DNA of 39,404 nt from the IMG/VR virus record IMGVR_UViG_3300044844_000375, positions 1-39,404 of that record; one strand, 5' to 3'. This DNA comes from a virus. Position 1 is the stretch's first letter. Each line of letters begins with the position of its first letter. Below are positions 1 through 39,404 of this stretch, one piece after another. Below the pieces are notes generated by a model. It worked only from the letters and a program-made list of their open reading frames with translations, did not search any database and was not told where the DNA came from. The translations under genes were made by a program, and so were the position numbers.

Positions 1-2
1 AG

Positions 3-263
3 CGAAAACTAAAACGATACTTTGAGGGTAATGGCTGGCTGGTGATTAAGATAATACGGGCAACGGTTAACGGATATCCTGACCTTATGCTATTGCACCC
101 GTTAAGGCCTACCATCTTTATCGAGGTAAAAGATGATCATGGCGTATTAAGTAAGGTGCAAGAGTATCGCATTAAGGAACTACAAGCAAAAGGATTTATA
201 GCAATGGTAACTAAGCCCAGCAACTACGATGAAACCATCCAACAAGTCAAGCAAACTTATTGA
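3..263 (+). CDS. VRR-NUC family nuclease (3' part; gene wraps round from the window end)
   Basis: The reading frame is open from base 3 and continues, without a start codon, the gene that begins at 39245; joined across the terminal repeat it is 92 residues. VRR-NUC proteins are PD-(D/E)xK nucleases that often stand alone in phages, next to helicases. Visible motifs, in full-length numbering, are GYPD (about residues 30-33) and IEVK (46-49) followed by a Q, the usual spacing for this family. The length is typical of stand-alone phage VRR-NUC proteins. It sits directly after the SF2 helicase and upstream of the ERF recombination genes, which suggests branched-DNA or recombination-intermediate processing. 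That role is inferred; the family assignment is fairly secure. Confidence 0.85.
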   Translation, partial: RKLKRYFEGNGWLVIKIIRATVNGYPDLMLLHPLRPTIFIEVKDDHGVLSKVQEYRIKELQAKGFIAMVTKPSNYDETIQQVKQTY

Positions 264-414
264 TACCCAACCAACCCACGTCCGGGCATTCCAACGCAAC
301 GGAAAGACGTATTGGGTCGATGGAATAGAGCAACGGGGCGAAGATTGGTTCTGCAGCATTCGGGAGGAACACGGGTGCAAATGGTGGTGGATTGAAGAAA
401 GTAAGTGCAGATAA
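229..414 (+). CDS. Small hypothetical protein (61 aa)
   Basis: An ATG-initiated frame that overlaps the end of the nuclease gene by 35 bases. The 61-residue product is rich in aromatic residues (a KWWWIEE stretch near the C terminus) and has two Cys. No family is recognised. Codon usage resembles the neighbouring genes, and the gene fills the space before the regulatory block at 416-474, so it is probably the last gene of the helicase-nuclease transcription unit. Confidence 0.5.
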   Translation: MKPSNKSSKLIDTQPTHVRAFQRNGKTYWVDGIEQRGEDWFCSIREEHGCKWWWIEESKCR

Positions 415-415
415 A

Positions 416-474
416 TTTATTTTCGCTTTTGTATGTTTTGAAACATTTAATTAGAAACACTACCCCGATATTTG
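416..474 (+). promoter_or_regulatory. Upstream regulatory block A, shared with 33027-33084
   Basis: Bases 416-439 match 33027-33050 at 22 of 24 positions (core TTTATTTTC-CTTTTGTA-GTTTT). A second conserved patch, ATTTAnnTAGAAA, follows, and then a TTTG-ending box (GATATTTG here, TACTTTTG in the other copy). The distance from the last G of that box to the ATG is 24 bases here and 23 in the other copy. It probably drives the operon that starts at 498 (hypothetical, ERF, Gp157, DUF3127). Confidence 0.55.
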
Positions 475-497
475 GCCAAACTTAAAACCACAACAAA

Positions 498-722
498 ATG
501 AAAGACCATTTAGATTACGACATTAACGACATAACCGTTCGTGTTGAGTACTATCTTGAGAAAGGTAGCGAAGGAACAAGAGATGTGCCGGGAACACCTG
601 ACACGTTGGAAATTGACAGCTACCATTGGAACGGCATGGATGTTACCCAACTGGTTAACGCTTGGGCATCGTTTGAGATTACAAACATCGAAGAAGAACT
701 TTTAGAGAAATTAGGACTATGA
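498..722 (+). CDS. Hypothetical acidic protein (74 aa), first gene of the recombination operon
   Basis: 74 residues, acidic, with no signal peptide or membrane segment and no family that I recognise. It starts 24 bases after the TTTG box of the regulatory block and ends in an ATGA overlap with the ERF gene, so it is co-transcribed with the recombination genes. A helper or regulatory role is possible but only by position. Confidence 0.7.
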   Translation: MKDHLDYDINDITVRVEYYLEKGSEGTRDVPGTPDTLEIDSYHWNGMDVTQLVNAWASFEITNIEEELLEKLGL

Positions 723-1267
723 AAACAAGCGAATCAATTAAAGAAATAGCCGTTGCCTTGCACAAATTCCACGGGCTAATGGGTAAGGTTGGCAAGGATG
801 CCGTTAACCCACATTTTAAGAACAAGTACGCATCTTTGAGCAATATCATAGAAGCCACCACACCACACTTAAACGCGGTCGGGCTATCGATTATCCAGTT
901 GCCCTGTGAAAGTGGTTTGGAAACGATGCTATTGCACACATCGGGCGAATACATTAGCAGCGTTTCGCTCACTCCGTGTAAGGATGCAAGCAATCCACAG
1001 GCTTTGGGGTCGGCCTTGACTTATGCAAAACGCTACGCATACGCTGGTGTTCTTAATTTGAACATAGATGAAGACGATGACGCACAAAAGGCAACGGTAG
1101 CACCAGCTCCACGCGTGACCGACCATAACGCATTGGCAGTATTAAACGCTTGCACTACGCTTGACGAATTGGGAGCGGCATGGAAATCGCTAAACGCCCA
1201 CGAGCAACGAATCCCGTCTGTTATCGCATTAAAAGAATCACTTAAATCTAAATTTACAAACCAATGA
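719..1267 (+). CDS. erf: ERF-family single-strand DNA annealing protein
   Basis: ERF proteins (PF04404) are phage recombinases that anneal complementary single strands, functional analogues of RecT and Red beta. The 182-residue product shows the family N-terminal core: a helix ending in FHGLMGKVGKD, NPHFKNKYASL (about residues 30-40), an ATTPHLNAVGLSIIQ block, and the ALGSALTYAKRYA signature (about 95-107). An acidic linker (DEDDD) and a helical C-terminal domain follow. Neighbours are a Gp157-like protein and an SSB-like protein, the standard phage recombination set. It overlaps the genes on both sides by 4 bases. Confidence 0.92.
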   Translation: MKTSESIKEIAVALHKFHGLMGKVGKDAVNPHFKNKYASLSNIIEATTPHLNAVGLSIIQLPCESGLETMLLHTSGEYISSVSLTPCKDASNPQALGSALTYAKRYAYAGVLNLNIDEDDDAQKATVAPAPRVTDHNALAVLNACTTLDELGAAWKSLNAHEQRIPSVIALKESLKSKFTNQ

Positions 1268-1758
1268 ACAAGCCATTATACCAAATTGAACAGGAGTACA
1301 TCGAACTTGCAACCTTACTGGAGCAAGAGGAATTGACACCAGAAATTGAGAATGCTCTGGCGATTAACCAAGCGGAACTACAAGGAAAGGCAGTCGCTTA
1401 TGCCTATGTGATTAAAGATTCAGAAAGCAACGTGCAAGCGATTAAAGACGAGATAGCCCGCTTGCAAGCATTAGCCAAATCGGAGGAGAAAAAAGCCGAC
1501 CGTTTGAAAGCTGCCATATCACAGGCCATGCAATACTTTGAGATTACGGAGGTTAAAACGCCACTAATTAAGCTATCATTCAGAACGTCAAAGCGGTGTG
1601 TTTCCGATGGCGTGGCGTTCACTTTAGCGGATAGATTTACTACCTTAGTACCGGAAGCCCGGAAGCCTAACCTAACAGCAATCAAAGCCGCAATCGAAAG
1701 CGGTGAGGATGTGCAAGGCTACAAAATTGAAACAATCAATAACCTTCAAATCAAATAA
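1264..1758 (+). CDS. Gp157-like (Siphovirus Gp157 family) protein
   Basis: 164 residues: an N-terminal helical/coiled-coil half (residues 1-90, many E, Q, A and K) followed by a small mixed domain with the pattern ITEVKTPLIKLSFRTSKR and then VPEARKPNLTAIKAAIESG. This arrangement is that of the Gp157 family (PF05565), which accompanies phage recombinases; its biochemical role is not well established. It overlaps ERF by 4 bases and is followed one base later by the SSB-like gene. The domain call rests on my reading of the pattern. Confidence 0.8.
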   Translation: MNKPLYQIEQEYIELATLLEQEELTPEIENALAINQAELQGKAVAYAYVIKDSESNVQAIKDEIARLQALAKSEEKKADRLKAAISQAMQYFEITEVKTPLIKLSFRTSKRCVSDGVAFTLADRFTTLVPEARKPNLTAIKAAIESGEDVQGYKIETINNLQIK

Positions 1759-1759
1759 C

Positions 1760-2104
1760 ATGACAATCACAGGCACAGTTCACCACATCGGGCAAACAGA
1801 AGTAATAAGCGACAAATTCAGCAAGCGGCTATTAGTAGTTGCAACGGAGGAAAAATTCAATAATTTAACCCCAATCGAGTTTACCAAACAAAACATCGCG
1901 CTACTTGACGGGCTGCAAATAGGGCAGTCGGTTAGTGTCGAAGCGAATGTTGGAGGGCGAGAATATTCGGGCAAGTATTACCCAAGCATAACGGGATGGA
2001 AGCTAACGTCTGGGCAAAGTGCACCACCTCAAAAGCAAAGTGCACCACCTCAAGCCGTAAGTGCACCAGTTGAAGATATTGACGCGGATATGCTTCCTTT
2101 CTGA
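1760..2104 (+). CDS. DUF3127-like, SSB-type single-strand DNA-binding protein
   Basis: The start is the ATG at 1760, right after the Gp157 stop; a longer in-frame extension from 1703 would overlap that gene with unrelated sequence. The 114-residue protein opens MTITGTVHHIG, then KRLLVV, and has VGGREYSGKYYPSITGWK, the OB-fold-like pattern of DUF3127 proteins of Bacteroidota and their phages. It ends in a disordered Q/S/A/P linker and an acidic tail, DADMLPF, like the C-terminal tip of bacterial SSB that recruits partner proteins. It is probably the phage ssDNA-binding protein working with ERF. Confidence 0.8.
   Translation: MTITGTVHHIGQTEVISDKFSKRLLVVATEEKFNNLTPIEFTKQNIALLDGLQIGQSVSVEANVGGREYSGKYYPSITGWKLTSGQSAPPQKQSAPPQAVSAPVEDIDADMLPF
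2014..2053 (+). repeat. Two 19-bp direct repeats, 21-bp period, inside the SSB-like gene
   Basis: GCAAAGTGCACCACCTCAA occurs at 2014-2032 and 2035-2053; a degenerate third copy begins near 2056. The 21-base period keeps frame and encodes a repeated SAPPQ linker before the acidic tail. Repeat slippage could vary linker length. Confidence 0.9.
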
Positions 2105-2274
2105 TGCGCACATTAGCAATCACCTACTACCTTAGTTGCCTACTTTGCCCACTTGCTGCCTATGAGCCGCACGTGTGCAAGGAGGTGATTAAGCCGACAC
2201 CAATACACGTTTTGATTTTAAGCGTAGATCAACAAAGACTATTTTATAAAGACTTAAACGATGGCAGTAAATAG
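2104..2274 (+). CDS. Small exported or lipoprotein-like peptide (56 aa)
   Basis: A TGATG stop/start overlap with the SSB-like gene opens a 56-codon frame. The N terminus is hydrophobic with several Cys (MRTLAITYYLSCLLCPLAAYEP), resembling a signal or lipoprotein leader, although there is no basic residue beyond R2 and no clear lipobox. It overlaps the next gene by 14 bases. The coupling supports translation, but a frame this short could be accidental. Confidence 0.45.
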   Translation: MRTLAITYYLSCLLCPLAAYEPHVCKEVIKPTPIHVLILSVDQQRLFYKDLNDGSK

Positions 2275-2851
2275 GATAATTGAAGGAGTTTTATGTTCTG
2301 AATGCCATAGCCCATACACTTTAAGTAAAGGGATGTGCGCTGCTTGCTATTCAAAAAAGCAAAGAAATACCGAAAAGGGCAAGGAAAGACAAAAAATATA
2401 CAACGCAACATTAGGAAAAGAAGCGCAAAAAAAGCACAAGGAAAAGAATAAAAAAGAAAAACCATTGCCTAAAAAAAAGCCAAATTGTGAATGCGGTAAA
2501 CTATCAAAAGTAAAGGGGTACTGCATGACGTGCTATCAAAAACATTATCAAAGAGAAAAGTACGGGTGGACTACTGGAAGCAATACAAGAGAAAAAAAAG
2601 ATATAAGTGAATCCGAAATGAATGCGCGATTTAGTAAAGTCTTGATGGGCGTTAAAAATGGATTATCAATTAGGCAATCTTTAGAAGCCATAAAAATGAA
2701 TAACACAAAATTCTATAATAAAATGACAGATTCGCAGAAATTAGAATTAAAGCAAACTAAACTATCAATGTCAAACTTTGGGCAAGGAGCAACGTATAAC
2801 ATAAACAGATACGGTATAGAACCAACTTACTATAATGAAGAAAATGATTAA
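2261..2851 (+). CDS. Zinc-ribbon, putative DNA-binding protein
   Basis: The 196-residue product has two Cys clusters: CSEC...CAAC (about residues 12-29) and CECG...CMTC (about 76-95), separated by a very basic lysine-rich stretch. The C-terminal half carries a possible helix-turn-helix (NGLSIRQSLEAIKMNNTKFYNK). Such zinc-ribbon/HTH proteins are often DNA-binding or derived from homing endonucleases; no catalytic HNH motif is visible here. The gene is markedly A-rich and uses AGA/AAA codons, unlike the ERF operon before it, suggesting recent acquisition. The function is inferred. Confidence 0.7.
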   Translation: MAVNRIIEGVLCSECHSPYTLSKGMCAACYSKKQRNTEKGKERQKIYNATLGKEAQKKHKEKNKKEKPLPKKKPNCECGKLSKVKGYCMTCYQKHYQREKYGWTTGSNTREKKDISESEMNARFSKVLMGVKNGLSIRQSLEAIKMNNTKFYNKMTDSQKLELKQTKLSMSNFGQGATYNINRYGIEPTYYNEEND

Positions 2852-3137
2852 AGCAACCTTAACCCGAAAGTATACAGCTACCCAAACGCTGGGTGAGTTG
2901 GTGATTGGTAATTTTAAATGCAAGACTTTAGAACTGGCTTGGAGGGATAACGCGAACAAGATTAGCTGCATACCAGAGGGCGTTTACCAAGTAATTCCAC
3001 GTCACTCCGCGAAGTATGGCAGACACCTACACATTACCAATGTGCCGGGACGCTCATTCGTGCTAATCCATTGGGGCAATTACGCTGGTTCAATCAATCC
3101 AAAAAGCTTATCTTTGGTAGGTAAAGTAAAAAAATAA
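2835..3137 (+). CDS. DUF5675 protein, N-terminal part (gene interrupted)
   Basis: Residues 1-84 match the DUF5675 pattern: FKCKTLELAWRDN, ISCIPEGVYQVIPRHSAKYG, ITNVPGRSFVLIHWGNYA. In intact family members a D..GC(I/V)L(P/V)G block comes next. Here the frame runs into unrelated residues (SINPKSLSLVGK) and stops; the missing C-terminal half lies at 4025-4174 after a 935-bp insertion. If the insertion is a self-splicing intron this is exon 1 (2835-3089); otherwise the product is a truncated protein of 100 residues. DUF5675 has no established function. In phages it often sits near lysis or tail genes. Confidence 0.85.
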   Translation: MKKMIKATLTRKYTATQTLGELVIGNFKCKTLELAWRDNANKISCIPEGVYQVIPRHSAKYGRHLHITNVPGRSFVLIHWGNYAGSINPKSLSLVGKVKK

Positions 3138-4024
3138 TGACTAAAAAAAGAGATATTACTCTTACCAAAAGTGAAGCGTTAAAAGAATCTTGGAGGAATA
3201 GAAAGGACTTTTTGAACGAAGAAGTAGGTCGTGGCACATTGCACAACGTATGGAGAAGTAAGGTCTTTACTAAAAAAGGCAAGAAAATAGGTTTTCCAAA
3301 CGAGTGGAGTACTTTTAAGGGATTCAAAGAAATGGTAGGGGTCGGGCATGAAAAAGGAAAGATTTTAATAAGGTTAGACCAGTCAAAGCCTTACGGATTG
3401 AATAACTTTTTTTGGTGCGACAAAGGGCAAGAATCCTATTTGAGTTGCCGCCATTAGAATATAATGGGCAAGTAAAGTATCTTTTTGAGTGGAGCAAGGA
3501 ATTTGACTTAAACTATCAAGGGGTAAGGATTAGGTATTACAGATACAATAGCCCCGAAGAAATTTTATTTGGAAAAAGAGCAGGCGCAAAAAAGGTGGTT
3601 AGAAGTATAAAGGATTTAGAGGACAGAAAATTTGAACACGCTATAACCGCTAAACTTAAGGCGTATAGGAATAGAGATTACAAAAGGAGGTTAGAATTTA
3701 ATATATCAAGGGATTTTTTGATAGACGCAATAAGGAATAAAACTTGTTACTACTGCGATACTCCAGAAAAATTAGGGTTAGATAGAATTGATAACAATAA
3801 AGGACATACGGAGGATAATGTAGTGCCATGCTGCCATAGGTGCAATATAACACGGGGCAATAATTTTAGCGTTGAGGAATTTTTAGAAATTGGAAAAACC
3901 ATTAAAAAAATAGATAATGAAAGAGCAAGAGAGAGTATCGGTACTAAATAAGTTGGGCATATTTGGCAACTATCAAAACTATACGATAGTAGATAAGGGC
4001 GATGAATACGAGGTTTTCACTGGG
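3090..4024 (+). mobile_element. 935-bp insertion interrupting the DUF5675 gene; intron-like, carries an HNH endonuclease
   Basis: Removing exactly 935 bases joins GCT-GGT to CAA-AGT-GAC and restores a continuous DUF5675 frame, giving ...HWGNYAGQSDIKGCVLVG.... The exon before the junction ends in T (3089) and the insert ends in G (4024), which fits the U/omega-G rule of group I introns. CTGG is present at both edges (3085-3088 and 4020-4023), so the exact boundary is ambiguous by a few bases. A perfect 6-bp hairpin (ACTATC...GATAGT) lies near the 3' end of the insert. I cannot demonstrate the P3-P7 core by eye, so a plain homing-endonuclease insertion remains possible. Confidence 0.65.
3137..3951 (+). 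pseudogene. HNH homing endonuclease, split by a frameshift
   Basis: The first frame, 3137-3457, has the phage HNH N-terminal pattern (FPNEWSTF, LIRLDQSKPYGLNNFFWCDKGQ). The expected continuation, FELPPLEYNGQVKYLFEWS, lies in the -1 frame, which runs to 3951. That frame contains the nuclease motif CYYC...LGLDRIDNNKGHTEDNV..CC..CN...GN. Read together this is one protein of about 271 residues, so a one-base indel near 3425-3445 (or an assembly error) breaks it. A T7 run at 3407-3413 is an alternative slippage site but would lose the conserved WCDKGQ. Codon use (AGA/AGG-rich) differs from the host gene, as expected for a mobile endonuclease. Confidence 0.75.
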
Positions 4025-4174
4025 CAAAGTGACATTAAGGGCTGCGTGTTGGTAGGGTCTGCAATGAGCGACATCAACAAAGATGGTATACTTGACATCG
4101 TAAATTCCAAGCCTACCTTTGCCGGGTTGATGCTTATGTTTCCTGATGGGTTTGAGTTGACGGTTAAAAGTTAA
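3917..4174 (+). CDS. DUF5675 protein, C-terminal part (gene interrupted)
   Basis: From about base 4025 the frame encodes the missing half of the DUF5675 domain: SDIKGCVLVGSAMSDINKDGILDI..SK..FAGLMLMFPDGFELTV. The upstream part from the ATG at 3917 overlaps the endonuclease gene and shows no similarity to the family, so the real exon 2 probably starts at 4025. An independent small protein of 85 residues is the alternative. The open frame across the junction would allow translation either way. Confidence 0.75.
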   Translation: MKEQERVSVLNKLGIFGNYQNYTIVDKGDEYEVFTGQSDIKGCVLVGSAMSDINKDGILDIVNSKPTFAGLMLMFPDGFELTVKS

Positions 4175-4231
4175 CGTTATCGGGCTTGGCGAAGTGGCTG
4201 ATTAATACCTCGAAACTTAATACGAAGAACA

Positions 4232-4630
4232 ATGGATGAAAGAAATTACAAAGCTATGAACGAAGAACTGAGCTGTTTTAGATATTCAACAAGATTTGTA
4301 ATTTTATTTAATGATGTAGTTATCAAGATTCCTGTAAGTAGAAAAGGTTATTTACAAGGACTTAATGAAAAAAGAATTTGGGATAAATACAAGCATATAG
4401 CACCATTAGCAGAACTGAAATGGATGTTCATGGGTATTGTTTGCCAAAAGAGATACACAACTATTAAAGAAGTGCCACAAAGCGAAGTATATAAAATTAA
4501 AAAACTGATACCTGAATTTGATTTTGAAAACTGTGATTTTTGGAACTATGAAAATTGGGGTAAAGATGGACAAAAATACATCTTGTTAGATTATGGAAAT
4601 AGTCCTTATGTGGCAAGTTTATATAAATAG
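4232..4630 (+). CDS. Possible protein-kinase-like fold protein (132 aa)
   Basis: A 132-residue AT-rich gene of uncertain function. Some features recall a compact kinase fold: a strand with lysine (VVIKIP, near residue 30), a following helix containing LNEKRIW, and a late LLDYGN that could stand for the DFG motif. No HRD-type catalytic loop is obvious; the NCDFWNYENWG stretch lies where one might expect it. The gene is preceded by a 57-base gap and followed by a terminator, so it closes its transcription unit. The kinase idea is a weak inference and hypothetical protein is the safe label. Confidence 0.6.
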   Translation: MDERNYKAMNEELSCFRYSTRFVILFNDVVIKIPVSRKGYLQGLNEKRIWDKYKHIAPLAELKWMFMGIVCQKRYTTIKEVPQSEVYKIKKLIPEFDFENCDFWNYENWGKDGQKYILLDYGNSPYVASLYK

Positions 4631-4645
4631 CTTATAACCAGAGTT

Positions 4646-4692
4646 AACTCAAGGACAAAATCAAAGACAAAATGTCCTCGATGAGTTTTTTT
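4646..4692 (+). terminator. Rho-independent terminator
   Basis: The arms AACTC-a-AGGACA (4646-4657) and TGTCCT-cgat-GAGTT (4673-4687) form a bulged stem around a 15-base loop, followed by a T7 run (4686-4692). It separates the early unit ending at 4630 from the unit starting at 4748. Confidence 0.8.
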
Positions 4693-4735
4693 CCACAACG
4701 TCCATCTAATTACACAACTAAAGAAAAACACGTAA

Positions 4736-4743
4736 TACCTTCG
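4736..4743 (+). promoter_or_regulatory. TACCTTCG box four bases before ATG
   Basis: A near match to the Bacteroidota -7 box TAnnTTTG (one mismatch), with CAAC between the box and the ATG at 4748. It is one of five sites with identical four-base spacing. It lies just after a terminator, where a promoter is expected. No TTG is seen at the -33 position. Confidence 0.55.
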
Positions 4744-4747
4744 CAAC

Positions 4748-4948
4748 ATGAGCAACCAAGCAAACAAATCAATCCCCATAGACGGGATAATTACATTAGC
4801 CAGCCAGCTAATCGACTTGATTAAAACAGGCATCGAAAAGCGCGGCTTACTTCGCGAACGGGTTAACCGTTTGGAGCAAGCACTTTTGAAAGCTGCGGAG
4901 TACAACCTTGTCCAAGATGAACGCATTAAAGCACTTGAGGACAAATGA
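4748..4948 (+). CDS. Small coiled-coil hypothetical protein (66 aa)
   Basis: 66 residues. An amphipathic N-terminal segment (IDGIITLASQLIDLIKTGI) is followed by a charged coiled-coil helix (LLRERVNRLEQALLKAAEYN...). No family is recognised. First gene of a unit that follows a terminator and a promoter-like box; it overlaps the next gene by ATGA. Confidence 0.7.
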   Translation: MSNQANKSIPIDGIITLASQLIDLIKTGIEKRGLLRERVNRLEQALLKAAEYNLVQDERIKALEDK

Positions 4949-5130
4949 AAACCTACGCAATAGTGTTAACCGATTCGCACCCGTTAATTCCAAAAAACAC
5001 CAAGCTATTGATGTTTGACACTCGTGGATTCGGTAGGCAGTTTGGCAGCAAACAAAATGGAGATTACTGGAGTGAGGCATTCATCCTAAGCAAACCGAGC
5101 CTGTTCAAAATAGTAGAAGAAAATGAGTAA
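4945..5130 (+). CDS. Small hypothetical protein (61 aa)
   Basis: 61 residues, soluble, with no recognised motif. It is tightly coupled on both sides (ATGA with the upstream gene, 8-base overlap with the downstream gene), which supports translation. Confidence 0.65.
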   Translation: MKTYAIVLTDSHPLIPKNTKLLMFDTRGFGRQFGSKQNGDYWSEAFILSKPSLFKIVEENE

Positions 5131-5359
5131 CTATTCGCATATTACGGAGGTAATGAAAGGCGTGGAGGTGGTTGGACGTGCCAAGCCAACACGTTACACG
5201 GCTATTCACTTTGACGGGCGTACAGTTAAGCATTCGGGTACTTTTAGGGATTTCTGCACGTTGCACAGATTTCCGTATCACACTTTGAAAACACAAGGCA
5301 GCACCGCGTTCACGGTAGGCTATAACTGGGAGGGCTGGCAATTTACTAAAGAAAACTAA
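5123..5359 (+). CDS. Small hypothetical protein (78 aa), possible HTH
   Basis: 78 residues: HFDGRTVKHSGTFRDFCTLHRFPYHTLKTQGS resembles the short helix-turn-helix modules that accompany phage HNH and regulatory proteins (G..T..DFC..H..PYHT). This is a suggestion from pattern only. It sits in a run of overlapping small genes. Confidence 0.65.
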   Translation: MSNYSHITEVMKGVEVVGRAKPTRYTAIHFDGRTVKHSGTFRDFCTLHRFPYHTLKTQGSTAFTVGYNWEGWQFTKEN

Positions 5360-5364
5360 CGAAA

Positions 5365-5721
5365 ATGAACCCTGTACTTTTGACCATACCAGTATTTATA
5401 GCAGCCACGTTAACGCTTGCGTGTGGTATGCTGTTTGCAATTATCCATCAAAAGGATGAAAGGATAGCTGACCTTTTGGAGGATAAAGAAATTTCGATTA
5501 AGGCAATAGCCACTATGCGGAAACTTTACGAAGTGGAGATTGAAGTATCAAAGAAACTTGAAGATGACTTACTTGAAGCTGACAAAGAATATGATGCAAA
5601 GGATAGGGAATTGAAAGCCGCTAAGGAAACCATCCAGCACCTGACTGCACGCACGTTCACAGGAAGGAAACGGAACAATAAAGGGCAGTTTGTGACCGTT
5701 GCTAAAGATGTTGAGCCTTGA
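5365..5721 (+). CDS. Membrane-anchored coiled-coil protein (spanin-like candidate)
   Basis: 118 residues with one N-terminal transmembrane helix (about residues 3-26, VLLTIPVFIAATLTLACGML), then a long charged coiled coil (about 28-98) and a basic tail with GRKRNNKGQFV. An N-terminal anchor with a helical ectodomain is the layout of inner-membrane spanins, but a tail-assembly or superinfection role is equally possible. It is the last gene before the structural promoter at 5746. Confidence 0.7.
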   Translation: MNPVLLTIPVFIAATLTLACGMLFAIIHQKDERIADLLEDKEISIKAIATMRKLYEVEIEVSKKLEDDLLEADKEYDAKDRELKAAKETIQHLTARTFTGRKRNNKGQFVTVAKDVEP

Positions 5722-5745
5722 AAATCGCATTAAAAAATTACTAAT

Positions 5746-5753
5746 TACCTTTG
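5746..5753 (+). promoter_or_regulatory. Candidate promoter TACCTTTG for the structural operon
   Basis: A perfect TAnnTTTG box in the 59-base gap between 5721 and 5781, giving a leader of about 22-24 bases before ATG. A TTG lies 25 bases upstream rather than the canonical 19, so the -33 element is uncertain. Confidence 0.55.
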
Positions 5754-5780
5754 TAGGCGAATCATAAAAACGACCCAAAA

Positions 5781-6335
5781 ATGTCATGTAACTCTTTTTG
5801 CCAAGACCAACTACCCGAACAGTTACTGAATGACTGCGGGGCAACGGTAACGGGTGGCGGTGACCAAGCTATTATATTTGCTTGCGATGCTACCACTACC
5901 GACTTTTCAGACGAAGTAACCATCGCTGCTGATATTGCAAGCGGAAAAGCTACTTTATTCCAAGCGATTAAAGTAGGTGTTCCCGCTCAATCTGCTGTTG
6001 CTGCTGGGGCTTCTTATATCGCTGGTGCAGAGCCAAACACAACTACCTACACAATCGCGGGCACTTGGATGGACCAGAACGTAAACGATACGAATGACCT
6101 TGCTTATGCTGCAATAAACGCTTCAAGTGGTACTGTAGTTGGCGCAATCCTAATCAAACCAGTTGACGAAACAACTGTTGGCATATTGGTTAGAGGTGTG
6201 AAAGGTTTGCAGTTTGTGGGAAGTTTGGTATTTCCTGATGACAATACCGACAACGCTCACTATGAGTTCACTTTTAATGGTAAGTTTGCAACTGGCATAA
6301 AGAGCCAAGTGCTACCCGTTGGAATCTTCTCTTAG
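5781..6335 (+). CDS. Virion structural protein, possible major tail (tube) protein
   Basis: 184 residues, rich in A, G, T and V, with beta-strand-like segments and no membrane helix. It opens with a Cys-rich leader (MSCNSFCQDQ) and ends with a beta-rich segment (HYEFTFNGKFATGI). Size, composition and its own upstream promoter fit an abundant virion protein. No other gene in the window looks like a tail tube, so this is my candidate for it. Direct homology evidence is lacking. Confidence 0.6.
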   Translation: MSCNSFCQDQLPEQLLNDCGATVTGGGDQAIIFACDATTTDFSDEVTIAADIASGKATLFQAIKVGVPAQSAVAAGASYIAGAEPNTTTYTIAGTWMDQNVNDTNDLAYAAINASSGTVVGAILIKPVDETTVGILVRGVKGLQFVGSLVFPDDNTDNAHYEFTFNGKFATGIKSQVLPVGIFS

Positions 6336-7203
6336 TAGTATACTTTTAATTGCATTCGGAAAGCGGGGTTATGGGCTAATGGCTCACAACCTCGCTTTGT
6401 CGTTACATAAGCACAGCCCCAACGTACCGATACACATTTTCATAAGTGAGGACATTAGTTTGAACCTCACACGCCCAGAACTATTCGCGTCTATAAATAT
6501 CCTACCTACCAAATCCTACTTAAACAACGGATGGCGTATTGACCCCGCGAAAGTCAAAACTCAAATATACACTTTGGGGCGTTCGATTGGATTAGACAAG
6601 TTCCTTTACTTAGATGTCGATGGATTGGCTTTGTGCGATATTACTCCACTACTCCACGACCTAAACGGCACAACAGTAGCTACCGAAGTGATGGGGTCGG
6701 GTGGTAGGTTTGATGAAATTGCGTATAACCTTTGGGCAAAAAGTGAACGTACTTGGTCACACTTTGGGCTAAGTGAAACCGCTACACTTTGCGGCATTCA
6801 GTCCAGTTGGATGTATTTTGAAGCTGGGCGTGTATGCGATAAGATGCAAGAGTATTTGGACTATTACATGGAGGTCGGCATTCCCCGCGATATGCTTCAA
6901 TTTGATTGGGGTGGTACAGTACCTGATGAACTACTTTATCAAGGCGTGTTTGCAAAGATGGGCATAGTACCCAAGCGTTCAACAAGTAAGCCCGTTATCT
7001 ATTTCGGCAACGCGGCAAACGTCAAACCCGAAAGCGAAGTAAAAACGGGTTACTTTATCCTTTCAATTTACGGGCAAGGAATTGGAAAAACCTTAACTTT
7101 GCAGCGTTACTTTGCGATGTACGACCGCGAATTGAAGCAACTTAATGCACCTTCGCAGCTGGCAAGGATTAGGCAAGACAAGCATTTGAATCGTGGAAAT
7201 TAG
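6319..7203 (+). CDS. Glycosyltransferase, GT-A fold with DxD motif
   Basis: 294 residues. The N terminus, SSILLIAFGKRGYG, is a typical first beta strand and nucleotide-sugar loop. KFLYLDVDGLAL (about residues 95-106) supplies the metal-binding DxD. A later segment with a conserved-looking Trp and acidic residues (FDWGGTVPDELL) fits an acceptor region. The start is TTG at 6319, overlapping the structural gene by 17 bases; the next ATG (6379) would remove the first strand, so the TTG is preferred. It probably modifies a virion protein or host glycan; the sugar is unknown. It lies between structural genes and terminase, far from the other sugar genes. Confidence 0.75.
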   Translation: MESSLSSILLIAFGKRGYGLMAHNLALSLHKHSPNVPIHIFISEDISLNLTRPELFASINILPTKSYLNNGWRIDPAKVKTQIYTLGRSIGLDKFLYLDVDGLALCDITPLLHDLNGTTVATEVMGSGGRFDEIAYNLWAKSERTWSHFGLSETATLCGIQSSWMYFEAGRVCDKMQEYLDYYMEVGIPRDMLQFDWGGTVPDELLYQGVFAKMGIVPKRSTSKPVIYFGNAANVKPESEVKTGYFILSIYGQGIGKTLTLQRYFAMYDRELKQLNAPSQLARIRQDKHLNRGN

Positions 7204-8494
7204 TATCAATAAGGCATTTGCGCCCGCGTTTGCTTCCAACAAAAGGTATATTCACTTTTACGGTGGCCGAGCGTCAGGCAAGTCGCACAACATAGCCCTT
7301 TACCTTTTGGGGCGTTGTATGCAGCCCGATTACTTTAGGGGCGTTTTAATGCGTGAGATACACGGGTCAATTCGGGACAGCCAATTCCGCGAAATGAAAG
7401 ACCTAATCGAAGCGCATGGATTAACTCCAATGTTTCAGGTAAACGAAACTACAATGGCGTTTAGATGCTTGCTTACGGGCAACACGATAATCTCCAGAGG
7501 GCTAAAGAAAACATCAAAGAACGAAACGGCAAAGGTCAAATCCATTAAAGACCCTTCCGTTATTTGGTTTGAAGAAGCCGATGAAATAAGCGCGGAGGAC
7601 TTTCGTAAAGCCGATATGTCGGTGAGAACAACACGGGGGCGGCTGCAAATTTTAATTAGCTACAATACCGACATCGAGGAAACGCATTGGCTTAGAACAG
7701 ACTTTCACGACCAAGACCGCGATGATACTTTCTACTGCCATACCACCTACCAAACCAACACGCGAAACTTGGACAGCGCGTATATCCGAACGCTTACAAC
7801 GCTGCAAACAGTAGACCCCGACTATTACCGCGTTTATGTTCTTGGACTTTGGGGTGGTAAAAAAGTAGTTGCACCTTTCGCCCATGCGTTCGACCGTAGC
7901 ACTCACGTTAAGCCTTGCAGCTACAGCCCGACCCGACCGCTTTACATTTCGATGGATTTTAACATCGACCCGTTTGCGTTTATCTACTATCAATTTTGGC
8001 GCGATACGGAGGGCTATCATTTGCACGTATTCGATGAGGAAACGATATTAGGCGGCACGGTTGATGAAGCGATTAACCGCATTAAAAACAAGTACGGGGC
8101 GGCATTGCACCTACTCACAATTCAAGGCGATTACAACGGCACAAACCGCAGTATGGTATCGCCCGACAAATTGAGCGTTTACAAAACATTGCAGAAAGGG
8201 CTACGTTTACAGGATAGGCAATTCGATTTAAGACCGAACCCAAAGCACGTTAACAGCCGTAACGATGTGAACTATTTTCTGCGAAACTTTACAGACTTTA
8301 GAATCGACCCGAAATGCTTATATTTGACCCGTGACTTTGAACGTGTTGAAATCAATCCCGATGGCAGTATTCGCAAGTCAGACCGTTCACAGGGTAACCA
8401 AAGAGCCGACCATTTAGACGCAGCGCGATACATGATAAACGGTAAAGACGTTCAAGCTTGGGCAAACATTCATAGAAAAACAAACAATGGATAA
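7193..8494 (+). CDS. terL: Terminase large subunit (TerL)
   Basis: 433 residues with a GTG start, overlapping the glycosyltransferase gene by 11 bases. The ATPase domain has Walker A GGRASGKS (24-31) and Walker B with catalytic acids VIWFEEADE (123-131), then a coupling-type region LQILISYNT. The nuclease domain shows MDFNIDP (D255), GDYNG (about 317) and a final DHLDAARYMI. This is the PBSX/phage terminase_3 layout. It drives headful or site-specific DNA packaging through the portal. It is unusual that the small subunit follows rather than precedes it. Confidence 0.96.
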   Translation: MEISINKAFAPAFASNKRYIHFYGGRASGKSHNIALYLLGRCMQPDYFRGVLMREIHGSIRDSQFREMKDLIEAHGLTPMFQVNETTMAFRCLLTGNTIISRGLKKTSKNETAKVKSIKDPSVIWFEEADEISAEDFRKADMSVRTTRGRLQILISYNTDIEETHWLRTDFHDQDRDDTFYCHTTYQTNTRNLDSAYIRTLTTLQTVDPDYYRVYVLGLWGGKKVVAPFAHAFDRSTHVKPCSYSPTRPLYISMDFNIDPFAFIYYQFWRDTEGYHLHVFDEETILGGTVDEAINRIKNKYGAALHLLTIQGDYNGTNRSMVSPDKLSVYKTLQKGLRLQDRQFDLRPNPKHVNSRNDVNYFLRNFTDFRIDPKCLYLTRDFERVEINPDGSIRKSDRSQGNQRADHLDAARYMINGKDVQAWANIHRKTNNG

Positions 8495-8954
8495 ATTACC
8501 ACATCCATCGCGTATTTTTAAGACACCTAACGACTTACTTGAAGCGTGGAAAGCGTACAAGAAAAGCCTACAATCTAAAGCGTTGGAATGGCCTAAAATT
8601 CAGTATGTCGGTAAAGATGGTACAAGAGTTGAGGACTATCCAAAGTTGCCTTTGGTAATGGATGGCTTTGAATCATTTTGTTATGATTTTTATGGATGCG
8701 TTAACCAATACTTTGATAATAAAGACGGGTATTACGATGACTTCGTTACTATCTGTTCGCATATACGTAAGGAAATAAGAGCCGACCAAATAACTGGCGG
8801 GCTATTGGGTAACTACAATGCAAGCATAACCAATAGGCTTAACAACCTAACTGAAAGCACAACAACCGAATTAACAGGCAACTTGCCAACCTCGGTTACA
8901 TTTAACTTCACCGACATGAGCGGGGATAAAACAGACGAAGATGAGTTGCTATAA
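8487..8954 (+). CDS. terS: Terminase small subunit (TerS)
   Basis: 155 residues. The order of motifs (LLEAWKAYKKSL, then a short beta hairpin EWPKIQYVGKDGTRVEDYPKLP, then MDGFESFCYD, and IRKEIRADQITGGLLGNYNASITNRLNN) matches the gp3-type terminase small subunit family that recognises packaging-initiation DNA and regulates TerL. The acidic C terminus (DKTDEDELL) could contact TerL. It overlaps TerL by 8 bases and the next gene by 14. Confidence 0.85.
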   Translation: MDKLPHPSRIFKTPNDLLEAWKAYKKSLQSKALEWPKIQYVGKDGTRVEDYPKLPLVMDGFESFCYDFYGCVNQYFDNKDGYYDDFVTICSHIRKEIRADQITGGLLGNYNASITNRLNNLTESTTTELTGNLPTSVTFNFTDMSGDKTDEDELL

Positions 8955-9282
8955 TTGCGGAGGTTGCTCCGAAACAGAACGAATGAATTTGTGTTTGGCT
9001 TCCGTTAACTTCGGTACGTTTCCAATCAACACGGCCGTAACGCTAACCTTTGAATCCCTTGCGGATGGGTCGGTAAGTAAGGCCACAGGAACAAGCACAG
9101 GCGTAGGCAACCTTACTATCCTTGCAGCCGCGTTACCTTCATTCGTGGCGGGCGTTCGGTACAAGGTAAGCGCAAACGTGACTTGGACAGGAATAACGTG
9201 CGCAATCGTGGAATTTGGATTAGTACAAGGCGCAAGTGGAATAGTTACGGGCGCGGCAAATGTGTTGACCGAATGCATTTAG
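8941..9282 (+). CDS. Small Cys-rich structural-like protein (113 aa)
   Basis: 113 residues opening with MSCYNCGGCSETERMNLC, a CxxCxxC cluster, followed by a low-complexity A/G/T/V beta-rich body. It resembles the 5781 product in composition and Cys leader, hinting at a virion component. No family is recognised. Confidence 0.6.
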   Translation: MSCYNCGGCSETERMNLCLASVNFGTFPINTAVTLTFESLADGSVSKATGTSTGVGNLTILAAALPSFVAGVRYKVSANVTWTGITCAIVEFGLVQGASGIVTGAANVLTECI

Positions 9283-9560
9283 GTATAATTGTCCTAACCT
9301 CGCTTGTTTCCGTTGGCTTTCATTTGGCCGTTATGGAGTTGATATTTACGTTCTACGGCAATCCCGAACAGTTCTACCTATCACTAAGCAAGCTGCACCA
9401 AAAGCTATCCAAGCCCCTTTGGTATTGCCCTACGTGCATGGCTTCTGTTTGGGGAACGATTGGACACTTTTACTTAGGTGGCGAACTATACCTTTGGCCT
9501 ATTACCGTTCTATCTGTTGCATTTCTAAACACACTACTAAATAAATGGGTATCAAATTAG
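9273..9560 (+). CDS. Small membrane protein with CPTCM motif
   Basis: The ATG at 9273 is preferred over the in-frame upstream start at 9183, which lies inside the previous gene. 95 residues with an N-terminal hydrophobic helix (LGIIVLTSLVSVGFHLAVMELIF), a central PLWYCPTCMASVWGTIGHF and a third hydrophobic helix (LYLWPITVLSVAFLNTLL). A Cys-pair-plus-Trp signature between membrane helices is found in DUF1360-type small membrane proteins. Role unknown; it occurs just before the tail chaperone genes. Confidence 0.7.
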   Translation: MHLGIIVLTSLVSVGFHLAVMELIFTFYGNPEQFYLSLSKLHQKLSKPLWYCPTCMASVWGTIGHFYLGGELYLWPITVLSVAFLNTLLNKWVSN

Positions 9561-10159
9561 CTAACCTACTATTTGGGGCGCAACGTCTAAGTGATTGGCA
9601 TAGGGCTAACCAAGCTGCTAATGTGCGTAGTGGAATGGTTGCCGAATTTAAGGACGATAAAGGGCGGTGGTATTACTCGTTCCGGGATGAAGGCGATGTA
9701 CCTATCACACGGCTAAGTGAAGCCCACACACATCTTCAATACATGGCTGCGGGGTTAAGTTCCGAAACGTGGAAGCAAGCACTTGAAACGATTACCGTGT
9801 GCCTTGCCAAACAGGACATCGTTCGCGCTGGCGTGGTAATTAACGACCTGACCGACCTTGAAAAGAAGATCGTGAACTTAGATGCTTTGGTGAACATTAT
9901 CGCCATCAATTACGTTCGGGAGGACGAGGACGTGTCAAAGATTAGCGAATCAATACACGCGGAGAAATGCGATTACTTGAAGCATGAAACGGAGGAAGGT
10001 CGCTTTTTTTTTCGACTGCCCATGTTCATCAAATTATTAAACGGGCTAACAGTTTCCAAGACCGATGCAACCAGCTTATTGAGAAGCTTTCAACAGGTAA
10101 ACGAAAACCTGAAAAGAAGGTGGTCGATATTGCGTTCCGATCCGCTCACAACCGAATAA
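9545..10159 (+). CDS. Putative tail assembly chaperone, 0-frame product
   Basis: 204 residues, mainly helical, with no catalytic motif. Its place two genes before the tape measure, together with a downstream frame in -1 register that overlaps its end, is the classic organisation of tail assembly chaperones (the G/GT pair of lambda). A run of nine T at 10004-10012 in frame TTT-TTT-TTT is a potential slippage site. The assignment depends on position and architecture. Confidence 0.6.
   Translation: MGIKLANLLFGAQRLSDWHRANQAANVRSGMVAEFKDDKGRWYYSFRDEGDVPITRLSEAHTHLQYMAAGLSSETWKQALETITVCLAKQDIVRAGVVINDLTDLEKKIVNLDALVNIIAINYVREDEDVSKISESIHAEKCDYLKHETEEGRFFFRLPMFIKLLNGLTVSKTDATSLLRSFQQVNENLKRRWSILRSDPLTTE
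10004..10012 (+). other. Candidate -1 frameshift slippery run (T9)
   Basis: Nine consecutive T in codon phase (F-F-F) in the chaperone-like gene. The -1 frame has no stop from 9988 to 10341, so slippage here would fuse residues 1-156 or so to the downstream frame. Transcriptional slippage on the same run would have a similar result. Confidence 0.4.
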
Positions 10160-10341
10160 GCAAACAGCGATTAGAGTGGACGCGCTTCTTGCGGTTCATG
10201 GGTAAGGATTCTGACGGGTTCGCAAGGCTACGGGATATGGGGCGTTCCGACTTCCTTTTGGAATTGTTTACCTTTGTCGAAACGCGGTTAAGCGAGATTA
10301 AAAGCGCAAAGGATGGCAGACGAAATAGTAGCAAAGTATAA
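10120..10341 (+). CDS. Chaperone C-terminal frame (T part) or small separate protein
   Basis: 73 residues from a GTG start, in the -1 frame relative to the upstream gene and overlapping it by 40 bases. It overlaps the tape-measure start by 29 bases. The basic, helical protein (ISKQRLEWTRFLRFMGKD...FLLELFTFVETRL) could be translated alone or as a frameshift extension; the latter is the rule for this position in siphoviruses. Confidence 0.6.
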   Translation: MVDIAFRSAHNRISKQRLEWTRFLRFMGKDSDGFARLRDMGRSDFLLELFTFVETRLSEIKSAKDGRRNSSKV

Positions 10342-13066
10342 AGTAGACGTTGATGGGGCTACTAAAGCCTTAGATGCCCTTATTGCTAAAATGTCGCAAA
10401 CGGGCAAGTCTTTAGAAGATTCGTTTGTTAAGGGTTCGGAAGGTGTTAAGCGGCTACAAACGGAGATTGCAAAGCAGCCTAAAACAATAGCCGAATTAGA
10501 ACTGCGATTAGTACGGTTAAAAGAATTACTACGCGATGATACGCAAGTAGGGACGCAAGGGTTCAAGGCGGTGACGGCGGCTATAAAAGAAACCCAATTC
10601 CAAATAGATAAAACAAGCGGCAAACTTGGTTCGGTTAGCGCAAAGGTTAAGCAAGCTATTAGAGAAAGTGCAGCCGAAACTGAAAAAGCAAGAATTAAAC
10701 AAGAGCAATATAACAAGTCACTTCAAAACGTACCAACTTTAGGTGATAATATACTTAATAAGTTTAAGGCGGTTGGAGCGGCATTACTTGCCGCGTTCGC
10801 AGTGGATAGGCTGGTTGCATTTGGAAAGGAGGCCATAACATTAGCCGCAAGCGCGGAGGGCGTGGAACGTGCGTTTGCAAAGATTGGGTCGCCTGAATTA
10901 TTGGCGGGGTTGCGCAATGCCACTAACGGAACTGTAACGGATTTAGTGTTAATGAAAAGCGCAGTTAAGGCATCCAATTTTAAGATACCATTAGACCAAT
11001 TAGGTAGCTTGTTAAAGTATGCCCAAATGCAAGCCCGCGCAACTGGTCAGGATGTGGATTACCTTGTTGAATCGCTTATCACTGGTATAGGTAGAAAGTC
11101 GGTTTTGGTGTTGGACAACTTGCAAATAAGCGCGGTTGAATTGCGAGAAAAATTAGGCGATGTTTCTCTTGAAACCGCAACGGTTGGTCAAGTTGCTGAA
11201 GCCGTTGGAACAATAGCATCGGCATCCTTTGCTAAGATGGGCGCACAGGCTTTGACGACTGCCGATGAAATTGCGCAAATGGAAACGGCATATAGCAATT
11301 TTATGCTAAAAGTTGGCGCGGTAGCGAATAGCGCGTTAATACCGTTTGCAAAATATATTGGACTTATATCACAGGATGCTCAGGCAGTAGCAGATTTGCA
11401 GTTAAAATTATCGGGTGCTTCGTTAGGGCAAACCCTTAAAATAGTAAATGAATTAACAGTTGCATACGAAAAGGCAAGCGATGCTACAGCCGAATTTGGA
11501 CTTAGTCAAAGCGAAACGAAAGACAAAGCAGTGAAAAATCTTAAAGTGGCAAAAGAACTACTCGAAGTTGCAAAGGCAGATTATGAATTAAAGCAAAAAA
11601 CAAGGGCGGGCGGTTTTGAAGAAGAACCCATAAAACCATCAGAGGTAAACGCTGCCATACAAGCCGACATAAATAAGAAACTTGAAGAAGAAGCAAAACT
11701 TCGAGCGTCACAAATTCAAAACATATTCTTTGTAGACAAAGCACTTGCAGACCTTAACGATGAATTGAATGGTGAGGCAACTTCGCTGCAAAGAATCAAA
11801 GAAATATTGCCTTTGATTAACGCATTGGAGGAACAGCGCAAAACGATATTAGGTGAGGAAACCATTGCCGCTAAAAATAAACGATTAGCTGATGAGGCAC
11901 TGCTAAAAATAGAAGAAAAACGCGCGGAGGAATACAACAAAGCGCAAGAAGCTGAAGCCGAACGCCTACTCAAACAGGAGGAGGACAATGCGAAGGAACG
12001 GGTTAAGATTGCGGAGGACATGGCGAAGATGCTTATTGAGATTGAGCGGTATTTGGCTACTACTTCCGAAGAAATAAGGGATGCTGAATTAGCCGACAAT
12101 CAAAGACAATACGAAAAAGACCTTGAAGATGTAATAAATGCTGGAGCGGAACACGTATTAAGCATAGAACAACAAACTGCCGCAATTGTACTGTTAGAGA
12201 AGGAGCGCGATAAGTTGATTGAGGAAGCGGAACAAGACCACAGCGACCGTATATTCGCAATAAACAAGGAATTAGCTGACAAGAAAGCGGGGTTAGACGC
12301 GGGAACGGCCGAAGCCAAACAGGAACAGTTAGAGCGTGAATTGCAAGAGTTTCAACAAGTAGCTAGTGCAATGCAAGGCCTAATTAGTGCAATTTCAAAC
12401 GCTCAAAACTCCGCTACTGAAAACGAACTTAACCAATTGGAATTGGCTTTAGAGCGTGGCGAAATAACCCGCGAAGAATATGACGAAAGGCGAAAAGTAG
12501 CAATGCGTAAACAAGCCGAAGCGCAAAAACAGGCGGCTATACTTGCGGCCACCGTTAACCTTGCGAGTGCGGTCGTTGCCGCTTTAGGTACTCCGCCAGT
12601 CGGCCCATTTAGTATAGCTATGGCGGCATTAATTGGCGCGGCTGGTCTTATTGAAATCGGCACATTAATAGCAACCCCAATCCCACAATTCGCTAAGGGT
12701 GTGGTTGGTTTACAAGGTGAAGGAACGGCAACAAGTGATTCAATCCATGCAAAACTTTCAAAAGGCGAAAGCGTTATCACGGCAAAGGAAACAAGCAAGC
12801 ACAAAGGACTTTTAGAAGCGATGAACAAAGGACTTGCAGAAAAGTACATCCTAAGCAACTATGTAAAGCCCGCGTTGGATTCAGCTATGTTAAGCGGTAT
12901 GAGTGATATAGGAAAAAGCGCAGAATTGAACGGGTTAACCGCTAATCTTAAAGACCATAACATTATCGCGGCTTTAGATAGGAATAGGCAAGCGCAAGTA
13001 ACAGGAACTAAACTACTTTTACGCGAATTGAAGGGCAACCAATTTAGCAAGCGCAAGCAATGGTAA
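10313..13066 (+). CDS. Tail tape measure protein
   Basis: 917 residues, the longest gene. The N-terminal helical region (VDVDGATKALDALIAKMSQTGKSL) is followed by hydrophobic segments (about 150-165), a domain typical of tape measures (ASNFKIPLDQLGSLLKYAQMQA...YLVESLITGIGRKS), long coiled coils rich in E, K and A (about 450-740), a strongly hydrophobic stretch (about 742-784) and the family-typical end QGEGTATSDSIHAKLSKGESVITA. It sets tail length; at roughly 0.15 nm per residue it predicts a tail of about 135-140 nm. It overlaps the next gene by 7 bases. Confidence 0.93.
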   Translation: MADEIVAKYKVDVDGATKALDALIAKMSQTGKSLEDSFVKGSEGVKRLQTEIAKQPKTIAELELRLVRLKELLRDDTQVGTQGFKAVTAAIKETQFQIDKTSGKLGSVSAKVKQAIRESAAETEKARIKQEQYNKSLQNVPTLGDNILNKFKAVGAALLAAFAVDRLVAFGKEAITLAASAEGVERAFAKIGSPELLAGLRNATNGTVTDLVLMKSAVKASNFKIPLDQLGSLLKYAQMQARATGQDVDYLVESLITGIGRKSVLVLDNLQISAVELREKLGDVSLETATVGQVAEAVGTIASASFAKMGAQALTTADEIAQMETAYSNFMLKVGAVANSALIPFAKYIGLISQDAQAVADLQLKLSGASLGQTLKIVNELTVAYEKASDATAEFGLSQSETKDKAVKNLKVAKELLEVAKADYELKQKTRAGGFEEEPIKPSEVNAAIQADINKKLEEEAKLRASQIQNIFFVDKALADLNDELNGEATSLQRIKEILPLINALEEQRKTILGEETIAAKNKRLADEALLKIEEKRAEEYNKAQEAEAERLLKQEEDNAKERVKIAEDMAKMLIEIERYLATTSEEIRDAELADNQRQYEKDLEDVINAGAEHVLSIEQQTAAIVLLEKERDKLIEEAEQDHSDRIFAINKELADKKAGLDAGTAEAKQEQLERELQEFQQVASAMQGLISAISNAQNSATENELNQLELALERGEITREEYDERRKVAMRKQAEAQKQAAILAATVNLASAVVAALGTPPVGPFSIAMAALIGAAGLIEIGTLIATPIPQFAKGVVGLQGEGTATSDSIHAKLSKGESVITAKETSKHKGLLEAMNKGLAEKYILSNYVKPALDSAMLSGMSDIGKSAELNGLTANLKDHNIIAALDRNRQAQVTGTKLLLRELKGNQFSKRKQW

Positions 13067-15081
13067 CATTCCTATTTGATAACATAACCGTTTCCGACCC
13101 TAAAGAATGGGAGGACACTGCCGTCCAATTGGAATACGATTACTCGAATGCGATTTATAATATAGACTACTCGCAATCTTACACTTTTACTGGTGACGGG
13201 TATGCCTATTTGTACTCTAAATACATTGCAAATAATGTATGCAGTTTAGTGGATGTTGAAATACGAATAGCGCAAGGATGCAACTACATTAGCTTTTTTG
13301 GAGTGATATTTTTAACCGCGTGTAGGTTTAACGAATCGCGTTGTGATGTGTTGGTTAAGATTGAAGATAATGCCTTTTCAGCACGTATTCAAAATAATAG
13401 GGGCAACAACTTTAGCGTTACGGTTACCGAATCAAAGAACGGGGAAACGATTACAACGCCAACGGTTATTCCTGTTCAATTATTCCTACCAAGTACGGGC
13501 GTTTACAATCAATTTGGGTGTTCGGGTTGGTCGATGTACGATGTAATGAAGTACGCGGTTGCATGGATGTCAGACGGGATTGTGGCGTTTCAATCGCAGT
13601 TCTTTCAAACGGGTGACGGGGCGTTGGATTGGGTTACTTCTGCGGGTGCAATACGAGCAAGCATTAACGCAACGGCTGACAATCAAAGTATCATTGCGCC
13701 TATTGTAGCGTTCAAAGATGTTTATGATTGGGCGCGAAAGAACTGGAATTTAGCAATGGCGGTTAAGAATGTGGCGGGCGTTCCAACGGTTATAGTTGAA
13801 CACGTAGACTATTTCAAAACTGCGGGGGTCGCGGTATTATTTGATAGCGTAAACGAGGTCGAACTAACCTTTGTGGAGGAAATACTTTATTCAGCCGTTA
13901 AACTTGGTTCGATAATAATAACACCCGCGAATTGTAACGAATTAGCAACTACTTGTAACGCATCGACAAAGATTAGATATTTTGGGTTTAATTTAGAGCA
14001 ATACTCTTTTACGGGAACTTGCAATAATGAATCGGTATTGGACTTGTCAAACATTGCGCGAGTAACAACCGACCCAAGTGCAATACAGGAACTACTCGAA
14101 TACACGAATAACGATATTGTAAATACGCAATGTTTCATTATCAAAAGGTGGGCGGTAAACGATGCGAAAGCTGAAAAGACCGACCCGCTAAACATGAGCC
14201 AAAATTGGTACAATGGAGCGTATACAAATAAGGAGGTAATTGCGCGATATGCAGACTACTTTGCGGGCGACTTAGTTGATTACGCTTTACAAGGCGGGTT
14301 TAATCAGTTTTATGCAGAATCTGCATTATCGAATAACTGGAGGATTGAAACCGCACCATACACAAACCAAGTAGCCGCACCGATACAAGGAAGCGTATTT
14401 GCAACGGCAACGCAAAGCGCGGCCGCTCCGTGTGCTTTAGAGATATTAGACCAAGATGGAACTTACGACCCAACTATTTCGGGTACTGAAAGGAATAGCC
14501 CACGTTGGACACCTCAATACACGGGTTTTGCTTCTTTCTTTTGTTCAGCACTTTGGACAAATGCTTCATTTAGTACCAACGGTGTAATTCAATACCTATG
14601 GCTAATTGTAAGTCGTTTTGATTCTGCTGGTGTTCTTTTAGAACAAATGCATAGCCCTCGATTTGATAGACTTACTTCGCCCGTTCCATCGACAAATGAT
14701 TTAGCGGAATGGCAAACGCCCTACATGAGTTATGATGTTGGTGACTACTTCACCTACAATTTTGCCGTTCACCAAGTTTTACCAGAATCACTTAGCCCTA
14801 CGTATATTCAGATTATAGGAACGACCCAAGAAACGTACTGGAAAACTACGGACGTAATTCAATCGCGGCCAATTATTCAAACAAATAATTCAACACGTAG
14901 ATATAGCGTTCGTAGGTCTTTTGAGTGTCCTGTTTCGTTTACAGACCAAGTATTACTTTTGAACAATCCAAACAGCCAAATTGCTATTTCATTTGTCAAT
15001 GGTACTAAAACGGGATATATGGAAAAGGCTACCTTTAGCCCTTTGAAAAACACCGCTCAAATAAGCATAATTACTACATGA
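13060..15081 (+). CDS. Distal tail / baseplate protein
   Basis: 673 residues, rich in aromatic residues, N and T, with repeated beta-rich segments and no membrane helix. Its position immediately downstream of the tape measure corresponds to distal tail or tail-associated genes of siphoviruses. The N terminus (VTFLFDNITVSDPKEWEDTAVQLEYDYSN) starts with beta strands. No enzymatic motif was found. The precise role (Dit, Tal or fibre hub) cannot be fixed from sequence. Confidence 0.7.
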   Translation: MVTFLFDNITVSDPKEWEDTAVQLEYDYSNAIYNIDYSQSYTFTGDGYAYLYSKYIANNVCSLVDVEIRIAQGCNYISFFGVIFLTACRFNESRCDVLVKIEDNAFSARIQNNRGNNFSVTVTESKNGETITTPTVIPVQLFLPSTGVYNQFGCSGWSMYDVMKYAVAWMSDGIVAFQSQFFQTGDGALDWVTSAGAIRASINATADNQSIIAPIVAFKDVYDWARKNWNLAMAVKNVAGVPTVIVEHVDYFKTAGVAVLFDSVNEVELTFVEEILYSAVKLGSIIITPANCNELATTCNASTKIRYFGFNLEQYSFTGTCNNESVLDLSNIARVTTDPSAIQELLEYTNNDIVNTQCFIIKRWAVNDAKAEKTDPLNMSQNWYNGAYTNKEVIARYADYFAGDLVDYALQGGFNQFYAESALSNNWRIETAPYTNQVAAPIQGSVFATATQSAAAPCALEILDQDGTYDPTISGTERNSPRWTPQYTGFASFFCSALWTNASFSTNGVIQYLWLIVSRFDSAGVLLEQMHSPRFDRLTSPVPSTNDLAEWQTPYMSYDVGDYFTYNFAVHQVLPESLSPTYIQIIGTTQETYWKTTDVIQSRPIIQTNNSTRRYSVRRSFECPVSFTDQVLLLNNPNSQIAISFVNGTKTGYMEKATFSPLKNTAQISIITT

Positions 15082-16709
15082 GCCTTGACCTAATCCCATA
15101 CCAACCTTTGCCCTTTGGATTAGAGGACAATTGTACGCTGCCATGCTATGAGGGTTGGATGCAAAAGGTGCAAGGCAGCACGGACGTTACCTCCGTTCAA
15201 TTTGCATACGGGGCGTGTGCTAATACGTTTAGCGAAACGATAGATGGCAACTTTACAGGATCTGGTGTTGATTGGATACAAGGCGGGGCGTGGACGTTTC
15301 CAGATACACGGGCGGTTAGTCCAATAGGCGGGGCGGGTTATATTCGGCAAGCAATAGCCAACGCAAGCGGTTTATATTACGAATTGGAGTTTACGATTGT
15401 GGTAAATAACGGGTTGATGCTGCTGAACTTTAGCGATGGCACGATTATACCCTATTCAGCAAGCGGAACATACACCTACACGTTTGAAAGCGTTGGCAAG
15501 ACTTACGTGGAGTTCTTTTTCAATACTGCTTTGGGCGGGTCGGTTGCCAATGTGATAATGAAGCCGATTTTAACCCGTGTTAAGTTGGCTGCATTCTATC
15601 AAGATGGCACTTTTTTAGCATTTTTAGACAACGAATCATATACCAGCCCGACTTACGCTAATGGATTTCTAACTTATAACCTAAATTGGAACGGGCTTGG
15701 TTTTCCTGATGGCTGTTTTTACTTAGCCGTTTACGACCCGTGCCAATGTTCTCAGTTCGGATTTGCTGGCGATGACTTCCAAAGTCAGGCACAATGGGAT
15801 GTATACGCTGGTGGCGATGACTTAATTGTTATTAGCGGTGGGCAAATGCAAGCAAGCGCGATAACCCAAGCCGCTCACTATGTTAGGCGGAGGGATGTTC
15901 TTTGTCGAGATGTAGCTTACACGATTACGTTCACCATTAGCGGAATGCAAGGAACTGACACGTTCCAATTTGCATCGGGATTAACAAGCGGAACGATATA
16001 CACAACGGATGGAACTTATACCGAAGTAATAACCCCAACGTGGACAAACGATGATCCGTTGGATTTGCGGTTCTTGTTTCTTTTGGACATTGCTTCTTTG
16101 CATTTCGTATTGATTACCGATTTCACTATTGAAGCGGTTACTCCAATAGCTACTTACACAAGCGTGGCGTTTGAATTAAAAGACACCTTTTGCCAATGCA
16201 CCGTACTTGTTTCAGCCTGTGGCAATGGTGACCAGTTTAATATGGGATTTGTTGGCACGGGATTTAACCCGACTATTCGCTTAGAATCAACTTTGAGGAC
16301 TTCGAGTTATCCAACTACCCGTGAAGCCTATGAGTTCAGCACAGGGCAAAAAAAGACTACCTATATGCGTACTCGAAAGGCGCGGTCTTTTGCTTACGGT
16401 GCGCCCGAATACGTGCATGACTTCATTAGGTTAACGCTTGGGTTTGATAACGTCTATTTAGACGGTAGGCCTTCATTCTGTGAAGATGAAGAACCGCCAT
16501 CGATAAGCTGGAGCGATGAAGTTGATTTCGGAGTTGCTACTTATACGTTCAGCGATGCCGTAGAATTAACCGAGAAACGACCTTGCGCAGACGGTGCGCC
16601 TTTGGGCTGCGATGTTAATGGTATCGAATTGGAGGTAAACGTAGGCACGCGCAAACCAATACTAAACACGTCAACAGGCAAGACAATAAACATACCTAAA
16701 CCGATATAA
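15078..16709 (+). CDS. Tail-associated protein with carbohydrate-binding-like modules
   Basis: 543 residues, coupled to the upstream tail gene by ATGA. Two comparable segments, around residues 52-170 (FTGSGVDWIQGGAWTF...) and 230-350 (DDFQSQAQWDVYAGGDDLIVISGGQM...), have the pattern of jelly-roll carbohydrate-binding modules found in phage tail tips. Cys pairs (CTLPC, CQC, CQCTVLVSAC) are scattered through it. It is a likely component of the tail tip that contacts the host surface; this role is inferred. Confidence 0.65.
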   Translation: MSLDLIPYQPLPFGLEDNCTLPCYEGWMQKVQGSTDVTSVQFAYGACANTFSETIDGNFTGSGVDWIQGGAWTFPDTRAVSPIGGAGYIRQAIANASGLYYELEFTIVVNNGLMLLNFSDGTIIPYSASGTYTYTFESVGKTYVEFFFNTALGGSVANVIMKPILTRVKLAAFYQDGTFLAFLDNESYTSPTYANGFLTYNLNWNGLGFPDGCFYLAVYDPCQCSQFGFAGDDFQSQAQWDVYAGGDDLIVISGGQMQASAITQAAHYVRRRDVLCRDVAYTITFTISGMQGTDTFQFASGLTSGTIYTTDGTYTEVITPTWTNDDPLDLRFLFLLDIASLHFVLITDFTIEAVTPIATYTSVAFELKDTFCQCTVLVSACGNGDQFNMGFVGTGFNPTIRLESTLRTSSYPTTREAYEFSTGQKKTTYMRTRKARSFAYGAPEYVHDFIRLTLGFDNVYLDGRPSFCEDEEPPSISWSDEVDFGVATYTFSDAVELTEKRPCADGAPLGCDVNGIELEVNVGTRKPILNTSTGKTINIPKPI

Positions 16710-16711
16710 AG

Positions 16712-17257
16712 ATGGCAAGTATTAACGTCAATAATTTACCCGCAAAGGCAGCCGCAGCGATAACTACAGCAGATGCCGTAATGACCTTCACGGCAAGCGG
16801 TGACACAACTCAAACGCCATTTAATGAAGCTGTGGCACAGGCTAATAGTTTGAACCTAATTAGCGATATTAAGACGGTAAAAATTACCATTCCAACCGCG
16901 CAAGTATTGACATTGTTCACTACTCCAGTTGCCTTTGGAATTACCGTTCCTGTTGGGTATTTTGCCCAGCCTTTAAGTATCCAATGCGGAGTAAATTTTA
17001 ACACCGTGGCTTATGCTACCAATACAAGCCTTTCGGTTCGTGCGGTTGGAGCAGATGTTGCGATTGGGTCAAGCACAGCACCATTAGCAGCAACACTTTC
17101 AAAAGTAAGCAACTTAAATATAAACATAGCACCAACGGCTGGGCAAACCCAATTTATTGATGGCGTTGATTTGGAAGTATTCGTTAGTGTTGGCAACCCA
17201 ACGGCTGGCGATAGTAACATAGATGTTTACATGACATATACGCTTGTTGAATTGTAA
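16712..17257 (+). CDS. Structural protein, tail-associated (181 aa)
   Basis: 181 residues, low in charged residues and rich in A, T, N and V, predicted mostly beta. The start MASINVNNLPAKAAAAITTADAVMTF resembles the N terminus of phage fibre-type proteins that carry an attachment motif. It closely follows the tail-tip gene and precedes the MuF-like gene. No family is recognised. Confidence 0.6.
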   Translation: MASINVNNLPAKAAAAITTADAVMTFTASGDTTQTPFNEAVAQANSLNLISDIKTVKITIPTAQVLTLFTTPVAFGITVPVGYFAQPLSIQCGVNFNTVAYATNTSLSVRAVGADVAIGSSTAPLAATLSKVSNLNINIAPTAGQTQFIDGVDLEVFVSVGNPTAGDSNIDVYMTYTLVEL

Positions 17258-17260
17258 CCA

Positions 17261-18193
17261 ATGCCCACAGCAGCCGAACTACTCCGCGACAAGGTTAACG
17301 GGTTAACAGATATTCCCGATAGCTGGGTTAATCGAGTGACGGGTATACAGCCACGAATCGCTGCAAGGTTAACGCGGTTAATGGCTAAGCTAACGACCAC
17401 CAACGGAGTAGTTGACCAAACAGGCGCAAACCTTAGAACGGTAACGGCTATTCTGGAGGACTTACGGGCGTACATGACGCAAGGTGAGTATGCAACCATT
17501 GTAGGCGAACTAAATAAAGACTTCATAGGCCAGCAAGCTACATCAACTGCCTACATGGCTACGTTAGGCGGGCAAGGAATAGAAACAACCTTCGCAGCAC
17601 AAACGTACGCTGCAAGACGGGCGCAACTTGTAGGGCAACTTGTAAACGGTATTGATGAAGCCGTACTGAATCCAGTCTTTGAAACGCTGTTAACAGGCAT
17701 CGAAACCAAAGCCAGCTACTCCGATTTGTTGGTGAGCGTAACTGATAGCATAGTTGGAACGCCTAATTACGACGGGCGTTTACTTGCTTATTCGCGGCAA
17801 CTTGTTACCGATACTATTGGCACAACGGATCGGGCGTTTACCGAGATTATCGCAGCAGACTTAGGCTTAGAGTGGTATCGTTACACGGGCGGTTTAATGG
17901 ACACAACCAGATGCTTTTGTGAAAAGCGCAACGGCAAATGGTATCACAAAAAAGAGATTGAAAGTTGGGGCAATAAAGAGAACTTAGGCGAATGCAACAC
18001 GGGCAAAGGATGGGCGGGAATGAATCGTGCCACTGATTCAAGTACAATATTTGCCTATGCTGGCGGCTATAATTGCCAGCATTCTATACTGCCTGTTTCC
18101 GAAGCCGCAGTACCTATTGAAACTTTGAAGGAGGCAATAGCTAAAGGATTCTATAACCCCGATGCAAAAACCCGTAAACTATTGGGAATATAG
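17261..18193 (+). CDS. MuF-like minor head protein
   Basis: 310 residues. A helical N-terminal part leads to the C-terminal MuF/SPP1 gp7 signature: DTTRCFCEKRNGKWYHKKEIESW, GWAGMN and GGYNCQHSILPVSE. Family members bind the portal region and are packaged in the head. In most phages the gene lies just after the portal, but here it precedes it by 3.6 kb, with a sugar cassette in between. Confidence 0.88.
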   Translation: MPTAAELLRDKVNGLTDIPDSWVNRVTGIQPRIAARLTRLMAKLTTTNGVVDQTGANLRTVTAILEDLRAYMTQGEYATIVGELNKDFIGQQATSTAYMATLGGQGIETTFAAQTYAARRAQLVGQLVNGIDEAVLNPVFETLLTGIETKASYSDLLVSVTDSIVGTPNYDGRLLAYSRQLVTDTIGTTDRAFTEIIAADLGLEWYRYTGGLMDTTRCFCEKRNGKWYHKKEIESWGNKENLGECNTGKGWAGMNRATDSSTIFAYAGGYNCQHSILPVSEAAVPIETLKEAIAKGFYNPDAKTRKLLGI

Positions 18194-18195
18194 TT

Positions 18196-18203
18196 TAATT
18201 TTG
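18196..18203 (+). promoter_or_regulatory. TAATTTTG box four bases before ATG
   Basis: A perfect TAnnTTTG box with CCGA between it and the ATG at 18208, in the short gap after the MuF-like gene. It may start a leaderless mRNA for the sugar cassette. Confidence 0.6.
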
Positions 18204-18207
18204 CCGA

Positions 18208-18423
18208 ATGCTTATCAAAACGGGTCACGTTATCGAGTTCAATATCGGGGAATTTGTGTATCTGAAAGTTGATAAAGACCAATCCAAACGCATGATTGTT
18301 TCCATTGCATTAAGACCATGCAACGCGGTTCAATACGAGATTTACGACGGGCATAGCGAAAGTTGGCATTTCGGTATTGAGTTATGCGCAGAACGGGATA
18401 TACTTTTAGCCACATCGAATTGA
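18208..18423 (+). CDS. Small conserved-type hypothetical protein (71 aa)
   Basis: 71 residues: NIGEFVYLKVDKDQSKRMIVSIALRPCNAVQYEIYDGHSESWHFGIELCAERD. The pattern F..G..VYLK.D..Q..RM.....LRP....Y....G...S.H...EL..ER resembles small SH3-like proteins common in Bacteroidota phages. Function unknown. It overlaps the glycosyltransferase gene by 40 bases. Confidence 0.7.
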   Translation: MLIKTGHVIEFNIGEFVYLKVDKDQSKRMIVSIALRPCNAVQYEIYDGHSESWHFGIELCAERDILLATSN

Positions 18424-19103
18424 TTGCACTAACGTCTATTTCACCACGCCACGCGATTGGTGACGCACAAATAAAAGCAGTAGAAAGCTGGAAGGCGCAA
18501 GGTTGCCGAGTTATATCGCTAAACACGGCCAGCGAAATTTCGCTACTTAAAGACCGCTATGACATTGAGTTTGCGGAGGTAACAATTACAACCAAAGGGC
18601 TTTACAAAGCACCCTATATTCTGATTGGCTCATTTATAGACCACGCAAGGAATAACGGGTTTGAATCAATAATGCTAATCAATAGCGACATTATTTTGAG
18701 GGGTGCGGTATCGGAGTATTTCAGCAAGTGCAAACAAGGATTGGTATTCTGCAACCGAACGGATTTTAACCGCGATTTTCAAGACCAAAAGCTATACCCT
18801 AATGGCTTTGACGTTTTCTTTATTCACTCCGACTATTACGATTTGATACCTCACACGCTATTCGCTATGGGGCAAACTTGGTGGGATTATTGGCTACCCT
18901 ATCGCTTCATTATGAGCCGCGTGCAGTTGTTCTTAGTCAAAGAGCCTATCTTCATGCACGAACGCCACCAAGTGCAGTACAACGCGGAGGAATGGCATCG
19001 AATGACAAGGCACTTTAGTTGGGTGGAAAACTACTTAGAAAGAGGGCGGCCACAGGATATAAACAATACCGTATTTAGATTGATTCAAGCCAAATGCAAA
19101 TAG
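18384..19103 (+). CDS. Glycosyltransferase-like protein
   Basis: 239 residues. LIALTSISPRHAIGDAQIKAVESWKAQGCRVISLN is a nucleotide-sugar-binding first strand and helix, and MLINSDIIL (about residue 100) takes the place of DxD (NSD). The end carries HERHQVQYN and HFSWVENYL. This fits a GT-A fold transferase. The annotated ATG overlaps the previous gene by 40 bases, so the true start may be a little later (near 18420). First of two adjacent transferases. Confidence 0.7.
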   Translation: MRRTGYTFSHIELIALTSISPRHAIGDAQIKAVESWKAQGCRVISLNTASEISLLKDRYDIEFAEVTITTKGLYKAPYILIGSFIDHARNNGFESIMLINSDIILRGAVSEYFSKCKQGLVFCNRTDFNRDFQDQKLYPNGFDVFFIHSDYYDLIPHTLFAMGQTWWDYWLPYRFIMSRVQLFLVKEPIFMHERHQVQYNAEEWHRMTRHFSWVENYLERGRPQDINNTVFRLIQAKCK

Positions 19104-19774
19104 ACATTCTAATAAGGACTTATCCTAAAGATTACGAATGGCTGCACTTAGCCCTTGCATCTATTCAAAAGCACGTAACGGGCTACCGTAATATCGTTAT
19201 TTGCACACCAACCCCAAGAGGATTAGAACACCTAACCGCTGAAAGAGTGGCTCAAGTACCTGACCTTCCTGATGGATATATTGGCCAGCAGCTAACTAAG
19301 TTGGAAGCTTGGAAGTATACCGATGCCGATTATGTGGTGTTTTGGGATTCGGACGTTATCGCAGTAGAACCGTTGGATGTAAACGAGTATTTCAGCAACG
19401 GCAAACCTATCATTTGGAAAACCCGTTACTCCGAAATAGCTTGCCCGTGGCAACCGATAACCGAAGCCGCGATGAAATACATGGTGGAGTGGGAATATAT
19501 GCGAAGGATGCCTTTAGTTTACCACACAAAGACGCTTAAAAACGTGTGTATGTACTTAGAGGAAGTGCATAAATTACCGCTATTCACTTACCTAAGCCGT
19601 GTGCCTTATCGCAGCTTTTCAGAGTTTAATGTTATGGGTGCATTTGCCGAAGTACATGAGCCCAAAGGTTACGTTTTCAAAGATACCAACGGGGCTGATA
19701 TGCCAAAGATTAAAGCCATGCAGTTTTGGAGTTGGGGCGGAATTACTAACGATGTTTTAGCGCAAATCAAATGA
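19094..19774 (+). CDS. Glycosyltransferase (DUF6492-like)
   Basis: 226 residues with DILIRTYPKDYEWLHLALASIQKHVTGYRNIVI at the N terminus, a standard GT-A start, and VVFWDSDVIAV (D85-x-D87) as the metal-binding motif. The layout resembles DUF6492-type transferases found in phages and capsule clusters. It overlaps the previous gene by 10 bases and is coupled to the next by ATGA. It probably adds sugar to a virion or host-surface acceptor. Confidence 0.78.
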   Translation: MQIDILIRTYPKDYEWLHLALASIQKHVTGYRNIVICTPTPRGLEHLTAERVAQVPDLPDGYIGQQLTKLEAWKYTDADYVVFWDSDVIAVEPLDVNEYFSNGKPIIWKTRYSEIACPWQPITEAAMKYMVEWEYMRRMPLVYHTKTLKNVCMYLEEVHKLPLFTYLSRVPYRSFSEFNVMGAFAEVHEPKGYVFKDTNGADMPKIKAMQFWSWGGITNDVLAQIK

Positions 19775-19998
19775 AACTAACCGAAAGCAAACTTTTTTAT
19801 TGGGGATTTGTTAAAAGGTTTATTTGCCCATCTCATCCTTTATACGGAGGTAAGATTTGGGTTTACGAACTTGGCGATATAATCACGCTAAATGAAGATT
19901 TTAGTTACAACCCATTGAACATAAGGCATTATATTGAAACGGAAGAGCGATTGAAAAGCCTTTACTTTGGGCTAACTGGTAAACATTTTGAGCAATGA
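19771..19998 (+). CDS. Small hypothetical protein in sugar cassette (75 aa)
   Basis: 75 residues with many aromatic residues (LFYWGFVKRFICPSHPLYGGKIWVYELGD). No family recognised and no clear membrane helix. ATGA overlaps on both sides make it part of the sugar cassette. Confidence 0.6.
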   Translation: MKLTESKLFYWGFVKRFICPSHPLYGGKIWVYELGDIITLNEDFSYNPLNIRHYIETEERLKSLYFGLTGKHFEQ

Positions 19999-20669
19999 TA
20001 ATACACGAATTTCCAAACGGTAAAAAAGTCGCGTTAATTGAGGGCGATACTCACATAAGCAAGTGGGTAATTGAGAACCAACGCTTAGACCACGACCGTA
20101 GTACGTTGCCGCTATTAGATGAATTTATCCATCGCGGGTTTACCGTAGTTGATATTGGGGCTTATATCGGTGATCATACTATTGCCTATTCTAATCGGGT
20201 CGGGTCACGTGGTTCGGTATACGCATTTGAGCCAAACCCAAAAGCCTTTGAATGTTTGGAGTATAATTTGAAGGGCAAGGATAACACGGTATGCTTTAAG
20301 CGCGGAGTAAGCGATAAGAAGCACACCATTGGGTTAGCCCACGACATTAACGCTGGGGCTACTCACGCCATCGCGGAGGGTAACATTCAATGCGTTTCCT
20401 TAGATTCGATTAACCTACCAGAATGCGACTTTATTAAGATGGACTGCGAGGGCATGGAGGTCAAAGCGTTACTTGGTGCAGCGTTAACTATTAAGAAATT
20501 TGCCCCGACAATGTTAATCGAGGTGAACGAAACCGCACTTGAAAGACAAGGTGAAAGCCGTGCAAGTTTGCTTGCCTTACTTGATTCTATGGGATATGAG
20601 TACCGCAACCTTTACAAAAATGAGGGATTGGAAGGGGCGCAAGTGGACATAATATGTACTCCGATATGA
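19995..20669 (+). CDS. FkbM-family SAM-dependent methyltransferase
   Basis: 224 residues. Class I methyltransferase motifs: VVDIGAYIGDHTI (about 50-62, SAM-binding motif I), YAFEPNPKAFECLEYNL (motif II), and DFIKMDCEGMEVKALLGA, the diagnostic FkbM block. FkbM enzymes O-methylate sugars and other small hydroxylated substrates. Beside two glycosyltransferases and GDP-mannose dehydratase, a 6-deoxysugar O-methylation is a reasonable inference. Confidence 0.9.
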   Translation: MIIHEFPNGKKVALIEGDTHISKWVIENQRLDHDRSTLPLLDEFIHRGFTVVDIGAYIGDHTIAYSNRVGSRGSVYAFEPNPKAFECLEYNLKGKDNTVCFKRGVSDKKHTIGLAHDINAGATHAIAEGNIQCVSLDSINLPECDFIKMDCEGMEVKALLGAALTIKKFAPTMLIEVNETALERQGESRASLLALLDSMGYEYRNLYKNEGLEGAQVDIICTPI

Positions 20670-21655
20670 AAGCATTTGTAACTGGATGCACAGGACAAGA
20701 CGGAAGTTACCTTTCGGAGTACCTTCTTGGCTTAGGTTACCAAGTGCACGGAATGATTCGGGCGAGTTCAAACATCGTGCAAGAAAGTAAGCGTTTGAAG
20801 TTGTGCTACTCAAACCCAAACTTTCATACGCACTACGGGGATATGACCGACCCGTTAAGTTTGGAACGGATATTAACAGACGTGCAGCCCGATGAAGTTT
20901 ACAACTTAGCCGCACAATCACACGTACGCATTTCGTTTGACGTGCCACAGTTCACAGTTCAAACCGATGCCGTTGGAGTGATTAACCTACTTGAATCAAT
21001 GCGAAGGGTTTGCCCAAATGCAAGGATGTACCAAGCAAGCAGCAGCGAAATGTTTGGTCTTAGTTGTGATGAGGACGGATACCAACGTGAAACAACACCG
21101 CTCAATCCTGTTAGCCCTTACGGGTGCAGCAAGGTGTTCGCATACAACGTAGTAAGGCACTATCGGAGGGCTTACGGTATGCACTTAAGCAATGGTATTC
21201 TATTCAACCACGAAAGCCCACGCAGAGGTGTTGACTTTGTAACGAATAAGGTAGTCAAAGCCGCCGCTATGATTGCACACGGCAAACAGCACGGTTTGGA
21301 GTTGGGTAACTTAGACGCATCCCGCGATTGGGGTCACGCTAAAGACTACGTAAAAGTGATGCACGCTATGCTGCAACTTAACGAGCCAACTGATTACGTA
21401 TGTAGCATGATGGAAACGCACACCGTACGCGAGTTATGCGAATTGGCGTTTAGTTACTTTGATTTGAATTACCGCGACCATGTAACACTTAACCCGAAAT
21501 ACTTACGAGCGGAGGAGTTGCCCTACTTGAAAGGCGATTCCACTAAGCTACGGACTGAATTAGGATGGCAACCTACCTACACTTTTGAAAGCATGATTAT
21601 CGAAATGTGCGAGCATTGGACTGATGAGATAAACGGCAAAGAAAGCACACGTTAA
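20666..21655 (+). CDS. gmd: GDP-mannose 4,6-dehydratase
   Basis: The start at 20666 is preferred: it gives an ATGA overlap and MKAFVTG directly before the nucleotide-binding loop; an upstream in-frame ATG at 20654 adds four residues. The 329-residue extended SDR enzyme has VTGCTGQDGSYL (NADP site), NLAAQSHV, QASSSEMFG, catalytic YGCSK (YxxxK), HESPRRGVDFVTNKV and DASRDWGHAKDYV, all diagnostic for Gmd. It converts GDP-mannose to GDP-4-keto-6-deoxymannose, the precursor of fucose, rhamnose and perosamine. No second-step enzyme is in the window, so the host probably supplies it. Confidence 0.95.
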   Translation: MKAFVTGCTGQDGSYLSEYLLGLGYQVHGMIRASSNIVQESKRLKLCYSNPNFHTHYGDMTDPLSLERILTDVQPDEVYNLAAQSHVRISFDVPQFTVQTDAVGVINLLESMRRVCPNARMYQASSSEMFGLSCDEDGYQRETTPLNPVSPYGCSKVFAYNVVRHYRRAYGMHLSNGILFNHESPRRGVDFVTNKVVKAAAMIAHGKQHGLELGNLDASRDWGHAKDYVKVMHAMLQLNEPTDYVCSMMETHTVRELCELAFSYFDLNYRDHVTLNPKYLRAEELPYLKGDSTKLRTELGWQPTYTFESMIIEMCEHWTDEINGKESTR

Positions 21656-21663
21656 AAATTAAC

Positions 21664-21671
21664 TAACTTTG
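21664..21671 (+). promoter_or_regulatory. TAACTTTG box four bases before ATG
   Basis: Perfect TAnnTTTG box, CGAC spacer, then ATG at 21676. It begins the head-gene unit directly after the sugar cassette. Confidence 0.6.
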
Positions 21672-21675
21672 CGAC

Positions 21676-21792
21676 ATGGCAAGGAATATCAAAATACGTC
21701 CAAAGGATAGGCCAATCACAGGGCGGTGTGGCGGCAAGAAGTCAGGCTGCCAATTGACTGACTTTTATATCGTAATGAAACAGGCAGCATGA
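21676..21792 (+). CDS. Small basic Cys-containing peptide (38 aa)
   Basis: A 38-codon frame from the ATG that follows the TAACTTTG box, ending in an ATGA overlap with the portal gene. It contains a KIRPKDRPITG run and CGGKKSGC. Promoter, start spacing and overlap together make it credible; the function is unknown. Confidence 0.6.
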   Translation: MARNIKIRPKDRPITGRCGGKKSGCQLTDFYIVMKQAA

Positions 21793-23588
21793 ACGAGGTC
21801 GATGTTAGGCGAATTTTGGATAATGTTCTCGAAGTTGAGAAATTCACTAAGAAAGGTGATATTCCTAAGTATCGAGATGGTTACGTTGCCGCAATAGAGC
21901 AGCGCAATTCTATACTTGTCCATGCAGACCCTAACGTGTTTCCCGAAAAGCTATTTAGAAACCGCGCCCCGAACCAAGATTTGGAGCAGCAAAAGTATAT
22001 AAAGGACAACTATACCAACACAACATCGCAAGTATTTCAAGACTACTTAACCGTTATTGGTAGGGCGTTTATAGATTCCAACTGGCAAGTAATACCAAAA
22101 GAAGGTAGTGAGGATTTGATGAAATACCTACTTACCGACTTGCCTATTTATGGCTCGGTTGAAACCTTTGTAAAAGGCGTATTACCTTCCATCAAAACAA
22201 AAGATGCAAACGGCTTGGTTGCCGTTATGCCGCACGGATTTGAGTATGTAGAAAGTGAGGATGGCGAAAGTAGAGTTGATGACCAAAAGCTATTTGAGCC
22301 AACAATTTACTACTATGCCAGCGATAAGGTAATTGATTACAAAAGCGGTCACTATGCCCTTTGTGTTAGTTCTGAAATGTCACGGGTTGAGTACAACGGC
22401 AAAGAACATAGAATGGGGCGGGTTATGTATTTGTATACCCGCGAAACCATTTGGAGAATTGAGCAAGTGGGCAGACAAACCGAAAACACTTACGCAATCT
22501 TTGAATACTTTGCGCATGGTGAGGGCATACTTCCTGTTATCGAATTGAAAGGAGTACCACAGATTTCACCCGATGGCAGTATCTACTGGGTAAGTCCTTT
22601 TTATTACGCGGTTGGTTTGCTAAACTTAGCCCTAACGAATCGGAACTACTTACAGCTATCAATAGCTAATAGCGCGTTTCCGTTTAGGATAATGAAGGCT
22701 TCAAAGTGCGAGTTTCACGATGAAGTAAGCAACTGCCAAAACGGGCATTTAATTTCTATTGAAACAGGCAAAGATGTAGGCACGTGTGGGGCTTGTCAAG
22801 GCACAGGGGCATATCGACCAGTTAGCCCGATGGGAACTTTGCTTTGGACTGATTCAGACCGATTCAGCGAAGGGCAAGCGAGCAACTACCCACTTGTCGA
22901 ATACGTTGAGCCATCCACCAATGCAATGTCTTTCGTGCGCGAGCAAGTGGATATTGACACCAAAGAAGCGCGATCAATTCTGCACCTACAAACGTCTACA
23001 AGCGATGTGAAAGGCTCAAAGGATATGACGGCTACAGGGATGGCAATAGACCAGCAGTCAATGTTCTCTTTTGTCAAAGGCGTAAGCGAGCAGATATTTG
23101 ATGTGTTTGACTTTGCTAATCACAGGATAGCATTCCAACGCTATGAAGATGCCGACCTTGCACCTACTTTGATTTACCCGCAGACGTTTGACTTTAGAAC
23201 CGAAGCCGACATTTGGGAGCAAATCAAAATGGCACGGGATAGCGAAGCCCCAGCTTACATTATGCACACTTTGTTTTTCCAGTTAATGAACAACCTTTTG
23301 AGTTCAGACGTTGATGCACAGGCGGTTCTAAGTTCTATTGTTATTGCAGACAAGTTGTTTGCGCTAAGTGATACGGCTATTGCATTGCGTAAGGCAACCA
23401 ACTCAATAGAGCCGTGGCAAATTACCCTACATGATTCGTCTATTCAGATTGCACAGGAGTTGATACAAGAAGATCCTAAGTTTTTAGAGTTGGATAATGC
23501 CGAACGCGTGGCAAAACTTGTAGAAAGGGCTAAATTGAATACCTTTGTGCCTAATTCGATATTAACCAATCAAATCTTGAATGCCTAA
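21789..23588 (+). CDS. Portal protein
   Basis: 599 residues. YTNTTSQVFQDYLTVIGRAF near residue 75 and PFYYAVGLLNLALTNRNYLQLSIANSAFP (about 275-303) are typical of portals in phages of Bacteroidota. A zinc-ribbon-like insert follows (Cys residues around 310-340, including CGACQGTG). The C-terminal helical part carries STSDVKGSKDMTATGMA. It is the DNA gate and the docking site for terminase and neck. Its place ahead of scaffold and capsid genes supports the call. Confidence 0.82.
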   Translation: MNEVDVRRILDNVLEVEKFTKKGDIPKYRDGYVAAIEQRNSILVHADPNVFPEKLFRNRAPNQDLEQQKYIKDNYTNTTSQVFQDYLTVIGRAFIDSNWQVIPKEGSEDLMKYLLTDLPIYGSVETFVKGVLPSIKTKDANGLVAVMPHGFEYVESEDGESRVDDQKLFEPTIYYYASDKVIDYKSGHYALCVSSEMSRVEYNGKEHRMGRVMYLYTRETIWRIEQVGRQTENTYAIFEYFAHGEGILPVIELKGVPQISPDGSIYWVSPFYYAVGLLNLALTNRNYLQLSIANSAFPFRIMKASKCEFHDEVSNCQNGHLISIETGKDVGTCGACQGTGAYRPVSPMGTLLWTDSDRFSEGQASNYPLVEYVEPSTNAMSFVREQVDIDTKEARSILHLQTSTSDVKGSKDMTATGMAIDQQSMFSFVKGVSEQIFDVFDFANHRIAFQRYEDADLAPTLIYPQTFDFRTEADIWEQIKMARDSEAPAYIMHTLFFQLMNNLLSSDVDAQAVLSSIVIADKLFALSDTAIALRKATNSIEPWQITLHDSSIQIAQELIQEDPKFLELDNAERVAKLVERAKLNTFVPNSILTNQILNA

Positions 23589-23883
23589 AAATACCTTAAT
23601 CAAGTGCATAGTTAACGGTAAGGAATTGCGCCTGTTCAACTATGAAGCGTTAACCGGTGAGTTCTTTAGTCGGTTACTTAAACTGCCAAATATTAAGAGC
23701 ATCGAAGTAAGCGATCCGAATTTAGAGGACAAATTAACCAAAGACGAATTTACCCAACTTGCACAAAGGTTTGAGTACCTTGCGCCTAAAGTAAGGAAGC
23801 CCGAACCGTTGCCGTTGGAAGAATTTGAAACGCCAACCGAAAAACCAAAACAAACACGTAAACCAAAAACAGATGCCAATTGA
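23581..23883 (+). CDS. Small protein with Pro/Lys-rich tail (100 aa)
   Basis: 100 residues: a compact N-terminal part with ALTGEFFSRLLKLPNIKSIEVSDP and a disordered P/E/K/T-rich end (about 70-100). It overlaps the portal and scaffold genes by 8 and 11 bases. Probably a head-assembly accessory; no family recognised. Confidence 0.65.
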   Translation: MPKNTLIKCIVNGKELRLFNYEALTGEFFSRLLKLPNIKSIEVSDPNLEDKLTKDEFTQLAQRFEYLAPKVRKPEPLPLEEFETPTEKPKQTRKPKTDAN

Positions 23884-24652
23884 AGTAAAAGACCTTGCCG
23901 ACTTTTTGGGCGTTACCATTACAGCCGACACAACTATTGATACAGTTAAAGAAGAAATAAACGCTAAGTACGTGCCAACTGAAAGGCATTCAACAGCATT
24001 GGGCGAATTGAATGGCAAAGTTTCCCATGCCATTAAAAAGGGCTTTAAGGATATAGGAGTGGAAATCGACCCTTCGGAGTTGAAGGATAAGAACCTAACC
24101 GATTTGCCATCAATCTTTGCGGGCGCGGTTAAGTCACGTTTTGCCGAATTGGAAGCTGCAAAAGGTTTGACCGCTGAACAGGCAGAGGCAAAGTTCAAAG
24201 GTGATTTGGATAAGTATAAGAAGCAACTTGAAGATTTGAGTGGGCTTCATGAAGGAACTAAAAACGAATTTAACCAGTTCAAAGAGGCGGTTGTTTCTGA
24301 AAAGCGTACGGGCAAGATTCAGGGCGAATTTGAGAACGTGCTAAAAGGATTGAAGTTTTCAGAAGCCGCAAGCCCTTTAGCCGTTAAGGGATTCAAAGCC
24401 GATTTGAACGAAACATTCAAATTTGATTTGAGCGAAGAAGGTAACCCGATTGTGCGCGATATTAAAGGCGAACTAATTAAGTCTAAGGTTAAAAGTGGTG
24501 AGCCAGCTACGTATGCTGAAGTTATTCAAGCTAAGTTTTTGGAGTCAAATTTGGATGCAAAAGTGGATTCAAAAAAAGTACCTAACTTTGCCACCACTTA
24601 CACGCCACCAATCGGACAGAACAACGTCAAGAAGGTAGCTGCAAGGCATTAA
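23873..24652 (+). CDS. Capsid scaffolding protein
   Basis: 259 residues from the ATG at 23873; an in-frame extension from 23825 lies in the previous gene and is not preferred. The protein is K/E/A-rich with long helices, such as AAKGLTAEQAEAKFKGDLDKYKKQLEDLSG, and ends in a basic tail (NNVKKVAARH). Helical, charged, and placed between portal and major capsid, it fits the scaffold around which the procapsid forms. No protease gene or cleavage motif is visible. Confidence 0.78.
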   Translation: MPIEVKDLADFLGVTITADTTIDTVKEEINAKYVPTERHSTALGELNGKVSHAIKKGFKDIGVEIDPSELKDKNLTDLPSIFAGAVKSRFAELEAAKGLTAEQAEAKFKGDLDKYKKQLEDLSGLHEGTKNEFNQFKEAVVSEKRTGKIQGEFENVLKGLKFSEAASPLAVKGFKADLNETFKFDLSEEGNPIVRDIKGELIKSKVKSGEPATYAEVIQAKFLESNLDAKVDSKKVPNFATTYTPPIGQNNVKKVAARH

Positions 24653-24661
24653 GAATACGAG

Positions 24662-24670
24662 TACACTTTG
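24662..24670 (+). promoter_or_regulatory. Possible promoter in the capsid leader (TACACTTTG)
   Basis: TA-N3-TTTG, one base longer than the standard box, in the 97-base gap before the capsid gene. If used, the capsid mRNA has a leader of about 75 bases. Confidence 0.3.
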
Positions 24671-24749
24671 GGCGTGACATCCCTTAAAATGTTTTTTGGC
24701 GAATTGAACGGCCTACTGTTCAAGATTCTAACCTTAAAACTAAAACATC

Positions 24750-25835
24750 ATGTCACAATCATTGTGCGAAATCGTAACTTGTTCAGCTATCCAAAACTCT
24801 TTGGATTCTGCTTTTGCAAATCAAAACAACATGGCGGCTATTCCGTTGCCATTCCTTACCCACGTAATGAGCGAGGGTAATCGGTCAGCTTCAACTATCA
24901 AAGGCTTAACAGGCGCGTCTAAAGTGCGTCAAGTTGAGATTGAATACGACCAACCATTCCTAACCTCCGACATAAACGAGAATACTTCGGGTTGTGCGGC
25001 TTCTCACACCGAGTGCGACTTTGTTGAAACTTACACTTTTGACACGTCTTTGAACGTAGGTAAGGACTTTACAGTTAGCCCTTCCGATTTGGTTGGAACT
25101 TGCGAAGAGAATAGCGCATTTGTTGCCCGTAAAGTTCAAAAGATTATTAACGGCATTAAGGAGAAAGAAAGTGAGCGTCTTGCTTTGGCTGCCGCTACTC
25201 AATTCGGTGCATGGTCACAGGATACTGTTGACGTTGCTGGTACTAATTTGGCTGGTGGTATCCTTCAAGTTAACACTACTTTGGCTAACGGTACTGATGC
25301 ACGTCCTGTTAACTCCGCTTTGTTCGAGCAAATCCAAACCGCTCTTTTGATGAGCCGCATTAACGGGGCTTCAATCTTTGGAGCAAACGAACTTGCAAGC
25401 TATTTACGTAAGGCAATGGCCGCTGGTTCATCTGATGGACTTGGATATGACTTGATGGCAATGATTGAGCGTTTCGGTCTTGCTGCAGTTTATGACCGTC
25501 ACCTTGCTACAGCGTTGGCTGCGGTTAACGCAAGCAACCTTGCCGTTGGACTTGGTTCTATCGTTCCAGTTGGATTCTCTTTGTATGAAGCTGATTTCAA
25601 CAAGTTGTCGGATTCTTCGAACATTGCAGATACCATCTTCGATCCAGCTACTGGAATGAAGTTTGACTACCGTATGCAGCGTTTGTGTGATGATTGGAAT
25701 ATCAACATACGTGCGACATACCAATACTACACAGCCCCAGCATACCTTTACCAAGTTGGAAGCAACTTTGAAGGAGTAAAAGGACTTGCAGCATTGGAAG
25801 TAGTTTGTACTGATTTGGCTGCTTGTGCAGATTAA
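24750..25835 (+). CDS. Major capsid protein
   Basis: 361 residues, following the scaffold and ending 20 bases before the strongest terminator in the window. It opens MSQSLCEIVTCSAIQNSLDSAFANQNN and has mixed alpha/beta content typical of HK97-fold capsids (an NINIRATYQYYTAPAYLYQVG end and a long helical middle). Codons are better matched to high expression than in neighbours (many GCT, GGT, GTT). No membrane or enzymatic motif is present. The assignment rests on position, leader and terminator, length and composition. Confidence 0.8.
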   Translation: MSQSLCEIVTCSAIQNSLDSAFANQNNMAAIPLPFLTHVMSEGNRSASTIKGLTGASKVRQVEIEYDQPFLTSDINENTSGCAASHTECDFVETYTFDTSLNVGKDFTVSPSDLVGTCEENSAFVARKVQKIINGIKEKESERLALAAATQFGAWSQDTVDVAGTNLAGGILQVNTTLANGTDARPVNSALFEQIQTALLMSRINGASIFGANELASYLRKAMAAGSSDGLGYDLMAMIERFGLAAVYDRHLATALAAVNASNLAVGLGSIVPVGFSLYEADFNKLSDSSNIADTIFDPATGMKFDYRMQRLCDDWNINIRATYQYYTAPAYLYQVGSNFEGVKGLAALEVVCTDLAACAD

Positions 25836-25854
25836 TTGATTAACCTAAAATTGA

Positions 25855-25888
25855 AGGGGTTGGGCTAATACCTAACCCCTTTTTTTTT
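25855..25888 (+). terminator. Strong rho-independent terminator after the capsid gene
   Basis: A ten-pair stem (AGGGGTTGGG with CCTAACCCCT, one G-T pair), a 6-base loop and nine T. It is the best-formed terminator in the window. Confidence 0.92.
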
Positions 25889-25891
25889 ACT

Positions 25892-25899
25892 TAAATTTG
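25892..25899 (+). promoter_or_regulatory. TAAATTTG box four bases before ATG
   Basis: Perfect TAnnTTTG box right after the capsid terminator, CGAT spacer, ATG at 25904. Restarting transcription here is needed for the genes downstream of the terminator. Confidence 0.7.
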
Positions 25900-25903
25900 C
25901 GAT

Positions 25904-26893
25904 ATGACTTGCTTAGAAACATTGATAGGATTGCAAGGTGGTTGCTCCGACATTAGTACGGCTGCTAATACCTACCTAAATACTAAAGTCACCTACTCCG
26001 AACTTTCATCTTATGTAGACCAGAACGATTATCCAAGCGTGGACGATTTGTTTATTGCGTTAAGAGGTCAGGCAGTTCGCGAAGTAATTGATTCGATTAC
26101 AGCCCACATGAAGGATGGGTTTGTTGCTAAGACGGTTGTAAGTACTCAAACGATTGGTTACGCTGGCACGTCTTTAGCTACGTCGGCTGCATTGGCTAAG
26201 TACAAAGGCGTTAAACTATGGCGCAAATACCCTATGCCTTTCTTGGCTTATCGGGTTACAAGTGTTGGGTTCATCGGCAATTACACGGGCAACGTAACGG
26301 TTTTATTTGTGGATGGTATTACGGGCGTTACTTTAGGCAGTCAGGTAGTTGCTGCGGTGGCCGGTCAAGAGGTAAGCGTGGACGTGAACGCATTATATCG
26401 AGTTGAAAAGTTGCTAATCCTGTACAACGCGACCGCGATAACCGCGTACAAAACAACTCCAACTACATCGGGGCAAACTTGCTACACTTGCCCGACATCG
26501 TGCAGCGTAAACGCACACGTGACCGCACAGGCAATAACGGCTACAATAGGCGCACCACTTACCCAATCAACTTTAAGCGACATGGGAGGGCTTATATTGA
26601 GCGTATCGATGGAATGTGATAGCGAGGGTTGGATGTGCCAATACAGGCAGCAATTAGCTATGCCAATACTCTTTAAGGTTGCGGAGTTAGTTATGGAATA
26701 TGCCCTTTACAACACTTCGAGGGGCAATACCAACACGGTTCGCGATTACGACAAACTTGTAGCGCGGCAAAGTATGTACCGCGATAATTTTAACACGGCA
26801 ATGGATAGGGTATTCAATACCGTTAACCTACCCAACGACCCTATTTGTTTTAATTGCAGACGCGGCATTCAGATAAGAACGACCTTGCCATGA
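25904..26893 (+). CDS. Virion structural protein (329 aa)
   Basis: 329 residues. A Cys-containing opening (MTCLETLIGLQGGC) is followed by a beta-rich central region and CYTCPTSC (about residues 197-204), then a helical end with CFNCRRG. Position right after the capsid gene suggests a head-tail connector or head-associated protein. No family recognised. Confidence 0.65.
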   Translation: MTCLETLIGLQGGCSDISTAANTYLNTKVTYSELSSYVDQNDYPSVDDLFIALRGQAVREVIDSITAHMKDGFVAKTVVSTQTIGYAGTSLATSAALAKYKGVKLWRKYPMPFLAYRVTSVGFIGNYTGNVTVLFVDGITGVTLGSQVVAAVAGQEVSVDVNALYRVEKLLILYNATAITAYKTTPTTSGQTCYTCPTSCSVNAHVTAQAITATIGAPLTQSTLSDMGGLILSVSMECDSEGWMCQYRQQLAMPILFKVAELVMEYALYNTSRGNTNTVRDYDKLVARQSMYRDNFNTAMDRVFNTVNLPNDPICFNCRRGIQIRTTLP

Positions 26894-26994
26894 TCCGCGA
26901 AAGGGATAGGGCTTGCGAGTGGATTAGTGGCTTAGGTTACTGCCGATTTACACGCACTTATACATCTTTTACTTTTCAGTTATGGCTCAATTAA
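26890..26994 (+). CDS. Possible small peptide (34 aa)
   Basis: ATGA-coupled to the upstream gene. The 34 residues (RERDRACEW...GYCRF) end inside the start of the next gene. It is short and also spans the promoter-like box at 26970, so it may not be real. Confidence 0.3.
   Translation: MIRERDRACEWISGLGYCRFTRTYTSFTFQLWLN
26970..26977 (+). promoter_or_regulatory. TACTTTTC box four bases before ATG
   Basis: One mismatch to TAnnTTTG (final C), AGTT spacer, ATG at 26982. Fifth occurrence of the box-N4-ATG arrangement. Confidence 0.45.
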
Positions 26995-27539
26995 CGCCCG
27001 AACAATTTGCGGCTAAGTTGCGCGAAAAAGCAAAGTTGATAGCTTTGAACCAACCGCTAAAAGACGCGGCGCAAAGTGTCCACGCGGATAGGGTAATACG
27101 GATTTTTAGCGATGGCATAAGTGGCGCGAGTTACAATAAAACAGATGCCCTTTATGTTGCCGATAAGGATTTAAGACGGGCGGGAACGCATAAGGGCAAG
27201 ACGGGCAAGCAAATAAAGACCACGTATTACCCAAGCTATTACGACCTTAAACAGCAGCAAGGCTTCGACCCGAACACGGTTAATATGCGTTTGACAAATG
27301 ACCTACAAAGCGACTTTGCAAACTCACAGAAAACCAACACAACGGGCGCACCTCCAGTTGGTGAGGTTATTAAAGTCAATAATAACCTTTACGTGGAAGC
27401 ATTGCGGAGGTCGGAGAACGTGGATAAGCTGAAAGGCAATATAAAGCGTTTCGGTAACTTTGTGGCGTTCACGCAAAAAGAGAAAGACGATTTTCAAAGG
27501 ATATACGCTTTTGAGATGACTAAACTACTTCAATCATGA
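26982..27539 (+). CDS. Neck / tail-completion type protein (185 aa)
   Basis: 185 residues, largely helical and basic at the start (EQFAAKLREKAKLI), with a middle region rich in K, T and G and an end DFQRIYAFEMTKLL. The position between a connector-like gene and a tail-terminator-like gene is that of HK97 gp10-type neck or tail-completion proteins. Family membership is inferred from context only. Confidence 0.6.
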   Translation: MAQLTPEQFAAKLREKAKLIALNQPLKDAAQSVHADRVIRIFSDGISGASYNKTDALYVADKDLRRAGTHKGKTGKQIKTTYYPSYYDLKQQQGFDPNTVNMRLTNDLQSDFANSQKTNTTGAPPVGEVIKVNNNLYVEALRRSENVDKLKGNIKRFGNFVAFTQKEKDDFQRIYAFEMTKLLQS

Positions 27540-28738
27540 CCGAAGCAATAGTAAACTACCTAAACTTAAAACTTGAAACGGTCGGGCGTTTGGGCGTTAT
27601 ACATTGCCTTGCTGAATTACGGAGTGATGGCACGACCACAGTACCCTACGTTTATAGCGGTACTGGGCAAGTTGTGCCTATCAATATCGACGGGGGCAAT
27701 CTTAGTTATTGGCGAATGGATAACCCCATTAGCTTTGAGCCGATTGTGGGCAAGTATGGTGTTAATCAAATGTCAGGAACTTACGACCTTCGTTTGGTTG
27801 TGGTTGCAAGGCGCAAGGATTCAACAGTAGACGATGCGTTTATGCCAACCCGGTTAGCGGAGGACATAGCGAATTTAATTACGGGAAATTCGCCCGATTT
27901 AAAACTGCTATTGAAAGCCCAAAGTGTAAGCATTCGGGTAAATTCCATCGATACCAATATCCCGAAGATATGGGGCGAGGAGTTTGCAGGAACGCAAGTA
28001 AACGACCTTAATTACACACGGGCGATAATGGCCTTAAGCGTTTCGGTTACGGTTATTGGTAGCCGCGACTGTTGGCAAAATGAGTGCGATATTGACCCGA
28101 ACATTCTACACATCTTTGACTTTTGCAATCCAAATGTCGTTGCCGAATTAACGCCATCGCAAGTGGCTTGTTTGGAGGATGCTTTATGCGAGCCATGTGC
28201 AGACGTTACCATTGACATAAACGGTGTGCTATTTGATACCGTTCCAAGTGGAGGCAGTTTGGACATTCCAGTTCTTGACACGGGTGCAAATCCAGTAGGC
28301 TCACAAAGTGGCACAGATTACGTAATTGCCAACAACGCAACCTATATCAATAGCGTTCAAGTTACCGACCAAGAAGCCGAGCAAAACGCAAGTATCACGG
28401 TTATATTAGACGGTATTCCTTCGGGAACTTGGAATTCTGGGCTACAAACTTGGGAGGTTACAAGCGACCCTTGTTTGGATGCAACCGTAGAAAATTCAGA
28501 CGCTACATTTACTCAGGATATTGTTTCGGGTGCGACATACGTTTTAGACGATTACGAATTTGAGTTTCAAGATGCAAGCGGTACTGTGATTGCAACCGAA
28601 ATAAGACCAGCGATGATACCCGAAACCTTTAATTTCGCAACGGGCTTAAACTTCCAATATAACCTAAACATTAACGGTGTTTTTTCGCAAGTGGTGAACG
28701 TAACCGCTGGCGATGACATTAATATAAACATAAACTAA
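27536..28738 (+). CDS. Tail terminator-like protein with C-terminal Ig-like extension
   Basis: 400 residues. The N-terminal 180 or so (IVNYLNLKLETVGRLGVIHCLAEL...YDLRLVVVARRKD) resemble a tail-terminator fold by position and strand/helix order. A Cys-rich connector (CWQNECD, CLEDALCEPC) leads to a beta-rich second half with DINGVLFDTVPSGGSLDIPV and DATVENSDATFTQDIVSGATYVL, like add-on domains of phage surface proteins. A tail-completion protein carrying a decoration is my reading. Confidence 0.55.
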   Translation: MTEAIVNYLNLKLETVGRLGVIHCLAELRSDGTTTVPYVYSGTGQVVPINIDGGNLSYWRMDNPISFEPIVGKYGVNQMSGTYDLRLVVVARRKDSTVDDAFMPTRLAEDIANLITGNSPDLKLLLKAQSVSIRVNSIDTNIPKIWGEEFAGTQVNDLNYTRAIMALSVSVTVIGSRDCWQNECDIDPNILHIFDFCNPNVVAELTPSQVACLEDALCEPCADVTIDINGVLFDTVPSGGSLDIPVLDTGANPVGSQSGTDYVIANNATYINSVQVTDQEAEQNASITVILDGIPSGTWNSGLQTWEVTSDPCLDATVENSDATFTQDIVSGATYVLDDYEFEFQDASGTVIATEIRPAMIPETFNFATGLNFQYNLNINGVFSQVVNVTAGDDINININ

Positions 28739-29325
28739 TGGCAGACTTAAACGTAACGGTTAACACGGATATAGATAAGATTGATGCGGCTGCTGCCGAT
28801 GGTATGCTTGGCGTGGTTGATTCAGTAGCCTATTTAGCTGCCGTAATTAACCGCCACGCTCACAACTACGAGCGATGGTTTGGTAAGAAAACAATACCCA
28901 ATGGAGAAATAAGCGTTGCCACTCAAATGGCTACTTATACCAACGTAGCACCAGTTGCATCCTTCTTATTAACAAGCGGCAATGATAATTTCGGAGCGTG
29001 GACACAACTGCTCGGAAGTTCAGATACTCCAGTTATTGCGCCAAATGCAAAATATAACCTTTCGGAAATTGCATTTTCGGGCAACAATAAATCGCACACG
29101 TACTTTATTCAGATTGGTTTTGGAGCAAGTGGAGCGGCTGCGTTGGCTGCAAATACTTATACCACCATTGCGCCATCATTTGATGCGGTAAATAATAGCA
29201 TAAACATTTTAATGGTAAGCGAAAGGCAAGCGGTTGGAACAAAGATGTGGGCGAGGGTATTATGCCCAACGCACAACGCGGCAACGGTTAATCTCTACTT
29301 TGGATTGCACGAATACATAGGATAA
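28738..29325 (+). CDS. Virion structural protein (195 aa)
   Basis: 195 residues, low charge, many A, N, T and S. The central beta-rich part (YFIQIGFGASGAAALAANTYTTIAP) and WARVLCPTHNAATVNLYFGLHEYIG at the end look like an appendage or fibre tip. TAATG coupling with the gene before it. No family recognised. Confidence 0.6.
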   Translation: MADLNVTVNTDIDKIDAAAADGMLGVVDSVAYLAAVINRHAHNYERWFGKKTIPNGEISVATQMATYTNVAPVASFLLTSGNDNFGAWTQLLGSSDTPVIAPNAKYNLSEIAFSGNNKSHTYFIQIGFGASGAAALAANTYTTIAPSFDAVNNSINILMVSERQAVGTKMWARVLCPTHNAATVNLYFGLHEYIG

Positions 29326-29326
29326 G

Positions 29327-30802
29327 ATGGCAAACGTTAAAGTCATAGTAAAAGCAATTGCGTGTTCGGATGGTAGCGTAACGCAAAATGGCAACTCGTT
29401 ATTTGACGTGGCGAGCGGTTCGACATTTGATTTAATCACAAAGCTGGACGGGGCGGCAAACAACGGCACATGGGATGGAGTGGACACTTTAGACTTCACA
29501 TCTGCAGCCTGTTCACCAGTTACCTTTCAAATAAATGCAGTCAACAAGGAATCCTTGTCGAGTGGATCTACATTTAACCTAATCACAAAGCTGGACGGGG
29601 CGGTTAATTCGGGTTCATACGATGCTGGTAGTGATACATTAGAGTTTACCTCATCGGGCGGTTGGGTTCGCCCTTCATTTTGGCCTACATTGCCAACAAT
29701 TACGGCAGCAAGTCAAGAGGGCTATATTCTAAATCCCGTTTATGAGAACCGTTTAAATCGGTTTACTTGTCAAATCTATAACAATGCGGCTATTGATTGG
29801 GGCGATGGCACAACAAGCGCACCAACTACTTCGTTAAGAACTAAGGTTTACACTTATAGCACCTTAGCCGGTACAGTTTATGTGGATGCTCAAACAGGCG
29901 AGAATTACAAATTTGTCACCATTTCAATAACAGCATCGGGGGGAAACATTGCCTACGTAGACTTTACAGCAAGCGCGGCAACTTCTCCACTAAACGCACC
30001 AAGTTACGCAGTAGACTACAACCTAAGTTTTCCAAACGCAACCACCTTCACGATGGGGCAGTTGTTTACACGTGAACCGCGAATGGTTCAAATCCTACGC
30101 ATTTGGGCATTGGGTACTATTGGCACTATTCGTATTGGAAACGCGGTTAACTTAAGAATCCTTCAACTACCGGCTACGATGGCTGGAAGTTTGGGAGCGT
30201 TTGCGCCAAGAATCGGAGCGTGTCAAATAGGTGATGTAAATTTCGGAACAGCTACAGGATTGGGGTCTGCATTTACGGGCGCAATGGTCTTGTCTTACGG
30301 TAATTTGATAGCCAATAGCACCACATCTTTAGCTTATACTTATAGCGATAACCTTGCTCTTGAATACTTTGGAACGGTAACGGCCAACGCTTGTACAAGT
30401 ATCACATTTGGATGGTCTGGTAATTTCGCTATGAAGTCAATAGGGCTACTCACATTGCCAGCCTGTACTGATTACTCTTATGCTTTCAATACGTGCTATG
30501 CTTTGAACGCAATTAGGGTCGCAAATGCTGCCGCGTGTACTTCTACAACGGGCATGATACAAAATTGCTTTAGCTTGCAAGTTCTCGATATGCCTAACTT
30601 GACGCGTGGCGTTAATTTTAGCAATACATCGATCGGTAACTACGGCATGAATATATTTGCAAATTCACTTGGTACGGCAAGCGGTGCGCAAACGATAACG
30701 ATAACAGGCACACCTTTCGGGGTGTTAATTACGGCAAGCGATGCAACGGCCTTAGCGATTAGATTGGTAATGACTGGTAAAGGTTACACAATAGCGAACT
30801 AA
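29327..30802 (+). CDS. Large adhesin/fibre-like protein with BspA-type leucine-rich repeats
   Basis: 491 residues. Two N-terminal repeats (GSTFDLITKLDGA...DTLDFTS and GSTFNLITKLDGA...DTLEFTS), a PKD-like AIDWGDGTTSAPT, then irregular leucine-rich repeats of the BspA/DUF285 sort (NLRILQLPATMAG, SIGLLTLPACTD, SLQVLDMPNLTRG) between about residues 250 and 450. Such repeats occur in bacterial surface adhesins and in phage receptor-binding proteins. It is the best candidate for the host-recognition appendage in this region. Confidence 0.7.
   Translation: MANVKVIVKAIACSDGSVTQNGNSLFDVASGSTFDLITKLDGAANNGTWDGVDTLDFTSAACSPVTFQINAVNKESLSSGSTFNLITKLDGAVNSGSYDAGSDTLEFTSSGGWVRPSFWPTLPTITAASQEGYILNPVYENRLNRFTCQIYNNAAIDWGDGTTSAPTTSLRTKVYTYSTLAGTVYVDAQTGENYKFVTISITASGGNIAYVDFTASAATSPLNAPSYAVDYNLSFPNATTFTMGQLFTREPRMVQILRIWALGTIGTIRIGNAVNLRILQLPATMAGSLGAFAPRIGACQIGDVNFGTATGLGSAFTGAMVLSYGNLIANSTTSLAYTYSDNLALEYFGTVTANACTSITFGWSGNFAMKSIGLLTLPACTDYSYAFNTCYALNAIRVANAAACTSTTGMIQNCFSLQVLDMPNLTRGVNFSNTSIGNYGMNIFANSLGTASGAQTITITGTPFGVLITASDATALAIRLVMTGKGYTIAN
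29433..29603 (+). repeat. Internal repeat pair in the adhesin gene
   Basis: A 24-base identical segment (beginning TAATCACAAAGCTGG) at 29433-29456 and 29580-29603, 147 bases apart (49 codons). It encodes the shared LITKLDGA element. Confidence 0.9.
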
Positions 30803-30803
30803 G

Positions 30804-30971
30804 ATGTGGTACAACGAAGAACAGCAAGCGAGGGGTTACACGATTACGTTTCCCGATGGCACAGAAATAACAGCAGCAGATGCGGGGCAGTCACCTGTTA
30901 ACGGGTGGGAATTTAACAGCGACCCTCCGGCTTGGTGGGATGCTTTATATCCAATCCCAAATGAAATTTAG
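30804..30971 (+). CDS. Small hypothetical protein (55 aa)
   Basis: 55 codons from the ATG two bases after the adhesin stop, overlapping the next gene by 11 bases. The product (MWYNEEQQARGYTITFPDGTE...) is acidic with six Trp/Tyr near the ends. Translation is supported by the tight packing. Function unknown. Confidence 0.6.
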   Translation: MWYNEEQQARGYTITFPDGTEITAADAGQSPVNGWEFNSDPPAWWDALYPIPNEI

Positions 30972-31191
30972 CAGCCACTACATCCGCTTAATACTTGCAT
31001 TCGTGGTTTACATTAGCGCAATGGGTTACGTTTTCGCAGCATCATTCTTAACCATACCAACGGAGAACCAGCGGACAATCGACACGGCTATCGGGTTTGC
31101 GTTTGGTATCGTTACCTCCGTTGCATCATATTATTTCGGAAGTTCGCAAGGTTCAGCCGACAAAGACAAACGAAACAATGGCACACTTTAA
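30961..31191 (+). CDS. Small membrane protein, holin-like
   Basis: 76 residues from the ATG at 30961; the longer in-frame start at 30880 lies inside another gene. Two hydrophobic helices (LILAFVVYISAMGYVFAAS and AIGFAFGIVTSVASYYFG) and a short hydrophilic tail GSSQGSADKDK. A two-helix small membrane protein with this tail fits a phage holin. Followed by another membrane-anchored gene. No lysozyme or amidase is adjacent. Confidence 0.65.
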   Translation: MKFSSHYIRLILAFVVYISAMGYVFAASFLTIPTENQRTIDTAIGFAFGIVTSVASYYFGSSQGSADKDKRNNGTL

Positions 31192-31504
31192 GGCAATGGA
31201 AGCAGAGGGAATAGGCGCAATTATTACGGCAATCGGAGGACTTGCCGGCGGTGCGTGGGGCGGTATTCGATTGGGCAAGAACCAGCAACTCGAAGAAGTC
31301 AAAGGGCTTATTACGCAATACAAAGAAGCTAACGAATTTACCAAAGGAGAGATGGCCGACATCAAAGAAAGTCTAAGCGAAACAAGGCAACTGCACCGCG
31401 AATGTGAGGAAGGGCGCAAAGAATTAGAAGTGAAAGTAGACGGACTTCAGAACGAAATGAGACGAATGGATACGATTATTCTCAAACACATTAAAGCAGA
31501 CTAA
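31178..31504 (+). CDS. Membrane-anchored coiled-coil protein
   Basis: 108 residues from the ATG at 31178; the longer in-frame start at 31097 overlaps the holin-like gene heavily. A glycine-rich N-terminal helix (GIGAIITAIGGLAGGAWGGIRLG) is followed by a coiled coil (about 35-105). It may be an inner-membrane spanin or a second lysis protein; this rests on architecture. Confidence 0.6.
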   Translation: MAHFKAMEAEGIGAIITAIGGLAGGAWGGIRLGKNQQLEEVKGLITQYKEANEFTKGEMADIKESLSETRQLHRECEEGRKELEVKVDGLQNEMRRMDTIILKHIKAD

Positions 31505-31617
31505 TGGCTAAAATCATCGTAGGGGGCAAATTCAAGCCCCGTGTTAAGCGCAAATTGAGAAGACATAGTAAGTATCGGGCGAAGGGGTTTAAAGCGTACA
31601 GAGGTCAAGGGCGTTAA
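31504..31617 (+). CDS. Very basic small peptide (37 aa)
   Basis: 37 codons in TAATG overlap with the previous gene. 14 of the residues are Lys or Arg (KFKPRVKRKLRRHSKYRAKGF). Possibly nucleic-acid binding; no family recognised. Composition and coupling favour a real gene. Confidence 0.6.
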   Translation: MAKIIVGGKFKPRVKRKLRRHSKYRAKGFKAYRGQGR

Positions 31618-31632
31618 CCTTACAACATACAA

Positions 31633-32451
31633 ATGTTCAATATCCAATTTGCGTTACCACCAGAAGGATTCAAACGATTATTTTACGATATTGAAACAAG
31701 CCCGAACATCGGTTTCTTTTGGCAAGCTGGATACAAGCTAAACATTCCACCCGAAAACATAATAAAAGAGCGTGCCATCATTTGCATCTGTTGGAAATGG
31801 GAAGGGCAAAAAGTAGTGCATAGTGTAGAATGGAAGGAGGGTTGCGACATTGCAGCCCTTTCTACTTTTATGGAAGCTGCGTTGGAAGCAGACGAAATAG
31901 TAGGCCACAACGGGGATAATTTTGACGAGAAATGGATTCGCACCCGTTGCTTAATTCACGGCATTCAATGTCCTCCAAAGTTTACAAGTTTGGACACGCT
32001 AAAGAAAGCCCGTACGCATTTCCGATTCAACTCTAATAAGTTGGACTACTTAGGGCAGCTACTTTTGGGCAAGGGAAAAGAAAGTGTTTCGTGGGGTGAT
32101 TGGGTAGCCATCGTGCTGCATAACGACCGTGATGCGTTGGATAAAATGGTGGCATATTGTAAGGTAGACGTAGAGGTGTTGGAGGGAGTGTTTCACAAAT
32201 TGCAGCCATACGTTACAAGCAACTCACACGCTGGTGCTGCAACTGGGCATGGTAGGTATAGTTGCCCAGCTTGTGGATGCGAAGAAACAATAAACAGAGG
32301 GACGCGATACACGGGGGCTGGATTACCACGCCATCGAATGAATTGCACAAATAAACTTTGCGGAAAGTCATTTACGGTTAGCACAAAAGTGTTGCAAGAC
32401 AAGATTGCGGACGATTATATTAAAGCTAAAAGGAATGAGCCTACGCTTTGA
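31633..32451 (+). CDS. DEDDy 3'-5' exonuclease (RNase H-like) with zinc ribbon
   Basis: 272 residues. Exo I: FYDIET (D19, E21). Exo II: GHNGDNFDEKW (about 90-100). Exo III: YCKVDVEVL (about 175-183), with the Tyr/Asp spacing of the DEDDy class, similar to the YprB/RNase_H_2 group. After about residue 205 a zinc-ribbon-like segment with CPACGCEE...CTNKLCGKS follows. It probably trims DNA ends in replication or recombination, or degrades host DNA. It sits at the end of the late region, not with the other replication genes. Confidence 0.85.
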   Translation: MFNIQFALPPEGFKRLFYDIETSPNIGFFWQAGYKLNIPPENIIKERAIICICWKWEGQKVVHSVEWKEGCDIAALSTFMEAALEADEIVGHNGDNFDEKWIRTRCLIHGIQCPPKFTSLDTLKKARTHFRFNSNKLDYLGQLLLGKGKESVSWGDWVAIVLHNDRDALDKMVAYCKVDVEVLEGVFHKLQPYVTSNSHAGAATGHGRYSCPACGCEETINRGTRYTGAGLPRHRMNCTNKLCGKSFTVSTKVLQDKIADDYIKAKRNEPTL

Positions 32452-32635
32452 ACAGGAAGCGTCTTTGTTAATGACACGGGAGTTTCTGCTCGACTTGTTA
32501 AATACAAGCACCCGACCAAAGACTGTAAAGCAATTAAAGGAAAGGGCGCGAAGGTGTCTAAGGCACTACCCACCGTTGGATGTGGATGGCAGTCCTATCT
32601 TTTCAAACGATACTTTCGGGCGCGATTTAAAATAA
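32435..32635 (+). CDS. Small hypothetical protein (66 aa)
   Basis: 66 residues from the ATG at 32435, overlapping the exonuclease by 17 bases; an upstream in-frame start at 32405 is inside the exonuclease. The sequence MSLRFEQEASLLMTREFLLDLLN and KTVKQLKERARRCLRHYPPL is helical and basic. The function is unknown; a regulatory or DNA-binding role is possible. It precedes the long noncoding region. Confidence 0.7.
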   Translation: MSLRFEQEASLLMTREFLLDLLNTSTRPKTVKQLKERARRCLRHYPPLDVDGSPIFSNDTFGRDLK

Positions 32636-32643
32636 ATAGGCGC

Positions 32644-32700
32644 AAAGTCAGGATATAGGCTTACTTTTTAGTGGTAAAAGTCAACTTATAGGCTTACTTT
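32644..32700 (+). repeat. Two direct repeats AAAGTCA-N3-TATAGGCTTACTTT
   Basis: Copies at 32644-32667 and 32677-32700 differ only at the three middle bases (21 of 24 identical) and start 33 bases apart, about three helical turns. They are in the noncoding region and so may be protein-binding sites. Confidence 0.85.
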
Positions 32701-32808
32701 ATCATACCTTAACGGGTATATTTAGGCATAATGCGCGGCAATTCATACCGCATCGGGTATAAATATGCGTTCATTATTTATCCATGTTTATATTTTGTGA
32801 ACGTTTAC

Positions 32809-32816
32809 TATATTTG
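32809..32816 (+). promoter_or_regulatory. Promoter box TATATTTG for RNA unit 1
   Basis: Perfect TAnnTTTG; bases 32787-32789 are TTT where TTG would be expected 19 bases upstream. No gene starts nearby; the next structure is a terminator ending about 93 bases downstream. Confidence 0.6.
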
Positions 32817-32820
32817 TGGC

Positions 32821-32918
32821 AACAGTACCCGAACGCTTACCATTCAGAACAGCGTACCAGTTAGGGTCTTTTACTTAGCCCGTCAAGGTTTGTGGTTATC
32901 CTTGACGGGTTTCTTTTT
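32821..32918 (+). ncRNA. Putative small RNA 1 (about 95 nt)
   Basis: Bounded by the TATATTTG box and a terminator. Near its 5' end ACGCT and AGCGT can pair. Then come GGGTCTTTT, an AGCC-led stem and the loop GGTTTGTGGTTATCC, all found again in unit 2. No convincing frame: a stop-free stretch covers it but has no start context or family. Exact ends are estimates. Confidence 0.6.
32879..32918 (+). terminator. Terminator of RNA unit 1
   Basis: Perfect 10-bp stem CCCGTCAAGG/CCTTGACGGG (32879-32888, 32900-32909), 11-base loop TTTGTGGTTAT, then TTTCTTTTT. Confidence 0.92.
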
Positions 32919-32925
32919 ATCTTTG
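32918..32925 (+). promoter_or_regulatory. Promoter box TATCTTTG for RNA unit 2
   Basis: Perfect TAnnTTTG overlapping the T run of the first terminator, so unit 2 restarts immediately after unit 1 stops. No clear TTG at the right spacing. Confidence 0.55.
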
Positions 32926-32929
32926 TAAT

Positions 32930-33025
32930 AATCAAACTTGACACGCCTCTGATTCAAGCGCACTTTGTCGGGTCTTTTCAGCCAGTCGTGAGGTTTGTGG
33001 TAATCCTTGCGACTGGTTTATTTTT
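32930..33025 (+). ncRNA. Putative small RNA 2 (about 95 nt), related to RNA 1
   Basis: Shares ATTCA, AGCG, GGGTCTTTT, AGCC and the loop GGTTTGTGGT-ATCCTTG with unit 1 in the same order, with small gaps. The box-to-hairpin-end distance is 91 bases (93 in unit 1). It ends at a second terminator. Noncoding by absence of a plausible start and frame. Ends are estimates. Confidence 0.6.
32982..33025 (+). terminator. Terminator of RNA unit 2
   Basis: A 12-pair stem (CCAGTCG with CGACTGG, continued by TGAGG with CCTTG using two G-T pairs), loop TTTGTGGTAAT, then TTTATTTTT. The loop differs from terminator 1 by one base. Confidence 0.9.
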
Positions 33026-33026
33026 A

Positions 33027-33084
33027 TTTATTTTCACTTTTGTAAGTTTTATGCTATTTAGATAGAAAACGCTTTGTACTTTTG
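33027..33084 (+). promoter_or_regulatory. Upstream regulatory block B with TACTTTTG box
   Basis: The second copy of the block at 416-474 (22 of 24 identical in the core). It ends in a perfect TAnnTTTG box at 33077-33084, with a 22-base leader to the ATG at 33107. It probably drives the early genes from 33107 to 34882. Confidence 0.65.
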
Positions 33085-33106
33085 TCCTATCAAACAAACA
33101 GAAACC

Positions 33107-33301
33107 ATGAACGAAGTAACTACACTAATCAGAAAAGCATTTGACAATGACGGTTTTTTGGTAAATCCAAAAAGCAGAAAAAATCAACAAGCGGCAAAGG
33201 CAGCGTTAGAAAGCGGTGTTAATTACGCTAATCAAACACTTGACGGCTACAATGTTCACGTTTCTTTGTTAATCATTGCTTACCCTAATCAATCAATATA
33301 A
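33107..33301 (+). CDS. Small hypothetical protein, first early gene (64 aa)
   Basis: 64 residues from the ATG at 33107 (an in-frame start at 33074 would lie upstream of the transcription start implied by the TACTTTTG box). Soluble, N-rich; no family recognised. It leads the early operon. Confidence 0.65.
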   Translation: MNEVTTLIRKAFDNDGFLVNPKSRKNQQAAKAALESGVNYANQTLDGYNVHVSLLIIAYPNQSI

Positions 33302-33365
33302 ACCTAACCAGCATCCGAACGGGGGCGAGCAATCAAACCCGAACGGAGGCACAAAAAAAACCACG

Positions 33366-33602
33366 ATGAAAACAATACACGAATTAGTCAAGTATTACGA
33401 AACAGGCAAGAGAGAATACCTTGCAAAAGGAAGTCTACAACATTGCATGAACGAACTTAACATTTGGAAATTTCTTGCAAGAAAAAATGGAGCTGATATT
33501 TCAAGCGAAGATGACTTTCACATGAATTGCATTGATTATTCTGGAAACGGTATAGATGTACTGTTTCAGATTTATGACACTCAAGAAGAATTGTTTGATT
33601 AA
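33366..33602 (+). CDS. Hypothetical protein (78 aa)
   Basis: 78 residues from the ATG at 33366, preferred over an in-frame start at 33276 because the intervening residues are low-complexity (NGGEQSNPNGG) and cover a purine-rich leader. Helical N terminus, acidic end (DVLFQIYDTQEELFD). Function unknown. Confidence 0.65.
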   Translation: MKTIHELVKYYETGKREYLAKGSLQHCMNELNIWKFLARKNGADISSEDDFHMNCIDYSGNGIDVLFQIYDTQEELFD

Positions 33603-33626
33603 CCAACCACTAAAAACCACAACACA

Positions 33627-33809
33627 ATGGAAACCAAAATGAAGCCTTGCCCTGACTGCGAAGAAGGGCAAAAATACGAGGACACAAGCCGACAATGCAC
33701 AAAGTGGCGTAACGAATGCTGCGGTGGATGCGGACACTATTATGACTGTGAAACTTGCAACGGAACAGGCGAAGTAGAAGATGAGGACGAAACCGAAGAA
33801 AACAAATAA
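33627..33809 (+). CDS. DnaJ-type zinc-finger small protein
   Basis: 60 residues with CPDCEEG, CCGGCG and CETCNGTGE, the CxxCxGxG pattern of the DnaJ central zinc domain, and an acidic tail (EDEDETEENK). No J domain. Small proteins of this kind are common in phage early regions; a chaperone-like or DNA-related role is unproven. Confidence 0.75.
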   Translation: METKMKPCPDCEEGQKYEDTSRQCTKWRNECCGGCGHYYDCETCNGTGEVEDEDETEENK

Positions 33810-33811
33810 CC

Positions 33812-34075
33812 ATGATCACACTAACACAACTTGAATCTGCGCTAAAAGACACGCCAAATCTAAGCGCATTGGCATACCTCAAAGGAGCGATTGCGGCTAC
33901 TCGGTTAAACTCCGACACCTCCGCACACATCGAATGCGACAAGGTAACTCTGGGCGAACTTGCTCGCGCTTTGCAAGTGGAAAGCCATTGGAACGGGCGA
34001 ACGTACAGCCTAACGATTGAAAACGGGGCGCACTTTGTAATTCTTCAAACGCCTGTAATTGTAAGCGCAAAATGA
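33812..34075 (+). CDS. Hypothetical protein (87 aa)
   Basis: 87 residues. Predicted helix-rich first half (LTQLESALKDTPNLSALAYLKGAIAAT) and a small beta region at the end. It overlaps the DnaA-like gene by 4 bases. No family recognised. Confidence 0.65.
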   Translation: MITLTQLESALKDTPNLSALAYLKGAIAATRLNSDTSAHIECDKVTLGELARALQVESHWNGRTYSLTIENGAHFVILQTPVIVSAK

Positions 34076-34443
34076 AGATGACAGCAGAACAACTGGCCGC
34101 CATTAAACAACGGCTATCCGAGCGTAAATTCCTACCCAATGTAAGTGTTGAGGGGCTATGTATTGCAGCAATGGAAGTGCATCAAATCGAATGGTCGGAA
34201 ATAGTTAGGAAGTCCAACCTTCCCCACGTTGTAAAATGTCGTGAGCAAATAGCCTACGTTATCTATACTTACATAAACCAATCTACTTACTTAGACATGG
34301 GTAAGTTGCTGAACAGAAATCACAGCACGGTTATCCACAACGTACGACAAGCAAGGGCATACATATCAATCGAGCCCAAATACAAAGAGCAAATTGAAAC
34401 AATCTTAGAGATGGCGAAGCAATGGGAACAAGAGCAGAAATAA
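34072..34443 (+). CDS. DnaA domain IV-like replication initiator protein
   Basis: 123 residues. KCREQIAYVIYTYINQSTYLDMGKLLNRNHSTVIHNVRQA (about residues 55-94) closely follows the DnaA domain IV signature, with RNHSTVIHN (82-90) in the DnaA-box recognition helix (typically RDHSTV). The AAA+ ATPase domain is absent. Stand-alone domain IV proteins could bind origin DNA or interfere with host DnaA. It lies about 480 bases from a cluster of repeated boxes. Confidence 0.85.
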   Translation: MKMTAEQLAAIKQRLSERKFLPNVSVEGLCIAAMEVHQIEWSEIVRKSNLPHVVKCREQIAYVIYTYINQSTYLDMGKLLNRNHSTVIHNVRQARAYISIEPKYKEQIETILEMAKQWEQEQK

Positions 34444-34610
34444 TATGCGCACTACTCATGCAAGGCAGCTACTCCGTTGTCGATTTACAAGCCCACGTTA
34501 GCAGAATCCAAAAGCGAAAGAAGTGGAGTGATAGCGTTATCGAAAACGAGTTGAAGAGGTTACCAGTTACTAAGGATGGAAACCTTTACACGATTGAGCC
34601 ATGCCAGTAA
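34422..34610 (+). CDS. Small winged-helix-like protein (62 aa)
   Basis: 62 residues: IICALLMQGSYSVVDLQAHV and SDSVIENELKRLPVTKDGNLYTI suggest a winged-helix fold (helices, then a beta wing). It overlaps the genes on each side by 22 and 10 bases. The DNA-binding role is inferred. Confidence 0.6.
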   Translation: MGTRAEIICALLMQGSYSVVDLQAHVSRIQKRKKWSDSVIENELKRLPVTKDGNLYTIEPCQ

Positions 34611-34882
34611 ACAAGTCCGCTTTCAAACGCTATCTTGTAATCATTCGCGAGCTGCGTGCTGCAAGTTATGACCATCCACTCACTCGGTTTGCATTGGCCG
34701 ATAAGGTTAATTCGTTCCTGGGAAATGATACCAGCGCGGCAACCATTGAAAAGGACATACAAACATTAAGGCATGATAGCGACCTTGCCTTTTTCGTTCC
34801 AATCCGAGCGCGTAAATTAGGCTATTGGATTGAGGACGACTACCTACTATCTGACCACATCGCCAAAACGTGGCGCATCTAA
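34601..34882 (+). CDS. Winged-helix DNA-binding protein (WYL-regulator-like N-terminal domain)
   Basis: 93 residues. RYLVIIRELRAASYDHPLTRFALADKVNSFLGNDTSAATIEKDIQTLRHD is the pattern of the HTH_11-type winged helix of WYL regulators, with GYWIEDDYLL as the wing. No WYL domain is present. As the last gene before a terminator and the box cluster at 34921-35181, it is a candidate ligand for those boxes. Confidence 0.75.
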   Translation: MPVNKSAFKRYLVIIRELRAASYDHPLTRFALADKVNSFLGNDTSAATIEKDIQTLRHDSDLAFFVPIRARKLGYWIEDDYLLSDHIAKTWRI

Positions 34883-34891
34883 ACACTAAAG

Positions 34892-34914
34892 AGCCTCCGG
34901 ATGGGGGCTTTTTT
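34892..34914 (+). terminator. Rho-independent terminator after the early genes
   Basis: AGCCTCC pairs with GGGGGCT (one T-G pair) around GGAT, then T6. It ends the early operon. Confidence 0.88.
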
Positions 34915-34920
34915 GTTTTT

Positions 34921-35181
34921 GGACGTATCGCAATTCTCAGCATGGACGTATTTATGCCCGTTTTATTTTATTGTGCATTAGTAAACCCCCGTGTTTATTG
35001 ATTGGACGCATTGGACGTTTCCCTATACCCTTATCTATTGATTTTTGAGAATTATCGTTTTATACATATTATTTCAAAATTGAGTTTTAATTCGTCCATA
35101 CGTCCAAAGTCAATAGCAGTAAAGGTTTGATAAAGTCCGAATCTGTATTTCAATTAATCCAAATGTCCTTTTGATACGTCC
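34921..35181. repeat. Cluster of GGACGTAT-type boxes; candidate origin or operator array
   Basis: GGACGTAT occurs at 34921-34928 and 34944-34951, and its complement ATACGTCC at 35098-35105 and 35174-35181. Variants are TTGGACGCA (about 35002-35010), TTGGACGTT (about 35011-35019) and TTCGTCC (35091-35097). The boxes span 260 bases of AT-rich noncoding DNA between an early terminator and a promoter. The setting, next to DnaA-like and winged-helix genes and upstream of the primase-helicase, suggests an origin or operator. Confidence 0.7.
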
Positions 35182-35204
35182 TAAAATAAATTTTAACCTA
35201 TGGA

Positions 35205-35234
35205 TTGTATATTTAAAATAGTTGTGTATATTTG
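35205..35234 (+). promoter_or_regulatory. Consensus Bacteroidota promoter (TTG-N19-TATATTTG)
   Basis: TTG at 35205-35207, exactly 19 bases, then TATATTTG at 35227-35234. This is the only promoter in the window with both elements at consensus spacing. Start of transcription is expected near 35239-35242. Confidence 0.85.
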
Positions 35235-35238
35235 CAGC

Positions 35239-35330
35239 GTTACAGTTGGCTCAGAACTGAAAACACATAAAAGACATTTTGAAAGCCTGTTAGGGGATGC
35301 ACTGAGCCTGCTGAACCTAACAGGTTTTCT
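35239..35330 (+). ncRNA. Putative small RNA 3 / leader RNA (about 90 nt)
   Basis: It runs from the consensus promoter to a terminator hairpin. A CAGTT/AACTG hairpin near the 5' end echoes units 1 and 2 in layout, and the terminator also opens with AGCC and closes with GG-TTT, but the primary sequence differs. It may be a separate RNA or an attenuator leader for the primase-helicase operon, whose first ATG is 18-20 bases on. Confidence 0.55.
35286..35328 (+). terminator. Terminator or attenuator of RNA unit 3
   Basis: Perfect 9-bp stem CCTGTTAGG/CCTAACAGG (35286-35294, 35316-35324) with a 21-base loop and TTTTCTTA. Weaker T run than units 1 and 2, so partial read-through to 35348 is likely. 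Confidence 0.75.
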
Positions 35331-35347
35331 TATTTATACCAATCAAC

Positions 35348-35647
35348 ATGGAAGGATTTATATTATTAGAGTTAAGGGATAAGTACGCTCAGGACATAGA
35401 AAGAGTTGGATGCACACGTTATGAGCAAGGTAATGATGTAAACCCAAGAGTTGCCTATGCTTTTATTCTAGCGGCTGAAAATGGATTAGACATTGATTCA
35501 GTCATTAGGGTTCACGATAGGAAAGGAGATTTAGAGGTGACATTTGCAAAACGTGATGGGATTTTGGTAAGTGATGCCGTTGCACTTGGTAAGGCATGGG
35601 AGGAATGTGGAGAATGTATGATAAATGTTAGAATGTACCAATTATGA
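35348..35647 (+). CDS. Hypothetical protein (99 aa)
   Basis: 99 residues, ATG 18-20 bases after the unit 3 terminator, ATGA overlap with the primase-helicase. Mixed alpha/beta with no recognised motif (AYAFILAAENGLDIDSVIRVHDRKGDLEVTF). AT-rich like its neighbour. Possibly a replication accessory; unproven. Confidence 0.7.
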   Translation: MEGFILLELRDKYAQDIERVGCTRYEQGNDVNPRVAYAFILAAENGLDIDSVIRVHDRKGDLEVTFAKRDGILVSDAVALGKAWEECGECMINVRMYQL

Positions 35648-38037
35648 AAACTGTAAGCATATTCAAAAATATAACAAGTACAACGGCTGGATATGAACGT
35701 CCAGTAGAAGCAATACTTGAAAGAATAAAGCAAGGCAAGTCAAAGGCGCAAATAGAGAAGGTTAGAAGCGCGCCTGATAAAGAAAGGCAAAACAAGCTAA
35801 AGGAATCTTTGCCTTCTATTTGCTTTAGTGGCACGTTTGCACACCGTAAGGCGGAGGGATTAGTAAAGCATTCGGGAATAATTTGCTTAGATTTTGATAA
35901 TCTAAACGATGCCGAAACTATGCAAACGTGGCGCGATACTTTACAAGCAGATGAATATACGTATGCAATGTTTACCTCACCAAGCGGTAACGGGTTAAAG
36001 GTTTTAACACTTATACCAGAAACTACTGCGCAAGGACATAAAGAGTATTTTGCTGCAATATCATTTAAATGGGATACACCTTACTTCGACCTAAAAACAT
36101 CGGACGTTAGTAGGGTATGCTATGAAAGTTACGACCCTGAGTTGTACTATAATCCTAACAGTAAAGTTTGGACTGAAAAGATAGAGGAAGATGTAATTGA
36201 ATATGCCGTACATAATCCTGTTTTACCAATAACCTCAGACACTCGAATTATAACGGTATTACTAAAGTGGTGGGAAAAAAACCATAGAGGTAAAGACCAC
36301 GGCAAAGCTGGAGGTGGCCGTAACGCTTCAATGGTGGTACTTGCACACGCATTAAATAGGCATGGAATAAATATACACACCGCTGAACAAGTGTGTTCTC
36401 AATATGCGGAGGGTGGAACTGAGCCGTTTTCAACTACTGAGATTAACAATATAATCCGTAAGGTATACCGAAACACATCGGAGCATGGAACGCAATTCTT
36501 AGAAGATAAAGAAGCACACAGGGCTATTGAGAAAAGCATTCGGGCTGGTAAGACATTAAAGGAAATTGAGAAAGCTACAGGAATAGAATATGAAAAGTTG
36601 GAATTGGCTGTTTATGATGCCAAAAGCACGATGGCTATTACTGACTATTGGAATTATAACGATAAGGGTAAAGTTGTACTATCACCACATCAATATAAAT
36701 TCTTTTTACAACAAAATCAATTCTTTAAGTTTTATCCTGAGGGAAGCGCAAACTATTTGTTTGTTAAAATTGATAGCAATTTATTAGAAGATACAGGAAC
36801 TGCAAAAATTAAGGACTTTGTATTAAACGGATTACTCCAAAGGACGGATATAGGATTTGCACCTTATGACTTTATGGCTAACCAAACAAGGCTATTCAAG
36901 GAGGATTATTTGTCTATGCTCGAAACGGCAAATGTGAACTTAAAGAAAGACGATGAACAAACTTGTTATCTGTACTTTAATAATTGCGTTCTACAAGTAA
37001 CCCCCAATAAAGTTGACATTATTGATTACATAGACCTTGACGGGTTTGTATGGAAGAAACACGTTATAAATAGGGAGTGGCAAGGTGAGGTAAGTGAAAG
37101 AGTTGGGATGTTTGAAAAGTTTGTTAAGTTAATAGCTGGTGGAGATGAAAACAGATATAACTCACTCCGAAGCGTGGCTGGCTATTTACTTCATTCACAT
37201 AAGACCTCCGCTAATAATAAGGCAATTATATTTAACGATGAAACTATAAGCGACAACCCAAACGGAGGAAGTGGTAAGGGCTTATTTTGCGCTGCTATTG
37301 GACACATGAAACGAGTAAACGTGTTGGATGGTAAGCAATTCAGTTTTGATAAATCATTCCCGTATCAAACAGTTGGAGCAGATACTCAGGTGCTTGTTTT
37401 TGATGACGTTAAAAAGTCTTTTGCATTCGAACAGCTATTCTCACTCATTACGGAAGGTATCACTTTAGAAAAGAAAAACAAGGATGCTATACACATTCCT
37501 GTTAGCCGTTCGCCTAAATTGGTAATCACTACTAATTACACTATTGGTGGCGTTGGAGGTTCTTTTGAGCGTAGAAAATTTGAAATTGAATTAAGCGGAT
37601 ATTTTGGAGCGCATCACACGCCATTTGATGAGTTTGGTAAAATGATGTTTGATGAGTGGAGTAGTGATGAGTGGGCTATGTTTGACAGTTTCATGGTTAA
37701 ATGCGTTCAATACTATTTGTCAAATGGATTAGTTGCGCACGCTGGTAATAATTTAGAGTTTAGAAAATTCATAAAAGAAACCGCGTCCGAATTTGCTGAG
37801 TGGGCAAATGGTGAAACATTACCATGCAATCAAAGGTTAGATAAGGGCGCAATGTTTGAACACTTTGTGAATGAGTATGGCGATTTTAAAAAGTGGCTCA
37901 CTCAAAAGAAATTTACAGGATGGATGGAAACATACGGAAAGCGACAAGGCTACAAGGTAACGCAAGGTAAAAGCGGTTCACTTAGATGGATATTATTTGA
38001 GGGAGAAAATGAGTTAATAGAATCAGACCCGTTCTAA
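35644..38037 (+). CDS. Primase-helicase (VirE-N/BT4734-like primase plus SF3/D5-type helicase)
   Basis: 797 residues. N-terminal domain (about 1-180): SGTF and GIICLDFDNL, YAMFTSPSGNGLKVLTLIP, SRVCYES, the pattern of BT4734/VirE-N primase-like domains in Bacteroidota mobile elements. A linker contains the GRNASMVVLAHALNRHGI block of the primase C-terminal domain. The helicase has Walker A NPNGGSGKG (538-546), Walker B VLVFDDV (583-589) and VITTNYT as sensor. It is the central replication protein. AT-rich with many AGA/AAA codons compared with structural genes. Confidence 0.9.
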   Translation: MKTVSIFKNITSTTAGYERPVEAILERIKQGKSKAQIEKVRSAPDKERQNKLKESLPSICFSGTFAHRKAEGLVKHSGIICLDFDNLNDAETMQTWRDTLQADEYTYAMFTSPSGNGLKVLTLIPETTAQGHKEYFAAISFKWDTPYFDLKTSDVSRVCYESYDPELYYNPNSKVWTEKIEEDVIEYAVHNPVLPITSDTRIITVLLKWWEKNHRGKDHGKAGGGRNASMVVLAHALNRHGINIHTAEQVCSQYAEGGTEPFSTTEINNIIRKVYRNTSEHGTQFLEDKEAHRAIEKSIRAGKTLKEIEKATGIEYEKLELAVYDAKSTMAITDYWNYNDKGKVVLSPHQYKFFLQQNQFFKFYPEGSANYLFVKIDSNLLEDTGTAKIKDFVLNGLLQRTDIGFAPYDFMANQTRLFKEDYLSMLETANVNLKKDDEQTCYLYFNNCVLQVTPNKVDIIDYIDLDGFVWKKHVINREWQGEVSERVGMFEKFVKLIAGGDENRYNSLRSVAGYLLHSHKTSANNKAIIFNDETISDNPNGGSGKGLFCAAIGHMKRVNVLDGKQFSFDKSFPYQTVGADTQVLVFDDVKKSFAFEQLFSLITEGITLEKKNKDAIHIPVSRSPKLVITTNYTIGGVGGSFERRKFEIELSGYFGAHHTPFDEFGKMMFDEWSSDEWAMFDSFMVKCVQYYLSNGLVAHAGNNLEFRKFIKETASEFAEWANGETLPCNQRLDKGAMFEHFVNEYGDFKKWLTQKKFTGWMETYGKRQGYKVTQGKSGSLRWILFEGENELIESDPF

Positions 38038-39272
38038 TGATACAGCTAAGAGATTACCAAGTAAAAGGTAGCGAAGATGCAGCGGCTATACTACTGAAAA
38101 GGAAAATAGTTTATTTGGCATGGGAGGTACGTTGCGGCAAGACCTTAACAGCATTTGCAACGCTGCAAAAGTTAGGCACAAATAGATGCCTATTTGTAAC
38201 CAAGAAGAAAGCAATACCCAGCATCCAAAACGATGCGGAGTTAATCGGGTTCAATGTAGAATGTGTGAATTATGAAAGTTTGCACAAGGTAAAAGAACGG
38301 TTCAAATACATAGTAGTTGATGAAGCGCATTGTATTGGAGCGTTTCCAAAACCATCGCTAAGGGCTAAACAATTACGGGCGATTATAGACCAAAACACCT
38401 ACCTAATTCTGCTTAGTGGAACGCCAAGCCCTGAAAGTTTTAGCCAATTATTCCATCAATTTTGGGTGCATCCATTAAGCCCATTTGCACAATACGGCAA
38501 CTTCTACAAGTGGGCTAAAGTGTTTGTGAATGTCGGAGTGAAATACATAGGCACAGGGCAAACTACGAACGACTACTCCGATGCACGTTGGAAGGATATT
38601 GCAATGTATGTCAAGCCGATTATGCTAACCTATACCCAACAGCAAGCTGGGTTTACGCAGCAAATTATTGAGGACATTCTTGTCGTTCCTTTGCAAAAAT
38701 CAACTTATAAGTTGATTAAAGCGGTAAAAAACCACGGGATTTATGAAGGTAAAACCGATGTTATACTTGCCGACACGGGCGTTAAACAGCAGTCAAAGGT
38801 TCACCAATTATGCAGCGGAACGGTAATAACTGAAAACGGGGTTCACATTGTAGATAATACGAAAGTAAAAGCTATACAGCGAAAATTCGCTGGTAGGAAG
38901 ATTGCCATCTTTACCGTGTACCAAGCCGAGATGGACATGGTGAAAGAGTTGATACAAAATTGCGTAAATACACCCGAAGCGTTTAATGCAGACCCAACGG
39001 CTACTTTTGTTGGGCAAATTCGCAGCAGCCGCGAAGGGGTTAACTTATCGAGTGCTGATTGCTTAGTGTACTTGAATATCGAGTTCAGCAGCCTATCATA
39101 CATACAAGGGCGAGATAGGGCAACTACTAAAGACCGCACAACACCGCCCGAAGTTTGGTTCATAATGTCGGAGGGTGGAATTGAATCGGATATTTACAAC
39201 ACCGTAATGAAGAAGCAGGATTATACGCTAAAACATTTTAAGAAATGGAAAGCACCTACCAGCGAAAATTAA
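38037..39272 (+). CDS. SF2 DEAD/DEAH-type helicase
   Basis: 411 residues. Motif I EVRCGKT (30-36), motif II VDEAH (94-98), motif III SGTP (127-130), and motif VI region YIQGRDRATT (about 360-369). The second RecA domain includes RKIAIFTVYQAEM. Motif I has a relaxed first half (usual G-x-G-K-T). TAATG coupling to the primase-helicase and 28-base overlap with the VRR-NUC gene put it in the replication operon; a role in replication restart or recombination is inferred. Confidence 0.9.
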   Translation: MIQLRDYQVKGSEDAAAILLKRKIVYLAWEVRCGKTLTAFATLQKLGTNRCLFVTKKKAIPSIQNDAELIGFNVECVNYESLHKVKERFKYIVVDEAHCIGAFPKPSLRAKQLRAIIDQNTYLILLSGTPSPESFSQLFHQFWVHPLSPFAQYGNFYKWAKVFVNVGVKYIGTGQTTNDYSDARWKDIAMYVKPIMLTYTQQQAGFTQQIIEDILVVPLQKSTYKLIKAVKNHGIYEGKTDVILADTGVKQQSKVHQLCSGTVITENGVHIVDNTKVKAIQRKFAGRKIAIFTVYQAEMDMVKELIQNCVNTPEAFNADPTATFVGQIRSSREGVNLSSADCLVYLNIEFSSLSYIQGRDRATTKDRTTPPEVWFIMSEGGIESDIYNTVMKKQDYTLKHFKKWKAPTSEN

Positions 39273-39404
39273 AGAAACACTTTGAGGGTAATGGCTGGCT
39301 GGTGATTAAGATAATACGGGCAACGGTTAACGGATATCCTGACCTTATGCTATTGCACCCGTTAAGGCCTACCATCTTTATCGAGGTAAAAGATGATCAT
39401 GGCG
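39245..39404 (+). CDS. VRR-NUC family nuclease (5' part, continues at base 3)
   Basis: The ATG at 39245 lies within the helicase end and opens MESTYQRKLKKHFEGNG. The window stops within the gene; joined to base 145 onward the full length is 92 residues. The motif IEVK (46-49) is in this piece. The copy at the window start reads RKLKRYFEG where this copy reads RKLKKHFEG, so the two ends derive from slightly different templates. Confidence 0.85.
   Translation, partial: MESTYQRKLKKHFEGNGWLVIKIIRATVNGYPDLMLLHPLRPTIFIEVKDDHG
39279..39404. repeat. Terminal repeat: identical to bases 19-144
   Basis: 126 bases at the window end equal bases 19-144 (offset 39260). It indicates a circular or permuted genome map of about 39,260 bp, or true terminal redundancy. 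Upstream of base 19 the two ends differ at five positions. Confidence 0.97.

What the first reader, a model, noticed from the sequence alone, without database searches (positions are those of the whole stretch)
32809..35330. A three-member family of about 90-nt promoter-to-terminator RNAs in the noncoding regions
Three places (32809-32918, 32918-33025, 35205-35330) have the same design: a TAnnTTTG box, 90-93 bases, and a terminator hairpin led by AGCC and closed by GG-TTT. Units 1 and 2 are clear relatives (shared ATTCA, AGCG, GGGTCTTTT, near-identical loop TTTGTGGTTAT/TTTGTGGTAAT) with diverged stems that keep pairing (10-bp perfect; 12 bp with two G-T). Covariation of the stem with a conserved loop implies selection on RNA structure. 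Unit 2's promoter sits in unit 1's T run, so they are independent tandem units. I know of no described phage RNA family of this form.
Basis: partly seen in the sequence, partly recalled or inferred. Interest (0 to 1): 0.8.

Follow-up and report, generated by a model that had tools for sequence, protein, structure and literature searches.

The report
Phage RNAs mimicking host suicide-toxin antitoxins
This phage, which probably infects Bacteroidota bacteria, carries two tandem small RNAs that are copies of two kinds of the RNA 'antitoxin' bacteria use to restrain the AbiF suicide toxin, without the toxin gene, so they probably disarm the host's altruistic-suicide defence during infection.

Summary
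Units 1 and 2 are real, recurrent RNA genes. About 20 related phage contigs carry the same locus. A covariance model built only from RNAs upstream of chromosomal AbiF toxin genes (Abi_2, PF07751), found by protein search, picks exactly these two places in the 39.4-kb window: unit 2 at 41.6 bits (E 4e-10), unit 1 at 33.7 bits (E 1e-7), next best 12.6 bits (E 0.23). Chromosomal unit-2-like RNAs lie directly upstream of Abi_2 genes, often with the same TAnnTTTG box at the same spacing. One differs from a phage copy only by two compensated base pairs and one base in the U-run. Unit-1-like RNAs lie upstream of a separate, supported AbiF clade. No Abi_2 gene occurs on any of 23 phage records. Most likely the phage makes two AbiF antitoxin mimics that inhibit host AbiF RNases, as pseudo-ToxI does for ToxN. 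Homology is shown; expression and inhibition are inferred. Unit 3 is not a member. Orphan abiF RNAs are known as annotations and occur in many other phages, including lytic isolates. The paired two-subtype array, and the unit-1 subtype that Rfam misses, appear new.

The parts
32809..32816 (+). Promoter box TATATTTG of unit 1 (Bacteroidota -7 type)
   Evidence: Sequence. Box kept at fixed spacing before the RNA domain in all related phages listed; 16 of 34 chromosomal AbiF RNAs have TAnnTTTG, nearly all ending 3 nt before the model start, against 0.85% of random 26-mers. No clear -33 TTG at the usual distance.
32820..32874 (+). Unit 1, AbiF-antitoxin-like 5' domain (subtype with ACGCT...AGCGTACCAG...GTCTTTT)
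   Evidence: Host-only covariance model R1: 33.7 bits, E 9.9e-8 in the whole window. Chromosomal counterparts upstream of Abi_2: L051, L061-L064, L068, L082.
32877..32919 (+). Terminator hairpin of unit 1, loop TTTGTGGTTAT, T run
   Evidence: Fold -20.1 kcal/mol, z -5.35. Chromosomal unit-1-like RNAs also have a terminator hairpin after the domain.
32918..32925 (+). Promoter box TATCTTTG of unit 2, inside the T run of unit 1
   Evidence: Sequence; same spacing as in chromosomal AbiF RNAs.
32929..32980 (+). Unit 2, abiF RNA 5' domain (core GCCTCTGANNNAAGCGCA; outer stem 32936-32942/32967-32973, inner stem 32944-32946/32958-32960)
   Evidence: R1: 41.6 bits, E 4.1e-10. RF03085 37 of 37 positions, 23.8 bits. 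Chromosomal counterparts directly upstream of Abi_2.
32980..33026 (+). Terminator hairpin of unit 2, loop TTTGTGGTAAT, T run
   Evidence: Fold -21.8 kcal/mol, z -6.74.
33077..33084 (+). Promoter-like box TACTTTTG of the next early gene (ATG at 33107); not part of the RNAs
   Evidence: Sequence and scan.

Best explanation
Units 1 and 2 are phage-encoded orphan AbiF antitoxin RNAs of two different subtypes. Each is probably transcribed from its own TAnnTTTG promoter and stopped at its own terminator, giving a short RNA whose 5' hairpin is homologous to the RNA that binds and inhibits the HEPN ribonuclease toxin AbiF (Abi_2, ancestor of Cas13). The phage has the antitoxin but no toxin. During infection the RNAs would bind host AbiF in trans and keep it inactive, so abortive infection fails. 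Two subtypes would cover two AbiF clades. Shown here: homology in sequence and structure, genomic link of the chromosomal relatives to Abi_2, no Abi_2 on the phage records, conservation of promoter box, hairpin and terminator. Inferred: expression, binding, inhibition, benefit to the phage.
For: Model R1, built only from RNAs upstream of Abi_2 genes found by protein, gives units 2 and 1 as the only significant hits in the window and finds both in the related phages. R1's own seed covaries: 6 of 10 pairs with changes on both sides, 100% of cells paired. Genome scan with the unit-2 core: 18 loci, nearly all Bacteroidota, 9 of 9 tested downstream ORFs are Abi_2, 158-199 bits. Phage L006 and chromosomal L029 differ by two compensated pairs and one U-run base in 49 positions. 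RNA subtypes track different toxin clades. 0 of 23 phage records carry Abi_2. Published: RCd22 neutralises AbiF in trans through direct binding (PMC12373285); phage pseudo-ToxI RNA defeats ToxN (PMC3475682).
Against: No expression or binding data. Unit 1's outer stem is weakened: three non-standard pairs against the model. The phage's host is unknown, so a cognate AbiF is not shown. Several records are fragments, so absence of Abi_2 is not proof. The conserved terminator loop of the phage RNAs is not explained by AbiF binding.
Confidence: 0.75

Rival explanations
1. Cis-acting attenuators or insulators: the hairpins and terminators stop or tune transcription into the downstream early genes, re-using the attenuator role that the RNA also has upstream of chromosomal abiF; no AbiF binding in trans.
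For: The units lie upstream of early genes and end in strong terminators. RCd22 also acts in cis by premature termination (PMC12373285).
Against: The downstream gene has its own promoter box (33077) and differs between related phages. An attenuator would not need the AbiF-type loop and linker letters, which are the most conserved positions. Two different AbiF subtypes in tandem are not expected for this role.
Confidence: 0.12
2. Trans-acting riboregulator: the conserved terminator loop pairs with leaders of phage early mRNAs, and the abiF-like domain is a structural scaffold.
For: The 11-nt loop TTTGTGGTTAT is perfectly complementary to ATAACCACAAA in an early-gene leader of about half of the related phages, twice in L002.
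Against: Absent from the window itself and from about half of the relatives; loop complements are not generally enriched before gene starts; some phages use other terminator loops.
Confidence: 0.07
3. Passive remnants of a captured abiF locus that lost its toxin gene, with no present function.
For: Unit 1's outer stem has mismatches; no toxin gene is left.
Against: Promoter box, hairpin and terminator are kept in about 20 phages, with compensatory changes, while no trace of the toxin remains.
Confidence: 0.05

Closest known systems
abiF RNA (Rfam RF03085), RNA antitoxin of AbiF/Abi_2 (RCd22 of C. difficile; AbiFr of PbAbiF)
   Same: Outer stem, three-pair inner stem, loop starting CUCU (unit 2), single-stranded 3' linker, all 37 positions aligned for unit 2; same promoter-RNA-terminator layout as the chromosomal copies
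   Different: No toxin gene; two subtypes in tandem, each with its own promoter; below Rfam's cut-off; unit 1 belongs to a subtype that Rfam does not report
Pseudo-ToxI of Pectobacterium phage PhiTE (PMC3475682)
   Same: Phage RNA that mimics a host RNA antitoxin, without the toxin; expected to stop abortive infection
   Different: Different toxin family (ToxN, not HEPN AbiF); PhiTE uses tandem repeats of one antitoxin, here two separate RNAs of two subtypes; PhiTE is proven, this is not
abiF RNA of cyanophage S-CREM1 (PMC9964418)
   Same: abiF RNA on a phage genome
   Different: One canonical copy above the cut-off; its role was left open and no antitoxin-mimic function was assigned
AbiF system of C. 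difficile prophage phi027 (PMC12373285)
   Same: AbiF antitoxin RNA on a (pro)phage, active in trans
   Different: There the toxin gene is present next to the RNA

Membership tests
abiF RNA (RF03085) | Match to the Rfam model at or above the curated cut-off of 37 bits | tested here: not met
   Unit 2 23.8 bits, unit 1 no match; best related phage 32.7. Chromosomal RNA L029, directly upstream of Abi_2, is also below it (28.1), so the cut-off misses true relatives.
AbiF antitoxin RNA in the wider sense | Match to a model of RNAs found upstream of Abi_2 genes | tested here: met
   R1: 41.6 and 33.7 bits, E 4.1e-10 and 9.9e-8
AbiF antitoxin RNA in the wider sense | Double hairpin: outer stem, inner stem, loop, unpaired 3' linker, with covariation | tested here: met
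   Unit 2: 96% of cells paired across 10 phage copies, changes on both sides in 3 pairs. Unit 1: inner stem varies ACGCT/AGCGT to ACGCA/TGCGT, outer stem imperfect.
AbiF toxin-antitoxin system | Abi_2 toxin gene next to the RNA | tested here: not met
   No PF07751 on 23 phage records including the window. The locus is therefore not filed as an AbiF system.
AbiF antitoxin RNA in the wider sense | Binds AbiF and neutralises it | not testable with these tools
   Needs toxicity rescue and binding assays
Phage RNA antitoxin mimic (pseudo-ToxI type) | Homology to a host RNA antitoxin, toxin absent | tested here: met
Phage RNA antitoxin mimic (pseudo-ToxI type) | Expressed in infection and lifts abortive infection | not testable with these tools
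   Needs infection experiments

The most novel reading that the evidence does not exclude
The locus is an exchangeable cassette of RNA decoys: related phages mix two AbiF-antitoxin subtypes with further hairpin modules that may mimic antitoxin or guide RNAs of other RNA-controlled defences, giving a multivalent, protein-free anti-defence array.
Probability: 0.3. Interest if true: 0.92.

Novelty: new variant of a known kind. Interest (0 to 1): 0.77.

Why it matters
AbiF is the toxin from which Cas13 is thought to have arisen, and its RNA antitoxin is described, but how phages answer AbiF is largely open, and orphan abiF RNAs on phage genomes have been listed without a function. Here phages carry two divergent AbiF antitoxin RNAs in tandem, with no toxin, next to early genes. 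If they work in trans, this is a second, independent case of RNA antitoxin mimicry by phages, and widespread: 79 of 80 IMG/VR records with a canonical abiF core lack Abi_2, and the isolates Acj61, CRP-143 and vB_AhaP_PT2 carry an orphan copy. It is directly testable. It also adds an AbiF RNA subtype that Rfam misses.

Tried and rejected
Rfam at gathering cut-off: nothing in the window. Nearby named phages by DNA: none. Unit 3 as a member: rejected. The ctRNA_pT181 and STnc240 matches are chance. The RF03085 search of whole genomes rang nowhere, even in genomes with known copies, so it is uninformative. Phage sk1, said in a reference title (seen) to hold a region protecting against AbiF: no abiF-like RNA by R1 or Rfam. 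General enrichment of the loop complement before gene starts: not found. BLASTN of a unit-1-like chromosomal RNA against named phages: only chance matches.

Full report
What was checked. The window is a 39.4-kb virus record with terminase, portal, tape-measure, exonuclease, primase-like and helicase genes. Units 1 and 2 lie in a non-coding stretch between the exonuclease region (ORF ending 32451) and an early gene whose ATG is at 33107.

The family is real. An 18-base loop-and-stem pattern, the unit-1 core and the unit-2 core each hit IMG/VR contigs, and the true hits are the same locus in about 20 related phages. Unit 1 is nearly always present; unit 2 is missing in some, such as L003, L009, L014, L020, L021 and L022. 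Terminators and extra hairpin modules are swapped between phages, so the defining part is the 5' domain.

What the 5' domain is. Rfam's abiF RNA aligns over all 37 positions with unit 2, weakly in the window (23.8 bits) and better in related phages (32.7). A genome scan with the unit-2 core gave 18 loci, nearly all Bacteroidota. In most of them the RNA is followed within about 60 nt by an ORF, and many have a TAnnTTTG box just before it; nine of nine ORFs tested are Abi_2. The closest chromosomal RNA examined, L029, differs from phage L006 by two compensated pairs and one U-run base in 49 positions.

Independent test. To avoid circularity I collected Abi_2 genes by protein profile, read their upstream RNAs, and built a covariance model from 12 of them. 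Searched without filters over the whole window, it returned unit 2 (41.6 bits, E 4.1e-10) and unit 1 (33.7 bits, E 9.9e-8), then nothing above 12.6 bits. The same model finds the units in the related phages and the other chromosomal RNAs; phage sk1, as a negative control, reaches only 13.3 bits. Unit 1 belongs to a subtype (CACGCTTCCC...AGCGTACCAG...GTCTTTTGC plus terminator) that Rfam does not report in the chromosomes tested (L049, L051, L057, L061, L062). In a tree of 36 Abi_2 proteins, those with unit-1-like RNAs (L051, L061-L064, L068, L082, L088) form a 100/98 group, and those with unit-2-like RNAs (L029 to L045) a different group (81/75, core 100/99).

Orphan state. There is no Abi_2 on 23 phage records including the window. 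A scan for a canonical abiF core hit 87 IMG/VR stretches; of the 80 records available, one carries Abi_2. By a simple rule 35 of the 80 have an outer stem of at least 5 pairs; many others seem to pair only with a longer linker, and some may be chance matches. Named isolates with an intergenic abiF RNA above Rfam's cut-off and no Abi_2: Acinetobacter phage Acj61 (58.0 bits), Roseobacter phage CRP-143 (50.8), Aeromonas phage vB_AhaP_PT2 (44.4).

Mechanism. Published work shows that the AbiF RNA RCd22 acts in trans by binding the toxin and that its stem is needed (PMC12373285). A review states that nucleotides in a single-stranded bulge of the AbiF RNA inhibit the toxin (PMC12737573). In the phage RNAs the loop and linker letters are the most conserved, and the outer stem covaries. 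With promoter box and terminator kept and the toxin absent, the simplest reading is antitoxin mimicry, as shown for pseudo-ToxI (PMC3475682). Expression, binding and inhibition are inferred, not shown.

Novelty. abiF RNA on a phage has been reported as an annotation (cyanophage S-CREM1 and three phage genomes in Rfam; PMC9964418), without this function. I found no held paper that proposes phage abiF RNAs as AbiF antagonists (most subscription papers are not searched). I therefore call it a new variant of a known kind: an RNA antitoxin mimic, for a toxin family not known to be answered in this way, as a tandem of two subtypes.

Limits. Model E-values are rough (short calibration). Several records are fragments. 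The genomes are unnamed. The host of the phage is unknown; Bacteroidota is inferred from the promoter box and the chromosomal relatives.

Noticed in passing
32889-32899 (loop of terminator 1); L002 6438 and 12730, L003, L007, L009, L014, L016, L020, L022, L023: The 11-nt terminator loop TTTGTGGTTAT is perfectly complementary to ATAACCACAAA in an early-gene leader about 20 nt before the ATG in about half of the related phages. The window's own leader lacks it, and there is no general enrichment.
   Followed up: partly
L006, L009, L010 (CCGTTGCATTGGACTGGGG...); L002, L018, L026 (CAGCTAACGGATAG...); L022 (CCCGTAGGCTAAAAAGCACACTATCGGG); L002, L008, L016 (CCCGTTGCTTTAGG... terminators): Related phages insert or swap further hairpin modules at the same locus; one terminator type has a 7-bp inner stem that covaries. 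They do not match the AbiF model and have no known relatives; they may be other decoys.
   Followed up: no
35205-35330: Unit 3: TATATTTG box and strong hairpin; GGCTCAG in the 5' part could pair with CTGAGCC in the hairpin loop. No relatives found.
   Followed up: partly
L049, L051, L057, L061, L062 upstream of Abi_2: A subtype of AbiF antitoxin RNA (loop TCCC instead of CTCT) that Rfam RF03085 does not report.
   Followed up: partly
L036, L038, L042, L043, L046: Chromosomal abiF-like RNAs without an Abi_2 gene right after them; L038 lies near a phage portal gene and L046 near a phage-type transposase, so these may be prophage copies.
   Followed up: partly
L047 (75-kb contig) and L048 (53-kb contig): Unrelated phage contigs with the unit-2 core and an outer stem, no Abi_2.
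   Followed up: partly
34072-34443: Small ORF with a DnaA C-terminal helix-turn-helix match just under Pfam's cut-off (31.2 of 31.5 bits).
   Followed up: no
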